The notes: generated by a model not told the origin, from the letters alone. Shown: positions 1 through 64,000, counted from the first letter of the stretch. The stretch: DNA of 64,000 nt from Bifidobacterium asteroides (GCF_019469425.1 NZ_CP048272.1:868001-932000), one strand, 5' to 3'. A program made the numbers and translations.

Positions 1-444
1 GAGCTGGGCCGGCATGCCAATGGCGCAGGAATGGTCATGTCTTTGGAGATGTACGAGGACACCTATTTGGGCCGCGCTGACTCCGCCGTTCATTTCGTAT
101 CCGAAGTAGGCCTGCCCAACGTGGGTCTCAATCCTGACGTAGGCAACCTGGTACGTCTGCGCCGGCGGATCGATGATTGGCGCGAAACCTATCGGAAAAC
201 GCTTCCATATGCGGTTTACTGGCATCTGAAGAACTATCAGCGCGACGAAGCCCCTGACGGTTCCTGGCATGTTGCTATACCCACAACCTTGCGTGACGGC
301 ATCATCGATTACCGTTGGGCGGTCCATTATGCCCAAAGCTGCGGATACCAGGGCATGTTCATCTGTGAGCACTACGGGGGCGATGTCCTGTCTGTCTGCG
401 CTCACAACGCTGGATACCTGCAGAAACTACTTTCCCGGCCGTGA
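1..444 (+). CDS. Sugar phosphate isomerase/epimerase-family TIM-barrel protein, 3' end only
   Basis: The reading frame is open from base 1, so the N-terminus lies outside the window; 147 residues are visible. The sequence resembles the C-terminal half of xylose-isomerase-like TIM barrels (AP endonuclease 2 fold). It has a GLNPDVGNL segment, a YWHLKNYQRDE strand with a likely metal-ligand histidine, and a CEHYGGD strand ending in a conserved glutamate. Segments of this kind occur, as I recall, in the 3-oxoisoapionate decarboxylase (OiaC) branch, which releases L-erythrulose; 2-oxo-tetronate isomerases (OtnI) and hydroxypyruvate isomerases are related. The gene sits 74 bases before pdxA-, gntP-, rpiB- and tpi-like genes on the same strand, so it is probably part of that operon. 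The exact substrate is inference. Confidence 0.7.
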   Translation, partial: ELGRHANGAGMVMSLEMYEDTYLGRADSAVHFVSEVGLPNVGLNPDVGNLVRLRRRIDDWRETYRKTLPYAVYWHLKNYQRDEAPDGSWHVAIPTTLRDGIIDYRWAVHYAQSCGYQGMFICEHYGGDVLSVCAHNAGYLQKLLSRP

Positions 445-518
445 CCTTCGAAACGATGAACCTATCGGTCAATGATTTGGGGAAATAAACCAACACCATA
501 TCCAACAAAGGAGTACAT

Positions 519-1514
519 ATGAGTGCAAATGCATCAACAAAACCGCGTATTGCCATGACATTCGGCGATCCGGCCGGCATTGGCCCTGAACTTGGCGTCA
601 GACTGCTCGCTGATCCCAAAAACCGTAAGTCCGCCGACATCTATGTTTTGGCTGACAGGGTTGAGGTGGAGTCCGCGGCCGAGAAGGCCGGCCTCGAAGT
701 CCCCATTGCTGGTCAGCCTAATGATGATGCGGTAGCCGTTCTCGACGATCATTCGCTACCTGAAACCGCTATCCCCGTCAAGCAGACGTCCAAGGTAGCC
801 GGCGAGCGCGCACTGCATCAGCTCAGTCGTGGACTTGATCTAGCGCGCGATGGCAAAATTGAAGCCATGGTTTTCATGCCGCTGAACAAGACCAGCCTGC
901 ACCTGGGCGGCATGAACGAGCTCGACGAACTCCGTTGGTTCGCCAAGAAACTGGGATTCAATGGGTTTACGAGTGAAATCAATATCATTCCAGGATTGTG
1001 GACTTCAAGGGTGACCAGTCACATGGGACTCAAGGACGTGCCGGGCCGTATCACCAAGGATGGTGTGGTCAGCGCAATCACTCTGCTGCACAACTTGCTG
1101 CATGACTCGGGCATAGCAGAACCCCGCCTTGGTGTTTGCGCTTTGAACCCCCATAATGGCGAGAACGGCATTTTTGGCCGTGAGGAGATCGATATCATTC
1201 GTCCCGGTATCGAGCAGGCTCGGCAGGCCGGTGTCAACGTGGATGGGACCTATCCGGCTGACACCATATTTATTGGCGCCAAGGACAGGTATGACGGTGT
1301 CGTTACGATGTACCACGATCAGGGCCAGATCGCTATAAAGCTGATGGGCTTTGACGGTGGAGTCACTGTCCAAGGCGGTCTTCCTGTCTTCATAGATACG
1401 CCTGCGCATGGAACGGCATTCGATCTGGTTGGTCAGAACAAGGCCAACATCACCTCAAGCCAGAATGCCTTCAACATTGCCTGCGCCATCGGATCAAGCA
1501 GGGTCAATCGCTGA
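519..1514 (+). CDS. pdxA2: PdxA-family 4-phospho-hydroxyacid dehydrogenase, probably catabolic PdxA2 type
   Basis: 331 residues, normal PdxA length. The N-terminal glycine-rich strand TFGDPAGIGPEL is typical of the family. The three metal-binding histidines are present in SHMGLKD, NPHNGENG and MYHDQG. Classical PdxA oxidises 4-phosphohydroxy-L-threonine in vitamin B6 synthesis. The PdxA2 branch oxidises and decarboxylates 4-phospho-D-threonate or 4-phospho-D-erythronate to dihydroxyacetone phosphate and CO2. Placement beside a GntP permease and two sugar-phosphate isomerases favours the catabolic role. No kinase of the DUF1537 family, which would make the phosphorylated substrate, is visible; it could lie upstream of the window. 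The start ATG at 519 follows a purine-rich AAAGGAG 6 bases upstream. Confidence 0.8.
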   Translation: MSANASTKPRIAMTFGDPAGIGPELGVRLLADPKNRKSADIYVLADRVEVESAAEKAGLEVPIAGQPNDDAVAVLDDHSLPETAIPVKQTSKVAGERALHQLSRGLDLARDGKIEAMVFMPLNKTSLHLGGMNELDELRWFAKKLGFNGFTSEINIIPGLWTSRVTSHMGLKDVPGRITKDGVVSAITLLHNLLHDSGIAEPRLGVCALNPHNGENGIFGREEIDIIRPGIEQARQAGVNVDGTYPADTIFIGAKDRYDGVVTMYHDQGQIAIKLMGFDGGVTVQGGLPVFIDTPAHGTAFDLVGQNKANITSSQNAFNIACAIGSSRVNR

Positions 1515-1650
1515 TCGTCAAGATCCTGCCGGCGGTCAGGCGAAAGAGGTCGACAACGGATGTCATCCGCTTCCCTGACTGTTCGACGTGCCCCGGCATC
1601 CTTATGGCTCCGGGGCCATCTTTTGGTCATACATTCAAGGAAAGAGTGTC

Positions 1651-2994
1651 ATGCTTCCAGTTCTCAGCGGCATTGCCGCCATCATTGTTTTAATAGTTTT
1701 GATTGTGTACTGCAAACTACATCCCTTTGTGGCGCTCATCATCTCATCTTTGTGCCTTGGTTTGGTCAATGGCCTGGGCACGGAGAAGACCGTCAAATCC
1801 TTTACTACGGGATTCGGTTCTCAGCTGTCCACCACCGGTATCGTGATAGGTTTGGGAGCCATTATCGGTGGGATGCTCGTCAGCAGCGGCGGTGCCGAAC
1901 GAATAGCCAGCGTGATCGTGGGCAAGAGCAAGAAAGCTCTGATCCCCCTTGCCGTAGGTCTGGTGGCTTTGATCATCGAATTGCCCAATTTGTTCGAGGT
2001 CACTTTCGTGCTCCTTATCCCAATTGTGTTCTCTGTGGCTAAGAGGACTCATACCAGTGCGCTTTACGTAGCCATACCTATGGCAGCCGGTATGATGACC
2101 GCCCATGGTCTGCTTCCTCCCGGCCCTGCTACCGTCATCGGTGCGGGCGCAATCGGGGTGGACCTCGGGTTGGTTTCCATGATCGGCATCGTAATCTGCA
2201 TTCCTGTGTTCGCGGCCGGTGTCTGGCTGTTCCCCAAGCTCATGCAACGGTATTACCTTCGCTATCAGGTAAGCGACGGCTCTGAGTATGCCACCAAGGA
2301 CGACGCCCTGGCACAGGCCCCTAGCATGCTCAAATCGCTGCCTTCGGTTCTGCTGGCCCCAATTCTGCTGATCATCGGCACCATCGGCAAGGCGGTCTTC
2401 TCCAAGGGCTCCGTCGGTTATGTGATTACGCAATTCTTTGGAAATGCTGTAGTCGCCTTGCTGCTGTCGGCCCTGTACGCGCTGATCTTCTTGGGGCTCG
2501 GTTCGGGCATGACCGCCAAGAAAACATTGAGTCAGAGCAAGACCAGCCTAAAAGGTGTGGTCAATGTTCTGCTGATCATTGGCGCAGGCGGCGGCCTTAA
2601 GGAAATGCTGCAGAGCACTGGTCTGAGCGATCAAATAGCGACAACCACGGCCAAGTGGGCCATTCCCACCGTTCTGCTGGCCTGGCTGATCGCCGCGCTC
2701 TTCCGAGTTGCTCTTGGGTCTGGCACGGTCGCTGTGGCGGCTGCAGCGGGCATCGTTGCTCCGATGGTTGCGCAAGCTGATGATTTGCATAAGGCGCTGG
2801 CTGTTCTAGCCATCGCCGTAGGAGCCATGATCTTCTCTCATGTAAATGATGGCGCCTTCTGGCTCTTCCAGGAGTATCTGGACATGACAGTTCCTCAGAC
2901 CTTGAAGACATGGAGCTTCCTGGTGACTGTCCAATCGGTGGCGGGTCTGATTGCTCTGCTGCTGGTGGATGCCGTCCTAGGCATTGTGGTATAG
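1651..2994 (+). CDS. GntP-family gluconate/sugar-acid:H+ symporter
   Basis: Integral membrane permease of 447 residues with 12 or more hydrophobic segments. The early GAIIGGMLVSSGGAERIA stretch and the late HVNDGAFW motif are hallmarks of GntP-family carriers, which take up gluconate and related aldonic acids. The frame is open from 1588, but ATG 1651 is preferred because AAGGAAAG stands about 6 bases upstream and the protein then starts directly at a hydrophobic helix. It lies between the PdxA-like and RpiB-like genes, so it probably imports the acid sugar degraded by the neighbours. The specific substrate cannot be told from sequence. Confidence 0.85.
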   Translation: MLPVLSGIAAIIVLIVLIVYCKLHPFVALIISSLCLGLVNGLGTEKTVKSFTTGFGSQLSTTGIVIGLGAIIGGMLVSSGGAERIASVIVGKSKKALIPLAVGLVALIIELPNLFEVTFVLLIPIVFSVAKRTHTSALYVAIPMAAGMMTAHGLLPPGPATVIGAGAIGVDLGLVSMIGIVICIPVFAAGVWLFPKLMQRYYLRYQVSDGSEYATKDDALAQAPSMLKSLPSVLLAPILLIIGTIGKAVFSKGSVGYVITQFFGNAVVALLLSALYALIFLGLGSGMTAKKTLSQSKTSLKGVVNVLLIIGAGGGLKEMLQSTGLSDQIATTTAKWAIPTVLLAWLIAALFRVALGSGTVAVAAAAGIVAPMVAQADDLHKALAVLAIAVGAMIFSHVNDGAFWLFQEYLDMTVPQTLKTWSFLVTVQSVAGLIALLLVDAVLGIVV

Positions 2995-3045
2995 GCCGCT
3001 AGCCCGATAAGTCGATATTCGAGATTCAAGGAAAGGTGAAAGATA

Positions 3046-3486
3046 ATGAGACTGGCGTTCGGAGCCGATCCTAATGCTGCAGGGTTGAAGAATGTGCTTA
3101 TGGAGGAGGCAAGACGCCTGGGTCACGAGGTGATCGATTTTCCTACTGATGATCCAATCTACGCCAACGTGGCCATTGTCCTTGCGCAGTCTGTGGTTCG
3201 GGGTGAAGCGGATCGAGGCGTCCTGCTTTGCGGGACGGGTTTAGGCGTTTCGATCTCGGCCAATAAGGTGCCGGGAGCCTATTGCGCCTGCGTATCGGAC
3301 ATATATCAAGCCGAGCGTGCACGCCGCAGCAATGATGCGAACATCATCGCCATGGGTGCTCAGGTTCTGGGACCCGAAACAGCCAAATGCCTGTTAAGGG
3401 CTTATCTGGCCAGTGAGTTCGATCCTGATTCCAGAAGTGGCCCAAAGGTGGCGCGCATCCGTCAATTTGAGCTTCATCAGCAATGA
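3046..3486 (+). CDS. RpiB/LacA/LacB-family sugar-phosphate isomerase
   Basis: 146 residues, the usual RpiB size. The active-site segment LLCGTGLGVSISANKVPG keeps the catalytic cysteine and the phosphate-handling glycines. In the later helix the usual HN(D/A)AN motif reads SNDAN, so the ring-opening histidine position carries serine. That fits an enzyme acting on an open-chain substrate rather than ribose 5-phosphate, as in DerI/EryI-type D-erythrulose 4-phosphate isomerases, which give D-erythrose 4-phosphate. The next gene is a TPI-like protein, the same pairing seen in erythritol and L-erythrulose catabolism. GAAAGG about 9 bases upstream supports the ATG start. Family assignment is firm; substrate is inferred from context. 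Confidence 0.85.
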   Translation: MRLAFGADPNAAGLKNVLMEEARRLGHEVIDFPTDDPIYANVAIVLAQSVVRGEADRGVLLCGTGLGVSISANKVPGAYCACVSDIYQAERARRSNDANIIAMGAQVLGPETAKCLLRAYLASEFDPDSRSGPKVARIRQFELHQQ

Positions 3487-3527
3487 TGAATCCGTGGGCA
3501 GCAGACAGTCAATTTTCATTGCGCTAA

Positions 3528-4292
3528 GTGGGGAAGATGAACAAGCCGATTGTGGCCATAAGCCTGAAGATGTATTTTACAAGGAAACAGACACTGGCAT
3601 ATTGTCGACGATTAGCCGATCTTCTCAATGCCGCAGCCCTCCCGCTGGACAAGGTGACCATGGCGGTTCTGCCGGATTACCTTACGGTGGAGCAGGCTGG
3701 ACAGGCTCTGCTGTCCGCGGATGTTCATCTCGGCATTCAGGATGTATGCGATCAAGACCGTGGCCCGTTTACTGGGGAGGTCTCGCCCCTGGATGCTTTT
3801 GACCTGGGTGTGACCGTGGCTGAAGTGGGTCATGAGGAACGCCGTCGCATGTATGGGGAAGATGATGAACTCATCGGGCGAAAGGTTCGTGCATGCTGGC
3901 GCAATGGGTTGACACCCCTGCTGTGCGTGGGCGAGCTCATCAACCAAGGGCCTGACGCGGCCGCTGATTATTGCTTAAAGCAGATTGAAATGGGACTGGG
4001 TGAGAAGCCTGACCTTCCAGCCTGGATTGCATATGAACCGGTCTGGGCCGTCGGGGCTTCCAGCCCTGCTCCAGTTGAATACGTTCGAAAGGTATGTTCG
4101 ATTATCAAAAATGAGCTTGGTTTCAAATGCCGCAATCTGTCGCTCATATATGGAGGGGCCGCTGCTCCGGGATTGTTGACTGAGCTTTGGCCGACGGTCG
4201 ATGGGGTGTTCCTAGGTCGTTTCGCGCATGATCCTGCTGCTTTTCTGGAAGTGGTGAAAGAGGCCTGGCGCTTGGTCAGCCAGGACTCGTAG
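3528..4292 (+). CDS. Triose-phosphate-isomerase-like protein, probable L-erythrulose 1-phosphate isomerase type
   Basis: 254 residues if started at GTG 3528; ATG 3537 is an equally possible start with a GGGG run just before it. The catalytic triad of triose-phosphate isomerase is kept: lysine in SLKMYF, histidine in VGHEERR and glutamate in AYEPVWAVG. Surrounding residues depart from the housekeeping enzyme: NWKMN has become SLKMY, GHSERR has become GHEERR, loop 6 reads VGASSPAP, and the phosphate-binding GGS/GGAS loops read YGGAA and FLGRFA. This pattern matches paralogs such as TpiA2/EryH/LerI, which interconvert L-erythrulose 1-phosphate and D-erythrulose 4-phosphate. It follows rpiB closely and ends the operon; the infC promoter begins 18 bases after its stop. 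Confidence 0.75.
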   Translation: MGKMNKPIVAISLKMYFTRKQTLAYCRRLADLLNAAALPLDKVTMAVLPDYLTVEQAGQALLSADVHLGIQDVCDQDRGPFTGEVSPLDAFDLGVTVAEVGHEERRRMYGEDDELIGRKVRACWRNGLTPLLCVGELINQGPDAAADYCLKQIEMGLGEKPDLPAWIAYEPVWAVGASSPAPVEYVRKVCSIIKNELGFKCRNLSLIYGGAAAPGLLTELWPTVDGVFLGRFAHDPAAFLEVVKEAWRLVSQDS

Positions 4293-4309
4293 GATCAGGT
4301 CGGTCGGAG

Positions 4310-4338
4310 TTGACCGCTCATCGGCGTTGTGCTAATAT
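4310..4338 (+). promoter_or_regulatory. Strong sigma-70-type promoter of the infC-rpmI-rplT operon
   Basis: TTGACC at 4310-4315 and TAATAT at 4333-4338 are separated by exactly 17 bases. It is the best promoter match in this part of the window and lies just after the stop of the TPI-like gene. Transcription would begin near 4345. Confidence 0.75.
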
Positions 4339-4344
4339 ATCACT

Positions 4345-4543
4345 CGGCTTGAGAAATCAAGAAAGCGGGTGACCCACCTGGAAGTCTCTTATGACTTCGG
4401 GTTCGAGAAGTGGCGGTGCTCTGTTGTGTTTTACAGAATCGCTCATGAATGCGAAAGCGCGTCGTTTGCAGCGATGGTCTTTTCGCCTGGACTCATGTGG
4501 ATTGGCTGCAGGCAGTGGATGTTGTGGTATTTGAGAAGGAGTC
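4345..4543 (+). promoter_or_regulatory. Long 5' leader of infC operon
   Basis: About 200 untranslated bases separate the predicted start of transcription from the infC start codon. A short hairpin GAAGTC/GACTTC (4381-4398, six-base loop) and a GCGAAAGC tetraloop-like element near 4450 are visible. Leaders of infC operons are often used for feedback control by L20 or IF3. No specific Rfam-type fold was recognised here, so regulatory function is inference. Confidence 0.4.
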
Positions 4544-4546
4544 ATC

Positions 4547-5236
4547 ATTAGCGACGAACCAAGGATTAACGACGATATACGAGTGTCTCAGGTACGCCTG
4601 ATCGGGCCCAACGGCGAGCAGGTGGGAATCATTGCGACCTCCGTCGCCCTCAACCTGGCCAAGGAGGCCAACCTTGACCTGGTCGAGGTTGCACCCAAGG
4701 CCAAGCCTCCGGTCGCCAAGCTCATTGATTACGGCAAGTTCAAATACAACGAGAAGATCAAGGCTCGTGAGGCGCGCCGCAACCAGAGCATGTCGGAGAT
4801 CAAGGAGATCCGCTTCAGATTGAAGATCGACGACCACGACTTCGAGGTCAAGGAGGGGCACGTGCGCCGCTTCCTGTCCGCCGGAGACAAGGTCAAGGTC
4901 ACTATCATGCTGCGTGGGCGCGAGCAGTCCCGGCCCATCGGCGGCGTGGAGCTCCTGCGCAAGCTGGCTGACGACGTCGCGGATCTGGGCTCCATCGAGT
5001 TCGCCCCCAAGCAGGAGGGGCGCAACATCATCATGACCCTGTCGCCTAAGGGCAAGAAGGTCCACACCCAGTCTGAGCAGCGTCGGCGGGGTGGCCAGGC
5101 CCGTGCCGAGCGCAAGGCCCGCCAGGCGGCCCATCTGGCTGCCAAGGCCGACGAAAAGGAGACTGCTGGCTCCAACAATACTTCTCCCAAGCAGATGAAA
5201 TCCAAGGAGGGCAGCAATGCCGAAGATGAAAAGTAA
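4547..5236 (+). CDS. infC: Translation initiation factor IF-3
   Basis: IF-3 binds the 30S subunit and checks start-codon choice. The family's N-terminal signature [10 protein letters not shown] is encoded in frame before the first standard start (GTG 4583), so translation must begin upstream. The only fitting starts are ATT 4547 or ATC 4544, placed 5 or 2 bases after GAGAAGGAG (4533-4541). A non-AUG start is a known feature of infC that permits self-regulation. From ATT the protein has 229 residues. The linker and C-domain ([23 protein letters not shown]) are normal. A basic, then acidic, tail of about 50 residues extends beyond the usual end. The gene overlaps rpmI by 20 bases. Confidence 0.93.
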
Positions 5237-5411
5237 CTCCGCCGCATCCAAGCGCGTTCGGACCACGGGTTCGGGCAAGCTCATGCACGCCGGGACCGGT
5301 ATGCGCCACAATCTGGAGCACAAGTCGGCCAAGAAGCGTCGTCACCTGTCCACTGACGAGGTGCTCGCTCCGACCCAGTCCAAGAATATGAAGAGGATGC
5401 TGGCCCGCTGA
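5217..5411 (+). CDS. rpmI: 50S ribosomal protein L35
   Basis: 64 residues, standard L35 length, beginning [13 protein letters not shown] with the basic [10 protein letters not shown] core. AAGGAGG at 5204-5210 lies inside the end of infC, 6 bases before the ATG, so rpmI has its own strong ribosome-binding site although its first 20 bases overlap infC. Middle gene of the infC-rpmI-rplT operon. Confidence 0.97.
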
Positions 5412-5459
5412 GCGGGTGCCGTCGCGTCGAGTGAGATTTTAGAAAGCTGAGGAATATCT

Positions 5460-5843
5460 ATGGCACGAGTCAAGCGGGCAGTCAACGCGCATAAGAAGCG
5501 TCGGGTCGTTCTGGAACGGGCGTCAGGCTACCGTGGCCAGCGCTCCCGTCTCTACCGCAAGGCCAAGGAGCAGCTGCTTCATTCATATACATACAACTTC
5601 CGGGACCGCAAGGCCCGCAAGGGCGACTTCCGCAAGCTGTGGATCCAGCGCATCAACGCCGGATGCCGCGCCCAGGGAATCACCTACAACCGCTTCATCC
5701 AGGGTCTGCGTCTGGCCGGTATCGAGCTGGATCGCCGCGCCCTGGCCGATCTGGTCGTCAACGACATCGACACTTTCAACGCCATCGTGGCTGAGGCCAA
5801 GAAGGCCTTGCCTGCCGATGTGAACGCTCCGGTCGCTGCCTGA
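5460..5843 (+). CDS. rplT: 50S ribosomal protein L20
   Basis: 127 residues with the typical start [15 protein letters not shown] and the segment [19 protein letters not shown]20 is needed early in assembly of the large subunit and in several bacteria represses its own operon. Last gene of the operon, followed by a short hairpin terminator. The ATG follows AAGCTGAGG by several bases. Confidence 0.97.
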
Positions 5844-5868
5844 TCAGCGGACCTGGCCGCCACGTTTC

Positions 5869-5896
5869 AAGAACCTCGCCTTTCGCGGGGTTCTTT
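5869..5896 (+). terminator. Terminator after rplT
   Basis: AAGAACC (5869-5875) pairs with GGTTCTT (5889-5895) around a short GC-rich loop, ending in a small T run. It lies 25 bases after the rplT stop. Confidence 0.6.
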
Positions 5897-5960
5897 GCAT
5901 ATTCGACCATTCCTCAGGGGGACGGTAAGTTGATTGGCGACAATGATGCCGGGAGCCGCC

Positions 5961-6590
5961 ATGAACGACAACCACAGCCTAGATGCATCGGCCGTCTCGG
6001 CAGAATCTCCAGAATCAGCAGGCGCCGCGATCAATCAGTCACGGCCCGTCCCTCGGCTGCGGGTCTTTCTCTAGGCGGCGGAGTTCTTCTCTGGCATGGC
6101 TGCCAGGCCGCCCAACCGGGGGCCTCCCGCCTGCTGGCTCCTTACCTCTCGTCCTCCCAGATCGTATGGACCATCATGATCACCTGGCTCTGGGTGCCTT
6201 GGGGGGCACTGGGCCGACAGGAATCCTGATTCGGACAGGCTCTACCTGTGCATTATGGCCGCGGCCATCTGGACTGCCCTGATCATCCTGATTTCGGGAC
6301 TGCTGATCGTGACCGTCTCCACCAACCTCCTTGTCCCGGCGGTCACCCGTCAGCGCTACGACCTCATCATGGTCGATGCCTATCAGGACATCACCATACC
6401 CTTCCAGATGAGCTCCACCGAGTTCTTCACCATGGTCAGTAACCACCTGAATCCGGGCCCGGTCATGATGGTCAAAATGAACTTGACCGATACCATCACC
6501 AGGGAGGCCGGCCCCTACCGACGGTTCCTTTGGCAAGAGGGATCCAGAGGCTGGTTCGGGGGTCCCTTGAACGGTCCGATTGGGTCTTGA
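5961..6590 (+). pseudogene. Decayed membrane-protein gene (probable pseudogene)
   Basis: No single frame spans this 630-base stretch. The frame starting at ATG 5961 (MNDNHSLDASAV) meets a TAG at 6072 and a TGA near 6178. A different frame carries a hydrophobic run VWTIMITWLWVPWG around 6170-6215. The first frame then resumes with a clear membrane helix AAIWTALIILISGLLIV (from about 6258) and runs to 6590. The simplest reading is a membrane protein of about 200 residues broken by at least two frameshifts and a stop. The product family was not recognised. The whole interval 5897-6677 contains no other convincing gene. A sequencing error cannot be excluded. Confidence 0.5.
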
Positions 6591-6677
6591 GCGCGTTGGG
6601 AGCATGGAAAAGGAAACGGGGCATTAGAATATGGCCAAAGAACAGCGCTGATGAAGAGAACCGGAGGGTAAGCGGGA

Positions 6678-7607
6678 GTGGACAGTGATCATCAGGAGGG
6701 GATGACAGCCCTGTTGGATCAGTTCCTGGCCTACACCGGTCTGGAACGGGGTCTTGCCCCGGCCACGGTCAAGGCCTATCGGTCCGATCTGAACATGTAC
6801 ATCCGCTGGTTGTCTGGTAGGGGCATCACCAGCCTGGGGCAGATCCAAACCGCCGATGTGGAGGGCTTTCTGGCCCATCTGGCCGACGAGAGTCCAGCCA
6901 GCCGCTCACGCAGGATGGCTGCCGTCCATGAGTGGCACCGGTTCGCCCTCAAACAGGGTGTGACCGACCAGGATGTCTCCCGCACCGTCAAGGCTCCCAA
7001 GGGCACCTCGGCCCTGCCGGACGTGCTGGATGTGGATCAGGTGACCCGGCTGCTTGATGTGGCCGCCATGGGCGGGTCCAAGGATCCGGTGGTCCTGCGG
7101 GACAAGGCCCTGCTGGAATTCATGTACGCCACCGGTTGCCGGGTCTCGGAGGCCGTCGGCACCGACCTGGAGGACATGGACTTGGGCGAGCGGGTGGTTC
7201 GTCTGACCGGCAAGGGCGACAAGCAGCGTCTGGTGCCCATGGGTTCCTACGCCTGCCAGGCCATGCAGGCCTATCTGAATCTGGGTCGGGCCACCCTGTG
7301 CAGTCGGGCGACCAAGGGCAGGGAGCTGCGGGCCGTCTTCCTCAACAAGCGGGGCAAGCGGCTGACCAGGCAGACGGTCTGGCAGGTGGTCAGGGATGCC
7401 GGCCGCCGGGCGGGTCTGAACAGGCCCCTGCATCCCCACACGCTGAGGCACTCCTTCGCCACCCATCTGCTGGAGGGAGGCGCTGATGTGCGTTCAGTCC
7501 AGGAGCTGCTGGGCCATGCCTCGGTGACCACGACGCAGATATACACACACGTCAGCCCCCAGGCCCTGATGGAGACCTACCAGACGGCCCATCCTCGCGC
7601 CCGTTGA
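6678..7607 (+). CDS. xerD: Tyrosine site-specific recombinase XerD
   Basis: 309 residues: an N-terminal SAM-like core-binding domain (about 1-105) and a catalytic domain. The active-site set is complete: arginine in ATGCRVSEA, lysine in GKGDKQR, HxxR in HTLRHSF, histidine in LLGHASV and tyrosine in TQIYTHV. With XerC it resolves chromosome dimers at dif. The start is taken as GTG 6678 because CCGGAGGG lies about 9 bases upstream; ATG 6702 is an alternative. It opens the xerD-parA-scpA-scpB block, typical for bifidobacteria and relatives. A second recombinase (XerC) is at 14949. Confidence 0.9.
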   Translation: MDSDHQEGMTALLDQFLAYTGLERGLAPATVKAYRSDLNMYIRWLSGRGITSLGQIQTADVEGFLAHLADESPASRSRRMAAVHEWHRFALKQGVTDQDVSRTVKAPKGTSALPDVLDVDQVTRLLDVAAMGGSKDPVVLRDKALLEFMYATGCRVSEAVGTDLEDMDLGERVVRLTGKGDKQRLVPMGSYACQAMQAYLNLGRATLCSRATKGRELRAVFLNKRGKRLTRQTVWQVVRDAGRRAGLNRPLHPHTLRHSFATHLLEGGADVRSVQELLGHASVTTTQIYTHVSPQALMETYQTAHPRAR

Positions 7608-7652
7608 CCCGCCAACCCGCGAATGCGGTCGGAAACTTGATAGGGTAGAGGC

Positions 7653-8492
7653 ATGCCTACGGATTTGTTAGGGCGCGAGTATGAGACGTTCGCTGCCCCG
7701 GAGCCTTTGAAACAGCACGGCCCGGCCCGTGTCCTCGCCATGTGCAACCAGAAGGGCGGCGTGGGCAAGACGACCTCATCGATCAACATCGCCGGGGCCA
7801 TGTGCCAGTATGGGCGACGGGTGCTGATCGTGGACTTCGACCCCCAGGGCGCGGCCACCGTGGGTCTGGGTATCAATGCCAACAGCGTGGACAACACCAT
7901 TTACACCGCCATGTTCGACACCTCCTTGGATGTTCACGAGGTGGTCCGGCACACCCGTTTTGACGGTCTGGACATCATTCCGGCCAACATCGATCTGTCG
8001 GCCGCTGAGATTCAGCTGGTCACCGAGGTCGGCCGGGAACAGGCCCTGGCGGCCACCATCCGTCCCCTGCGGCAGGAGTATGACGCCATCATCATCGACT
8101 GCCAGCCCTCGCTCGGTCTGTTGACCGTCAACGCGTTGACCGCTGCGGACGGTGTCATCATTCCCGTGGCGGCCGAGTTCTTCGCCCTGCGCGGCGTGGC
8201 CCTGCTCATGCAGTCCATTGAGAAGGTCCGCAGCCGCATCAACCCTGACCTGCAAATCTACGGGGTGCTGGTCACCATGTACACCAAGACCCTGCATTCT
8301 GATGAGGTGCTTCAGCGCATTTACGAGGCCTTCAAGGGCAAGGTGCTGCACTCCATCATCAGCCGGTCCATCAAGCTGCCCGACGCTACGGTGGCCGGCG
8401 AGCCCATCACCATGTTTGCCCCCGAGCACAAGACCGCCAAGGAGTATCGGGAGGTCGCCCGGGAACTGATCGCCCGTGGCATCGTGGCGTGA
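7653..8492 (+). CDS. parA: ParA/Soj-family chromosome-partitioning ATPase
   Basis: 279 residues. The deviant Walker A motif NQKGGVGKTT is at about 31-40. VDFDPQGAA carries the A' motif and IIIDCQPSLG the Walker B region, with Gln where Pro is usual. No parB partner follows; instead scpA starts inside the stop codon. This fits the second, scpAB-linked ParA of actinobacteria (called Soj-like) rather than the origin-proximal parAB pair. Its likely role is positioning or loading of segregation factors with the condensin proteins; that role is inferred from the operon. Confidence 0.88.
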   Translation: MPTDLLGREYETFAAPEPLKQHGPARVLAMCNQKGGVGKTTSSINIAGAMCQYGRRVLIVDFDPQGAATVGLGINANSVDNTIYTAMFDTSLDVHEVVRHTRFDGLDIIPANIDLSAAEIQLVTEVGREQALAATIRPLRQEYDAIIIDCQPSLGLLTVNALTAADGVIIPVAAEFFALRGVALLMQSIEKVRSRINPDLQIYGVLVTMYTKTLHSDEVLQRIYEAFKGKVLHSIISRSIKLPDATVAGEPITMFAPEHKTAKEYREVARELIARGIVA

Positions 8493-9292
8493 GCGGATCA
8501 GCGGACGGCTTCGCCGTCGACCTGGATGTCTACCAGGGACCCTTCGACCTGCTGCTGGGTATGCTGGCCAACCGAAAGCTCACCCTGACGGAGGTCTCCC
8601 TGGCCTCCATCACCGGGGAGTTTCTGGACTATGTGCGCACCCTGGACTTCAGTCAGGGACTGGACCAGGCGAGCGCCTTCCTGGATGTGGCCTCGGTGTT
8701 AGTGGAGGCCAAGAGCGCTGCCCTCTTGCCTGTGGAGGACGAGTCCATGCGCGACCAGGCCTCGATGGATGCACTTCGGGAGCGTGATCTGCTCTTCGCC
8801 AGGCTGCTGCAGTACCGGGCCTTCAAACAGGCGGGGCAGGACTTTCGAGCCAGGCTGGCCGCCAACTCGGGCCGCTACCCGCATCCTGGCCATCTGGAGC
8901 CTCAGCTGGCTCATCTGCTGCCTGATCTCGTCTGGACCCTGAAACCAGAGGATCTGGCGCTGCTCTGCGCCAATGCCCTGGTCAACGCTCCGGCCCCAGA
9001 GGTTCGTCTGGACCAGCTGCACGTGCCCCTGGTCGACCTGAACAAGGAGGCCGACCAGGTTCGCCAGGCCCTGCTGGAACAGCCTGGTCAGCCGGTGGCC
9101 TTCGCCGATCTGGTCGCCTCCTCCAAGGGTCGGGCGCAGGTGGTGGCACGATTCTTGGCCGTGCTGATCTTCTTCAGGCAGGAGCTGATCCAGTATCGCC
9201 AGGATGGCCCCTACCAGCCGCTCTACCTGCGCTGGATAGGACAGACCCAGGAGCCGGAAACGGCCTTGATCAGTGAGGGGGACTTCGCATGA
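8489..9292 (+). CDS. scpA: Segregation and condensation protein A
   Basis: 267 residues. The N-terminus FAVDLDVYQGPFDLLLGML is the SMC-head-binding signature of the kleisin ScpA, and the C-terminal winged helix holds RAQVVARFLAVLIF. ScpA bridges the SMC dimer and ScpB in the bacterial condensin. GTG 8489 overlaps the parA stop by 4 bases (GTGA), and scpB overlaps its own stop in the same way, so the three are translationally coupled. The smc gene itself is not in this window. Confidence 0.93.
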   Translation: MSGSADGFAVDLDVYQGPFDLLLGMLANRKLTLTEVSLASITGEFLDYVRTLDFSQGLDQASAFLDVASVLVEAKSAALLPVEDESMRDQASMDALRERDLLFARLLQYRAFKQAGQDFRARLAANSGRYPHPGHLEPQLAHLLPDLVWTLKPEDLALLCANALVNAPAPEVRLDQLHVPLVDLNKEADQVRQALLEQPGQPVAFADLVASSKGRAQVVARFLAVLIFFRQELIQYRQDGPYQPLYLRWIGQTQEPETALISEGDFA

Positions 9293-9951
9293 GCCAAACC
9301 TCGGCTCCCGATACCCGTCCCGAATATGTGGACTTCGACGTGCAGGACTTTCCCGGCGGACTGGCCGCCTGTCTGGAGGCCATCTTGGTGGCCACGGACC
9401 GACCGCTGACTGCAGAGGACTTCTCCCGGGTGCTGGCCGTGGATCCTGACCCGGTCAATGCCGCCCTGGAATCGTTGGCTGAATCCTATAGCGACCGAGG
9501 ATTTGAACTGCGTCGGACCGCCCGGGGCTGGCAGCTGACCAGCCGGGCCGCCTACCAGCTTGTGGTGGCGGCCTTCGTCAAGGACGGCCAGACGGCACGC
9601 CTCTCCCAGGCGTCCTTGGAGGCCCTGGCCATCGTGGCCTACCGCCAGCCCATGACCCGTGCTCAGGTGGGCCAGATCCGCGGGGTCAACTCCGACGGGG
9701 TCATCCGGGCCCTGCTGGTGCGCGGCCTGGTTCGTGAAGAAGGCCTGGACGAGCAGACCCATGCCGCCCTGCTGGTCACCACCGACCTCTTTCTTGAGCG
9801 GATGGGACTGCAATCCTTGGAGGATCTGCCCTCCCTGGCTCCATTCCTGCCCGACGAGGACTCGGCCCTGGCCCAGGCTCGCCAGGAGCTGTCCGGCCAG
9901 CTCCAGTCCCCGGATCCGGCACATGGCTCGACCCAGGGCGAGGAGCAGTGA
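9289..9951 (+). CDS. scpB: Segregation and condensation protein B
   Basis: 220 residues forming two winged-helix domains. LEALAIVAYRQPMTRAQVGQ and IRGVNSDGVIRALLVRGLV are the family core. It starts at ATG 9289 within an ATGA overlap with scpA. It completes the SMC-ScpA-ScpB complex with its neighbour. The acidic/Gln-rich C-terminal tail after about residue 190 is probably disordered. Confidence 0.93.
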   Translation: MSQTSAPDTRPEYVDFDVQDFPGGLAACLEAILVATDRPLTAEDFSRVLAVDPDPVNAALESLAESYSDRGFELRRTARGWQLTSRAAYQLVVAAFVKDGQTARLSQASLEALAIVAYRQPMTRAQVGQIRGVNSDGVIRALLVRGLVREEGLDEQTHAALLVTTDLFLERMGLQSLEDLPSLAPFLPDEDSALAQARQELSGQLQSPDPAHGSTQGEEQ

Positions 9952-10064
9952 ACGCCTGTCACACAAGGCGGTTACACTTGTCTCTGTTTGTCCAGTTCCG
10001 GGACCACGCCAGCCGGCAGACAGGCCGGCAGGGCATGGATAGCATTCACGAGAATGAGGTTTTG

Positions 10065-11984
10065 ATGGCGGTACGCGGCGATATACGAAATGTGGCGATT
10101 GTGGCACACGTTGACCACGGCAAGACCACCTTGGTCAACGCCATGCTGCAGCAGTCGCACGTCTTCTCCGAGCGGGAGGAGGTGCCCGACCGGGTCATGG
10201 ACTCCAACGATCTGGAGAGGGAGAAGGGCATCACCATCCTGGCCAAGAACACCGCCGTCAAGTACACAGGCCCCCTGGCAGCCAAGCTGGGCCAGCCCGA
10301 CGGCATCACCATCAACGTGGTGGACACCCCCGGCCACGCCGACTTCGGCGGCGAGGTGGAGCGCGGCATCTCCATGGTCGACGGGGTGGTCCTGCTGGTG
10401 GATGCTTCCGAGGGGCCCCTGCCCCAGACCCGCTTCGTCCTGCGCAAGGCCTTGGAGGCCAAGCTGCCCGTCATTCTGGTCATCAACAAGACCGACCGGC
10501 CCGATGCCCGCATCTCCGAGGTGGTCTCCGAGTCCACCGACCTGCTCTTGGGCCTGGCCCAGGACGTGAGCGAAGAGGGAGTGGATCTGGACCTGGATTC
10601 CCTCCTGGACCTGCCGGTCATCTACTGTGCAGCCAAGGCCGGCAAGGCCTCTTTGAACCAGCCTGCCGACGGTGCTGTGCCCGACAACGACGATCTGGAG
10701 CCACTCTTTGAGGCTATCCTGAACAACATCCCAGCCCCGGAGTATGAGAAGGGCGCGCCCCTGCAAGCCCATGTGACCAACATCGATGCCTCCGACTACC
10801 TGGGACGTCTGGGCCTGGTGCGCATCTACAACGGCACCCTGACCAAGGGCCGCCAGTACGGCCTGTCTCGCGTGGACGGGTCCATCGAGAACTTCAAGCT
10901 GACCGAAATCCTGCGCACCAAGGGCCTGCAGCGCTTCCCGGTGGAGGAGGCCGGCCCCGGAGACATCGTGGCTGTGGCCGGCGTGGAGGACATCATGATC
11001 GGTGAGACCATCGTCGATCAGGACGACCCCCGCCCCCTGCCTCTGATCCACGTGGACGACCCGGCCGTCTCCATGACCTTCGGCACCAACGATTCGCCCT
11101 TGGCCGGCACCGAGGGCAAGGACCATAAGCTGACCGCCCGCATGCTCAAGGACCGCTTGGACCGCGAGCTGATCGGCAACGTCTCCATCAAGGTGCTGCC
11201 CACTGACCGGCCCGACGCCTGGGAGGTCCAGGGCCGTGGCGAGCTGGCCCTGGCCATCCTGGCCGAGCAGATGCGCCGCGAGGGCTACGAGTTGACCGTG
11301 GGACGCCCCCAAGTGGTCACCAAGACCGTGGACGGCAAGCTTCAGGAGCCTATGGAATCCGACACCATCGACGTGCCCGAGGAGTACATGGGCGCGGTAA
11401 CCCAGCTTATGGCCGATCGCAAGGGCCGCATGGAGACCATGACCAACCATGGCTCCGGCTGGGTCAGGATGCAGTTCACTGTGCCCTCCCGTGGCCTGCT
11501 GGGCTTCCGCACCGCCCTGCTTACCGCCACTCGCGGCACCGGCATCTCCTCGTCCATCTCCGCCGGCTACGCCCCCTGGGCGGGTGACATCAAGACCCGT
11601 CAGAACGGATCCATGGTCTCTGACCGCTCCGGTAAGGCCAGCCCCTACGCCATGCAGAAGCTCCAGGCCCGCGGCGAGTTCTTCGTCAAACCCCAGTCGC
11701 CTGTCTACGAGGGACAGATCGTGGGCATCAACAACAAGCCCGGCGACCTGGACATCAACATCACCCTGGAGAAGCACATGACCAACATGCGTTCCTCCAC
11801 CGCCGACGTGTTGGAGACCCTGACACCGCCCATCGACATGAGCCTGGAGGAGTCCCTGGACTTTGCCAACGATGATGAGTGCGTGGAGGTGACTCCCGAG
11901 TCCATCCGTGTGCGCAAGATCATCCTGGACAGGGATGCCTGGTACAAGTGGAACGCCCGCCAGCGCAGGGCCAACAAGAAGTAA
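10065..11984 (+). CDS. typA: Ribosome-associated GTPase TypA/BipA
   Basis: 639 residues from ATG 10065, preceded by GAGG 6 bases upstream. The frame is open further to 9948, but the family begins at RGDIRNVAIVAHVDHGKTT. G-motifs: AHVDHGKTT (G1), EREKGITI (G2), VDTPGHAD (G3), NKTDR (G4). Elongation-factor-like domains II, III and V follow, then the BipA-specific C-terminal domain containing APWAGDIKTRQNG. BipA binds 70S ribosomes and assists growth and assembly under stress such as cold. Probably monocistronic: a 113-base gap follows scpB. Confidence 0.95.
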   Translation: MAVRGDIRNVAIVAHVDHGKTTLVNAMLQQSHVFSEREEVPDRVMDSNDLEREKGITILAKNTAVKYTGPLAAKLGQPDGITINVVDTPGHADFGGEVERGISMVDGVVLLVDASEGPLPQTRFVLRKALEAKLPVILVINKTDRPDARISEVVSESTDLLLGLAQDVSEEGVDLDLDSLLDLPVIYCAAKAGKASLNQPADGAVPDNDDLEPLFEAILNNIPAPEYEKGAPLQAHVTNIDASDYLGRLGLVRIYNGTLTKGRQYGLSRVDGSIENFKLTEILRTKGLQRFPVEEAGPGDIVAVAGVEDIMIGETIVDQDDPRPLPLIHVDDPAVSMTFGTNDSPLAGTEGKDHKLTARMLKDRLDRELIGNVSIKVLPTDRPDAWEVQGRGELALAILAEQMRREGYELTVGRPQVVTKTVDGKLQEPMESDTIDVPEEYMGAVTQLMADRKGRMETMTNHGSGWVRMQFTVPSRGLLGFRTALLTATRGTGISSSISAGYAPWAGDIKTRQNGSMVSDRSGKASPYAMQKLQARGEFFVKPQSPVYEGQIVGINNKPGDLDINITLEKHMTNMRSSTADVLETLTPPIDMSLEESLDFANDDECVEVTPESIRVRKIILDRDAWYKWNARQRRANKK

Positions 11985-12009
11985 GCCTTCTCTCACAATC
12001 AGATCAGTG

Positions 12010-12039
12010 CGACCCGGCCGACCCACGGTGACCGGGTCG
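12010..12039 (+). terminator. GC-rich hairpin after typA
   Basis: CGACCCGG (12010-12017) and CCGGGTCG (12032-12039) form an eight-base stem. There is no clear T run, so it may be a weak terminator or a chance structure. Confidence 0.3.
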
Positions 12040-12055
12040 GACTAGTCTTGGACCC

Positions 12056-12520
12056 ATGAACTCTCAGGTTTCCAAATCCAAGGAACAGGCCGCCTCCCAT
12101 TCGGCGGGGGAGTCCGGCAAGGCAAATCCCTTCCGTTGCCTGCTGGGCCTGCCCATCGGCTTGGCGGTGGGCGTGCTGGGGACCCTGGTCCAGCGTTCCG
12201 GGGCCGCCCAGGGTCTGCCCTGGGGTATGGTCCTGGCCTATCTGCTGGTGGCCCTGGCTGCCTGGTGGGTTCGATGCGACAGCGGCACCATGGGTCTGGC
12301 CCTGCATCTGGTGGCCTCGACGGTCGCGGTCTGGCTGCTCTCCATGCGGGGACCGGGCGGCGATGTGCTCATGCCCTATGCCAGCTTTCCTGCCTTCTTT
12401 GCAAAGTATGCGGTCTTCCTTTGGATGGGCGGGCTGGTCCTGATTCAGACCCTGGCCATCTGCCTGCCTGCCTCTTGGTTCGCTGACGGCCCCCTGCGCC
12501 GTAAGGGGCGATCGGCATGA
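12056..12520 (+). CDS. Small integral membrane protein of unknown function
   Basis: 154 residues. A hydrophilic N-terminus of about 26 residues is followed by four hydrophobic segments (roughly 28-50, 58-76, 80-98 and 117-140), which suggests a four-helix membrane protein. No catalytic motif or known family was recognised. Its stop overlaps the pheA start in an ATGA, so it is co-translated with the aromatic amino acid genes; whether it has any role there is unknown. Confidence 0.7.
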   Translation: MNSQVSKSKEQAASHSAGESGKANPFRCLLGLPIGLAVGVLGTLVQRSGAAQGLPWGMVLAYLLVALAAWWVRCDSGTMGLALHLVASTVAVWLLSMRGPGGDVLMPYASFPAFFAKYAVFLWMGGLVLIQTLAICLPASWFADGPLRRKGRSA

Positions 12521-13503
12521 GCCAGATTCTGTCAGAATCACCGGCGACCCTGCCCGATTGCATTCCTCTGCACTTCCTGGGTCCCGAGGGGACCTTCACC
12601 CATCAGGCCGCCCTTGAGGCCGCCAGCCTCATGGAGACAAGGCTGGGCTGCCAAGCAGATCTGAGGCCCTGCACGGATGCGGCTGCCATCGTGGCCGCCG
12701 TGGAGGGGAGCCGAGGTTGGGGAGTACTGGCCTGGGAGAACAACGTGGAGGGCCATGTGGTGCCCAATATGGACGCCCTGATTGATGCTCAAGCGGTGGC
12801 AGGATTCGGCATGGTTCGCCTGCCCATCGTTTTCGATGCCTTCGTTCGGGCCGACCACGGCCATCTGCGCCAGGTCGGCGCCCACCCCCACGGACTGGCC
12901 CAGTGCAAGGGCTTCGTCAAAGAGACCGGCCTGAATCCGGTGACAGCCAACTCCAATGCTGCGGCCTGCCGTGATCTGGGCCCCGATCAGGTGGCTCTGG
13001 GGCCGCGCATCTGCGGGAGCCTCTACGGGCTGGAGACCTACCGGCGAGAGGTTCAGGACTATCAGGGGGCCCGCACCGACTTTCTTATGCTGGCACCCCG
13101 GGATCAGGCCGCAGGGTTGGCACGACGCCTGGCATCAGGCGGGGATTTCGAGTCCATCGTCACCTTTATTCCCCTGAATACCGGGCCGGGCGTGCTGGCC
13201 AACCTGCTGGACCGTCTGCGGGATGCAGGCCTGAACATGACATCATTCATGTCCCGGCCCATCAAGGGGCACGACGGGACCTACAGCTTCGTAGCCAGCA
13301 TCGACGCCGCACCATGGCAGAAGGGTCTGCATCAGGTGCTGGCCGACCTGCTGGACAGGGGGGACTGGCTCAAGACCCTGGCGGTCCATCCGAGCACCCC
13401 GCATCCGGCGCCCCCCATCCGTGAATGGATGCTGCCCAGGGCGGGGGCCTTTCGGGGTGAAGGCCCCGGTTCCGAGACGATCAGCAAGGAGTTGTTATGG
13501 TAG
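12517..13503 (+). CDS. pheA: Prephenate dehydratase
   Basis: 328 residues. The N-terminal two-lobe dehydratase domain (about 8-200) includes FLGPEGTFTHQAA and AWENNVEGHV; prephenate is converted to phenylpyruvate. A C-terminal ACT regulatory domain (about 210-290) contains GPGVLANLLDRLRDAGLNMT. Two textbook motifs are altered: the catalytic TRF reads TDF in ARTDFLML, and the Phe-binding ESRP reads MSRP. The first retains the key threonine and phenylalanine, so activity is still likely. It overlaps the membrane gene upstream and tyrA downstream, forming a phenylalanine/tyrosine operon. Confidence 0.9.
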   Translation: MSQILSESPATLPDCIPLHFLGPEGTFTHQAALEAASLMETRLGCQADLRPCTDAAAIVAAVEGSRGWGVLAWENNVEGHVVPNMDALIDAQAVAGFGMVRLPIVFDAFVRADHGHLRQVGAHPHGLAQCKGFVKETGLNPVTANSNAAACRDLGPDQVALGPRICGSLYGLETYRREVQDYQGARTDFLMLAPRDQAAGLARRLASGGDFESIVTFIPLNTGPGVLANLLDRLRDAGLNMTSFMSRPIKGHDGTYSFVASIDAAPWQKGLHQVLADLLDRGDWLKTLAVHPSTPHPAPPIREWMLPRAGAFRGEGPGSETISKELLW

Positions 13504-14582
13504 ATGAATCCGCGCCCTTCCAACACATGCACCCAATAGCGGGCATGGCCGCTTCGCCGGTGCTGACCTCGGCCCACAAGATTGCCGTGGCGGGATTGGG
13601 CCTGATCGGTGGATCACTGGCCCGCCGCCTGGCTGCCCGGGGTCGGTTCGTGATCGCATGGAACCATAACGACCGTCCCTATGAGCAGGCCCGCAGCCAG
13701 GGGATCCATTGCATGGATACCCTGGAGGAGCTGGCCAAGGGCAAGCCCGACGTCCTGGTCCTAGCCACTCCCTTGCGGGCCATGTCAGACGTGCTTCAGG
13801 CATTGGCTCCGGTGCTGACCCGTGGCACCACCCTGACCGACGTGGGCAGCGTCAAGGGTCCGGTCCGCAGGCAGGTCGAACAGGCCGGTCTGGCCGATCG
13901 TTATGTAGGCGCCCATCCCATGGCGGGCAGCGAAGGCTCCGGCTATGAGGATTCGGACCCGGCCCTCTTGGAAGATGCTCTCTGGGCCCTCTGCGTCGAT
14001 GAACAGACGGATTACAGCCGCTTCCTGACTGTGGCCGACATGGTCACCCAGGGGCTGGGCAACCGACTGATCGCCCTGGACGATGCCACCCATGACCGGG
14101 CTGCGGCACTGATCTCGCACATGCCCCATGTGGTGGCTACTGCCCTGGCCGACATGCTCGCGCAATCGTCTGACCGCCGTGTGGCCTCGGCCCTGGCGGC
14201 CGGATCCTGGCGGGACATGACCCGTGTGGCCCTGACCGACCCGGAACGGACCCGGGCCATGGTGGAAGAGAATGCCGACCAGGTGGCGGACCTTCTGGAT
14301 GCCCTTGTCGAGAATTTGCAGGGCATGGCCTCTCTCTTGCGCGATCAGGAGCCGGAGGCCGATGAAAAGCGTAGGGACTTCTTCCTCCGGGCCGATCCCT
14401 TCCGGCGCTACAAGACTGCCTTGGGCGACCAGGAGCAGATGCCCACAACTGATTTGGAACTGGATCCGCAGGAGGGCGGCTGGCGGCAGGATCTGCTGGA
14501 TTCGGCCCTGCGTGGCGAGCAGGTCTCGGCCTTCCTGACCACCAGCAGGGCCCTGGTGCTGCACCCGCCGGTCATCGACTGA
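13497..14582 (+). CDS. tyrA: Prephenate dehydrogenase
   Basis: 361 residues from ATG 13497, which overlaps the pheA stop by 7 bases; a shorter start at ATG 13542 is possible. The Rossmann motif AGLGLIGGSLARRL sits at about 30-43, and the GAHPMAGSEGSGYE and SHMPHVVATALAD segments hold the substrate and catalytic histidines. It oxidises prephenate to 4-hydroxyphenylpyruvate for tyrosine. The C-terminal segment beyond about 300 has no ACT signature that I recognise. It ends convergently with a small minus-strand gene, overlapping by 11 bases. Confidence 0.92.
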   Translation: MVDESAPFQHMHPIAGMAASPVLTSAHKIAVAGLGLIGGSLARRLAARGRFVIAWNHNDRPYEQARSQGIHCMDTLEELAKGKPDVLVLATPLRAMSDVLQALAPVLTRGTTLTDVGSVKGPVRRQVEQAGLADRYVGAHPMAGSEGSGYEDSDPALLEDALWALCVDEQTDYSRFLTVADMVTQGLGNRLIALDDATHDRAAALISHMPHVVATALADMLAQSSDRRVASALAAGSWRDMTRVALTDPERTRAMVEENADQVADLLDALVENLQGMASLLRDQEPEADEKRRDFFLRADPFRRYKTALGDQEQMPTTDLELDPQEGGWRQDLLDSALRGEQVSAFLTTSRALVLHPPVID

Positions 14583-14844
14583 GATCCGGAGGGTCCGGGC
14601 GGGGTGAGCGGCGTTCCGGAACCGGCTTCAGCGCCACCATGTCTGCTGCCTGAAGGGTCACGCGCTCCCCGGGACGCGACCCATTGGCCGCCGGATCCCT
14701 GTCCAGGATCAGCCGATGCCCGTCCCAGTCGACCACGTGGCCCACGTAGTCACGGAACTTGAGCCTTCCGTCTTCCGGGTCCGACCCCAAGGAAATCCTG
14801 ACCACCAGCCGTGCTCCGGCCGGTATGGCTGCTGGCAAACGCAT
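14572..14844 (-). CDS. Conserved small protein of unknown function
   Basis: 90 residues, beginning MRLPAAIPAGARLVVR. On the minus strand AAGGAGG (14854-14860) stands 9 bases before the ATG, an excellent ribosome-binding site that makes this a real gene. The sequence is mostly beta-like (RLVVRISLG, DYVGHVVDWDGHRLIL) and could be a small SH3/OB-like barrel. It resembles short bifidobacterial proteins of unassigned function. It converges on tyrA, overlapping its last 11 bases. Function unknown. Confidence 0.75.
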   Translation of the reverse strand: MRLPAAIPAGARLVVRISLGSDPEDGRLKFRDYVGHVVDWDGHRLILDRDPAANGSRPGERVTLQAADMVALKPVPERRSPRPDPPDLSR

Positions 14845-14948
14845 GGCCTTCCACCTCCTTCATCAGTATCGCTTGCGGCTGCGACGAGGGTGAAAGCGCC
14901 TAGACTGTATTGCAGATACCGCACAGCCGAGCAAAGGGAGCGCCCATA

Positions 14949-15881
14949 GTGGAACAGGATCTGCAGGACTTCGCCGACTATCTTTCCCGGGTGGCAGGCA
15001 AGAGTCCCAATACGGTCCGCTCCTACCGGGCTGACTTGGCGGGCTTTCTGCACCTGATGCATCTGCGCGGCATCGATGACCCCTCGCAGATTGATCTGGC
15101 CGCCATCAGGTCCTGGCTGGCCCACGAGGCATCGACCCACGCCCGTTCGACCATGGCCCGGAAAACGGCCGCACTGAGGTCCTTCTTCGGCTGGCTGAGT
15201 CGGCACGGCCGCATCAAGACCGACCCCACCCTGGCCCTGAGCAGTCCCAAGCAGTCCGAGCATCTTCCTCGGATCCTGACGCATGACCAGGCCCGCACCC
15301 TGATGGATACGGTCGACCAGGATCCGGTCGAGCCCCGGGTGGACGAGACAGTTCAGGCGGCCCTGCATGTGCGGGATGCGGCCATGCTGGAGCTGTTGTA
15401 CGCCACGGGCATGCGCGTTGCCGAGCTCTGCGGATTGGACCTGGGTGACGTGAACCGGCACAGCCGCACTGTAAAGGTCCTGGGCAAGGGTTCCAAGGAG
15501 CGGGTCCTGCCCTACGGCCTGCCCGCCGATCGTGCCCTGGACCGCTGGCTGGGGGAGGGGCGGCCGATCCTGGCGTGTGCAACGGCCAAATCGGCCCGCA
15601 AGGCAGGTCAGGCCCTCTTCCTGGGTCAGTTTGGCGGCAGGGTTGGTCAGCGGCAGGTCCGCAAGGTGGTCCACCAAGCGGCTGGCCAAGCCGGAGTGCC
15701 CGACATCGCCCCCCATGCTCTGCGGCACTCGGCCGCCACGCATATGCTGGATGGGGGAGCCGACCTGCGTGAGGTTCAGGAGATGCTGGGCCACTCCTCC
15801 CTGCGAACCACCCAGCGCTACACTCACGTATCCATCGAGCAGCTGCGCGCACGGTACAGGCAGGCTTTTCCACGGGCCTGA
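14949..15881 (+). CDS. xerC: Tyrosine site-specific recombinase XerC
   Basis: 310 residues from GTG 14949, with AAAGGGAG 7 bases upstream; the frame itself is open from 14910. Core-binding domain at about 1-95. Catalytic residues: arginine in ATGMRVAEL, lysine in GKGSKERV, HxxR in HALRHSA, histidine in MLGHSSL and tyrosine in TQRYTHV. The VRDAAMLELLYATG stretch is typical of XerC. It partners XerD (6678) at dif in dimer resolution, assisted by FtsK (39315). Confidence 0.88.
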   Translation: MEQDLQDFADYLSRVAGKSPNTVRSYRADLAGFLHLMHLRGIDDPSQIDLAAIRSWLAHEASTHARSTMARKTAALRSFFGWLSRHGRIKTDPTLALSSPKQSEHLPRILTHDQARTLMDTVDQDPVEPRVDETVQAALHVRDAAMLELLYATGMRVAELCGLDLGDVNRHSRTVKVLGKGSKERVLPYGLPADRALDRWLGEGRPILACATAKSARKAGQALFLGQFGGRVGQRQVRKVVHQAAGQAGVPDIAPHALRHSAATHMLDGGADLREVQEMLGHSSLRTTQRYTHVSIEQLRARYRQAFPRA

Positions 15882-16049
15882 GATTCGGCAAATGAGATGG
15901 GACTTGCTCTACGAAACATCCGCGTACCAGAATATGGCGTATTGTGGCTTTAACGTCGGTCAGGGATCTTTGAGGTTCGGTCATCCTGGTGTCCTTGGTT
16001 GCAGACGTGACGCTAACGATCAACAAATATATAAACAAGGGGAGCAGCA

Positions 16050-17726
16050 ATGAAGAAGGGTTCACAGCTTACGCTCGTGTCCGCAGCCATCTGTGCCTTG
16101 GCGCTTTTGGCCAGCGGCTGCGGCGGTGGCGGCGGCACCAGCACTGAGGGTGCCGAGCAGTCGTCCAGCAGCCAGTCAGGCAACAATACCGTCGTTTCGA
16201 TCCATGGGTGTGAGCCGGCTAAGCCGCTCATTCCCAGCAATACTGTGGAGAGCTGCGGCGGGCAGGTGGTGGATGCCATCAACGCCAAGCTGGTCCGTTT
16301 CGACAACCACGGCAAGGCCCACAATGATCTGGCCTCGGAGATCAAGGGCAACGACGACATGGATCAGTACAAGGTCACTCTGGTCGATGGGCGCAAGTTC
16401 TCGGACGGCACCCCCATTACAGCCAAGTCCTTCACCAAGGCATGGTCCTGGGCAGCCAATGTGAACAATGGCCAGCTGGGATCTAGCTTCTTCGCCAACA
16501 TCAAGGGCTATGACGATCTGCAGAAAGAGGGCGCGCCTGCTGACGCCCAGCTGTCAGGTCTGAAAGTCGTGGATGACAAGACCTTCACCGTGGATTTGAG
16601 CTCACCCTCCTCCACCTTCCCCATCCAGGTGGGATACACCTCCTTCGCGCCGCTGCCTGAGTCCTTCTACAAGGACACCAAGGCCTACGGGGAGAACCCG
16701 GTAAGCTCGGGTCCTTACAAGTTCGATTCCTGGCAGCACAACACAATGGTCAAGCTTCGCAAGAACGCCTCCTACACGGGTGATGTCAAGATTCAGAACG
16801 GCGGTATCGACTATAAGGTCTATACGGATGTCGCCTCGGCCTACGCCGATGTGCAAGCTGGCAACCTGGACGCGATTGATACCATCCCCACCTCGGCCCA
16901 GAAGACCTTCATGAAAGACAGTCTGGTCAAGGGCTACAACGAGCCCGGCTCCGTCCTGCAGATGTTCACCATTCCTACCACCATGGAGCACTTCGGCCAG
17001 GATCAGGAGGGCCACCTGCGTCGCCAGGCCATCTCCATGGCTCTGGATCGTAAGATGCTGATCGACAAGGTTCTGGGCGGCCTGGGCGTGCAGCCTACCG
17101 ACTTCACGGCACCCACCATCCCTGGCTATGCCAAGAACCTCAAGGGTTCCGATAACTTGAAGTACGATGCCAGGAAGGCCAAGGATGCTTGGGCCAAGGC
17201 CGACGCCATCAGCCAGTGGCCGGCCGACAAGAGCTTCCAGCTGGTCTACAACGCCGACGGCGGTGCCAAGGACTTCTATGACGGCATGGCCAACTCCATC
17301 AAGAACACACTGGGGATCAAGGCCGAGGCCACCCCTGTGCCCACCTTCAGCGAGTTCCGAGGCAACGTCAACAAGCGCGCCTACAAGGATGCGGCCTTCC
17401 GGTCGGCTTGGTCGCCCGACTATCCCTCTCCTGAAAGCTACCTGATGAGCAACTTCGCCAGCTCGGCAGCGGACGGCAACGGGTCCAACGACGGCGATTA
17501 CAAGAACCCCAAGTTCGACGATCTGCTGAAGCAGGCTGCCAAGGCCAAGAACACCGACGAAGCCAACAAGCTTTTCCAACAGGCAGAGGAGATTCTTCTG
17601 CAGGACATGCCCGCGGTACCGCTCTACTATGCCAACAACAAGGGCGCGTCAGCCAAGAATGTGCAAGGATTGACACTGTGCTGGAACAGCTACCCGAACC
17701 TTGCGGAGTTGTCAAAGAAACAGTGA
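16050..17726 (+). CDS. oppA: Oligopeptide ABC transporter substrate-binding lipoprotein (first copy)
   Basis: 558 residues, SBP family 5. A lipoprotein signal peptide ends in the lipobox LASGC (about 21-25), followed by a glycine/serine linker. Family features include FSDGTPITAKSFTKAW, GPYKFDSW and the late AEEILLQDMPAVPLYY. Cell-surface lipoprotein that delivers peptides to OppBC. The mature protein is very similar to the second copy at 17856, so the pair is a tandem duplication. This copy has extra cysteines (HGCEPAK, VESCGGQ, LTLCWN) that the other lacks. AAGGGGAG lies 6 bases before the ATG. Confidence 0.92.
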   Translation: MKKGSQLTLVSAAICALALLASGCGGGGGTSTEGAEQSSSSQSGNNTVVSIHGCEPAKPLIPSNTVESCGGQVVDAINAKLVRFDNHGKAHNDLASEIKGNDDMDQYKVTLVDGRKFSDGTPITAKSFTKAWSWAANVNNGQLGSSFFANIKGYDDLQKEGAPADAQLSGLKVVDDKTFTVDLSSPSSTFPIQVGYTSFAPLPESFYKDTKAYGENPVSSGPYKFDSWQHNTMVKLRKNASYTGDVKIQNGGIDYKVYTDVASAYADVQAGNLDAIDTIPTSAQKTFMKDSLVKGYNEPGSVLQMFTIPTTMEHFGQDQEGHLRRQAISMALDRKMLIDKVLGGLGVQPTDFTAPTIPGYAKNLKGSDNLKYDARKAKDAWAKADAISQWPADKSFQLVYNADGGAKDFYDGMANSIKNTLGIKAEATPVPTFSEFRGNVNKRAYKDAAFRSAWSPDYPSPESYLMSNFASSAADGNGSNDGDYKNPKFDDLLKQAAKAKNTDEANKLFQQAEEILLQDMPAVPLYYANNKGASAKNVQGLTLCWNSYPNLAELSKKQ

Positions 17727-17855
17727 TGATCGTGCCGGAAACGGCATAATCCGTTGTCGCTGGCCCGGCCGGATCCGCACCAAAGCGGACCCGCACCCGG
17801 GTCTTATGTACTGGCGGCGGATTTGGGAAACCAACCAAAGGAAAGAGCAGTATAT

Positions 17856-19517
17856 ATGAAGAAGCAATCGGCCCTGACCATTGCTGGCGCCGGACTGTGC
17901 GTCATGGCGCTCACGCTGGGCGCCTGCGGCGGATCCGGCGGATCCGGCTCCTCTGCCGAGGGGACCAATGGCGGCAGCTCGGATGCCGTCATCTCGGTCT
18001 TCAACCCGGAGCCGGCCAATCCACTCATTCCCAGCATGACCAACGAGGTGGGCGGCGGCAACCCCATCGACGTCATGTTCTCCAAACTGGTCCGCTTCGA
18101 TGACAAGGGCAGGCCAGCCAACGAGATCGCCAAGCAGATCAAGGCCAACGAGGACAACACCCAGTACACCGTGACCATCAACGACGGTTGGAAGTTCTCG
18201 GATGGCACCCCGGTCACCGCACAGTCCTTCACCAAGGCCTGGTCCTGGGCGTCCAGCATCGCCAACAAGCAGCTGGGCTCCAGCTTTTTCGCCAACATCA
18301 AGGGCTATGACGACCTGCAGAAGGAGGGCACCCCAAGCGATGCCCAGCTGTCAGGCCTCAAGGTCATCGATGACAAAACCTTCACCGTGGATCTGACCTC
18401 GCCCTCCTCCACCTTCCCCATCCAAGTGGGCTACACCGCCTTCGCGCCGCTGCCTGAGTCCTTCTACAAGGACACCAAGGCCTTCGGAGAGAAGCCAGTG
18501 ACCGTGGGACCTTACAAGTTCCAGTCCTGGGAGCATAACAAGTCCATAAAGCTGGTCAAGGATCCTTCCTACAAGGGCGGCATCAAGGTCAAGAACGGCG
18601 GCGTTGAGTTCCGCGCCTACACTGATGCCACGGCAGCCTACCGCGACGTGCAGGCTGGCAATCTGGACGTGCTGGACACTCTGCCTGCCTCGGCTCGCAA
18701 GACCTTCCAGACCGACAACACGGTCCAGGCCATCAACGACCCAGGCTCGGTCATCCAGATGTTCACCATCCCCACCTACATGAAGCACTTCGGCCAGGAT
18801 GAGGAGGGCCACCTGCGTCGTCAGGCCATCTCCATGTCCATCGACCGGCCAACCATCATCAAGAAGGTGCTGTCCGGAACCGCCAAGGAGGTCCACGACT
18901 TCACTGCCCCCGTTATCCCCGGTTATTCAACCAGCATCAAGGGATCCGACGTGCTCAAGTACAACCCCTCCAAGGCCAAGGAGCTCTGGGCCGAGGCCAA
19001 CAAGATCTCCCCCTGGGGCGAGGGCGACACCTTCAAGATCGCCTACAACGCCGATGGTGCCCACAAGGAGATCTACGACGCCGTCACCAACTCCATCAAG
19101 AACGCCCTGGGCATCCAGGCTGCGGGCAACCCTCTGCCCACCTTCAGCGAGTTCCGCTCCAACGTGCAGAACCGCAAGTTCACCGACTCGGCCTTCCGCT
19201 CCGGCTGGCAGCCTGATTACCCCTCTCCCGAGAGCTATCTGTCCAGCAACTTCGCCAGCTCGGCAGCCAACGGCAACGGGTCCAACGACGGCGATTACAA
19301 GAACCCCGAGTTCGACGAACTGATGGACAAGGCGGCCTCCGCCAAGAACATCGACGAGGCCAACAAGATCTACCAGCAGTCCGAGGAGCTGCTCTTCCAC
19401 GACCTGCCCGCAGTCCCGCTCTACTACCAGAACTCCAACGGCGTGGCCGCCAAGAACATCAAGGGATTCTCCTTCAATTGGAAGGGCGTCCCCGCATACT
19501 ACAACATCAGCAAGTGA
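17856..19517 (+). CDS. oppA: Oligopeptide ABC transporter substrate-binding lipoprotein (second copy)
   Basis: 553 residues from ATG 17856; the frame is open from 17754, but only this start gives a signal peptide (MKKQSALTIAGAGLCVMA) with lipobox TLGAC. SBP family 5, closely matching the preceding gene across the mature part, for example GSSFFANIKGYDDLQKEG in both. It lacks the additional cysteines of copy one. It is followed after 190 bases by oppB, oppC and oppDF. Two receptors feeding one channel would widen the peptide range; that is inference. Confidence 0.92.
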   Translation: MKKQSALTIAGAGLCVMALTLGACGGSGGSGSSAEGTNGGSSDAVISVFNPEPANPLIPSMTNEVGGGNPIDVMFSKLVRFDDKGRPANEIAKQIKANEDNTQYTVTINDGWKFSDGTPVTAQSFTKAWSWASSIANKQLGSSFFANIKGYDDLQKEGTPSDAQLSGLKVIDDKTFTVDLTSPSSTFPIQVGYTAFAPLPESFYKDTKAFGEKPVTVGPYKFQSWEHNKSIKLVKDPSYKGGIKVKNGGVEFRAYTDATAAYRDVQAGNLDVLDTLPASARKTFQTDNTVQAINDPGSVIQMFTIPTYMKHFGQDEEGHLRRQAISMSIDRPTIIKKVLSGTAKEVHDFTAPVIPGYSTSIKGSDVLKYNPSKAKELWAEANKISPWGEGDTFKIAYNADGAHKEIYDAVTNSIKNALGIQAAGNPLPTFSEFRSNVQNRKFTDSAFRSGWQPDYPSPESYLSSNFASSAANGNGSNDGDYKNPEFDELMDKAASAKNIDEANKIYQQSEELLFHDLPAVPLYYQNSNGVAAKNIKGFSFNWKGVPAYYNISK

Positions 19518-19604
19518 GGTGAGGGGAGCCTGAATCCCACACCCCAAAACTGACACCGCCCGGGCCGGCGCGGGAGGATCCACTCCCCGTCGGCCTTGGT
19601 GTTC

Positions 19605-19635
19605 TTGCGCCCCTGTTGAGGTGTGCTGGTAGACT
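19605..19635 (+). promoter_or_regulatory. Possible promoter of oppBCDF
   Basis: TTGCGC (19605-19610) and an extended -10 TGGTAGACT (TAGACT 19630-19635) are separated by 19 bases. The spacing is long and the match modest. It would allow the permease genes to be expressed separately from the binding proteins. Confidence 0.3.
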
Positions 19636-19707
19636 CAAACAAGAATTTTTGCGGCGACCCCGATCCCCATGCCGATCCCGGTCGCGGATGACAAAGGAGA
19701 ATAGCCG

Positions 19708-20634
19708 ATGGGAAAATATCTTCTGCGACGTATTCTGCAGATGATCCCCGTCGTTCTCGGCACGACACTGCTGATATACGCGCTGGTCTTCGCGCTTCCT
19801 GGCGACCCTGTGGCCGCCATGTTCGGGGACAAGCCAGTCAACCAGGCCGTTGCCGCACAGATACGTTCGGAATACAATCTCGACAAGCCCTTCATCGTGC
19901 AGTACGTGCTCTTCCTGAAGAACGCACTGACCCTGAACTTCGGTAACACTTTCGCCGGCCAGCCCGTGATCAGCGTGATCGGCAGGGCCTTCCCCGTGAC
20001 CATCAAGCTGGCCCTGATGGCCTTCGTCTTCGAGGGCGTCTTCGGTGTGATCTTCGGCATCATCGGCGGCCTGACCAAGGGCAAGTGGTCGGACAACATC
20101 ATCCTGGTCTTTTCCCTGCTGCTGATCTCGGTGCCTACTTTCGTCACGGGCTTCATCCTGCAGTACCTGTTCGGCGTCAAATGGCATCTGTTGCCGGCCA
20201 CCGCCGGGGCCAATCCGGGCTTCATTGATCTGCTCATGCCGGCCATCGTGCTGGGATCGGTGTCCATGGCTTCCATCATCCGTCTGACCAGGACGGAGAT
20301 CACCTCCAACATTTCCGAGGACTACGTGCGCACGGCCCGGGCCAAGGGCATGAGCAACCGGTCCGTTATCGTGCGGCATGTGCTGCGCAATTCGCTGATT
20401 CCCGTGATCACCTACCTGGGCGCCGATATCGGCGGACTGATGGGCGGGGCCATGATCACCGAGCGCATCTTCAACATTCAGGGTGTGGGCAACACCCTTT
20501 ACCAGGCCATCCTGAGGGGCGAAGGCACCCTGGTGGTCTCCATCGTGACCATTCTGGTCCTGATCTTCGTCATCACCAGCCTCCTGGTCGACCTGCTCTA
20601 CGCAGTGCTCGACCCGCGAATCCGGTATGCGTGA
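19708..20634 (+). CDS. oppB: Oligopeptide ABC transporter permease OppB
   Basis: 308 residues with six membrane helices. The N-terminus MGKYLLRRILQMIPVVLGTTLLIYAL and the EAA-loop segment DYVRTARAKGMSNRSVIVRH are diagnostic of DppB/OppB permeases; the loop docks on the ATPase. AAAGGAG lies about 9 bases upstream of the ATG. With OppC it forms the channel for peptides delivered by the two upstream lipoproteins. Confidence 0.95.
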   Translation: MGKYLLRRILQMIPVVLGTTLLIYALVFALPGDPVAAMFGDKPVNQAVAAQIRSEYNLDKPFIVQYVLFLKNALTLNFGNTFAGQPVISVIGRAFPVTIKLALMAFVFEGVFGVIFGIIGGLTKGKWSDNIILVFSLLLISVPTFVTGFILQYLFGVKWHLLPATAGANPGFIDLLMPAIVLGSVSMASIIRLTRTEITSNISEDYVRTARAKGMSNRSVIVRHVLRNSLIPVITYLGADIGGLMGGAMITERIFNIQGVGNTLYQAILRGEGTLVVSIVTILVLIFVITSLLVDLLYAVLDPRIRYA

Positions 20635-20650
20635 GGGAGAGGGACCGACT

Positions 20651-21655
20651 ATGAGTGAAACAGCTATGAACGAGTCAAGCGAACAGAACGAAAGCCAGGC
20701 CCGCGTATACTTCCCCGACCCCTTGCCGGGGCAGGAGCGGTTCGTGGCCCCCATCGACGAGACGCCCCTGCGCGAAGTGGACTCGGTGGATGAGGACGTG
20801 CCGCCTACCAGCATGTGGGCCGACGCTTGGAAGACCCTGAGGCGCAACCCGCTCTTCATCATTTCTGCAATCCTGGCGATCGTGGTCATCCTGGTGGCCC
20901 TCTTCCCCAACCTCTTCGCCAAGCAGGACCCCATGGCCTGCAACCTGTCCAATTCCGTGGAGCCAGGCCGGCCGGGACACCCCTTCGGCTTCGACCTGCA
21001 GGGCTGCGACGTATACAGCCGCGTCATCCACGGGGCCCGGACTTCGGTGGCCATCGGCATCATGACCACCATCCTGGTCACCGTCTTCGGCGGACTCATC
21101 GGGGCAATCGCCGGATTCTTCGGGGGCTGGGTTGACGCAGTGCTCAGCCGCATCACCGACATCTTCTTCGCCATTCCCATGATTCTGGGTGCCATCGTGC
21201 TCCTGCAGATGTTCCGTACCTCCACCTCACTGTGGAAGATCATCCTGACCCTGACCCTCTTCGGCTGGGTCAACATGGCACGTATCACCCGAAGCGCCGT
21301 CCTGGAAGCCAAGAACCTGGAGTTCAACACCGCATCCACGGCCCTGGGCTCCACGCCTCTGCGCAACCTCTTCCGGCATATCCTGCCCAACTCACTGGCC
21401 CCGGTCATCGTCATGGCCACCATGTCGCTGGGCACCTACATCGTCTCTGAGGCCACTCTGAGCTTCCTGGGCATCGGCCTGCCCTCCACAGTGGTCTCCT
21501 GGGGCGGAGACATCTCGACGGCCCAGAGTCTTCTGACCACCAATCCCTCGGTCCTCTTCTATCCCTCCGCAGCCCTGGCCATCACCGTGCTGGCCTTCAT
21601 CATGATGGGTGACGCGGTCAAGGATGCGTTGGATCCCAAGAGCAGAACGGCCTGA
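20651..21655 (+). CDS. oppC: Oligopeptide ABC transporter permease OppC
   Basis: 334 residues from ATG 20651, with GGAGAGGG upstream; the frame is open from 20627. A long hydrophilic N-terminus (about 60 residues) precedes the OppC_N segment TLRRNPLFIISAILAIVVI. A second domain carries the usual permease helices and an EAA-like loop with ASTALGSTPLRNLFRHILPN. It pairs with OppB. Confidence 0.95.
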   Translation: MSETAMNESSEQNESQARVYFPDPLPGQERFVAPIDETPLREVDSVDEDVPPTSMWADAWKTLRRNPLFIISAILAIVVILVALFPNLFAKQDPMACNLSNSVEPGRPGHPFGFDLQGCDVYSRVIHGARTSVAIGIMTTILVTVFGGLIGAIAGFFGGWVDAVLSRITDIFFAIPMILGAIVLLQMFRTSTSLWKIILTLTLFGWVNMARITRSAVLEAKNLEFNTASTALGSTPLRNLFRHILPNSLAPVIVMATMSLGTYIVSEATLSFLGIGLPSTVVSWGGDISTAQSLLTTNPSVLFYPSAALAITVLAFIMMGDAVKDALDPKSRTA

Positions 21656-21665
21656 GTGAGGAAGC

Positions 21666-23663
21666 ATGACTGAAGCAGACAAGAATACGACCGCCAATCA
21701 GGAGAATCAGCCCCTGCTCGATGTGCGGGACCTGCAGGTGGACTTCACCGCTGATGGGCGCACCGTCCACGCAGTTCGCAACGCCTCCTTCAACGTATAC
21801 CCCGGCCAGTGGGTAGCCATCGTGGGGGAGTCCGGCTCGGGCAAGTCCACCTCGGCCATGGCTGTGCTGGGCCTTCTGCCCGGCACCGGCAAGGTGGCCG
21901 GCGGCAGCATCCGGCTCAATGGCCGCGAGCTGGTGGGCCTGGACCGCAAGGACTACGAGGCGCTGCGCGGCTCCCAGATGGGCCTGGTCCCGCAGGACCC
22001 CATGAGCAATCTGAACCCGGTCTGGCGCATCGGCTCCCAGGTCAAGGAGGCGCTGACCGCCAACCACATGGACGTCTCCCGGGAGAAGCGCTCCCGGCTG
22101 GCAAAGGCCCTGGCTGGTGACGAGGCGGTGAAGGTAAAGAAGTCTGACGACGAGCTCTTCATCTCATCCAAGGACCTGCCCGGTCTGCTCGAAGCTGCCC
22201 GTCAGGCCCTGAGCGATGCCGGGGTTGCCGACGTAGACAAGACCATGGAGGCCATGAAGACCGAGTGGGATGTGGGCTCAGAGACCCGCTGGGGCGTGGC
22301 CAAGTCCCTGATCGATGCCGGTGTGGATGACGACAAGGCCTGGAGGCTGGCCAAGGAGCACGTGACCGGCTCGGACATGAACGACCGCATCGCCGGTCTG
22401 CTGTCGGAGGCCGGACTGCCCGATGCCGCCACCAGGGCCCGGCAGTATCCGCATGAGTTCTCAGGCGGCATGCGCCAGCGCGCCCTGATCGCCATCGGCC
22501 TGGCCTCCCGTCCCGACCTGCTGATTGCGGACGAACCCACCAGCGCCCTGGATGTGACCGTCCAGAAGCGAATTCTGGACCACCTGCGCAGCCTGACCGA
22601 ATCCTTGGGCACTGCCGTGCTTTTCATCACCCACGACCTGGGTCTGGCGGCCGAACGCGCCCAGCACATCGTGGTCATGTACCGGGGCCAGGTGGTGGAG
22701 TCCGGTCCCAGCCTGGAGGTCCTGCAGCACCCCCAGCACCCCTACACCAAGCGCCTGGTTCAGGCCGCGCCCTCGCTGGCTTCCCAGCGCATCATCTCCG
22801 CCAAGCAGCGCGGCCAGGATGCCGAGGGCCTGCTGGAGCACCATGTCAAGGGTGAGAGCACCCTTGAGCGCAGCGAGCACGTCATCACCGTGGAACACCT
22901 GACCCGCGAGTTCAGGCTGCCCCGGCGCAAAGAAATGTTCAAGGCTGTAGACGACGTCTCCTTCTCGGTCAAGCGAGGGACCACCCTGGCCATTGTGGGG
23001 GAGTCCGGCTCCGGCAAGTCCACAGTGGCCAACATGGTCCTGCACCTGCTCAGGCCCACCTCGGGCCGGGTGACCTACGAGGGACAGGACATCGCCGACT
23101 TCGGCGGCCGTCAGCTCATGGAATTCCGGCGGCACGTGCAGCCGGTCTTCCAGAACCCATACGGCTCCCTGGACCCGATGTACTCCATTTACCGTTCCAT
23201 TGAGGAGCCCCTGCGCATCCACAAGATCGGCAACGCCAAGTCCCGGCAGAGACGGGTCAAGGAGCTGTTGGACATGGTGGAGATGCCCGAGTCGGTCATG
23301 GGTCGCTACCCCAACGAGCTTTCCGGCGGTCAGCGTCAACGCATCGCCATCGCCCGGGCCATGGCCTTGAATCCGGATGTGATCATCTGCGACGAGGCCG
23401 TTTCCGCCCTGGACGTGCTGGTTCAGGATCAGGTGTTGCGGCTGCTCAACGACCTGCAGGCTGAGCAAGGTCTGAGTTACCTGTTCATCACCCACGATCT
23501 GGCAGTGGTCAGGCAGATCGCCGACGAGGTGGTGGTCATGCAGCACGGCCGGCTGGTGGAGCACGCCACCACCGACGAGGTGTTCGACCACCCGCAGCGC
23601 CAGTACACCAAGGATCTGCTGGACGCCATCCCCGGCGGCAAGCTGCGCCTGGGGCTTGACTAG
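21666..23663 (+). CDS. oppDF: Fused oligopeptide transporter ATPase (OppD-OppF in one chain)
   Basis: 665 residues holding two complete ABC ATPase domains, so one polypeptide supplies both sites that energise OppBC. Domain 1: Walker A GESGSGKST (about 53), Q-loop VPQDPMSN (about 108), signature FSGGMRQR (about 265), Walker B IADEPTSALD. Domain 2: Walker A about 444, Q-loop FQNPYGSLDP about 495, signature LSGGQRQR about 552, Walker B ICDEAVSALD. Domain 1 has roughly 158 residues between Q-loop and signature against about 58 in domain 2, so about 100 residues are inserted in its helical subdomain. The OppC-side oligopeptide C-terminal motif (QHPQHPYTKRL) follows domain 1. Confidence 0.93.
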   Translation: MTEADKNTTANQENQPLLDVRDLQVDFTADGRTVHAVRNASFNVYPGQWVAIVGESGSGKSTSAMAVLGLLPGTGKVAGGSIRLNGRELVGLDRKDYEALRGSQMGLVPQDPMSNLNPVWRIGSQVKEALTANHMDVSREKRSRLAKALAGDEAVKVKKSDDELFISSKDLPGLLEAARQALSDAGVADVDKTMEAMKTEWDVGSETRWGVAKSLIDAGVDDDKAWRLAKEHVTGSDMNDRIAGLLSEAGLPDAATRARQYPHEFSGGMRQRALIAIGLASRPDLLIADEPTSALDVTVQKRILDHLRSLTESLGTAVLFITHDLGLAAERAQHIVVMYRGQVVESGPSLEVLQHPQHPYTKRLVQAAPSLASQRIISAKQRGQDAEGLLEHHVKGESTLERSEHVITVEHLTREFRLPRRKEMFKAVDDVSFSVKRGTTLAIVGESGSGKSTVANMVLHLLRPTSGRVTYEGQDIADFGGRQLMEFRRHVQPVFQNPYGSLDPMYSIYRSIEEPLRIHKIGNAKSRQRRVKELLDMVEMPESVMGRYPNELSGGQRQRIAIARAMALNPDVIICDEAVSALDVLVQDQVLRLLNDLQAEQGLSYLFITHDLAVVRQIADEVVVMQHGRLVEHATTDEVFDHPQRQYTKDLLDAIPGGKLRLGLD

Positions 23664-23700
23664 TTATCCTTTGCACAGACTCACGAGGAAATGAGGCATC

Positions 23701-24528
23701 ATGGGATTGTTCGGTTTCGGAAAGAAACACGCCAAGCGGCAGGCCGAGGAGGACGTCGAGGATCAGAAGGACCAGTCCAAGGAGCTCGACGAGTCCGAGG
23801 ATGCTGAGGAATCCGACCAGATGTCTGCGGCGGAGACGGTTGCGGAGCGGGACGAAGCCGAGCAGAGCGGGAAGGGTCCTTGGGACAGCATGGATCCCGA
23901 GGCCCCCGACACCGATGAGTACTTGGACATCGGCGCCCTGCTGCTGCCCTTCCTGCAGGGCAGCGAGCTGAGGCTCAAGGCCAACTCGCAGACCGGCGAC
24001 GTGCTGGGAGCCACCATCACCTACAAGTCCTCCAGTCTGGAGCTGGAGCCCTTTGCGGCCCCCAAGTCCCTGGGCCTGTGGGACGAGGTCCGGTCCGACC
24101 TGCTCCAGGCTAATCCCTCCTGCAAGGAGGTGGACGGCGTTTTCGGCAAGGAGCTGACCCTGCCCGTCAAGGTCAAGGGCAAGAACCTGCTGACCCGGGT
24201 GGTGGGCATCGACGGACCCCGCTGGATGCTGCGAGGCATTTTCTCAGGCCCGGCGGCCAAAGGTGGCAGGGAGAAGGACGTCCTTGACGGCTACCTGGCC
24301 GACCTGGTGGTGGTCCGTGGCGACGAGCCCCTGGCCCCACGTGACCTGGTTCCCATGCATGCGCCCATCACGCCCAATCAGCGCCGAGGAGAAGCCGAAG
24401 ACCCTGAGTCCAAGGACAATGAGGGTGCGCAGATCCCCGACAAGCCGAAGGGCCCCTTCGACTCGGACCAGCAGACCGAGGTGAAGACCACACTGTCGCG
24501 CGGACCCATGTTCTCGGAGGTCCGGTAA
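23701..24528 (+). CDS. DUF3710 family protein
   Basis: 275 residues. The start MGLFGFGKK and the following highly acidic stretch (about 15-75) precede a globular domain with DTDEYLDIGALLLP and RWMLRGIFSGPAA, the core that I associate with the actinobacterial DUF3710 family. No catalytic residues were recognised and the function is unknown. GAGGAAATGAGG precedes the ATG. It is followed closely by a DUF3159 membrane protein and an RNA methyltransferase, an order seen in other actinobacteria, and begins 37 bases after oppDF. Confidence 0.8.
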   Translation: MGLFGFGKKHAKRQAEEDVEDQKDQSKELDESEDAEESDQMSAAETVAERDEAEQSGKGPWDSMDPEAPDTDEYLDIGALLLPFLQGSELRLKANSQTGDVLGATITYKSSSLELEPFAAPKSLGLWDEVRSDLLQANPSCKEVDGVFGKELTLPVKVKGKNLLTRVVGIDGPRWMLRGIFSGPAAKGGREKDVLDGYLADLVVVRGDEPLAPRDLVPMHAPITPNQRRGEAEDPESKDNEGAQIPDKPKGPFDSDQQTEVKTTLSRGPMFSEVR

Positions 24529-24532
24529 GGCT

Positions 24533-25219
24533 GTGAAGCAGAAGCATTCCGGGCTGGCAGCGCTGGTCGACGACGATTTCTCCGTCATGGAGGCCATCGG
24601 CGGATGGCGGGGGATCGTCGAGTCCCTGCTGCCGGGGCTGGTATTTCTGGTTTTCTTCCTGGTGACCGGCCGTCTGGGGCTGACCGTGGCGCTTTCGGCG
24701 GCCTTGGCTTTGGTGCAGCTCCTGATTCGTCTGTTCCAGCGGCAATCCTTTCTGGGTGCGCTGACCGGTCTGCTCTCGGTGGGCATCTGCCTGGTGGCCG
24801 CATGGCTGACCCGGGATGCCCGCAACTATTACCTGCCAGGATTCCTGACCAACGGATTCTGGATCATCGTTCTTGGGGCCTCGCTGCTGGCAGGGATGCC
24901 CGGGATTGGCCTGGTGGTGGAGTACGTGCGCCGACCCGTCGTCTCAGGCTGGAGACAATGGCTGGCATCCTGGCGAAGTGAACCGGAACTGGTACGGGCC
25001 TATAATCAGGCCACTCTGGTCTGGATCGCCGTCTTCGCCCTGCGCCTGCTGGTCCAGGTGCCGCTCTACCTGGCCGGTTCCGTCGGGTTGCTGGGCGCCG
25101 CACGGCTGATTCTGGGCCTGCCTTTGTTTGCCCTGGGCATCTGGATTAGCTGGCTGCTGATTGGCGGCCCCTACCATCGTCGTCATGCCGATCAGGAGGC
25201 CCATGCCGATCATGACTGA
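24533..25219 (+). CDS. DUF3159 family membrane protein
   Basis: 228 residues from GTG 24533, four bases after the DUF3710 stop. A short N-terminal segment with GGWRGIVESLLPGLVFLVFF leads into several membrane helices (roughly 30-85, 108-130 and 160-215). The family is common in actinobacteria and often neighbours DUF3710. Function unknown. The C-terminus is histidine/aspartate rich (HRRHADQEAHADHD), which could bind metal, though this is speculation. It overlaps the next gene by a few bases. Confidence 0.8.
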   Translation: MKQKHSGLAALVDDDFSVMEAIGGWRGIVESLLPGLVFLVFFLVTGRLGLTVALSAALALVQLLIRLFQRQSFLGALTGLLSVGICLVAAWLTRDARNYYLPGFLTNGFWIIVLGASLLAGMPGIGLVVEYVRRPVVSGWRQWLASWRSEPELVRAYNQATLVWIAVFALRLLVQVPLYLAGSVGLLGAARLILGLPLFALGIWISWLLIGGPYHRRHADQEAHADHD

Positions 25220-26498
25220 GACCAGGGTTCGTCTGCGCATCGAACGCTATGCCGACCAGGGCCGTTGCGTGAGCCACCTGGAGGACGGCCGGGTGGTCTT
25301 CGTCCGCTTTGCCCTGCCTGGGGAGCTGGTGGATGTTCTCTTGGACGAGCCTCATGGCCGGGCCGGCAGGTTCGCCACAGGCGAGGTCACTCAGGTGCTG
25401 GAAGCCAGCCCCGACCGCCATGATCCCGTCTGGCCCCTGGCTGGGCCCTTGGCCTGGGGAGGAGGCCTGGGCGGGGCCGATCTGATTCACGTCAGCCTGC
25501 CCGGTCAGTTGACCTGGAAGTCTGATCTGATTGGCCAGCAGATGGCCCGCTTGGGCGGTGTGGACGCCCAGGTGTCAGTGGTCCGGGTTCCGGGCGATAA
25601 AGAGCTCGGCGGTCTGCACTGGAGGACCCGGATCGAGCTGGTGGCCGACGACCAGGGCCGACCCTCCATGCGTCGGCGGGGATCGCATGACCGTCTGCCG
25701 ATTCAGACCATGCCCCTGGCCACCCAGGAACTGCTGGATGTGGCTGACGAACTGGGCATCTGGGAAGGCGACCTGCCGGCGGGAGCCCGCATACGCCTGG
25801 CTGTGCCCCAGCCGCGCGACGGGGGACCGGTCGGCGACAACTACGCCCTGCTGGTGGATGGCCGCCTGTACGAGGGGAGCCGCCTGCTGACAGAGCGGCT
25901 GGAGGCCGGAGCAGGACCTGAGTACCAGGTCCGGGCTGACGGATTCTGGCAAGTCCACCGCCAGGCACCGGTCGTGCTGACCAAGGCGGTCATGGACCAG
26001 GCCAGGCAGGCCCTGGATGGGGTAGCCGAACCGGTCATCTGGGATCTTTACTGCGGATCAGGGCTCTTCACCCTGCCCCTGGCCGCTCTGGCCGACGGAC
26101 GGGCCCGGCTTCTGGCCGTGGAAGGTTCCGCCGGAGCTATTGCCTGTGCGAAAAACAACGTAAAGCGGGCCGGATTGAACCGAGTGGTCCTGCGTCGTGG
26201 GGACGTGGCCAGGGTCCTGGCTGGCGGTCCGCCCAAGGGGCTGGGGCATCCCGACCTGATCCTGCTGGATCCGCCCAGGGCCGGCGCCAAGGCTCAAGTC
26301 TGCCAACTGCTGGCTGCCAGCGGGGCTGGGACCATTATCTATGTGGCCTGCGATCCGACCAGCCTGGCCAGGGATACGGCCACCCTGATCTCCCTGGGTT
26401 ACAGCCCTGAGCATCTTGAGGCCTTTGACATCTACCCGATGACCCACCATGTGGAGACCATGGCGATCTTCACCCGCACGGCGGGAAGGCGGCGCTGA
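25212..26498 (+). CDS. TRAM-domain class I RNA (uracil-5) methyltransferase, TrmA/RlmCD family
   Basis: About 428 residues. The frame is open from 25161; ATG 25185, 25203 or 25212 could be used, with AGGAGG at 25194-25199. An N-terminal TRAM domain (RCVSHLEDGRVVFVRFALPGE) is followed by a SAM-binding fold DLYCGSGLFTLPLA, the motif LLDPPRAGA, and the catalytic cysteine in YVACDPTSLARD with the base glutamate in HHVETMA. The four-cysteine iron-sulfur site of E. coli RlmD was not found. The likely product makes m5U in rRNA or tRNA; the exact target is unknown. It is translationally coupled to DUF3159. Confidence 0.85.
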   Translation: MTETRVRLRIERYADQGRCVSHLEDGRVVFVRFALPGELVDVLLDEPHGRAGRFATGEVTQVLEASPDRHDPVWPLAGPLAWGGGLGGADLIHVSLPGQLTWKSDLIGQQMARLGGVDAQVSVVRVPGDKELGGLHWRTRIELVADDQGRPSMRRRGSHDRLPIQTMPLATQELLDVADELGIWEGDLPAGARIRLAVPQPRDGGPVGDNYALLVDGRLYEGSRLLTERLEAGAGPEYQVRADGFWQVHRQAPVVLTKAVMDQARQALDGVAEPVIWDLYCGSGLFTLPLAALADGRARLLAVEGSAGAIACAKNNVKRAGLNRVVLRRGDVARVLAGGPPKGLGHPDLILLDPPRAGAKAQVCQLLAASGAGTIIYVACDPTSLARDTATLISLGYSPEHLEAFDIYPMTHHVETMAIFTRTAGRRR

Positions 26499-26499
26499 C

Positions 26500-27144
26500 A
26501 TGAGCCGCGCCGGGCATGTCTCGACAGTGTTCAGGCGGCTGGCGGGTCTGCTGCTGGCGGTCGCTCTGCTGGCAGGCTTGCCAATGCTGACCGGCTGCGC
26601 CCCCAAGGACAGGGCCGTGGGCGACTCCTGGCACGCGGGTACCGTGCCTCATGACGGCGTGGATCGCTCCGACACGCTAGTGGCTTTGATTGGCTGCCCG
26701 CCGACGGGCGACAAGGACTCGGATGCCGGTCTTGACGGCCGCATCCTGGCATCGTTGAAGGCGGAACGGATGAAGGGCTATTTCTCCTCGGCGCAGTCCA
26801 CCGGCGATCAGCAGGATGGGGTGCAAGATGCCGTCAACCGTGGTGTCAGTCTGATTCTGATCCGCCAGCCTGGAGCCGGCGACTGGACTCCTGCCCTAAA
26901 GGCGGCCCGGAAGGCCGGCATCCCTGTGATAGAGTTCGCTCAAAGCGCCAAGGCTTGGAATCCTGACCCAGGTAGGCTCTACTATGCGGCTACGGTCCAC
27001 CCGGTGGATCCTGCCGGGCATCCGCACGCGCCTCTGCTTGCCGACGCCCTGCAGACCATTGTGGACGACGGACCGCATGCGAGGATCATGGCCGTGCGCC
27101 TGAGCGCCGACCGAGAGGGGGCCGAGGATGAGCACAGGCAGTGA
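26500..27144 (+). CDS. Small lipoprotein with a single periplasmic-binding-protein-like lobe
   Basis: 214 residues from ATG 26500, just after the methyltransferase stop. Signal peptide with leucine-rich core and lipobox MLTGC (about 26-30). The mature part has the pattern of a sugar-binding (type 1 periplasmic-binding) N-terminal lobe: DTLVALIGC, then QQDGVQDAVNRGVSLILI, then ALKAARKAGIPVIEF. It is far shorter than a full two-lobe receptor of about 320 residues, and no permease or ATPase is nearby. It overlaps the next gene, a P-type ATPase, by 17 bases, so the two are probably coupled. Ligand unknown. Confidence 0.65.
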   Translation: MSRAGHVSTVFRRLAGLLLAVALLAGLPMLTGCAPKDRAVGDSWHAGTVPHDGVDRSDTLVALIGCPPTGDKDSDAGLDGRILASLKAERMKGYFSSAQSTGDQQDGVQDAVNRGVSLILIRQPGAGDWTPALKAARKAGIPVIEFAQSAKAWNPDPGRLYYAATVHPVDPAGHPHAPLLADALQTIVDDGPHARIMAVRLSADREGAEDEHRQ

Positions 27145-29614
27145 GCAAGTGCCGACAGCGGGCACAGGCTTTCCGGACACCGACCGGCCGGGGCTGAGCT
27201 CCCAGGAGGTGGAGCAGCTGAAGGCCCAGGGCCTGGTCAACGTCTCCCAGAACCAAACCTCCCGCAGCCTGGGCCAGATCATCCGAGACAACGTCTTCAC
27301 CCTCTTCAACGGGATCATCCTGACCGCCATGGTGGTGGTTTTGCTGACAGGCCAGTGGAGGGATGCGGTCTTCGGCCTGATCATCATCATCAACACCGGT
27401 ATCGGCGTGGCCACCGAACTCAAGGCCAAGCACACCCTGGACGGGCTGTCCATCCTGGTGGCCTCCGACTATACGGTACGCAGGGATGGGTGCAACCTGA
27501 CCGTGCCCCACGATGCCATCGTCAAGGGGGACCTGCTTTGGATCCGCTCTGGGGATCAGGTGCCAGCCGACGCGCAAATCATCGACACCTACGGCCTGGA
27601 GCTGGACGAGTCCATGCTGACCGGCGAATCGCGCACGGTCAAGCACACGCCAGGCGACCAGGTCTACTCGGGCTCCACGGCCGTCTCAGGCATGGCCCTG
27701 GCCCAGGTCACCGCTGTGGGCGCCGACTCCTACGCAGCCACGCTGACAGCCAAGGCCAAGGTCTACAAGAAGGTCCGCTCCGACCTGAACGAGGGCATCA
27801 ACACCATCCTCAAGGTCATGACCGTGGTGGTCATTCCCCTCTGCCTGCTGCTTATCTTTACCCAGATGCGGACCGTCGGCGGCTTCCAGACGGCCCTGGC
27901 CACCGGAGCCTGGCGGCAGGCCGTGGTGTCTGCTGTGGCCGGGGTCGTAGGCATGATCCCTGAGGGTCTGGTTCTGCTGACCTCTCTGAACTTCGCCCTG
28001 GCTGCCATCCGCCTGGCCCGCCACCAGACCCTGGTCCAGCAGATGGAGTCCGTGGAGACCCTGGCCCGGGTGGACGCCCTGAACTTGGACAAAACCGGCA
28101 CTATCACCGACGGGGGCATCGTCTATGACGACCTGCATCCGCTGGTCGAGGACTTGCCGGCCCAGCAACTGCGGCAGGCCCTGGTGGACGTCTGCGCGGA
28201 GGAGAGCCCCAACGCCACCGGCCGTGCCATCCTCAAGGGGATGGACGACCTGCGCCCCGGCAGGGCCGTCAGCCGCCTGCCTTTCTCCTCGGCCCGCAAG
28301 TGGAGCGCCGTGGCCGACCAGTCCGGCAAAATCTGGTACTTCGGCGCTCCGGAGGTGCTCCTGGCATCCCAGGCGGGCAGGTGGCCCCAGGTGGACCAGC
28401 AGGTGGCCGACTTGGCCGACCGCGGCTATCGGGTGCTGATGCTGTCCGCCCCCGATGGGTACCCGAGCACTGACCAGCCTGACCACTTCACCAGCAGCCC
28501 CGACCTGCCTAGGAACCTGAAGCCCCTAGCCCTGATCACCTGCTCGGAGCACATCCGCGAAGACGCTGCCGAGACCCTGGCCTGGTTCCGCCAACAGGGT
28601 GTGCGCTGTCGGGTCATTTCGGGCGACAACCCAGCCACTGTGGCAGCTATCGCCAACAAGGTGGGCCTGACCGGCGACCGTGCCCCCAGGGCCATGGATG
28701 CCCGTCAGTTGCCCGAGGACACGGCAGCCTTGGCCGAGGTCCTGGAGGGCGTAGACGTGCTGGGCCGAGTCCTGCCCGACCAGAAGAAGGCCATTGTCCA
28801 GGCCCTGCACCTGAAGGGTCACACGGTGGCCATGACCGGCGACGGGGTCAACGACTCCCTGGCTCTGAAGGAGGCGGACCTGGGCATCGCCATGGGCAAT
28901 GCGGCGGCCGCCACCAAGGCTGTGGCCCAGCTGGTCCTGGTGGATTCGCGTTTCTCCCACCTGCCCGACGTGGTGGCCCGGGGCCGGCAGGTCATGGCCA
29001 ACATGGAGCGTGTGGCCGGCCTCTTCCTGGTCAAGACCGTCTACTCGGCCCTGATCTCCCTGGGAGTGGTCCTGACCGGCATCCCCTTCCCTTACCTGCC
29101 CCGGCACATCACCTACATCGGCGCCCTGACCATCGGCACGCCGGCCTTCTTCCTGGCGCTGGCCCCCAACACCAGGCGCTACCGGCCAGGCTTCCTCAAG
29201 CGCGTGGTTACCTTCGCCCTGCCCTCGGGCATCGCCACTGCTTTGATTGTGCTGGCGGCGGCCTGGAGCCTGCCCGGCTTGCTGGGCCTGGACCTGGCCC
29301 GGCCCGGTGACCTGGGGCGCTGGCGGTCGGTCTGCGCCATCGTCCTCTTCTGTATGGGCGTGCTGGTCCTGGCCCAGGTGGCCCGGCCCCTGCGCTCTTG
29401 GAGGGGCCTACTGGTCCTTTTCTTCGCTGCAGCCGGGGTGATCGGGGCCCTGATCCCCATGGTGGCGCAGTTCTTTGCCATCAGCCTGCCCACTGGTCCG
29501 GCCCTGGTCACAACCGTGGCCTTTGCCCTGGTGGGAGCCCTGCTTATGGTCCTGGCCGTCTTGGGCTATCCGGCATGCGCACGTTACATACGCCAAGTAA
29601 CACATGGGCGCTAA
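27128..29614 (+). CDS. ctpE: P-type cation-transporting ATPase, CtpE-like
   Basis: 828 residues. The phosphorylation motif DKTGTIT lies at about residue 323, the actuator loop is LTGES, and the hinge GDGVNDSLALKEAD is present. Transmembrane helix 4 reads GMIPEGL instead of the PEGLP of classical calcium pumps, the pattern described for mycobacterial CtpE, a calcium importer. About ten membrane helices are visible, four of them in the C-terminal third. Its ATG lies inside the preceding lipoprotein gene. Calcium transport is inferred from similarity of motifs; other cations are possible. Confidence 0.85.
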   Translation: MSTGSEQVPTAGTGFPDTDRPGLSSQEVEQLKAQGLVNVSQNQTSRSLGQIIRDNVFTLFNGIILTAMVVVLLTGQWRDAVFGLIIIINTGIGVATELKAKHTLDGLSILVASDYTVRRDGCNLTVPHDAIVKGDLLWIRSGDQVPADAQIIDTYGLELDESMLTGESRTVKHTPGDQVYSGSTAVSGMALAQVTAVGADSYAATLTAKAKVYKKVRSDLNEGINTILKVMTVVVIPLCLLLIFTQMRTVGGFQTALATGAWRQAVVSAVAGVVGMIPEGLVLLTSLNFALAAIRLARHQTLVQQMESVETLARVDALNLDKTGTITDGGIVYDDLHPLVEDLPAQQLRQALVDVCAEESPNATGRAILKGMDDLRPGRAVSRLPFSSARKWSAVADQSGKIWYFGAPEVLLASQAGRWPQVDQQVADLADRGYRVLMLSAPDGYPSTDQPDHFTSSPDLPRNLKPLALITCSEHIREDAAETLAWFRQQGVRCRVISGDNPATVAAIANKVGLTGDRAPRAMDARQLPEDTAALAEVLEGVDVLGRVLPDQKKAIVQALHLKGHTVAMTGDGVNDSLALKEADLGIAMGNAAAATKAVAQLVLVDSRFSHLPDVVARGRQVMANMERVAGLFLVKTVYSALISLGVVLTGIPFPYLPRHITYIGALTIGTPAFFLALAPNTRRYRPGFLKRVVTFALPSGIATALIVLAAAWSLPGLLGLDLARPGDLGRWRSVCAIVLFCMGVLVLAQVARPLRSWRGLLVLFFAAAGVIGALIPMVAQFFAISLPTGPALVTTVAFALVGALLMVLAVLGYPACARYIRQVTHGR

Positions 29615-29725
29615 GAATGGAACCTAAAAAGCGCAGATAGCGTCACTGACGGCCTGGGGTCCTCCTGCCGCCGGTCCACGTGGGCGCAAGGGCCGGCGCC
29701 TGAGCGTCCAGGGAAGGGGTGGTGC

Positions 29726-32455
<2,730 letters not shown>

Positions 32456-32463
32456 AAAGATAT

Positions 32464-32500
32464 AAAAAATCCCGCCCCCGATGCCGGGGCGGGATTTTTT
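32464..32500. terminator. Bidirectional terminator between acnA and the Bax-inhibitor-like gene
   Basis: A perfect 15-base inverted repeat (32464-32478 with 32486-32500) has a seven-base loop. The arms are A6-TCCCGCCCC and GGGGCGGGA-T6, so both strands give a GC stem followed by a T run. It lies between two convergent stop codons. Confidence 0.9.
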
Positions 32501-32502
32501 CG

Positions 32503-33306
32503 TCAGTTCCGGTCGCCGACCAGATTCAGGATGTAGAGGAAGAGGTTGACGAAGTCCAGGTAGAGGTTGAGGGCGCAGAGGATGGAGACCCGCTTGATGG
32601 CCTCCGGCCCCTGGCTGCGGTAGGTGGCGAAGATGACCCTGGTCTGCTGGGCGTCGTACATGGTCAGCCCGGCGAAGAGGATGATGCCGATGGCCGAGAC
32701 CACGCGCAGGGCCGTGTTCGAAGGGGCCACGAAGAGCATGACCAGCTGGACCAGGATCAGCATGAGCAGGCCGGCCATGAAGATGGACCCCATGCCCAGC
32801 ATATTCCGCCGGGTGGTCAGCCCCAGCATGCTCAGAACGAAGAAGAAGCCTGCGCTGATCACCAGGGTCAGCATGATGGACGGCAGTGAGTAGGTTATGA
32901 AGATGGTGCTCAAAGTGAAGCCCATCAGGGCCGCATAGAGGTAAAACATGACCCGGGCGGTGGAGGTGCGCATACGCATGATCCGGGCGCTCAGAATCAT
33001 GGCGAAGGCCACCTGGACCACGGCCATGCCGATCCAGCCCAGGGTGCCCGTGGCCTGCATGAAAGCCAGGAGCAGTCCGGTCCGGGCGGTCAGATAGGCC
33101 GTCAGGGCGGTGACCAGCAGGCCGACGGCCATCTCCGCATAAGCGCGGGACATTGAGACCCGCTCCGCCTTTTCAAAGCTGTATGCCGCGTTGGCGTCGA
33201 TGGGCGAGCCCATGCTGTAGGGCTCACCGCCCTGCATGGTCGGCATCGGCTGCTGCGCGTACTGACTGTATGGGGCCTGCGGCCGCGGATTCCCGTTGAA
33301 AGCCAT
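32503..33306 (-). CDS. Bax inhibitor-1/YccA family membrane protein
   Basis: 267 residues with a Gln/Pro/Tyr-rich cytoplasmic N-terminus (about 1-50) and seven membrane helices. The final helix region with LYLDFVNLFLYIL and the preceding GLTMYDAQQTR are the family hallmark. Members in other organisms act as pH-dependent calcium leak channels or membrane-stress factors; the role in this organism is not known. AAGGAGGAG stands 6 bases before the ATG on the minus strand. The gene converges with acnA. Confidence 0.9.
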   Translation of the reverse strand: MAFNGNPRPQAPYSQYAQQPMPTMQGGEPYSMGSPIDANAAYSFEKAERVSMSRAYAEMAVGLLVTALTAYLTARTGLLLAFMQATGTLGWIGMAVVQVAFAMILSARIMRMRTSTARVMFYLYAALMGFTLSTIFITYSLPSIMLTLVISAGFFFVLSMLGLTTRRNMLGMGSIFMAGLLMLILVQLVMLFVAPSNTALRVVSAIGIILFAGLTMYDAQQTRVIFATYRSQGPEAIKRVSILCALNLYLDFVNLFLYILNLVGDRN

Positions 33307-33678
33307 CTGCTCCTCCTTGTCGTTCCCGCCTGTGGCGGATAGTTATCTTATTCAAGTCTACATGGCGGGCTGGCTGTATAAAGGGTGTTTGCTCTGGCCG
33401 CAATGGCGGGGTGGTTCCTTGCCTACACCCCGCCGTTGCGGTTGCCTCTTTCTGATTGTGTGTTGCACGATTTAAGGGGTATGAGCCTCTGCGGCGCTCA
33501 GCCCTGTCGGGCTGGCCCGGCAGGAGGCCGGATGCATGAAGAACATGCCCAAGCACGGTTTCGTGCATCGACATCTGTCAAAAAGCCGTTATCGCTGGTT
33601 CGGCCCATCTTGCCTGGCAGATAGAATGAACAGGCAACACGTTACGGCCTCTGATCGGCCGGCAAGGAGTATGCCTAT
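33307..33678. other. Intergenic region, no gene recognised
   Basis: 372 bases between divergent genes. It should hold the promoters for the Bax-inhibitor-like gene and the aldo/keto reductase. A weak minus-strand pair TTTATA/TAGACT occurs near 33356-33383, and a small hairpin GCACG/CGTGC at 33553-33566. Short open frames here look non-coding and no RNA gene was recognised. Confidence 0.5.
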
Positions 33679-34518
33679 ATGACCGGAAACGTCACCGACA
33701 CCGTCATCACCCTCAACAATGGGGTCAGCATTCCCCAGCTGGGGCTCGGGGTCTTCCAAACACCTGATGGCGAGGCCACCAGCCAGGCCGTCACCTGGGC
33801 CCTGCAGGCGGGCTACCGCCACATCGACACCGCCATGATCTACGGCAACGAACAGTCCGTGGGGGAGGGCCTGCGCCGCTCCGGGGTTGACCGGCGGGAT
33901 GTCTTCCTGACTACCAAGCTCTGGAATGAGGACATCCGCGCTGGGCGGGCCAAGGAAGCCTTCAAGGAGAGCCTGGACCGGCTGGGCGTGGACTACCTGG
34001 ACCTCTACCTGATCCACTGGCCCGCCCAGGGCTGGCAGCAGGCCTGGGAGGACATGGAGGAGCTCTACACCCAGCGGCGCGTGCGGGCCATTGGGGTCTG
34101 CAACTTCCAGAAGCACCACCTGGACGAGCTGCACACTATCAGTGGCACCAAGCCGGCGGTCGACCAGATTGAGTCCTCGCCCCAGTTCGTCAACGGCGAC
34201 CTGATCGACTACTGCCACGGCACCCTGCGTGTGGATGTGGAGGCCTACAGCCCCCTGGGCGGCACCGGCGGCAACCTGCTGGCCGACCCCAGGCTCAAGG
34301 CCATGGCCGAGCGCTACGACCGCTCACCGGCACAGATCGTGCTGCGCTGGCATCTGCAGCGCGGGGTCATCGTCATCCCCAAGTCCACCCACAAGGACAG
34401 GATTGAGCAGAACGCGCAGGTCTTCGACTTCGAGCTGAGCGACGAGGACATGCAGGCCATCGCCGCCATGAACAGGGATGAACGCACTGGCGCGGATCCC
34501 GACAATTTTGACTTCTGA
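33679..34518 (+). CDS. Aldo/keto reductase
   Basis: 279 residues, standard size for the 2,5-diketo-D-gluconate reductase branch. The catalytic tetrad is visible: aspartate and tyrosine in DTAMIYGNE, lysine in LTTKLW and histidine in LIHWP. The NADPH-binding part includes PKSTHKDRIEQN. It reduces aldehydes or ketones with NADPH; the natural substrate is unknown. AAGGAG lies about 9 bases before the ATG. It stands alone, converging with the alarmone synthetase gene. Confidence 0.92.
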   Translation: MTGNVTDTVITLNNGVSIPQLGLGVFQTPDGEATSQAVTWALQAGYRHIDTAMIYGNEQSVGEGLRRSGVDRRDVFLTTKLWNEDIRAGRAKEAFKESLDRLGVDYLDLYLIHWPAQGWQQAWEDMEELYTQRRVRAIGVCNFQKHHLDELHTISGTKPAVDQIESSPQFVNGDLIDYCHGTLRVDVEAYSPLGGTGGNLLADPRLKAMAERYDRSPAQIVLRWHLQRGVIVIPKSTHKDRIEQNAQVFDFELSDEDMQAIAAMNRDERTGADPDNFDF

Positions 34519-34638
34519 GGGATGGTGGTACAGGAGGAGACCCGACCTTGAAGGCAGGGCCACCTCCTGGGACCTGGCGGAAGCCCCAACCCTTCCACCT
34601 GGCCTGGTTCCTATGGTAAAGGATCTGTGAGGATTCAG

Positions 34639-35388
34639 TTAATCGGTATTGCCGCTGATGGCTTCGTCGTCGGAATCCTGCTCCTGGGGCGAACCTGAGA
34701 TGTCGCGGTGGATGGACTGCATCTGCACCTCGATGTTCTGCAGGGAGCGGGCGCAGTCCAGCAGGGTCTGCGAATGCTCGGCCAGGCGGGCGTCGGGTAG
34801 GTCGGACTTGTAGCGCAACTGGTGCTCCAGGGAGGCCCAGTAGTCCATGGCGATGGTGCGGAACTGAACCTCGACCGGCGTGTAGTGGGGGCCCGAGGTC
34901 AGGAAGACAGGCACGGCATAGATGACGTGCAGGCTGCGGTAGCCGTTCATCTTGGGATTGCGGATGTAGTCCTTGACCCTCAGCACCTGGATGTCCGATT
35001 GGTCGGAGAGATAGCGGGAGACCGAGTAGACGTCGTCCCGGTAGTTGCAGATGACACGCACGCCGGCCACATCGAAGATGTGATCGCGCACCGAGGCGAT
35101 GGTGACGGGCAGGTTCTTGCGGTGCAGCTTGCCGATCAGCGAGTCCACGCTCTTGAGCCGGCGCTCCATGTGATGGATGGGGTTGTGGCTGAACCTGACC
35201 TGGAACTCGGTGTCCAGCACGTCCAGCTTGGTCGAAATCTCGTACATGGCCCCCTCGTAGGTCTGCATGAGATTGACGAATTCCGTTATCTCGTCGATAT
35301 TCAGCTTGGGGCGGTCCCTTTCGTCCAAGTCTGACAGCCGTTGCTTCATTTCGGATGCGCTCATGGCACTGTTACGGTCGAGTATCAC
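34639..35388 (-). CDS. Small alarmone synthetase (RelA/SpoT synthetase domain only)
   Basis: 249 residues from GTG 35388, with GGGAGG 5 bases upstream; the frame is open to 35508, but that part lacks homology and would overlap miaB. The synthetase core shows VKDYIRNPKMNGYRSLH and the VEVQFRT substrate-binding strand, followed by WASLEHQLRYK. No HD hydrolase, TGS or ACT domain is present, so it is a stand-alone RelQ/YjbM-type enzyme making (p)ppGpp. The C-terminus is acidic. It is divergent from miaB. Confidence 0.9.
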   Translation of the reverse strand: MILDRNSAMSASEMKQRLSDLDERDRPKLNIDEITEFVNLMQTYEGAMYEISTKLDVLDTEFQVRFSHNPIHHMERRLKSVDSLIGKLHRKNLPVTIASVRDHIFDVAGVRVICNYRDDVYSVSRYLSDQSDIQVLRVKDYIRNPKMNGYRSLHVIYAVPVFLTSGPHYTPVEVQFRTIAMDYWASLEHQLRYKSDLPDARLAEHSQTLLDCARSLQNIEVQMQSIHRDISGSPQEQDSDDEAISGNTD

Positions 35389-35506
35389 ATGAACCTCCCA
35401 TGCCGCCGTTCGTAACCATGACTCATGGTACGCACAGGCCCCGATGGCCGCGGGACCCGACCTGCGCATACAATCATGGCTTATGGAAGCAGGCGAGGGC
35501 ATGAGC

Positions 35507-36901
35507 ATGACCGCTCAGCGTAAGGGCAGCAGGGGCGTCTACTATGTGCGGACCCTGGGCTGTCAGATGAACGAGCACGATTCCGAGCGAATTGCCGGGG
35601 TGCTGCAAGACCACGGCTACCAGCAGGCCACGCCCGAGCAGGTTCGCGCACACGAGGTGGACGTGATGGTGCTCAACACCTGCGCCGTGCGCGACAACGC
35701 CACCGAGCGCATGTACGGGACCATCGGGCGCTGGCACCGGTTCAAGCAGCACAAGCCCGACACGCGCATCGCCGTGGGCGGCTGCATGGCCCAGAAGGAT
35801 CGGGAGCGGATTGTGAGGGCGGCGCCCTGGGTGGATGCGGTCTTCGGCACCAGGGACATCCGCTCGTTGCCCGGCCTGCTGGATAAGGCCCGCGAGGACG
35901 GGCGGCCCCAGGTGGGGGTCTCGGAGGAGTTGCGGAATCTGCCCGGGCGACTGCCGGAGGTCAGGGCCTCGCGCTCGCAGGCCTGGGTGTCCATATCGGT
36001 CGGCTGCAACAACACCTGCACTTTTTGCATCGTGCCCTCGGTGCGCGGTCGGGAGCGGGACCGGTCCATGGACGACATCCTGCACGAGGTCCGGGACTGT
36101 GTGGGCTCCGGAGCCCGCCAGGTGACCCTGCTGGGGCAGAACGTCAACTCCTACGGCTGGTCGACGGGGGACCGCTACGCCTTCGCCCGACTCCTGCGCG
36201 CCTGCGGCCGGGTGCCCGGGCTGGAGCGGATCCGCTTCACCTCGCCCCATCCAGCTGCCTTTACCGACGATGTGATTGCGGCCATGGCCGAGACTCCCAC
36301 GGTCATGCACCAGCTGCACATGCCCCTGCAGTCGGGCTCCGACCGGATCCTGAGGGCCATGCGGCGCTCCTACCGGTCCCAACGCTTTCTGAAGATACTC
36401 GACAAGGTGCGGGCCGCCATGCCCGATGCCCAGATCACCACCGACATCATCGTGGGATTCCCAGGGGAAACCGAGGAGGATTTCCAGGCCACTATGGATA
36501 CGATGCGCCGGGCGCGCTTCTCGTCGGCCTACATCTTCGAGTATTCGCCTAGGCCCGGCACACCTGCCGCGCGCATGACCCAGCTTCCTAAGGCCGTGGT
36601 CCAGGACCGGTTCGAGCGTCTGCATACCCTGCAGGAGTCCATCACCATGGAGCAGATGAAGGCCTTCACGGGCAAAGACGTGGAGGTGCTCATCGGCGAC
36701 GGGCACGGCCGGCATGACGGCAGCACCCACCGGGTGACCGGGCATGAGCGCACCGGGGTACTGGTCCACGTCGGCGTGCCTAAGGGAATGCCTGCGCCAA
36801 AGCCCGGCGACCTGGTCACCTGCACCGTCACCCAGGCAGGGCCCCACTATTTGATCGCTGACCCGGATCCGCAGGCAGGACAGGTTTATGACATCCGCTG
36901 A
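35507..36901 (+). CDS. miaB: tRNA-2-methylthio-N6-dimethylallyladenosine synthase
   Basis: 464 residues from ATG 35507 (start chosen for spacing to GCGAGGG; ATG 35501 is an alternative). The N-terminal cluster-binding cysteines are in [23 protein letters not shown] and VGGCMAQKD. The radical-SAM triad is CNNTCTFC at about 167-174, and a C-terminal TRAM domain follows. It adds the methylthio group to i6A37 of tRNAs reading UNN codons. It overlaps miaA, which makes the preceding i6A, so the whole pathway sits in one operon. A TACAAT at 35469-35474 may be the -10 element. Confidence 0.95.
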
Positions 36902-37916
36902 ACCAGAGCAGCCCGCCGGGGAGGGACCCCGCATCGTCTCCATCGTGGGTCCCACAGCCTCGGGCAAGACCGCCCTGGGAGTGGCCCTAGCACAGGCTTT
37001 TGAGGCGCGCGGGCAGACGGCTCATATCGTCAATGCCGATGCCTACCAGATGTACCGGGGGATGGATGTGGGCACGGCCAAGCCTTCGGTAGGGGAGCGG
37101 CAGGCGGTGATCCACCACCTGATCGACATCATCGAGCCGGAGGAGGCCATGAGCGTGGCCCGCTTCCAGGCCATGGCCCGGTCCCTGATAGCCGACCTCC
37201 GGACGCGAGGAATCAGGCCAATCCTTGTGGGCGGCTCCGGGCTCTATACCCGGGCTGTCATTGATGGCCTGTCCTTCCCTGGCACTGACCCGTCGGTCAG
37301 GGCCAGGCTGGAGGAGTTGGCCCAAGAGGAGGGCCCCGGGCTGCTCTTCCGCGAGCTGCAGGAGCGGGACCCGGAGGCTGCGGCCCGGATGGATCCTCGG
37401 AATGTGCGCAGGACCGTGCGGGCCCTGGAGGTCATGGACATCACTGGACGGCCCTACTCGGCCAGTCTGCCCCGATATCGCTACCTGATGCCCGCCCTGC
37501 AGTTGGGACTGGACCTGCCCCGGGAGGAGCTGGACCGCAGGATCGACCAGCGCACCCAGGCCATGCGCGACCGGGGGCTTGTTGACGAGGTGAGCGGGCT
37601 GCGAAACCGCCTGGGGCCCACGGCTTCCCGTGCCCTGGGCTATCAGCAGATTCTGGACTACCTGGACGGCCGCACCGACCTGGATGCCGCCTTCGAGCTG
37701 ATAGCGCAGAAGACCAAGCGCCTGGCCCGCAAGCAGATGGGCTGGTTCGGCCGGGATCCGCGTATCCACTGGCTGAATGCCCTGGCCCCGGACTTGGCTC
37801 AGCAGGCCCTGGACTTGGTGGACCAGGCCGACCAAGGCTGCTTCGACCAGGCGGATGCCCAGGCCGACCTTTCAGACCAGGGAAGGGTGACCAGACACCA
37901 TCTGGGAGCGCTTTGA
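36888..37916 (+). CDS. miaA: tRNA dimethylallyltransferase
   Basis: 342 residues. P-loop [12 protein letters not shown] at about 21-32; the substrate motif reads [16 protein letters not shown], where many homologs have [17 protein letters not shown] and the following basic helix bind the anticodon stem. It transfers dimethylallyl to A37. It starts 14 bases inside miaB. Its TGA stop lies within the TTGACT -35 box of the downstream merR promoter. Confidence 0.95.
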
Positions 37917-37942
37917 CTTCAAGTACTTGAAGTTCCTAGGCT
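37913..37942 (+). promoter_or_regulatory. MerR-type promoter with palindromic operator
   Basis: TTGACT (37913-37918) and TAGGCT (37937-37942) are 18 bases apart. A perfect 18-base palindrome, ACTTCAAGT followed by ACTTGAAGT (37916-37933), fills the space between them. An operator centred in a slightly long spacer is the hallmark of MerR-family promoters, and the next gene encodes a MerR protein, so autoregulation is likely. Confidence 0.8.
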
Positions 37943-37950
37943 GGATGGGT

Positions 37951-38472
37951 ATGACCACCATCATGCAGCCCCAGGCTGAAACCCAGACCGCCCAAACCCA
38001 GGCCGACCAGGAATCCGGGCCCTGGTACACCATTCGCCAGGCCTCGCTCATGTCAGGGATGCCGGAGACTACCCTGCGCTACTACGAGACCATCGGCATC
38101 ATTCCGCCCATCGCCAGGGATCCCTCAAGCGGCCACCGCTGCTACAACCAGGAGGATCTGGACCTGCTGGAGACCATCTCCTGCCTGAGCGCCACGGGCA
38201 TGTCCCTGGAGCACATGCGGGAGTATCTGGGCAACCGCGCGGCGGGATCCGAGGCCGCCGGACGGCAGATCGAACTCCTGGACGAGCAGGAACAGCGGCT
38301 GGACCAGCGGATGGCCGACCTGCGCGCACGGAAACGGTATGTGCAGCTCAAAATAAAATACTGGGGGCGCATCCGCGACCACGACCAGGCTGGTGCAACA
38401 CAACTAATCAGTCAGAGTGCCCAGATTATCGAGGCCGCCAAGCGTAGCGGCAACGAGCGGCTGCCGGGCTGA
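37951..38472 (+). CDS. MerR family transcriptional regulator
   Basis: 173 residues from ATG 37951. An N-terminal linker of about 25 residues leads to the MerR helix-turn-helix YTIRQASLMSGMPETTLRYY, then the wing and dimerisation coiled coil (about 95-150). No cysteine or metal pattern marks an effector; the form is closest to AdhR/NmlR-like regulators that sense electrophiles or redox state. Alternative starts are TTG 37927, ATG 37945 and ATG 37963. Start 37951 lies 8 bases after the -10 box, so the mRNA may be leaderless. It converges with the Fic gene. Confidence 0.85.
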   Translation: MTTIMQPQAETQTAQTQADQESGPWYTIRQASLMSGMPETTLRYYETIGIIPPIARDPSSGHRCYNQEDLDLLETISCLSATGMSLEHMREYLGNRAAGSEAAGRQIELLDEQEQRLDQRMADLRARKRYVQLKIKYWGRIRDHDQAGATQLISQSAQIIEAAKRSGNERLPG

Positions 38473-38482
38473 AGCTGCCGAC

Positions 38483-39214
38483 TCAGTGGGCTGGGCCCTG
38501 GTCCCATCCGGCGATCAGGAATATTCGAGTTGGGTTGACCGGGCGGACTATGCCCGCAATCAGGACCTGCAGATCATCGGTCTTGCCTCGGAGCGCTCGC
38601 TGGATGGCCCGGCGGTGGGCGGCCGGATCAGCCCGTCCCCAATCCAGGTCCCAGCCTGCATCGTGGGACAAGCGTGAGAGGAAGATGCGCAGAGTCATGC
38701 CGTTGCAGTCGGCGAAGGGGTGCAGATAGGAGAGCTCGTCATAATAGTGAACCAGGCGGTCCGTGAAGACCGGACGATCCAGATTGGCCAGATTGCGTTC
38801 GGCCGCCAGCTCCTGGCCGATGGCTGCCGCACCCTGCTCCAGCATGGCCGCCGGATACAGGCTGGCATCGTCGTCTGATTGGGGTCGGCGCAGCACTCGC
38901 CCTTCCGGCAGACTGGGCAGCAGCCGACGGTGGATGTCCCGCAGCTCTTCAAGATCTCCCTCGGTCGCCCAAGGCCGCTGACAGATCAGGATGCTCCGCA
39001 GAAAGAGGGCATCCGCCGGGGTATCTGCCTTGGCCTTCTTATGACTGCTCTGTGCCTCCAAGCGTCGGGCCTGGTCGGCCAGTGACTCGGCCTGCCTTCT
39101 GCCCGCCATAAAGTCGCTGGCCGCCTGAAGAGCCAAAGGACTGGGCCGACGGTCATCCAGAAGCAGGTTGCGCATGGCGAAGGCCACGGCGCTCTGACGT
39201 TCGGCTGGTGTCAT
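38483..39214 (-). CDS. Fic-domain protein with altered active-site motif
   Basis: 243 residues from ATG 39214; the frame is open to 39469 but overlaps ftsK there. The Fic core contains FTDRLVHYYDELSYLHPF and continues as HPFADCNGMTLR (about 165-176). The classical motif is HPFxxGNGRxxR; the first glycine is replaced by cysteine and the motif's arginine/lysine by methionine. The catalytic histidine, phenylalanine, asparagine and last arginine remain. Fic enzymes usually transfer AMP to target proteins; the changes may lower or redirect activity. A possible minus-strand promoter puts the transcript start at or beside the ATG. Confidence 0.75.
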   Translation of the reverse strand: MTPAERQSAVAFAMRNLLLDDRRPSPLALQAASDFMAGRRQAESLADQARRLEAQSSHKKAKADTPADALFLRSILICQRPWATEGDLEELRDIHRRLLPSLPEGRVLRRPQSDDDASLYPAAMLEQGAAAIGQELAAERNLANLDRPVFTDRLVHYYDELSYLHPFADCNGMTLRIFLSRLSHDAGWDLDWGRADPAAHRRAIQRALRGKTDDLQVLIAGIVRPVNPTRIFLIAGWDQGPAH

Positions 39215-39221
39215 GCCAACG

Positions 39222-39250
39222 ATGCTAGCCCTGGCGGCCCCCGTCTGAAA
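39222..39250 (-). promoter_or_regulatory. Possible promoter of the fic gene
   Basis: On the minus strand TTTCAG (39250-39245) and TAGCAT (39227-39222) are 17 bases apart. The -10 box ends 7 bases before the ATG and there is no good ribosome-binding site, which suggests a leaderless mRNA. Confidence 0.4.
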
Positions 39251-39314
39251 GAGTTGTGCACACTGACCCGGAGAACCCGATGCGGACCGGGGTTCTGGGT
39301 AGGCTGAAAGGGTT

Positions 39315-42038
39315 ATGACACGTAAGCAGCAAGCAGACGCACGCGGTCGCGGCCGGACCGCATCCAAGGACAGCCAAGACCCGGAACCCTTCTGGCATAA
39401 GGTCTTGCTGGCCCTGCCCCGGGGCATGGGATCCTTGGTTCGTGCCGTGGCCGGCAAAAACGGCGACAACTCCGCCTATCGCAAGGACGGACTCTGCTTC
39501 GTACTGGTCATCCTGGCCGTGCTTTTCTGCGCCAGCGAATGGTTCCGCGTGAACGGCTTTCTGGGGCGGGGGCTGCATGCCCTGGCTGCGGGCGTTCTGG
39601 GACTCTGCAGCATCATCCTGCCGGTGGTTCTGCTCTTTGCGGCCTTCCGGCTGGTCTGCTACACCGGGCGCGAGGCCGGCAACCTGCCTGTGGTGGGCGG
39701 ACTCATGGTGGTGCTCTGGTCGGTCTGCTCCATTCTGGACGTGCTCATGGCCTCGGATTATCGCGGCTTTGACATGAAGGCCATCAGTGACTCAGGCGGC
39801 CTTCTGGGGTTCTTTCTGGGGTCGCCTCTGGCCTGGGGGCTGTCCAAGGTCTTCGCCGTAGTCATCTTTGTTCTTGTGGCCATTTTCGGTCTCTTCATCA
39901 CCTTTAGATTCCATATGAGTGACCTCATGGCCTGGCTGCGCGGCAAGAGGACCCATGACTCCAGCTCGGCTTCGCCGCAGACCGCCCCCAACGAGGTCAG
40001 ACTGGGCGATGACACCCTGCCCCTGGAGCCCGGCGTGCCCACCCACCAGGAGCCGGACCAGGAGGATACCCAGAACTCCGGCAGGAACGGGGTGGTTGGC
40101 TGGCTTAGTCGCTTGCTGCATGGCCGCATCGGCAAGGACACGGACACCCATCTTGAGCGTTACGAGGCTGACGAGCCCTTCTCCCAGGCGGCCTCGCTGG
40201 AGGGTGCTGACCAGAGTGATCAGTCGGCGCAGGGTGCCGAGTCTGATCACGTGTCCACGCAGAACATGCCCGCGGTGGAGGCCCCGGCCACGGCTGCTCT
40301 GCTGGATGCCAGGGAGCATGGGCACCCCAAGGTGGATCCGGCCGCGCTGTCCGGCGTGGGGGCCTCGGACCCCTGGGCCGCCGCCGCAGCAGCAGCCGAC
40401 ACCGTGCAGATGGATGGCCAGCCCGCTTCGGGAGCAGGGAGCCAGACAGCCGGAGCCCAGGGTGCGGGAGCACAGGGTACCGACGCGTCAAGCTCCTCCG
40501 ATGACCGCCAGGTGGACGAGAGCCGGCCCTATGTGCTGCCCAGCACGGACCTGCTGGTCAAGGGGAAGCCTCACGCGGTCAGGACCTCAGCCAACGACGC
40601 AGTCATCAAGGCCTTGCAGTCAACCTTCCAGCAGTTCGATGTGGACGCCAAGGTGGTGGGCTTCCTGCGTGGCCCCTCGGTCACCCAGTACGAGGTGGAG
40701 TTGGGGCCGGGCGTCAAAGTGGAGAAGGTCACCAATCTTCAGCGCAACATCGCCTACGCGGTGGCCAGTTCGGACGTTCGCATCCTGTCTCCTATCCCCG
40801 GCAAGTCGGCCATCGGCATCGAGATTCCCAATGTGGACCGCGAGATCGTCCACCTGGGCGACGTGCTGCGCTCCGACAAGGCCAAGCAGGACGACAACCC
40901 CATGATGACCGCCGTGGGCAAGGATGTGGAAGGCCACTATGTGACCGCCGACCTGACCAAGATGCCCCACCTGCTGGTGGCCGGCGCTACGGGTTCGGGC
41001 AAGTCCAGTTTCATCAACTCCATGCTAGTTTCGCTGATTATGCGGGCCACGCCAGAACAGGTCCGCCTGATCATGGTGGATCCCAAGCGCGTGGAGCTGA
41101 GTGCCTATGCTGGCATTCCTCACCTGCTCACGCCCATCATCACCGAGCCCAAGAAGGCCGCCCAGGCCCTGGAGTGGGTGGTCAAGGAGATGGATGCCCG
41201 CTACGACGACCTGCAGTTCTTCGGATTCCGGCACATCAAGGACTTCAACAAGGCCGTGCGCGAGGGCAAGGTCCACGCACCGGCCGGCTCCAACCGCAAG
41301 GTGGCGCCTTATCCATACCTGGTCGTGGTGGTCGACGAGATGGCCGACCTGATGATGGTGGCCAAGAACGACGTGGAGAGCTCCATCCAGCGGATCACCC
41401 AGCTGGCACGTGCGGCCGGCGTGCACTTGGTCCTGGCCACACAGCGGCCCTCGGTGGACGTGGTCACCGGTCTGATCAAAGCCAACATCCCCTCCAGACT
41501 GGCCTTTGCCACATCCTCCTCGACGGATTCCCGAGTCATTCTGGATGCCACTGGCGCCGAGACCCTGATCGGCCAGGGCGATGCCCTCTTCCTGCCCATG
41601 GGGCAGGCCAAGCCCACCCGCGTCCAGGGAGCCTGGGTCTCCGAGTCCGAGATCCGCAAGGCGGTGGATTATGTGCGCACCCAGCGCAAACCCCATTACC
41701 GCGAAGACATCGAGCAGATGGCCGACAAGGCCGACCACAAGAACGAGATTCAGGAGGAGATCGGCGACGACATGGACGAGCTGCTCCAGGCGGCCGAGCT
41801 GGTGGTGACCACCCAGTTCGGATCCACCTCCATGCTCCAGCGCAAACTGCGTGTGGGTTTCGCCAGGGCAGGGAGGCTGATGGACCTGCTGGAGTCGAGG
41901 GGAATCGTAGGGCCGTCGGAGGGCTCCAAGGCCCGCGAGGTGCTCATTCAGCCGCCGCAGCTGCAGCAGGCCCTGGCCTTCATCCGAGGCGACGCCACCT
42001 CCATGGATCCTGCCCCCGATGAGCAAGCGCAGGGCTGA
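39315..42038 (+). CDS. ftsK: DNA translocase FtsK/SpoIIIE
   Basis: 907 residues. Four membrane helices in the first 200 residues anchor it at the septum. A linker of about 200 residues rich in Asp, Gln, Ala and Gly follows, then the motor: Walker [12 protein letters not shown] near residue 555 and Walker [13 protein letters not shown] near 675. The C-terminal gamma winged helix ([19 protein letters not shown]) reads KOPS-like sites and contacts XerD. It pumps DNA into daughter cells and activates XerCD; both recombinases are in this window. GAAAGGG precedes the ATG. It starts the ftsK-pgsA-cinA-clgR block. Confidence 0.95.
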
Positions 42039-42145
42039 ACATCGGCCCGATGAGCCGGGTCTGGTCTACCGTTATGATGAAACTGCCGCCCGGCATGTAT
42101 TGTTGGACGGCCCGAGCGCACGAGTATCGCGTATAAGGAGTGGCA

Positions 42146-42751
42146 ATGCAGGAGCATGCCGAGTCAGAGACCGGTCGTGAGAGGCGTAGGCTTCTCGAAG
42201 GATGGAATTCTCCCCCAAATCTGGTCACCTACACCCGTATCCTCCTGGTCCTGATCTTCATCGCTCTGGATCTGATGGCCGGTCCTTGGGGCGAGCGCAG
42301 ACCTGGCATGCGGTGGACCGCCGCAGTGCTCTTCATCCTCGCCGCCTCGACCGACAAGCTTGACGGGTGGCTGGCCCGCCGATACAACCAGGTGACCGAA
42401 CTGGGCAAGCTCATGGATCCCATTGCCGACAAGCTGCTGATCTGCTCAGCGCTGATTGTGGCATCCGTCTTCGGCGAGCTCTGGTGGTGGATCACCCTGC
42501 TCTTCCTAGTGCGGGAACTGGGCATCACCCTGCTGCGGGTCCTGGTCATCAACAAGCAGGGCCAGGTCATCGCCGCCTCCCGGGCTGGCAAGTACAAGAC
42601 CCTGTTTGAGTGCATCGGTCTGGGTATGCTCATGGTGCCCCTGTCGCCTGTTTGGCCCTGGTACCTGGTGACAACCCGTGTGGTCATCCTGGTGGCCCTG
42701 GCCCTCTGCCTCTACTCGGGGGCAGAATACCTGATAGGGATGCGGCGATGA
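42146..42751 (+). CDS. pgsA: CDP-diacylglycerol-glycerol-3-phosphate 3-phosphatidyltransferase
   Basis: 201 residues from ATG 42146, with AAGGAG (42135-42140) 5 bases upstream. The CDP-alcohol phosphotransferase motif D-G-(x2)-A-R-(x8)-G-(x3)-D-(x3)-D is present in LDGWLARR through GKLMDPIADK. Four to five membrane helices. It makes phosphatidylglycerol phosphate. The cinA start overlaps its stop (ATGA). Confidence 0.92.
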   Translation: MQEHAESETGRERRRLLEGWNSPPNLVTYTRILLVLIFIALDLMAGPWGERRPGMRWTAAVLFILAASTDKLDGWLARRYNQVTELGKLMDPIADKLLICSALIVASVFGELWWWITLLFLVRELGITLLRVLVINKQGQVIAASRAGKYKTLFECIGLGMLMVPLSPVWPWYLVTTRVVILVALALCLYSGAEYLIGMRR

Positions 42752-43317
42752 TCGGCAAGAGCGTGCAGGCCCGCTGCGACGACCTGGCTGGACGGATCAT
42801 CGACACCTGCCGTGATTCTGGCCTGTTGCTGGCTGCAGCCGAATCGCTGACCGGGGGACTGCTGGCCGATGCTTTCGTCAGGATTCCCGGGGCGTCAGAC
42901 GTCTTTCTGGGCTCGGCCGTCACCTATGACATCGCCGCCAAGGCAGCCATCCTCAAAGTGGACCAGGATCTGCTGGCCACCCAGGGCGCAGTCCATCCCC
43001 GGGTTGCCCAGGAGATGGCCGAGGGCACGGCCAGGCTTTACACCAGGCCGGGGCACGAAGATACTGTTATAGGCATGGCCACTACAGGTGTGGCTGGGCC
43101 TGGTCCTGATGGGGGTGATCCTGCTGGGCTGGTCTACATCGGTCTGGCTCTGCCCGCCCGGGTGATGGGTCGACGTATAGAGACTGGCCTTCAGTCCCAT
43201 GTCTACCGGACTTATGCCTATGAGCTGCATCTGGATGGCGATCGGGAACAGGTGCGCCGGGGGACGGTCATGCGGATTCTGGAACAGCTGGATCGGGCCT
43301 TGCGCTCGCGGGGCTGA
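42748..43317 (+). CDS. cinA: CinA C-terminal family protein (nicotinamide-nucleotide amidohydrolase, PncC)
   Basis: 189 residues from ATG 42748. It has only the CinA C-terminal domain: AAAESLTGGLLADAFV, FLGSAVTYD and TTGVAGPGPDGGDPAGLVYI. The domain hydrolyses nicotinamide mononucleotide to nicotinate mononucleotide and ammonia, salvaging NMN released, for example, by NAD-dependent DNA ligase. It is coupled to pgsA by an ATGA overlap and lies before clgR, the standard actinobacterial order. Confidence 0.9.
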   Translation: MIGKSVQARCDDLAGRIIDTCRDSGLLLAAAESLTGGLLADAFVRIPGASDVFLGSAVTYDIAAKAAILKVDQDLLATQGAVHPRVAQEMAEGTARLYTRPGHEDTVIGMATTGVAGPGPDGGDPAGLVYIGLALPARVMGRRIETGLQSHVYRTYAYELHLDGDREQVRRGTVMRILEQLDRALRSRG

Positions 43318-43463
43318 CGGCCTGATGCGGTCAGTCGCTTTTACGGTTTTTACGGCTTCCGCAAGTCGATGTCGAACCTTCTGCCTGCGGAATGCTGTAG
43401 TCGGCAGGCCAAAGCAAGAGGGTGCCTGTATTGAGCCATCCCTCATGTTCCCTGATTTCTTTC

Positions 43464-43494
43464 TTGCGCATACGTGACCTTGGTCACAAAGCAA
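43464..43494. promoter_or_regulatory. Nested inverted repeat upstream of clgR, possible operator
   Basis: GTGACC-TT-GGTCAC (43474-43487) is flanked by CTTGC (43464-43468) and GCAAG (43490-43494), making two nested dyads. It lies 93 bases before the clgR start. It could be a regulator binding site or a structure at the end of the cinA transcript. Confidence 0.4.
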
Positions 43495-43586
43495 GCATTT
43501 CGGGTTCCTCCCCTGGAATAATCTACTGGCTCGTCTGTTGGTCAATGTGTAAGAAGTTGAACACGATAATGGCGAAAGGGGCTGCT

Positions 43587-44105
43587 ATGGCCAGCACCGA
43601 GACCGTGATGACTCGAACCAACGATACCTATGATGTCAAGCCGGCTGCACCCGGAGTGGAGCGCAATGCACGGGTTCGTGATCTGACACCTGCCCAGCGT
43701 CGTGCCGTCGTCTTCGCCCAGCAACAGGTTATCCGCGCCAAGGCCGCCAAGAAGGCCAAGGAGGAGCGCCAGGCCAATCTGAACAAGATGTGGATGGAGG
43801 AGGACGGCATGGAGGCCAGCCGTCAGCGGGCAGCCTCCGCCAGCGATGGCCGGGCCGTCCCCCACACCGTCTCCCTGCGCGAGGCCCTGGGCCACGTGCT
43901 GCGCGAGCTGAGGACCAATGATCACAAGACCCTGCGTGAGGTCAGCGAGAAGGCCGGCGTGTCCCTGGGCTACCTGTCCGAGGTGGAACGCGGCCAGAAG
44001 GAGGCCAGTTCTGAACTGCTGAGCTCCATCGCCGACGCGCTGGGCCTGGGTGTGCCGCAGACCCTGCGGATGGTGGCGGACTATCTGGAGTCCACTCAGG
44101 AGTAA
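43587..44105 (+). CDS. clgR: XRE-family regulator ClgR
   Basis: 172 residues from ATG 43587, with AAAGGGG 5 bases upstream; the frame is open from 43422 and ATG 43569 is an alternative. An unusual N-terminal extension of about 85 residues, basic and alanine-rich ([17 protein letters not shown]), precedes the helix-turn-helix [15 protein letters not shown] / [19 protein letters not shown]. ClgR activates clp protease and other stress genes in actinobacteria. Position after ftsK-pgsA-cinA and before recA-recX supports the name. Confidence 0.85.
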
Positions 44106-44145
44106 ACATGTCTGGTCCGGTTGGAGGATCCGGCGGATCGTTCTT

Positions 44146-44184
44146 GAGGGCGTCCGGTTCTGAGGAACCAGGCGCCCTCTTCTG
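44146..44184 (+). terminator. Terminator after clgR
   Basis: GAGGGCG (44146-44152) pairs with CGCCCTC (44173-44179), with an inner GGTTC/GAACC stem and a TCTTCT tail. Confidence 0.65.
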
Positions 44185-44250
44185 CCAACTGTCGGTTGCA
44201 GCCGTAGAAGGTGTGTGACAGGGTGGGTCTTGGACGAAAGGTGATGTCTG

Positions 44251-44484
44251 GTGCGTGAGCGGGAATTCTGGCAGCTGCTGGAGGAGGTCTTCGGCCGGGT
44301 CTACGGGCGCAGTCTGGCCCGTGACCAGAGGCTGACCGCCCTGGATGCCATGACCGTAATAGAGGCCCTGGATGCGGGCGTGGAGCCGCGCGTGGTTTGG
44401 AATGTCCTCTGCGATCAGATGGAGATCCCCGACTCCCGCCGCTGGGGGAAGGACCACAATGCACCGCCCTTGCCGGCAGCCTGA
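44251..44484 (+). CDS. DUF3046 family protein
   Basis: 77 residues from GTG 44251. The sequence REREFWQLLEEVFG, with the later VEPRVVWNVLCDQMEIPDSRRWG, matches the small DUF3046 proteins regularly found just upstream of recA in actinobacteria. Function unknown. Confidence 0.88.
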   Translation: MREREFWQLLEEVFGRVYGRSLARDQRLTALDAMTVIEALDAGVEPRVVWNVLCDQMEIPDSRRWGKDHNAPPLPAA

Positions 44485-44533
44485 TCAGCGGGTTTTATCC
44501 TCCGCGAATTCATGACGTATTCCGGGTGATTTT

Positions 44534-44563
44534 CGAACATTTGTTCGCATTGTCAGGTATACT
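44534..44563 (+). promoter_or_regulatory. LexA (SOS) box and promoter of recA
   Basis: CGAACATTTGTTCG (44534-44547) is a perfect actinobacterial LexA site (GAAC-N4-GTTC). TATACT at 44558-44563 is a good -10 box 10 bases later, so LexA would cover the -35 region. The resulting recA leader is about 140 bases. Confidence 0.9.
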
Positions 44564-44712
44564 GATGCTTATGGTCCGGTGACCATCGGCACGTTCGACC
44601 ACATCGGGCGCCGGGACCGCAGACGGGCTCCGACGGCGGATAGGCTGTCAATCGTGAGGTCGTCAATCAGGGTGTCGTCACCGTAAGGTCGGTTACGAAG
44701 AAGGAGAGCCAT

Positions 44713-45867
44713 ATGGCACGTCAGAGCAACAGTGGCAAGGCGAAGAAGGAAGAGGAGGGCGGGGTCGACCCCCGTCGCCAGGCAGCCTTGAACACGGCCC
44801 TCGCGCAGGTGGAGAAGAGCTTCGGCAAGGGTTCGGCCATGCGTCTGGGCGACAAGCCCACCCAGGATGTGGAGGTCATTCCCACCGGGTCCCTGGCCTT
44901 GGACATGGCCCTGGGCATTGGTGGACTGCCCCGTGGCCGCATCGTTGAGATTTACGGTCCAGAATCCTCGGGCAAGACCACCTTGGCGCTGCATGCGGTA
45001 GCCAATGCACAGGCCGGTGGTGGAGTGGCTGCCTTCATCGATGCCGAGCACGCTCTGGATCCTGAGTACGCCAAGAAGCTGGGCGTAGACACGGACTCCC
45101 TGATCGTCTCCCAGCCGGACAACGGCGAGCAGGCGCTGGAGATCGCCGACATGCTGATCCGGTCGGGCGCCTTGGATGTAATCGTCATCGATTCGGTGGC
45201 CGCCTTGGTCCCCAAGGCCGAGATCGAGGGCGACATGGGCGACAGCCACGTGGGTCTGCAGGCCCGGCTGATGAGCCAGGCCCTGCGCAAGATGACCGGC
45301 GCCCTGTCACAGGCCAACACCACGGCCATCTTCATCAACCAGCTCAGGGAGAAGATCGGCGTCTTCTTCGGCAGCCCGGAGACCACCACCGGCGGCAAGG
45401 CACTGAAGTTCTACGCCTCGGTCCGCCTGGACATCCGCCGTATCCAGACCCTGAAGAACGGCGACGAGGCGGTGGGCAACCGCACCAAGGTCAAAGTGGT
45501 CAAGAACAAGATGGCTCCGCCCTTCAAGATTGCTGAATTCGACATTCTCTACGGGGAGGGCATCTCCAAGGAGGGTTCGGTTCTGGATATGGCCCTGCAG
45601 ACCAACATCGTCAAGAAGTCGGGATCCTGGTTCACCTACGAGGGCGATCAGCTGGGTCAGGGCAGGGAGAACGTTCGTCAGTTCCTCAAGGATAACCCCG
45701 GCCTGACCAAGGAGATTGAGGATAAGGTCAAGGTTGCTTTCGGCCTTATTCCCGCCCCCTCCGAGGACAACAAGGTCGATCAAGCTGATGCTGCTCAAGG
45801 CAGCAAGAAAGACGACTCGGCTCCTGTCGACATCAACAACACTGTGCCCACTGCCCAGGCCGCATGA
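44713..45867 (+). CDS. recA: Recombinase A
   Basis: 384 residues. Walker [10 protein letters not shown] near 75-83, the L1/L2 DNA loops ([37 protein letters not shown]) and the INQLREKIG segment are all standard. It drives homologous recombination and LexA self-cleavage. AAGGAGAG lies 5 bases before the ATG. A LexA box controls it. The C-terminal tail (after about 345) is Asp/Ala/Gln-rich. recX follows after 4 bases. Confidence 0.98.
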
Positions 45868-45871
45868 CGCG

Positions 45872-46828
45872 ATGATCTCGGCCGAGGACTTCCTCAAGGA
45901 AAATCCTGTCCGTCTGGCGCAGGCCGAGGATTCCACCGACTCCAGCACAGAGTCGAAGTATTCTCGGTCGGACCGGTTGCAGGCAGACACTGTGGGTTTG
46001 TCTGGTCCGGCAGGTTCGGCGGGATCAGCAGGTATCGGAGCAGCTCTTGATTCTGCCCAGAAGGATGACAGCTACAAGGAAGACGGCCGCCCAGTGCAGG
46101 CCGCTGCCCTGGGTCTGGGGCATGGAGCCCAGTTCGGAGGCAGTCTGGAAGATATAGACAATGCTGCCAATGCTGATGTGGGTGATGGATCCCTGCCAGG
46201 TCGTCATTCCCTTGGCCGCCGTTCTGCCCGGGGTTCCGACAGGAGAACCCGCCGTCGTGGCCGTCGCCCGCGTGCTGGCGGCTTTGGCGGAAGTTCCGCG
46301 CCTGCAGCCCCACGAGCAGATGCAGAGGATGCAGATGCCTGCCAGGAGGCTGCCCTGACCCTGCTGGATGCGGCGGCTCGTTCCAGCGGAGCTTTGGCCC
46401 GTCGCCTGGTCAATAAGGGGTTTGACACGAACGTGGTCGATCAGGTGATTGACCGGCTGATCAGGCTGCGCCTGGTGGATGACCAGGCTTATGCCCAGGA
46501 TCTGTTGCATTCCTGCTTGCATCGCACCATGGGGGAGCGGGGAGTGCTTTCGGAGATGACACGTAAGGGTTTGGATCCGGGACTGGCTGCACAGGTAGTG
46601 GCCCAAGCATCTCGTGAGGGACTCTTCGTCGACTCCGCCTACGAACTTGGCCGCAAGGTGGCCCGCAAGACAGCCGGACTGGATCTCAAGGTCCGCAAAC
46701 GGCGATTCTGGAGTGCTGGATCCCGCAAGGGCCACAGTCCCGGCCTTCTCACCCAAGTGGCAGCGGAGCTTTTCGTCTCTGATGATCCTCTCGATGGAGC
46801 TGATTGCTGCCAAGGCACCATAAGGTAA
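45872..46828 (+). CDS. recX: RecX, regulator of RecA
   Basis: 318 residues from ATG 45872. The RecX three-helix repeats occupy about 155-295 (ALTLLDAAARSSGALARRLVNKG, VVDQVIDRLIRLRLVDDQAYA). RecX binds and limits RecA filaments. The N-terminal 150 residues are unusual: Ser/Asp/Gly-rich and low complexity, ending in an arginine-rich stretch RRTRRRGRRPRAGG. Most RecX proteins are 150-200 residues, so this one carries a large extension. The stop lies only about 8 bases before the convergent rnpB 3' end. Confidence 0.88.
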   Translation: MISAEDFLKENPVRLAQAEDSTDSSTESKYSRSDRLQADTVGLSGPAGSAGSAGIGAALDSAQKDDSYKEDGRPVQAAALGLGHGAQFGGSLEDIDNAANADVGDGSLPGRHSLGRRSARGSDRRTRRRGRRPRAGGFGGSSAPAAPRADAEDADACQEAALTLLDAAARSSGALARRLVNKGFDTNVVDQVIDRLIRLRLVDDQAYAQDLLHSCLHRTMGERGVLSEMTRKGLDPGLAAQVVAQASREGLFVDSAYELGRKVARKTAGLDLKVRKRRFWSAGSRKGHSPGLLTQVAAELFVSDDPLDGADCCQGTIR

Positions 46829-46835
46829 GAGGGAA

Positions 46836-47213
46836 GATGAGACCTCTCATATACCCCGGGTTCTGTCATCGTCCGGATAAAATCCGGACGACGGATGGCC
46901 ATCCATCTTGACCTGACGTTGCCGCCAGGCTCTAGCGGCCTACCCGAAGGCGGGACGAGCAACCCCTGAATGCCTTCTGCTTGGCCTTGCTCCCGATGAG
47001 GCTTGCCATGCGGTCGGCGTTACCGTCGACCCGGTGGTCTCTTACACCGCCGTTTCACCCTTGCCCGCCTTGACCAGGCGAGCGGTCTGTTCTCTGTTGC
47101 GCTATCTCTCAGGTCGCCCTGGGCGGACGTTATCCGCCATCGTGCTCTGTGGAGCCCGGAAGTTCCTCAGCCCTTCCCAGGAGGAGGGGCCGCGGCCATC
47201 CGAGAGGTCTCGG
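46836..47213 (-). ncRNA. rnpB: RNase P RNA, bacterial type A
   Basis: Read on the minus strand, the conserved 5' core GAGGAACTTCCGGGCTCC (close to the GAGGAAAGTCCGGGCTCC consensus) is followed by ACAGAGCA, and near the 3' end by ACAGAACCCGG. The P1 helix is a perfect ten-base pairing between the two ends (47202-47211 with 46839-46848, GAGACCTCTC and its complement). Length about 378 nt, normal for type A. The RNA is the catalytic part of the enzyme that trims tRNA 5' leaders. End coordinates are approximate, within a few bases. Confidence 0.93.
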
Positions 47214-47219
47214 GGATAT

Positions 47220-47225
47220 AGCATA
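47220..47225 (-). promoter_or_regulatory. -10 box of rnpB
   Basis: TATGCT on the minus strand lies 6 bases ahead of the predicted rnpB 5' end. No clear -35 box was found. Confidence 0.5.
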
Positions 47226-47387
47226 GCGGAACTGAAGGACCGGACCAGGGTCGGGATCCCGCTCTGGCCTCAAGCTCAATCAGTGAGTCAGCCCTGATCT
47301 TCGGATACAATCGGAAGCACAGTCGATGGTGACCAAGTCCGCCATCGCACCAGCGGTTCGTCCGCTCACAAGTGCAAGGAGATTCCC

Positions 47388-48062
47388 ATGGAGATCGTCA
47401 TTACCGGTCGACATACCCAGATCAAGCAGCGGTTCCGCGATGTTGTGGACAGCAAGATGAACAGGGTGACGGCCATCGCCCCCGATGCACAGCGCACCCA
47501 GGTCGTTCTGACGCATGAAGGCAATCCCCGCCAGGCTGACAGCGCCAAGAGGGTGGAGCTCACGGTCCAGGCCGGCAAGACCGTGATCCGCGCCGAGGCT
47601 TCCAGCGCCGACGAGTTCAGCGCACTGGACATGGCCCTAGACAAGCTGACCCAGCGTCTGCGCCGGGTCCGCGACCGCCGCAAGGACCACCGCCGCGGAC
47701 TGGAGCATCCGCCTCTGCCCGCCGAGCTGCCCGTGGATGATCAGGCAGGCGATCAGAGCGATCAGGGCCAGGAGTCCAACTCCGACAACAGCGCCCAGAG
47801 CGCCGTGGCATCGGACCTGGCACCGGGCCAGTCGGTCGAAGTGCAGGTGGGCGACACCCCGATCGTCATCCGCCGCAAGCTGCACATCGCCGAGCCAATG
47901 AGCATTGACGAGGCCCTGTACGAGATGGAGCTGATCGGCCATGACTTCTTCCTCTTCGTCAACAAGGAGACCCGGCGGCCGTCGGTGGTCTACCGTCGGC
48001 ACGGATGGAGCTACGGCGTCTTCGAGATTGATACGCCTGAGCATGTAGGCCGGAAGAAGTAA
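47388..48062 (+). CDS. hpf: Long-form ribosome hibernation-promoting factor
   Basis: 224 residues. N-terminal HPF/YfiA domain (about 1-105, MEIVITGRHTQIKQRF and ALDMALDKLTQRLRRVRDR). An acidic linker follows, then the C-terminal dimerisation domain with VIRRKLHIAEPMSIDEALYEM and GHDFFLFVN. The long form joins two ribosomes into inactive 100S dimers in stationary phase. AAGGAG lies 5 bases before the ATG. It precedes secA, a common order in Gram-positive bacteria. A TACAAT at 47306-47311 may be its -10 box. Confidence 0.93.
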   Translation: MEIVITGRHTQIKQRFRDVVDSKMNRVTAIAPDAQRTQVVLTHEGNPRQADSAKRVELTVQAGKTVIRAEASSADEFSALDMALDKLTQRLRRVRDRRKDHRRGLEHPPLPAELPVDDQAGDQSDQGQESNSDNSAQSAVASDLAPGQSVEVQVGDTPIVIRRKLHIAEPMSIDEALYEMELIGHDFFLFVNKETRRPSVVYRRHGWSYGVFEIDTPEHVGRKK

Positions 48063-48086
48063 GAGCAAAAAGGGGTATTGGACTGT

Positions 48087-48140
48087 GGGGCGATTTTCCG
48101 GCGGCAGGATGGCCTGGCCTCCGGAGAATCGCCCTTCTTC
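48087..48140 (+). terminator. Terminator between hpf and secA
   Basis: GGGCGATTTTCCGG (48088-48101) pairs with CCGGAGAATCGCCC (48121-48134), followed by TTCTTC. Thirteen to fourteen base pairs make it a strong hairpin. Confidence 0.7.
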
Positions 48141-48289
48141 AATGCCAAGTCCGGCTGCCAAGGCCACAGCCGGGTTTGCAGAACCATCGGTTTCGAGAAA
48201 ATCGGTGCATTCGCGTAAGATGATCAGGGTCTAGGCCTACGTCAGCTGAGGGTGTGCGAAGGCCATAAAAGAACGGTAGGGAGCGCAAC

Positions 48290-51202
48290 GTGGTAGCAGT
48301 CTTGGACAAGGTCCTCCGTATGGGCGAGGGTCGTCAGATTCGCAAGCTTCAGGGGGTGGCCAAGGCGACCAACGCCTTCGAGGATCAGATCTCGGCCATG
48401 AGCGACGAGGAGCTCAAGGGCCAGACGCCCAAGTTCAAGCAGCGGCTGGAGAACGGCGAATCCCTCGATTCCCTGATGCCAGAAGCCTTTGCCACAGTTC
48501 GCGAGGTTTCCAAGCGCACCTTGGGCCAGCGGCATTTCGATGTCCAGCTGATGGGCGGAGCGGCCCTGCACTGGGGCAATATCGCCGAGATGAAGACCGG
48601 CGAGGGCAAGACCCTGGTGGCCACCCTGCCCAGCTATCTGAACGCCCTGGAGGGCAAGGGCGTGCACGTGGTCACGGTCAACGACTACCTGGCCTCCTAC
48701 CAGAGTGAGCTCATGGGGCGCATCTTCCGCTTCCTGGGCATGAGCGTGGGCTGCATCATCACCGACCAGCGTCCTGCCGAGCGCCGCAGACAGTACCAGG
48801 CGGACATCACCTACGGCACTAACAACGAATTCGGCTTCGACTACCTGCGTGACAACATGGCTTGGGACAAGGACGAGCTGGTTCAGCGTGGCCACCACTT
48901 TGCCATCGTGGACGAGGTGGACTCCATCCTGATTGATGAGGCGCGAACTCCTCTGATCATCTCCGGCCCTGCCGAGGGCGACGTGACCCGATGGTACCGG
49001 CAGTTCGCCAAGCTGGTCCCCAAGCTCACCAGGGATGAGGACTACGAGGTCGACGAGAAGAAGAAGGTCGTCGGCATCCTGGACCCCGGCATCACCAAGG
49101 TGGAGGATTACCTGGGCATCGACAACCTCTACGAGCCCGCCAATACCGCCCTGATCGGGTACCTGAACAACGCTATCAAGGCCAAGGAGCTCTTCCTGCG
49201 CGACCGCGACTACGTAGTCCAGAACGGCGAGGTCCTGATTGTGGACGAGCACACGGGCCGCCTGCTCAAGGGCCGTCGCTACAACGAGGGCCTCCACCAG
49301 GCCATCGAGGCCAAGGAGGGCGTGGAGGTCAAGGCAGAGAACCAGACCTTTGCCACCATCACCCTGCAGAACTATTTCCGCATGTATGACAAGCTGGCGG
49401 GCATGACCGGAACGGCCGAGACCGAGGCCGCCGAGTTCATGAACACCTACAAGCTGGGCGTGCTGCCCATCCCCACCAACAAGCCCATGATCCGCAAGGA
49501 TCAGCCGGACCTGATCTACCGCACCAAGAAGGAGAAGCTGACCGCCATCGTCCGCGATGTGGCCAAGCGGCATACCAAGGGCCAGCCCATCTTGCTGGGC
49601 ACCGCCTCGGTGGAGTCCTCCGAAGTGGTCTCCTCCCTGCTGGACGTGGCCGGCATCGACCACCAGGTCCTCAACGCCAAGCAACATGCGCGCGAGGCTG
49701 CGGTCGTGGCCGTGGCAGGGCGCAAGGGGGCTGTGACCGTGGCCACCAACATGGCAGGACGTGGCACCGATATCATGCTGGGCGGGAATGTGGAGTTCCT
49801 TGCCGATCAGAAGCTCAAGGAGCAGGGTTACTCCTCCGAAGACACCCCTGAAGAGTATGAAAAGCGCTGGCCCGAGATGCTGGACTCCGTCAAGGAGCAG
49901 GTCAAGGACGAGCATGAGGAGGTCGTCAAGCTGGGAGGTCTGTACGTACTGGGCACCGAGCGGCACGAGTCCCGCCGTATCGACAACCAGCTGCGCGGCC
50001 GTTCAGGCCGCCAGGGCGATCCCGGCGAGTCCAGGTTCTACCTAAGCCTGGAAGACGACTTGATGCGCCTGTTCAACTCTCAGCTGGTGGCTCGAATGAT
50101 GTCCTCCAAGAGCATGCCGGAGGGGGAGCCTATCGAGTCCAAGACCGTCACCAAAGGCGTGCGCAACGCACAGAAGTCCGTCGAATCCCGCAACTATGAG
50201 ATCCGCAAGAATGTGTTGAAGTACGACGACGTGATGAACAAACAGCGTCAGGTCATCTACGGCGAGCGTCAGGCGGTGCTCAAGGGCGAGGACATCCACA
50301 AGGACATTCTCCGCTTCATCAGCGAGACCATCGCCTCATACATCCGGGGCGCGCAGAAGGGCTCGGACAAGCCTGAGGACTGGAATGCTGATGAGCTCTG
50401 GAAGGCACTGGCCTCCGTCTACCCAGTCAGTCTTGACCAGGATGAGACCATGGACTCTCTGGAGGGCCTGAAGGGCGACAAGGCCGTCAAGGCTCTGGCA
50501 GACAAGCTGGTGGAGGATGCCGATTCCATTTACCAGGAGCGTGAGGATGAGCTGGGCGAGAAGGGCTCCAGACAGCTGGAGCGTCAGGTGGTCCTCTCGG
50601 TTCTGGACAGCAAGTGGCGTGAGCACCTCTACGAGATGGACTACCTGAAGGACGGCATCGGCCTGCGCGGCATGGGCCAGCGCGACCCCCTGGTCGAGTA
50701 CCAGCGCGAGGGCTATCAGATGTACAACTCCATGATCGACGCCATCAAGGAACAGACCGTACAGCTGCTCTTCAACGTGGACCTCAAGCAGATCGCGGCC
50801 AGCCAGGAGAACGAGCGGCGTGCCCGCGAGGAGCATAAGGAGAACGAGGAGGGCCAGTCCGGGCCGGTCAACTATCAGGCGCCTGAAGAGCCTGACACCG
50901 AGGACGAGACCACCGACATCGACGAGACTGTCGAGGAGCACGACGAGGGTGCTCCGGCTGGCAGCATCCAGGAGGATTCCGAGGAGGATGCCGCTGACGC
51001 TGGCGCTCCGGCCCCGGTCGGGCCTGCCCCCATCAGCCATGCCGAGGGCAAAGTTCCTGCCAACAAGAGACCCAAGGCTGTAGAGGATCGCTCGCCTTGG
51101 TCTGATGGCCGCACATTCCCGGGCACGCCCCGCAACGCCCCCTGCCCCTGCGGCTCTGGACGCAAGTACAAGATGTGCCATGGCCAGAACGAGAAGAAAT
51201 GA
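48290..51202 (+). CDS. secA: Preprotein translocase ATPase SecA
   Basis: 970 residues from GTG 48290 (GGGAG 8 bases upstream). Walker [12 protein letters not shown] near 102-112, Walker [16 protein letters not shown], motif [14 protein letters not shown] and the [11 protein letters not shown] segment are all present. The C-terminal tail is acidic and ends with a zinc-binding knuckle [16 protein letters not shown]. It drives export through SecYEG. The window has one secA; the zinc tail suggests the housekeeping SecA1. Confidence 0.97.
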
Positions 51203-51271
51203 CAGGCACGCATAATCATTAGCCGCTTCTGCAGATAGGGTTGCCGATTCATTTAGGGTGCTGATCTGACG

Positions 51272-51305
51272 ACGGCCATCGCTCACAAGGGCGGTGGCCG
51301 TTTCC
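51272..51305 (+). terminator. Terminator after secA
   Basis: ACGGCCATCGC (51272-51282) pairs with GCGGTGGCCGT (51291-51301), including one G-T pair, followed by TTTCC. Confidence 0.6.
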
Positions 51306-51426
51306 ATATATTGGTAGCAAAGTGACCAGAATACGGGATGGCCTTGTGCAAGGGAGGGGCAGGGCAGTAAACCTAGGGCAAACAGCGGGGCATCCAGCCC
51401 TGCTTCTTCAAAGGAAAAGAGTCACC

Positions 51427-52527
51427 ATGCGGCCACTCAGCTGGAAATCCGTCCTGAACTCCTTGGTGTCCGGTCGACACCTGAGCGCGGATGAGGCCGA
51501 GTGGTGCATGAACGACCTGATGGACGGGAATGCCGACCCGGTGCAGGTGGGCGCTGTCCTGTCCATGCAGTCCGCCCTGGGGTTGACCAGCCCGGAGGTC
51601 GAAGGGGCTGCCAAAGCCATGGTGGGCCATGCGGTGCCGCTGAAGGTCAGGGGTGATGTGACCGACATCGTCGGTACCGGCGGCGACGGGGCAGCGACGG
51701 TGAACCTGTCAACCATGGGTGCCATCGTGGCTGCCGCAGCAGGGGTCAGAATCGTCAAGCACGGCAACCGGGCCGCATCCAGCAAGAGCGGCACCGCCGA
51801 CTGTCTGGAGCAGCTGGGCCTTCCTCTGGACCTGCCGCCCCGGGAGGTGGCTGCCATGGCTGACCGCTACGGCATAACCTTCGTCTTCGCCAAGACCTTC
51901 CACCCTGCCATGCGTTTTGCCGGGCCTGTCCGCTCGTCGCTGGGCATCCTGACCGTCTTCAACCTGCTGGGACCCCTGACCAACCCGGTCAACCCGCGCT
52001 ATGTGGCCATCGGATGCGCCCAGCGCCAGCTGAGCTCCATGATGGCCCAGGTTTTCGCTTCACGCGGTCAAGAGGGCATGGTCTACACCTCAGTCGAGGG
52101 CCTTGACGAGATGGCCCCGACCGGTCCGGTCTCCATTTGGGAGATCCACCAGGGCAAGGTGGAGGAGCGGTCCTTCGACCCGACCCGTGAACTGGGCCTT
52201 GACCCGGTGGATTTGGATGACCTGCGCGGTGGTGATCCCGCCTTCAACGCCAGCGTGGTCAGGGACTTCCTGGCTGGAAAGCCGGTGCCCTCCCGTTCCA
52301 CTGCTCTGCTCAATGCGGCGTCGGCCATCGTGGCCGACGGCACGCAGATCGATGCCGGTCCCGAGGCCGATTTGAGCGTCCGGTTTGCCCAGGCCTACCA
52401 ACTGGCCACCGAGGTTGTGGACCAGGGCCGGGCTGCCGACCTGCTGACGGCCTGGATTCACGGAGCCCAAGAAGCGCAGTCCCGCTGCCAGCAAGAGGAA
52501 CGGACGCACCGTCCGGTCTTGGTTTAA
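51427..52527 (+). CDS. trpD: Anthranilate phosphoribosyltransferase
   Basis: 366 residues from ATG 51427, with AAAGGAAAAGAG upstream; the frame is open from 51322. PRPP loop GTGGDG, anthranilate/phosphate motif KHGNRAASSKSGTADCLE and the NLLGPLTNP stretch are family hallmarks. It joins anthranilate to PRPP in tryptophan synthesis. No other trp gene is adjacent, a separation also known in mycobacteria. Confidence 0.95.
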   Translation: MRPLSWKSVLNSLVSGRHLSADEAEWCMNDLMDGNADPVQVGAVLSMQSALGLTSPEVEGAAKAMVGHAVPLKVRGDVTDIVGTGGDGAATVNLSTMGAIVAAAAGVRIVKHGNRAASSKSGTADCLEQLGLPLDLPPREVAAMADRYGITFVFAKTFHPAMRFAGPVRSSLGILTVFNLLGPLTNPVNPRYVAIGCAQRQLSSMMAQVFASRGQEGMVYTSVEGLDEMAPTGPVSIWEIHQGKVEERSFDPTRELGLDPVDLDDLRGGDPAFNASVVRDFLAGKPVPSRSTALLNAASAIVADGTQIDAGPEADLSVRFAQAYQLATEVVDQGRAADLLTAWIHGAQEAQSRCQQEERTHRPVLV

Positions 52528-52559
52528 GTTCGGTTGCTTATATATGGCTGTTCACAGCA

Positions 52560-53105
52560 TCATCGCCGGTAGTGTCGTTCGTCGTCATCGAAGAGTCCGC
52601 TTGAGGAATCGCGGAAATTCTTCCGGTCGATGATCAGTCCCGCGATGCCTATCAACAGGAGCAGGCCCGCCAGCAGTCCGGTCAAGCCGGACCAGCGGGG
52701 GATGAAGATGGTAAGAAAGAAGCAGACCAGGCCCAGCACCGTCATGATCATGAAGGACGCACGCCTTCTGCCCAGGTCGCTCAGGTCAGGGTTGGGAGGC
52801 ACAAAGTTCGACGACTGGTCCATGACCTCGTCGGTGTCCAGCCAGCTCCTGCCTTGAAAATCGCGCGGTCCGGAGCCGCCGACGAAGGAGTCGCGTTTTA
52901 AGTCCTCGGCCTTCAGCGCCGCCTTCTTCTCGGATTTTCGTGCCTTCTTTTCGAATTCCTTGGCCGTCCTGGACGATTCCAGGGAACCCAGCTGGTCAGC
53001 GTGCGAATTCAGGAAGTCCGCCCATTCCTCGTCCACCTGCGAGGACCCGGTTCCTGCCTCGCTGTTATACTGTTTTCCGGCGTCGTTATCCTTGTGCTCG
53101 GTCAT
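52560..53105 (-). CDS. Unknown protein with C-terminal membrane hairpin
   Basis: 181 residues from ATG 53105 on the minus strand. The N-terminal two thirds are hydrophilic and charged (KEFEKKARKSEKKAALKAED, likely a helix or coiled coil). Two membrane helices follow (ASFMIMTVLGLVCFFLTIFI; LLAGLLLLIGIAGLII), then an acidic/arginine tail. No family was recognised. It is divergent from plsC, with the two starts 48 bases apart. Confidence 0.7.
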   Translation of the reverse strand: MTEHKDNDAGKQYNSEAGTGSSQVDEEWADFLNSHADQLGSLESSRTAKEFEKKARKSEKKAALKAEDLKRDSFVGGSGPRDFQGRSWLDTDEVMDQSSNFVPPNPDLSDLGRRRASFMIMTVLGLVCFFLTIFIPRWSGLTGLLAGLLLLIGIAGLIIDRKNFRDSSSGLFDDDERHYRR

Positions 53106-53153
53106 AGAACCATCGTAACCTCGGCCGAATGCATTCGCTACCAAGGAGTCTCT

Positions 53154-53843
53154 GTGCTGTACTGGTTCTTCGTCAAACTGCTCGGTCCGTTGGCGCGTAC
53201 CTGGTTCAAACCGACCGTTGAAGGCACGGGGAACATTCCCAAGCAGGGGGCTGCCATCATCGCCTCCAACCATCTGGCCGTCATTGACGATGCCCTCCTG
53301 CCCATCACCTGCCCGCGGATGATCCACTTCATGGGCAAGGCCGAGTACTTCAGCGGCAAGGGGATAAAGGGCAAGTTCAAGAAGTGGTGGTTCAGCTCAG
53401 TCGGAGTCTTCCCCGTGGACAGGTCGGGCGGCTCCAAGTCGCTGGGAGCCATGGAAACGGCGCGCTCTATCCTTGAACATGGGCACATCTTCGGCATCCA
53501 TCCAGAGGGCACTCGCAGCCCTGACGGCAGGCTCTACCGGGGGCACACCGGGGCTGCGCGGCTGGCTTTCGAGACCGGAACGACAGTGGTTCCCACCGCC
53601 ATCATTGGTACCCGGCAGCTTCAGGAGCCCGGCCATGTGCTTCCGCATAAGGGCAGGACCAAGGTTATCTTCGGCAAGCCCATCACCGTGCCCTACGTGC
53701 CGGTCAACAGCCTCACTCACGAGGAGATCCGCAACCTGACCGACAGGATCATGCAGGAGATTCAGGAGATGAGCGGGCAGCGCTACGTGGACGTGTACGC
53801 CCAGGTCATCAAGGCGCATGAGAGCAAGGAAGAACTGGGCTGA
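53154..53843 (+). CDS. plsC: 1-acyl-sn-glycerol-3-phosphate acyltransferase family protein
   Basis: 229 residues from GTG 53154, with AAGGAG (53143-53148) 5 bases upstream; the frame is open from 53001 but that part overlaps the divergent gene. The catalytic NHxxxxD motif is SNHLAVIDD and the glycerol-phosphate motif is HPEGTRSPDG. It makes phosphatidic acid or a related lipid. It converges with the kinase gene. Confidence 0.88.
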   Translation: MLYWFFVKLLGPLARTWFKPTVEGTGNIPKQGAAIIASNHLAVIDDALLPITCPRMIHFMGKAEYFSGKGIKGKFKKWWFSSVGVFPVDRSGGSKSLGAMETARSILEHGHIFGIHPEGTRSPDGRLYRGHTGAARLAFETGTTVVPTAIIGTRQLQEPGHVLPHKGRTKVIFGKPITVPYVPVNSLTHEEIRNLTDRIMQEIQEMSGQRYVDVYAQVIKAHESKEELG

Positions 53844-53867
53844 CGACTGACTGCAGAGATTAGGCAG

Positions 53868-56072
53868 TCAGACCATGGTCAAGGTCACGACAGCCGGCGA
53901 GCCGTCATCATTGACCACCTTGATCTGAGTGCCGGGGCTGGGGTCCTGGATCCGCACCGTGTGGGTCAGATTGCCCAGCGGCGCGGAGATGTTGACCTTG
54001 AGTCCGTATCCCTGCAGGATTTGGGTGGCCTCGTCCTGGCTCTTGCCTTTCACGTCGGGCATACTGATGAATTGCGGCCCCTTGGAAATCACCACGTTGA
54101 CCGCATCGCCCCAGTGAAGCTGCTCCTGGGCCTGATGAGAGGCGGAGATCACCTGGTTGCGGGGCACCGTGTCTGACCAGTCCTCGCTGTAATTGACCTT
54201 GAGCCGGAGGGCTTCCAGGGCCGCCTTGGCATCGTCCCTGGCCTTGCCGATGATGTCGGGCATAGCCACGGGCATCCGACCCTTGGACAGGACCAGGCTG
54301 ACCTTGGTGTCGTGCCGGGTCTTGGTCCCCGGGGCTGGCTGCACTGAAATCGCGCCTCCCTCGGGTATATCCATGGAGTACTGGTCCTTGGAGGAGTCAT
54401 GGTCGATCTTGTCGAACCCAGCCGCCTTCAGGGCTTGAATGGGGTCCTTGCCGTCGGAGGTGTCCGGCATGAGGATGTCCTTGGGCACTGTGGCCTGGCG
54501 AATCCCCTTGGAGACGGTCAGGTTGAGGCTGCCGCCCCGCTTGCTGATATGGGTTCCGACGGTATCGGGTTCCGCAGCCATGATGGCCCCTTTGGGCACT
54601 TGGTCGCTGAAGTCGTAGTCGGTGTAGACATTGATGCCTGAGACCTTGAGCGTGCGGGCATACTTGGCGTAGTCGGCGCCGACGACCTTGCACTCCTGAT
54701 TTTCGGAGCAGGGGATGTCATCCGGCTTGGGCAGGGCGACATAGCTGCCTGGGCCCAGGTAGTACCACCAGGCGCCGCCGCTGGCTCCTGCCAGGGCCAG
54801 CACCAGCAGAATCACCAGCACGACGATCAATCCGCGATGCTGATGCTTGGGCTTGGCCGTTTCGGGACCTTGCTGCATGGTCTGGACAGAAGCCGGGACG
54901 ACGTTTGCGCCAGCGGGGGATGTTGCCGGGTCTTGAGGCTGCAGGACGGTTGTGGTTTCGGCCCGGGAGGGGGTGTCCACGTCGTTGAGTCGATAGCGTC
55001 TTGTCTCTGTGCCCGCATCGGTTTCTGGCGGGGCGGGCACAGCCAGGACCGTGTCCGAATTCTCCGGGCCGGTTGCTGCAGCCTCAGAACCGTCGTTGGG
55101 TGCTGTCGCCGTCTGCATTGACGATCCGTCCATCTCAGTGTCGTGCCCGGCCGTTTCGTCGATGGCGGATTCGGTCTGTCCGCTGGCTGCTGCAGGCAGT
55201 ACATAATCCATGGTCTGCCGGTCCAGCCCCCTGACCACCTTCCTCAGGCTCTCCAAGGCCTTGCCTGCGTCATCCGGCCGATTTTCGGGGGAGCGGTCGG
55301 TCAGTCCGGAGACCAGGGCGGCCACGGACGGGTCGATTCCGGGGCAGACCCTGGCCAGGGAGGGGACGTCCTCGTGGACGTGCTTGAAAACTATAGTCAC
55401 CGGGTTGTCGCTGGCGAAGGGGACCGTGCCAGTCAGCATCTCGTAGGCGATGATGCCCACGGCATAGAGGTCGCTCTGGGGGGAGGCCTCATTGTTCTCG
55501 ATGGTTTCGGGGGCCAGGTAGGCGGCTGTGCCCATGAGCATGCCCGTCGAAGACAGGGTAGCCTGGGCGGCGGCGCGGGCCAGGCCGAAGTCGGTGATCT
55601 CCACGTGGCCGCGGTCGTTGATGAGGATGTTTTCCGGCTTGATGTCGCGGTGGATGACGCCAGCTCGGTGGGCGGAGGCCAGGCCGTCCAATATTTCACC
55701 CACAATGCGCAGGGTTTCTTTCAGGGGATAGACGCCCTGACGGGCCATATCCCGCCGCAGGCTTATTCCGTGGACATACTCCATGACCAGGTAGTCCAGC
55801 CCTTCATCGACGCCGGTATCGTAGACCTGGACGATGTGGGGGTTGGCGATGGCTGCTGCCGATCTGGCCTCGCGGCGGAAGCGCTCCTCGAACTGGGCCC
55901 TGTGCGGCCCCTGGGCCAGCATGGTGTGCATGATCTTGACCGCCACATGTCTGGACAGCCGTTGATCCAGGGCCTCGTAGACCGTGGCCATGCCACCTTG
56001 CGCAATCTCGCGCAGAATGCGGTAGCGCCCGTCGATGATCCGGTCGCTGGTCCTCTCGTCCGCTTCACTCAT
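53868..56072 (-). CDS. pknL: PASTA-domain Ser/Thr protein kinase, PknL-like
   Basis: 734 residues from ATG 56072, which overlaps the stop of the upstream gene by 8 bases. Kinase domain at about 15-275: glycine loop EIAQGGMATVY, lysine in AVKIM (46), HRD at 141-143, DFG at 161-163. A Thr/Pro/Gln-rich linker and one membrane helix (LIVVLVILLVLALAG) follow, then about four extracellular PASTA-like repeats, the last two clearest (VAMPDIIGKARDDAKAALEA; ISMPDVKGKSQDEATQIL). PASTA domains sense muropeptides or lipid II. The idsA and plsC/trpD neighbours match the mycobacterial PknL locus rather than the pknAB cluster. Confidence 0.88.
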   Translation of the reverse strand: MSEADERTSDRIIDGRYRILREIAQGGMATVYEALDQRLSRHVAVKIMHTMLAQGPHRAQFEERFRREARSAAAIANPHIVQVYDTGVDEGLDYLVMEYVHGISLRRDMARQGVYPLKETLRIVGEILDGLASAHRAGVIHRDIKPENILINDRGHVEITDFGLARAAAQATLSSTGMLMGTAAYLAPETIENNEASPQSDLYAVGIIAYEMLTGTVPFASDNPVTIVFKHVHEDVPSLARVCPGIDPSVAALVSGLTDRSPENRPDDAGKALESLRKVVRGLDRQTMDYVLPAAASGQTESAIDETAGHDTEMDGSSMQTATAPNDGSEAAATGPENSDTVLAVPAPPETDAGTETRRYRLNDVDTPSRAETTTVLQPQDPATSPAGANVVPASVQTMQQGPETAKPKHQHRGLIVVLVILLVLALAGASGGAWWYYLGPGSYVALPKPDDIPCSENQECKVVGADYAKYARTLKVSGINVYTDYDFSDQVPKGAIMAAEPDTVGTHISKRGGSLNLTVSKGIRQATVPKDILMPDTSDGKDPIQALKAAGFDKIDHDSSKDQYSMDIPEGGAISVQPAPGTKTRHDTKVSLVLSKGRMPVAMPDIIGKARDDAKAALEALRLKVNYSEDWSDTVPRNQVISASHQAQEQLHWGDAVNVVISKGPQFISMPDVKGKSQDEATQILQGYGLKVNISAPLGNLTHTVRIQDPSPGTQIKVVNDDGSPAVVTLTMV

Positions 56073-57300
56073 GCTCGTCTTGTCCGGCCCTCTGCACCTC
56101 GGAGGCCTGACCGGCCTCGGCATCGATGGAAGATACACGTTCATGATACCCGGCGGTGGCGGCAAGCGGCAGAAAGCGTCGGCAGGCATTCAGGAAGATG
56201 GTTCGGCCCTCTGCCGACAGATGCAGATCATCGGCCAGGGTCTGGGCTCGGGTCTGGGCTCGGGCGGACAGGTCAGCCATACGACGCCGGCTGGCCTCTA
56301 TGGCACCGCAGGACTGCATCAGGTCGCGGACCATATTCACCTGGGCATCCTTGCGGCGTTCGGTTGGGGAATCGTAGAGTCGGCGAACCTCCTTGGCCTG
56401 ATCGGAATCGGCCATGGCCAAGGTGTCGGCCACGAGGACGGTCCGCTTGCCCTCACGGATATCGCCACCCACAGGTTTGCCGGTGTGGCGGTCGTCGCCT
56501 GTCACATCCAGCAGATCGTCCGTTAGTTGGAAGGCCAGCCCCAGATCAAGGCCCAGGGCGCGCACCGATTCTTTATGCCCCTCGAGGTCCGCCCCGGCAG
56601 CTAGCAGCCCCAGAGCCAGCGGAGCCAAGGTGGTGTAGGAGGCGGTCTTCCACGCCATGGTGCGCAGGGCCTGGCAGCGCAGGCGGACCGGATCGTCAAG
56701 GCGGGCCTCTTCCATGCCCATGTCTAGGACCTGGCCGGTGACCACAGCCGTCTGCATGGTTTGAAAAGCTCTGCCTATGGCCGGTCCCTGAGGCAGGTCG
56801 GCGGCCGCCTGGAGGGCCATATTCGTGCTCAGCGATGCCAACAGGTCGCCAAGAAGGATGCCCAGGCCGGTGCCGCGGGCATCGGGGCCTGCAGGGGGCC
56901 GGTCGCTCGAATCGTATCCGGCGGCCGACCGGCTCAGGGTCAGATGGGCGGCAGGGTGGCCCCGACGACGAGGGGAGTCGTCGATGATATCGTCGTGGAC
57001 CAGAGCGCTGGTCTGGTAGACCTCCAAGGCGCAGGCAAGATCAACTACGGCCTGTGCGCGGTCCGGATTCGGCACGGACTCCAGAGCTTGCCAGACGTCG
57101 CAGAGCAGCAGGGCGCGCAGTCGTTTGCCTCCGCGGCCGGCCTCTATTGCCTGGAGGATGACCTCATGCAAGGCCTCCTGAGAGGGGTCCTGGTCCAGGG
57201 GATGGTCCGATCCGGACTTTGGAGCAATCAGGTGGTCGCAATGGCTCTGGAGCAGTTCCTCCATGCGCTGTTCGATCCGTGCTGCAGTCACGCTCTTCAT
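56065..57300 (-). CDS. idsA: Polyprenyl (geranylgeranyl-type) diphosphate synthase
   Basis: 411 residues. Both aspartate-rich motifs are present: DDIIDD (first, with the following RRRGHP) and LTDDLLD (second). It extends isopentenyl chains to a C15-C20 or longer product; chain length cannot be told with confidence. A Pro/Asp/Gly-rich stretch of about 25 residues sits between the first motif and the next helix. Start ATG 57300. It is translated just before pknL and overlaps it. Confidence 0.9.
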   Translation of the reverse strand: MKSVTAARIEQRMEELLQSHCDHLIAPKSGSDHPLDQDPSQEALHEVILQAIEAGRGGKRLRALLLCDVWQALESVPNPDRAQAVVDLACALEVYQTSALVHDDIIDDSPRRRGHPAAHLTLSRSAAGYDSSDRPPAGPDARGTGLGILLGDLLASLSTNMALQAAADLPQGPAIGRAFQTMQTAVVTGQVLDMGMEEARLDDPVRLRCQALRTMAWKTASYTTLAPLALGLLAAGADLEGHKESVRALGLDLGLAFQLTDDLLDVTGDDRHTGKPVGGDIREGKRTVLVADTLAMADSDQAKEVRRLYDSPTERRKDAQVNMVRDLMQSCGAIEASRRRMADLSARAQTRAQTLADDLHLSAEGRTIFLNACRRFLPLAATAGYHERVSSIDAEAGQASEVQRAGQDEHE

Positions 57301-57476
57301 GCCTTAGAGCCTATCCGCATATCTGCCCAGCGGGCAGGCTGCAAGGACCATGGTGGATGGATGACCTCACTCGACCACATGCCTGGTTGCGGCCCTCCTA
57401 ACGGTTCCAACTGGTTCAGGATGGTGCCAAGGCTCCCCGGACTACAGACCGGGAGCGGATGGGAGGCGATGACGGC

Positions 57477-58082
57477 ATGAAGGATTCGCACGAAGACGAC
57501 ATGACAAAACTAGCGGAGAACTATCGAGAGCGTCGACGACGATGGGGTGTGGAGGAGGCTGACAGGCGATGGCTCCAGCAACCCTTGGCCGACTGGACTG
57601 CAGGCTTGAAGGGGCAGCAGGCGCGCCCGCTTTTGGAGTCCGACTCTACGGAACGTCTGGCCGTGGCCATCAAGGAGACACTGGCCATACGCGACGGGCT
57701 TATCCTGTCCATTTTGGCGCCTGAGCCTGGTCTGGACGCTGATCGGCTGCTGGACCTGTGCGTGCGTCCCAACGATGCGTCCAACGTGACAGTGCTCTGC
57801 AGCATTCTGGATGCAGTCTTCAAGGATCCTGCGACACGGCCGGACAGCCGACGTTGCCATGCTGGGCTGGCCATGCTTGAAGCCATGGCAGACAAGGTTC
57901 CGGCGGGGTTCCGTGCTCAGCCCCTGGCGGTTGCGGCCTATGTCGACTGGTGGAATGGGGGATTCCGGACATCCGGGCTTGCCGAAGGAGCCTTGGACGA
58001 CGACCGTTCCTGTAGTCTGGCAGCCATCGTCCTGGCACTGATCGGCCGTGGCATCGACCCTGCTTGGAGGCAATCGGGCTGA
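57477..58082 (+). CDS. DUF4192-like protein
   Basis: 201 residues from ATG 57477, with GGGAGG 10 bases upstream; ATG 57459 is an alternative. The C-terminal region AQPLAVAAYVDWWNGGF, followed by DDDRSCSLAAIVLALI, resembles the end of actinobacterial DUF4192 proteins, which often sit near the principal sigma factor gene, as here. Function unknown. The N-terminal part is charged with no recognised motif. Confidence 0.6.
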   Translation: MKDSHEDDMTKLAENYRERRRRWGVEEADRRWLQQPLADWTAGLKGQQARPLLESDSTERLAVAIKETLAIRDGLILSILAPEPGLDADRLLDLCVRPNDASNVTVLCSILDAVFKDPATRPDSRRCHAGLAMLEAMADKVPAGFRAQPLAVAAYVDWWNGGFRTSGLAEGALDDDRSCSLAAIVLALIGRGIDPAWRQSG

Positions 58083-58131
58083 ATCGGGAATAATCGTCCC
58101 CCTGGGGTGGTTCACTTAGTGAGTCTACGAT

Positions 58132-58160
58132 TTGACCTTGCCATAGCTGTGCCTTAAAAG
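58132..58160 (+). promoter_or_regulatory. Possible promoter of the sigma factor gene
   Basis: TTGACC (58132-58137) and TAAAAG (58155-58160) are 17 bases apart. The -10 box is poor, so confidence is limited. Confidence 0.35.
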
Positions 58161-58195
58161 CAGTGTCGGCGGGTGGGATGATCCAGGAGGAGAAT

Positions 58196-59617
58196 TTGGC
58201 CACGAAGGACACCAAGTCAGCCAAGACAGCCGCAGTGGATACCGGAAAGGGCCGGACCAGTTCAACCGCCGGCAAGACCAAGACCGCCACCAGATCCAAG
58301 ACCAGCAGCAAGGCGTCCCGCAAGACCTCGTCCCGCAAGACCGCCGCTGCCAGCACTTCGACGGTCAAGACGAACCGCCGTCCGGCCTCCAAGAACACGA
58401 AGAAGGTCGAAGAGGAGCCGACCCTGCAGCCGGAGAAGCAGGAGACCGACGAGGACCTGCTCGAGGATCAGGAGGACGACGATCGGCTGGACAAGAGCGA
58501 GGATCAGCTGGAGGACGAGCCCGACGAGGACGATCAGGAGGAGGACGAGATCTCCCAGATCGAGGATGAGGCCGAGGAGGACCGCAAGGCCGCTCATGCC
58601 CTCGCCGCCAAGGTCAAGGGCGCTTTCGTCGTCGACGATTCCGATGACGATGAGAATGTCACCCCCTCAGGCAATCCCAAGCGTCGTGTTGTCACTGCCG
58701 GCGCCACTGCCGATCCCGTCAAGGACTACCTCAAGCAGATCGGCCGCGTCAGCCTGCTGAACGCTGAGCAGGAGGTTGATCTCTCCGAGCGTATCGAGGC
58801 CGGCCTCTATGCCCAGCATCTGTTGGACACCGAGGGCGAGGGCTTGGACTTCAAGCGTCGCCGCGAGCTCAAGTGGGCCGCCAACGACGGGAAGAAGGCC
58901 AAGGACCATCTGCTGGAGGCCAACCTGCGACTGGTGGTCTCATTGGCCAAGCGCTACACGGGCAGAGGCATGCTCTTTCTGGATCTGATTCAGGAAGGCA
59001 ACCTGGGTCTGATCCGCGCTGTGGAGAAGTTCGACTACACCAAGGGCTACAAGTTCTCCACCTACGCCACCTGGTGGATCCGCCAGGCCATCACCCGCGC
59101 CATGGCCGACCAGGCTCGCACCATCCGTGTGCCCGTCCACATGGTTGAGGTCATCAACAAGCTTTCACGCGTCCAGCGGCAAATGCTGCAGGACCTGGGC
59201 CGCGAGCCCACCCCCGACGAGCTTGCTCGGGAGCTGGATATGCCCGTCGAGAAGGTCCAGGAGGTCCAGAAGTACGGGCGCGAGCCCATCTCCCTGCACA
59301 CCCCTCTGGGCGAGGACGGCGACTCGGAGTTTGGCGATCTGATCGAGGACACCGATGCCATCGCCCCCTCGGATGCCGTGGCCTTCTCCCTGCTGCAGGA
59401 GCAGTTCCAGCAGGTGCTTGAGACCCTGAGTCCCCGCGAGGCCGGCGTCATCAAGATGCGCTATGGCCTGGAGGATGGGCAGCCTAAGACCCTGGACGAC
59501 ATCGGCCGCGTATACGGGGTGACCCGTGAGCGCATCCGCCAGATCGAGTCCAAGACCATGTCCAAGCTGCGGCACCCTTCGCGCTCGCAGACCCTGCGGG
59601 ACTTCCTGGATCAGTGA
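58196..59617 (+). CDS. sigA: Principal RNA polymerase sigma factor (SigA/HrdB/RpoD)
   Basis: 473 residues from TTG 58196, chosen because AGGAGG (58185-58190) is 5 bases upstream; ATG 58178 and ATG 58163 are in frame but poorly spaced. The N-terminal 75 residues are rich in Lys, Thr, Ser and Ala, then a long acidic stretch follows (about 75-135). Region 1.2 is [17 protein letters not shown]. Region 2 contains [20 protein letters not shown] and [20 protein letters not shown]. Region 4 ends with [20 protein letters not shown]. It directs transcription of most genes. Confidence 0.95.
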
Positions 59618-59748
59618 CCTCTGCGCCCGGCGGGGAGGTCCTAATGCTGTCGAGGCCTTCTTGCTAGAAATGGTCATCGGTGCGTAAGCGACCGCCCATG
59701 TGAGGATCTGTGTCTTCCCTGGGCGCTACGAGGTGAACGGCGAGGTAA

Positions 59749-62106
59749 ATGGTGGCTAAAAAGCCTGATAAGGGAAAGACCTATGGTGCCGGCAGTCTGA
59801 CAGTCCTGGATGGCTTGGACGCAGTGCGTAAGCGTCCAGGCATGTACATCGGGACCACAGACAGCCAGGGGCTTATGCACTGCCTTTGGGAGATCATCGA
59901 CAACGCCGTGGACGAGGCTCTGGCCGGTCAGTGCGACCACATCAAGGTCATCCTGCACAAGGACGGCTCCATCGAGGTGGACGACAACGGCCGAGGCATC
60001 CCTGTCGACATTGAACCTCGAACCGGTCTGACCGGCGTGGAGGTGGTCCTGACCAAGCTTCACGCCGGCGCCAAGTTCGGCAACTCCTCCTATACGGCTG
60101 TGGGTGGCCTGCACGGCGTGGGCTCTTCGGTGGTCAATGCTCTGAGCTCCCGACTGGACGTGGAGGTGGACAGGGACGGCAAGACCCACCGGATGCGCTT
60201 CCACCAGGGCCATCCCGGCGCCTACCAGGACCCGGATCCGGAGCATCCCTCGCCTGACTCGCCCTTCAAGCGCACCAGGAAGAACAGGCCTACGACCCTG
60301 GAGGTGGTGGGCAGCGTGCCCAAGTCGCGGACCGGCACCAGGGTGCGCTACTGGGCCGACCCGGAAATCTTCAACCCAACGGCCCGGTTCAGCTACGCCC
60401 AGCTGATCGACCGGGTGCGCCAGACCAGCTTCCTGGTGCCCGGCCTCAAGATCACTGTGATCGACGACCGAATCCCTGCTACAGGGAGCGCCGATCAGGA
60501 CCTGCGCCTGGAGGTTGACGGCGAGCCTGCTGCGAAGCCGGGAGATCAGGACGTTCAGGAGGATCAGGGAAACCTTCGCGGATTGTCCAATAGCGGCGAA
60601 CCCCCTGAAAACAATGCTGAAGACGAACGTGCCGAGCACCAGCGAGCGGATGATGCCGACCTTTCGGCCACTGAGCGGGCTGACCGGGCCATGCTGCAGC
60701 CGGAGGACGAGACCGGCCATCAGCGTGTGGAGGAGTTCCTGCACACTGGCGGGGTGACCGACTTCGTCGACTTCCTGTCCAAGGGTGAACCTGTCAGCGA
60801 CATCTGGCGGATCAGCGGCCAGGACACCTACCAGGAGGAGACCCAGCGGGTGGGCTCGGACGGCGAGCTGCACGCTGAGCAGGTGGAACGTGTCTGCGGG
60901 GTGGATATCGCCCTGCGCTGGGTCAATGACTATGATTCAGTTGTCCGCAGCTTCGTCAATGTGGTGGAGACGCCCGGCGGAGGCATGCATGTGGACGGGT
61001 TCATGAACGCCATGACCCGCCAGGTGCGCAAGGCTGTGGAGGCCAACGCACGCCGCCTCAAGGTCAACCTCAAGGACTCCCACACCAAGGTGGAGCGCGA
61101 CGACGTCCTTGCCGGGCTGGTGGCTGTAGTCACCGTGCGCATCGCCGAGCCGCAGTTCCAGGGCCAGACCAAGGACGTGCTGGGCACGGCCCAGGTCAAA
61201 CCCATCGTCACCCGGATGACCGACGACCAGTTCGGCCAGATGATCAGCGGTTCCAAGCGCGGCTTCAAGGAGCAGTCCGGCCAGGTTCTGGAGAAGATCG
61301 TCGGCGAGATGCACGCACGCGTCCAGGCCCGGAAGACCAAGGAGGTCACCAGGCGCAAGAATGCCCTGGAATCGGCCTCCATGCCCTCCAAGCTCTCGGA
61401 TTCCATGCCCGGCAACGACGACATCGCCGAGCTGTTCATCGTCGAGGGCGACTCCGCCTTGGGCACGGCCAAGGCCGCACGAAACTCCATGTTCCAGGCC
61501 CTGTTGCCCATCCGCGGCAAGATTCTCAACGTGCAGAAGGCCTCCCTGTCCCAGATGCTGACCAACAAGGAGTGCGCCTCCATCATCCAGGTGGTCGGAG
61601 CCGGCTCGGGAGCCAGCTTCGACATCGATCAGGCCCGCTACAACAAGGTCATCATGATGACCGACGCCGACGTGGACGGCGCCCACATCCGCATCCTGCT
61701 GCTAACCCTCTTCTACCGATACATGCGTCCCCTGATCGAGAGCGGGCGGGTTTACGCCGCCGTGCCGCCCCTGCATCGAATCGCCTTGGCGGGCAAGAAC
61801 AAGGGGAAATTCATCTACACCTATTCGGACGATGAGCTGGAGGGCAAGCTGGTCGACCTGCAGGCCAAGCACATCGACTACAATCCCGATGTGCAGCGAT
61901 ACAAGGGTCTGGGCGAGATGGATGCCGACCAGCTGGCCGACACCACCATGGATCCCAGGACCCGCATGCTGCGTCGTATCCGTATGGAGGATGCCGCTCA
62001 GGCCGCGGGCATCTTCCCCCTGCTCATGGGCGACGACGTGCCGCCCCGCAAGCAGTTCATCGTGGACAATGCCGACGACTTCGACCGGAGCAAGATCGAC
62101 ACCTGA
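59749..62106 (+). CDS. parE: Type IIA DNA topoisomerase subunit B, ParE/second GyrB
   Basis: 785 residues. The GHKL ATPase contains EIIDNAVDEAL, DDNGRGIPVD and VGGLHGVGSSVVNAL. The TOPRIM domain has IVEGDSALGTA and DADVDGAHI, and the C-terminal segment is MDADQLADTTMDP. About 90 residues of acidic, low-complexity sequence (roughly 244-335) are inserted in the transducer region. This copy is not next to gyrA or recF, so it is probably the ParE-like subunit acting with a ParC elsewhere, rather than the origin-linked GyrB. It follows sigA by 131 bases. Confidence 0.9.
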   Translation: MVAKKPDKGKTYGAGSLTVLDGLDAVRKRPGMYIGTTDSQGLMHCLWEIIDNAVDEALAGQCDHIKVILHKDGSIEVDDNGRGIPVDIEPRTGLTGVEVVLTKLHAGAKFGNSSYTAVGGLHGVGSSVVNALSSRLDVEVDRDGKTHRMRFHQGHPGAYQDPDPEHPSPDSPFKRTRKNRPTTLEVVGSVPKSRTGTRVRYWADPEIFNPTARFSYAQLIDRVRQTSFLVPGLKITVIDDRIPATGSADQDLRLEVDGEPAAKPGDQDVQEDQGNLRGLSNSGEPPENNAEDERAEHQRADDADLSATERADRAMLQPEDETGHQRVEEFLHTGGVTDFVDFLSKGEPVSDIWRISGQDTYQEETQRVGSDGELHAEQVERVCGVDIALRWVNDYDSVVRSFVNVVETPGGGMHVDGFMNAMTRQVRKAVEANARRLKVNLKDSHTKVERDDVLAGLVAVVTVRIAEPQFQGQTKDVLGTAQVKPIVTRMTDDQFGQMISGSKRGFKEQSGQVLEKIVGEMHARVQARKTKEVTRRKNALESASMPSKLSDSMPGNDDIAELFIVEGDSALGTAKAARNSMFQALLPIRGKILNVQKASLSQMLTNKECASIIQVVGAGSGASFDIDQARYNKVIMMTDADVDGAHIRILLLTLFYRYMRPLIESGRVYAAVPPLHRIALAGKNKGKFIYTYSDDELEGKLVDLQAKHIDYNPDVQRYKGLGEMDADQLADTTMDPRTRMLRRIRMEDAAQAAGIFPLLMGDDVPPRKQFIVDNADDFDRSKIDT

Positions 62107-62153
62107 TCGGCTTTCAGCAAGACCCGAAAGAGCAGGGAGAGGAGTGGACGCAT

Positions 62154-64000
62154 ATGGGCGATCCCCTGGACAATTTCTCCCCACAGACGGCTGACTGGTT
62201 TCACCAGACCTTTCCCGAGGGGCCCACGCCGACCCAGGTGCAGGCCTGGCCGGCCATCCGCTCAGGCGGCGATGCGTTGATTATTTCGCCCACCGGCTCG
62301 GGCAAGACCCTGGCCGCCTTTCTTTGGGCCATTGACGAGCTCATGACCAGGCCTCGACGCTTCCGAGAACCTGGGGTCGCAGTGCTTTACATCTCGCCCA
62401 TGAAGGCCTTGGGGACGGATGTGGCCCGCAACCTGCAGGCTCCGTTGGACGGCATCGCCGAGCGATTCCAACAGCAGGGACGAAAAGCGCCCAAGGTCCA
62501 GACAGGTATCCGCACTGGAGACACCGACGCCCGCGGCCGCAGGGCCCTGGCCGCTCATCCTCCGGATATTCTGGTCACCACCCCCGAGTCCCTCTATCTG
62601 ATGCTGACTTCCAAGACGGCCAACACGCTGAAGAATATCCGGACCGTTATCGTGGACGAAATCCACGTTTTGGCGGGCAATAAGCGCGGGGCTCATCTGG
62701 CCCTGAGCCTAGAGCGGCTGGACGACCTGGTCGGAGGGCCCGTGCAGCGGATCGGCCTGTCGGCTACGGTCCGGCCGCCCGAACAGGTGGCACGTTTTCT
62801 GGGCGGCAGCCGTCCGGTCAGCCTGATCCAGCCCAAGTCGTCCACAGCCATGGACCTGCGGCTGATCGAGCCTTTGGAGGACATGGGCGATCTGGCGGCG
62901 CCACCCGGCGAATCTGGCCAGGAGGGTCAGGAGAGGGACCAAAGAAGCGGATCCATCTGGCCAGCTATCGAGCGGGCCATCCTGGACCAGGTCCTGTCCC
63001 ACCACACCACCCTGGTCTTCGTCAACTCCCGAGGACTAGCCGAGCGTCTGACTGCCAGGCTGAACGAACTGCACCAGTCCGATTTGCGGGCCCCGGTTCA
63101 CGACCGACCAGGTTCATCCCGTGAAACAGTCCAGCCCACGGGCAGGGCTGCGCAGGCCTGGGAGCCCGCCCACTACAGTTCGGCCACCGGGTCGACCTCC
63201 GAGAGAACATCCGGCCAGCCTGTTGACCAACCTATTGCCATGGCCCACCATGGTTCGGTGTCCAAGGAACGTCGCCGCCAGGTGGAGGACGACCTCAAGG
63301 CCGGCAGACTGCGGTGCGTGGTAGCCACCTCAAGCCTGGAGCTGGGCATCGATATGGGCTCGGTCGATCTGGTCATCCAGGTCAACGCCCCTGTGTCGAC
63401 CGCTTCGGGGCTGCAGCGCGTGGGCCGGGCCGACCACCAAGTGGGACGGGTATCGCAGGCCAGGCTTTTCCCCTTGACCCGCGAGCAGATCCTGGAGTGC
63501 ACTGCCAGCATGGAAAGCATGGTCCAGGGCGACATCGAACCCACCATCATGCCCAACAGTCCCTTGGATGTTCTGGCTCAGCAGACGGTGGCTGCAGCTG
63601 CCATGGGACCGCTTAAAGAGCAGGATTGGCTGGCCACAGTCAGACGGGCTGCGCCCTTCGCCCACTTGGACCAGAAGGTCTACCGGGCGGTGCTGGGCAT
63701 GCTCAGCGGTGCCTACACCTCCCAAGACTTCACCGCCTTCCGCCCCATTCTGGTCTGGGACCAGCAGACAGGCACGCTGACAGCTCGCCCCGGCGCGCAA
63801 CGCCTGGCAGTAACCTCCGGAGGCACCATTCCCGACCGTGGCTCCTACAGCGTGGTCATGCCCTCCGAGGCCGCCGGCGGCAAGCCCCGCCGAGTGGGGG
63901 AGCTGGACGAGGAGATGGTTTACGAGTCCCGGAAGGGGGACGTAATTACCCTGGGCACCACCTCTTGGAGGATCCAGCAGATCACCCGCGACCGTGTGGT
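62154..64000 (+). CDS. lhr: Lhr-type ATP-dependent DNA helicase, 3' end beyond window
   Basis: 615 residues are visible and the frame is still open at 64000. Start ATG 62154 follows GGGAGAGGAG. Superfamily 2 motifs: Q-like TPTQVQAW, Walker A SPTGSGKT, Walker B VDEIHVLAGNKRG, motif III LSATVRPP, motif IV-VI VFVNSRGLAERL, ATSSLELGIDMG and QRVGRADHQ. The large helicase-related Lhr family repairs DNA in actinobacteria; full proteins exceed 1,400 residues. A Ser/Thr/Gly/Pro-rich stretch of about 45 residues (around 310-360) is inserted between the two helicase lobes' motifs. Confidence 0.92.
   Translation, partial: MGDPLDNFSPQTADWFHQTFPEGPTPTQVQAWPAIRSGGDALIISPTGSGKTLAAFLWAIDELMTRPRRFREPGVAVLYISPMKALGTDVARNLQAPLDGIAERFQQQGRKAPKVQTGIRTGDTDARGRRALAAHPPDILVTTPESLYLMLTSKTANTLKNIRTVIVDEIHVLAGNKRGAHLALSLERLDDLVGGPVQRIGLSATVRPPEQVARFLGGSRPVSLIQPKSSTAMDLRLIEPLEDMGDLAAPPGESGQEGQERDQRSGSIWPAIERAILDQVLSHHTTLVFVNSRGLAERLTARLNELHQSDLRAPVHDRPGSSRETVQPTGRAAQAWEPAHYSSATGSTSERTSGQPVDQPIAMAHHGSVSKERRRQVEDDLKAGRLRCVVATSSLELGIDMGSVDLVIQVNAPVSTASGLQRVGRADHQVGRVSQARLFPLTREQILECTASMESMVQGDIEPTIMPNSPLDVLAQQTVAAAAMGPLKEQDWLATVRRAAPFAHLDQKVYRAVLGMLSGAYTSQDFTAFRPILVWDQQTGTLTARPGAQRLAVTSGGTIPDRGSYSVVMPSEAAGGKPRRVGELDEEMVYESRKGDVITLGTTSWRIQQITRDRV

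Follow-up and report, generated by a model that had tools for sequence, protein, structure and literature searches.

Gene content and setting of the operon

The analyzed window, a stretch of 64 kb (G000:C1:868001-932000) from a genome consisting of a single 2.23-Mb contig, starts inside an operon that comprises two genes upstream of the window and five genes within it. The gene order is regulator, Dak1-Dak2 kinase, APE (our label for the AP_endonuc_2 protein of the operon), PdxA, GntP, RpiB, and TPI. In the following list, position 12001 of locus L002 corresponds to window base 1.

L002 8431-9390, upstream of the window: SorC-type regulator with a PF04198 sugar-binding domain
L002 9743-11518, upstream of the window: Dak1+Dak2 fusion kinase of 591 aa, both domains in one chain
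L002 11515-12444, window 1..444, plus strand: APE, AP_endonuc_2 (PF01261), a xylose-isomerase-like TIM barrel
Window 519..1514, plus strand: PdxA-family dehydrogenase of class II, 331 aa (PF04166)
Window 1651..2994, plus strand: GntP-family permease, 447 aa (PF02447, 399 bits)
Window 3046..3486, plus strand: RpiB/LacAB isomerase (LacAB_RpiB, PF02502), predicted to be of the DerI type
Window 3528..4292, plus strand: TPI-family isomerase (TIM, PF00121), predicted to be of the LerI type

The five co-directional genes that the first-pass annotation had read at the left edge are all present by their Pfam domains, the first one being cut by the window edge. The complete APE gene (G000:C1:867515-868444, ATG start) begins about 485 bases 5′ of window base 1, so that the last 147 aa of a protein with a full length of 309 to 318 aa lie inside, and its ATG overlaps the kinase stop codon as ATGA. 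For GntP, a GTG at position 1588 is also open; a 447-aa homologue in another genus begins at the corresponding ATG. Upstream, the annotation had expected a kinase, either of the DUF1537 type or LerK-like, and had asked for a regulator. A SorC/Sugar-bind regulator was found, together with the fused Dak1-Dak2 kinase, which is LerK-type and not DUF1537-type (683 bits against the NCBIfam "dihydroxyacetone kinase family"); genes of a plain hexuronate or gluconate operon were not present there. By ORF reading, we take the next gene downstream of TPI to be infC and the gene above the regulator to be an asparagine-synthetase-like asnB.

PdxA of this kind was detected in 4 of 151 genomes of the family: the source genome, two genomes of the same genus (97% identity), and one of another genus (73%). 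All four carry the complete set with identical gene order, regulator-DAK-APE-PdxA-GntP-RpiB-TPI. The cluster forms a clean insertion of approximately 8 kb before infC and most members of the genus lack it; msrA directly precedes infC in four such sister genomes. Since a fifth sister genome has asnB and lacks the cluster, the two come and go as separate blocks. The GC content of the operon is 55.8%, compared to 62.7% for the window. A recent transfer of the cluster is likely.

The PdxA protein belongs to class II

We take the substrate ligands of E. coli PdxA (UniProt entry) to be H136, T137, K274, N283, and R292. The operon protein has E, L, K, T, and I at these positions; K274 and the metal histidines 166, 211, and 266 are thus retained. 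A glutamate at position 136 is common to 87 of 103 aligned PdxA proteins. With this residue and I, V, or L at position 292, the operon protein falls into class II, which forms a single clade among the E-136 proteins sampled for the tree (support, 100). E. coli PdxA belongs to class I, as do the PdxA proteins that six other bifidobacterial loci encode next to a DUF1537 kinase. Two PdxA homologues located beside aromatic dioxygenases have likewise lost H136, T137, and R292. The dihydrodiol dehydrogenase TphB adjoins dioxygenases in the same way, and we would expect such homologues to act on unphosphorylated diols. No DUF1537 kinase was found in the genome. Because the phosphosubstrate residues are lost, the dioxygenase-linked homologues are alike in this respect, and the DUF1537 kinase is missing, the substrate of the operon PdxA is better read as unphosphorylated. 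If this holds true, the automatic annotation as vitamin B6 enzymes that these proteins receive would be corrected.

The class II relatives are 49 to 54% identical. Their loci in Pseudomonas, Variovorax, and Cupriavidus contain combinations of an amidohydrolase, TTT transporters, an enolase-superfamily dehydratase, an aldehyde dehydrogenase, and cytochrome b561. These neighborhoods match the gene set of the L-ascorbate/2-carboxy-L-lyxonate pathway attributed to Stack et al. in 2020 (a paper listed among the references of PMC10444878), in which a PdxA-family enzyme reportedly decarboxylates 2-carboxy-L-lyxonate with NAD used catalytically. Class II PdxA is not always tied to the route considered here, because a 65% identical protein in Curtobacterium adjoins a DUF1537 kinase, without APE or DAK.

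Kinase and isomerases resemble LerK, LerI, and DerI

LerK is an L-erythrulose 1-kinase, and LerI and DerI jointly convert L-erythrulose 1-phosphate to erythrose 4-phosphate (PMC10733421). The window TPI groups in a clade of 29 sequences with its counterparts from other APE loci, from ApnO-type loci (see below), and from the Rhizobium erythritol locus, set apart from housekeeping TPIs (support, 100/99). A constrained placement with the housekeeping enzymes was rejected (p-AU, 0.0034), and a separate housekeeping TPI is encoded at G000:C1:1145701. PdxA also lies outside the housekeeping copies of its family, so neither protein shows the housekeeping placement that would have spoken against a catabolic operon. 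The RpiB protein is the sole close RpiB in the genome; the DerI model is its top match but remains below the cutoff, and it shares 46% identity with its counterpart in the erythritol locus of pRL12. Assignment of the LerK, LerI, and DerI steps to kinase, TPI, and RpiB, the last as a candidate DerI, is well supported as a prediction from kinship, as is the earlier suggestion of tetrose or sugar-acid catabolism delivering erythrose 4-phosphate through isomerases of these types. That the erythrulose would have the L configuration rests on the presence of the predicted LerI.

APE is distantly related to the protein in the OiaC position

The TIM barrel had been described as OiaC/OtnI-like, of which a distant relationship to the OiaC side is left. 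Comparison with E. coli OtnI (YgbM) yielded 26.6 bits and a profile probability of 13.5%, and an OtnI identity was rejected. An EryC identity was rejected as well; APE shows no relation to the protein in the EryC position of pRL12 (profile probability, 0.8%). In Actinomycetes, proteins with PF16896 and KARI_N domains sit with a 264-aa AP_endonuc_2 protein (the OiaC position), DAK, TPI, RpiB, and GntP. We take PF16896 to represent ApnO, an assumption backed by the KARI_N match and by the location beside the AP_endonuc_2 protein and the homologues of LerK, LerI, and DerI. APE matches the OiaC-position protein with 97.4% probability in a profile-profile comparison and with 95.6% against one sequence, at about 20% identity, and the two have the motifs LE-x-YE, D-x-x-N, H-x-K-N/D, and E-H in common. 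Orthology to OiaC was rejected (26% identity over 118 aa); the distant kinship was kept. Weak NCBIfam matches were to D-psicose and L-ribulose-5-phosphate 3-epimerases. The closest solved structure, 5tnv, is named by family only. The kinship to the OiaC-position protein suggests that APE may be a 3-oxo-pentonate decarboxylase; if so, a function would be given to a whole AP_endonuc_2 family for which 5tnv is the only close solved structure.

Two unrelated dehydrogenases replace each other next to APE

Homologues of APE occur in 98 of 396 genomes of the order. Among 67 APE neighborhoods, 19 contained a class II PdxA and 36 a dehydrogenase of the 3HCDH family; none had both and 12 had neither, although some loci may have their partner outside the stretch that was read. 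Half of the latter (6/12) had an LtnD-like (NAD_binding_2/11-type) dehydrogenase instead. Under independence, the lack of any overlap would arise by chance with a probability of 6e-9; however, the loci are related, and the better figure is therefore the number of exchanges between the nonhomologous PdxA and 3HCDH on the APE tree, which is at least 7. The structures 3ado and 3f3s are among the 3HCDH matches, and the family includes lambda-crystallin, an L-gulonate 3-dehydrogenase. The feature common to both families is oxidation of the 3-hydroxyl of a hydroxy acid. Sequence, synteny, and trees thus speak for assigning C3 oxidation to the PdxA position.

In Sinorhizobium meliloti, Shinella, and Paracoccus, the core genes form an operon that lacks TPI and RpiB, arranged as PdxA-TctCBA-APE-DAK or APE-DAK-PdxA. 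TctA, of the TTT transporter, is present in 15 of 19 PdxA loci and in none of the 36 3HCDH loci, and therefore the PdxA loci may import a more acidic substrate, e.g., a 2-carboxy-pentonate. The starting substrates of the two variants may therefore differ. In bifidobacteria, GntP takes the place of the TTT transporter; the GntP proteins of the two genera with the operon share 72% identity, against only about 30% with the GntP of ApnO loci. If our reading is correct, C5 acids enter central metabolism through these loci by way of one of two unrelated dehydrogenases, which have repeatedly replaced each other.

Proposed pathway and alternatives

The best explanation of the operon, which we regard as reasonably probable, is a route from an unphosphorylated C5 acid via a 3-oxo acid and L-erythrulose to erythrose 4-phosphate. 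GntP would import the C5 hydroxy acid, and class II PdxA would oxidize its C3 hydroxyl with NAD to give the 3-oxo acid; from a substrate with a second carboxylate on C2, PdxA would remove that carboxylate too. With a linear C5 acid, C3 oxidation would give 3-oxo-pentonate, and loss of the carboxylate, catalyzed by the OiaC-like APE, would give erythrulose. An L configuration at C4 would lead to L-erythrulose, the substrate of LerK, so that LerI would be needed. The Dak1-Dak2 kinase (LerK) would form L-erythrulose 1-phosphate, the TPI-like protein (LerI) would convert it to D-erythrulose 4-phosphate, and the RpiB-like protein (DerI) would yield D-erythrose 4-phosphate for the bifid shunt, with the SorC-type regulator controlling the operon. 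The gene set, the predicted LerK/LerI/DerI back end, and the unphosphorylated state of the substrate are supported by sequence, synteny, and trees.

A point against this route is that enzymes of the PdxA family usually carry out the decarboxylation of the beta-keto acid as well; a separate decarboxylase would then be redundant, unless PdxA lets go of the 3-oxo acid or its substrate has a second carboxylate. PdxA alone could thus convert a pentonate to erythrulose, and APE could be a C3 epimerase resembling EryC or tagatose 3-epimerase that supplies LerI with the L form by acting on D-erythrulose or its 1-phosphate. Such a role would suit the 3-epimerases found within AP_endonuc_2, some of which APE weakly matches, and the erythrulose-1-phosphate 3-epimerase EryC lies beside TPI and RpiB homologues. 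However, no relation between APE and EryC was detectable, a 3HCDH-type enzyme does not decarboxylate, so that its APE loci would have no decarboxylase, and epimerization of D-erythrulose would be needless with D-erythrulose 4-phosphate one step away. We therefore consider the epimerase role unlikely.

A start from D-apionate, with PdxA in place of ApnO and an OiaC-like APE forming L-erythrulose from 3-oxoisoapionate, would employ the same back end, and ApnO-type loci do exist in Actinomycetes, with an AP_endonuc_2 protein that APE distantly resembles. We judge it very improbable: the PF16896 protein is absent from this genome and the three other operon-bearing genomes, apionate carries a tertiary alcohol at C3, which hydride transfer of the PdxA type could not oxidize, and several genomes have both kinds of locus, ApnO and APE, each with its own back end, which suggests different substrates. 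There is equally little to recommend a redox-neutral PdxA that decarboxylates a 2-carboxy-pentonate, as reportedly happens in the ascorbate pathway, with APE isomerizing the pentonate or a derivative before cleavage. The genes around the closest class II relatives fit this idea, but the operon lacks a dehydratase, an aldolase, and an oxidase, and replacement by 3HCDH implies a net oxidation at the PdxA step. Finally, the first-pass annotation had proposed a PdxA2-like enzyme and delivery of dihydroxyacetone phosphate (DHAP) to the bifid shunt; oxidation of 4-phospho-D-threonate or -erythronate to DHAP, with TPI supplying glyceraldehyde 3-phosphate, agrees with PdxA family membership and with the DUF1537-PdxA-RpiB-TPI operons of other bifidobacteria, but is scarcely credible here, since those operons keep the phosphosubstrate residues that this PdxA, which is not PdxA2, has lost, the DUF1537 kinase is missing, and DAK, APE, and RpiB would be left unexplained.

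For the C5-acid route, candidate substrates can be named. Diketogulonate, formed from ascorbate, gives rise to 2-carboxy-L-lyxonolactone and -xylonolactone, and loss of CO2 leads to L-lyxonate and L-xylonate (PMC11066805). Both acids are plausible because they have the right C4. L-Lyxonate or L-xylonate or their 2-carboxy forms, as ascorbate breakdown products, are our favored candidates, possible rather than probable. Tentatively, we suggest that Actinomycetes, rhizobia, and some bifidobacteria share a widespread, previously undescribed route by which L-pentonates (with 3HCDH) or 2-carboxy-L-pentonates (with class II PdxA), both products of vitamin C, may be degraded via a shared 3-oxo-pentonate, a new AP_endonuc_2 decarboxylase family, and L-erythrulose to erythrose 4-phosphate. 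The combination is not a known route, in keeping with the mixed or new pathway expected at the outset; we found no described route with these entry-enzyme families in the literature consulted, and part of it, above all the 3HCDH version, may already have been described. The cassette is self-contained and probably imports a five-carbon plant sugar acid, from which it would make L-erythrulose by oxidation and decarboxylation and then erythrose 4-phosphate for fermentation. Bifidobacteria could in that case use a plant or ascorbate-derived acid via the bifid shunt.

Comparison with known systems

The D-threonate/D-erythronate pathway (DUF1537 kinase and PdxA2) shares the PdxA superfamily with the operon but differs in its kinase and in the phosphosubstrate residues, which are missing here. 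The L-ascorbate pathway reportedly also employs a class II PdxA-like enzyme at C3 of an unphosphorylated C5-C6 acid, and TTT transporters accompany the class II relatives; in contrast, the operon has no lactonase, cytochrome b561, or lyxonate dehydratase, and its proposed output is erythrulose, whereas the ascorbate pathway converts L-lyxonate to 2-oxoglutarate. Tetritol catabolism (EltD/LerK/LerI/DerI; EryA/B/C/H/I) has the LerK, LerI, and DerI steps and a SorC-type regulator in common with the operon, which would start from an acid and not from a polyol, lacks EltD, EryA, and EryB, and has an APE that is not EryC. The oxidative D-apionate pathway is said, in work attributed to Carter et al. 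in 2018, to consist of ApnO, OiaC, LerK, LerI, and DerI. As proposed for the operon, an AP_endonuc_2 protein forms L-erythrulose from a 3-oxo acid there, followed by the same kinase and two isomerases, and some of its loci use GntP; the operon differs in that it has no ApnO, its APE shares only about 20% identity with the protein in the OiaC position, and its entry dehydrogenase is a class II PdxA.

Class II PdxA proteins and related operons

Another operon type was found at six other bifidobacterial loci (L016-L021; for example, L016 4028-10253), with the following gene order:

L016-L021: SorC-type regulator, then MFS protein, DUF1537 kinase, class I PdxA, RpiB, TPI

The isomerases of this operon grouped with those of the window (TPI, 53%; RpiB, 70%). 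With isomerases of the LerI/DerI type, its product may be an erythrulose phosphate, formed from a phosphorylated C5 acid, and not DHAP from D-threonate.

A PdxA 65% identical to that of the window adjoined a DUF1537 kinase, a GntR regulator and an MFS permease in Curtobacterium (L022 8147-14197); this locus contained neither the AP_endonuc_2 protein (APE) nor the fused Dak1-Dak2 kinase. In Cupriavidus necator A5-1, a TnpB-like (Cas12f1-like TNB) protein (L034 12359-13360) was encoded near a class II PdxA. Public records label the class II PdxA of seven loci (L148, L149 and L153-L157) as 4-hydroxythreonine-4-phosphate dehydrogenase (pyridoxine biosynthesis); the substrate residues of that enzyme are missing from these proteins.

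Other genes of the host and of APE-carrying genomes

Two 3HCDH-family dehydrogenases were encoded in the host genome at a distance from the operon (G000:C1:2139441 and 2167181); they were found in the genus relatives tested, with no strong counterpart in genome G028. Upstream of the window, the presence of asnB (L002 6372-8431, between msrA and infC) varied among sister genomes (L276-L280), independently of the operon's.

Four genomes contained both an APE locus and an ApnO-type (PF16896 plus KARI_N) candidate locus (G256, L122/L163; G432, L125/L161; G360, L128/L160; G187, L130/L158), the kinase and isomerases being encoded separately at each locus. Threonate is also a product of ascorbate breakdown. 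In five APE/3HCDH loci (L121, L127, L221, L222 and L226), a DUF1537 kinase was encoded as well, together with an LtnD-like dehydrogenase; this pair is also found in L-threonate catabolism.
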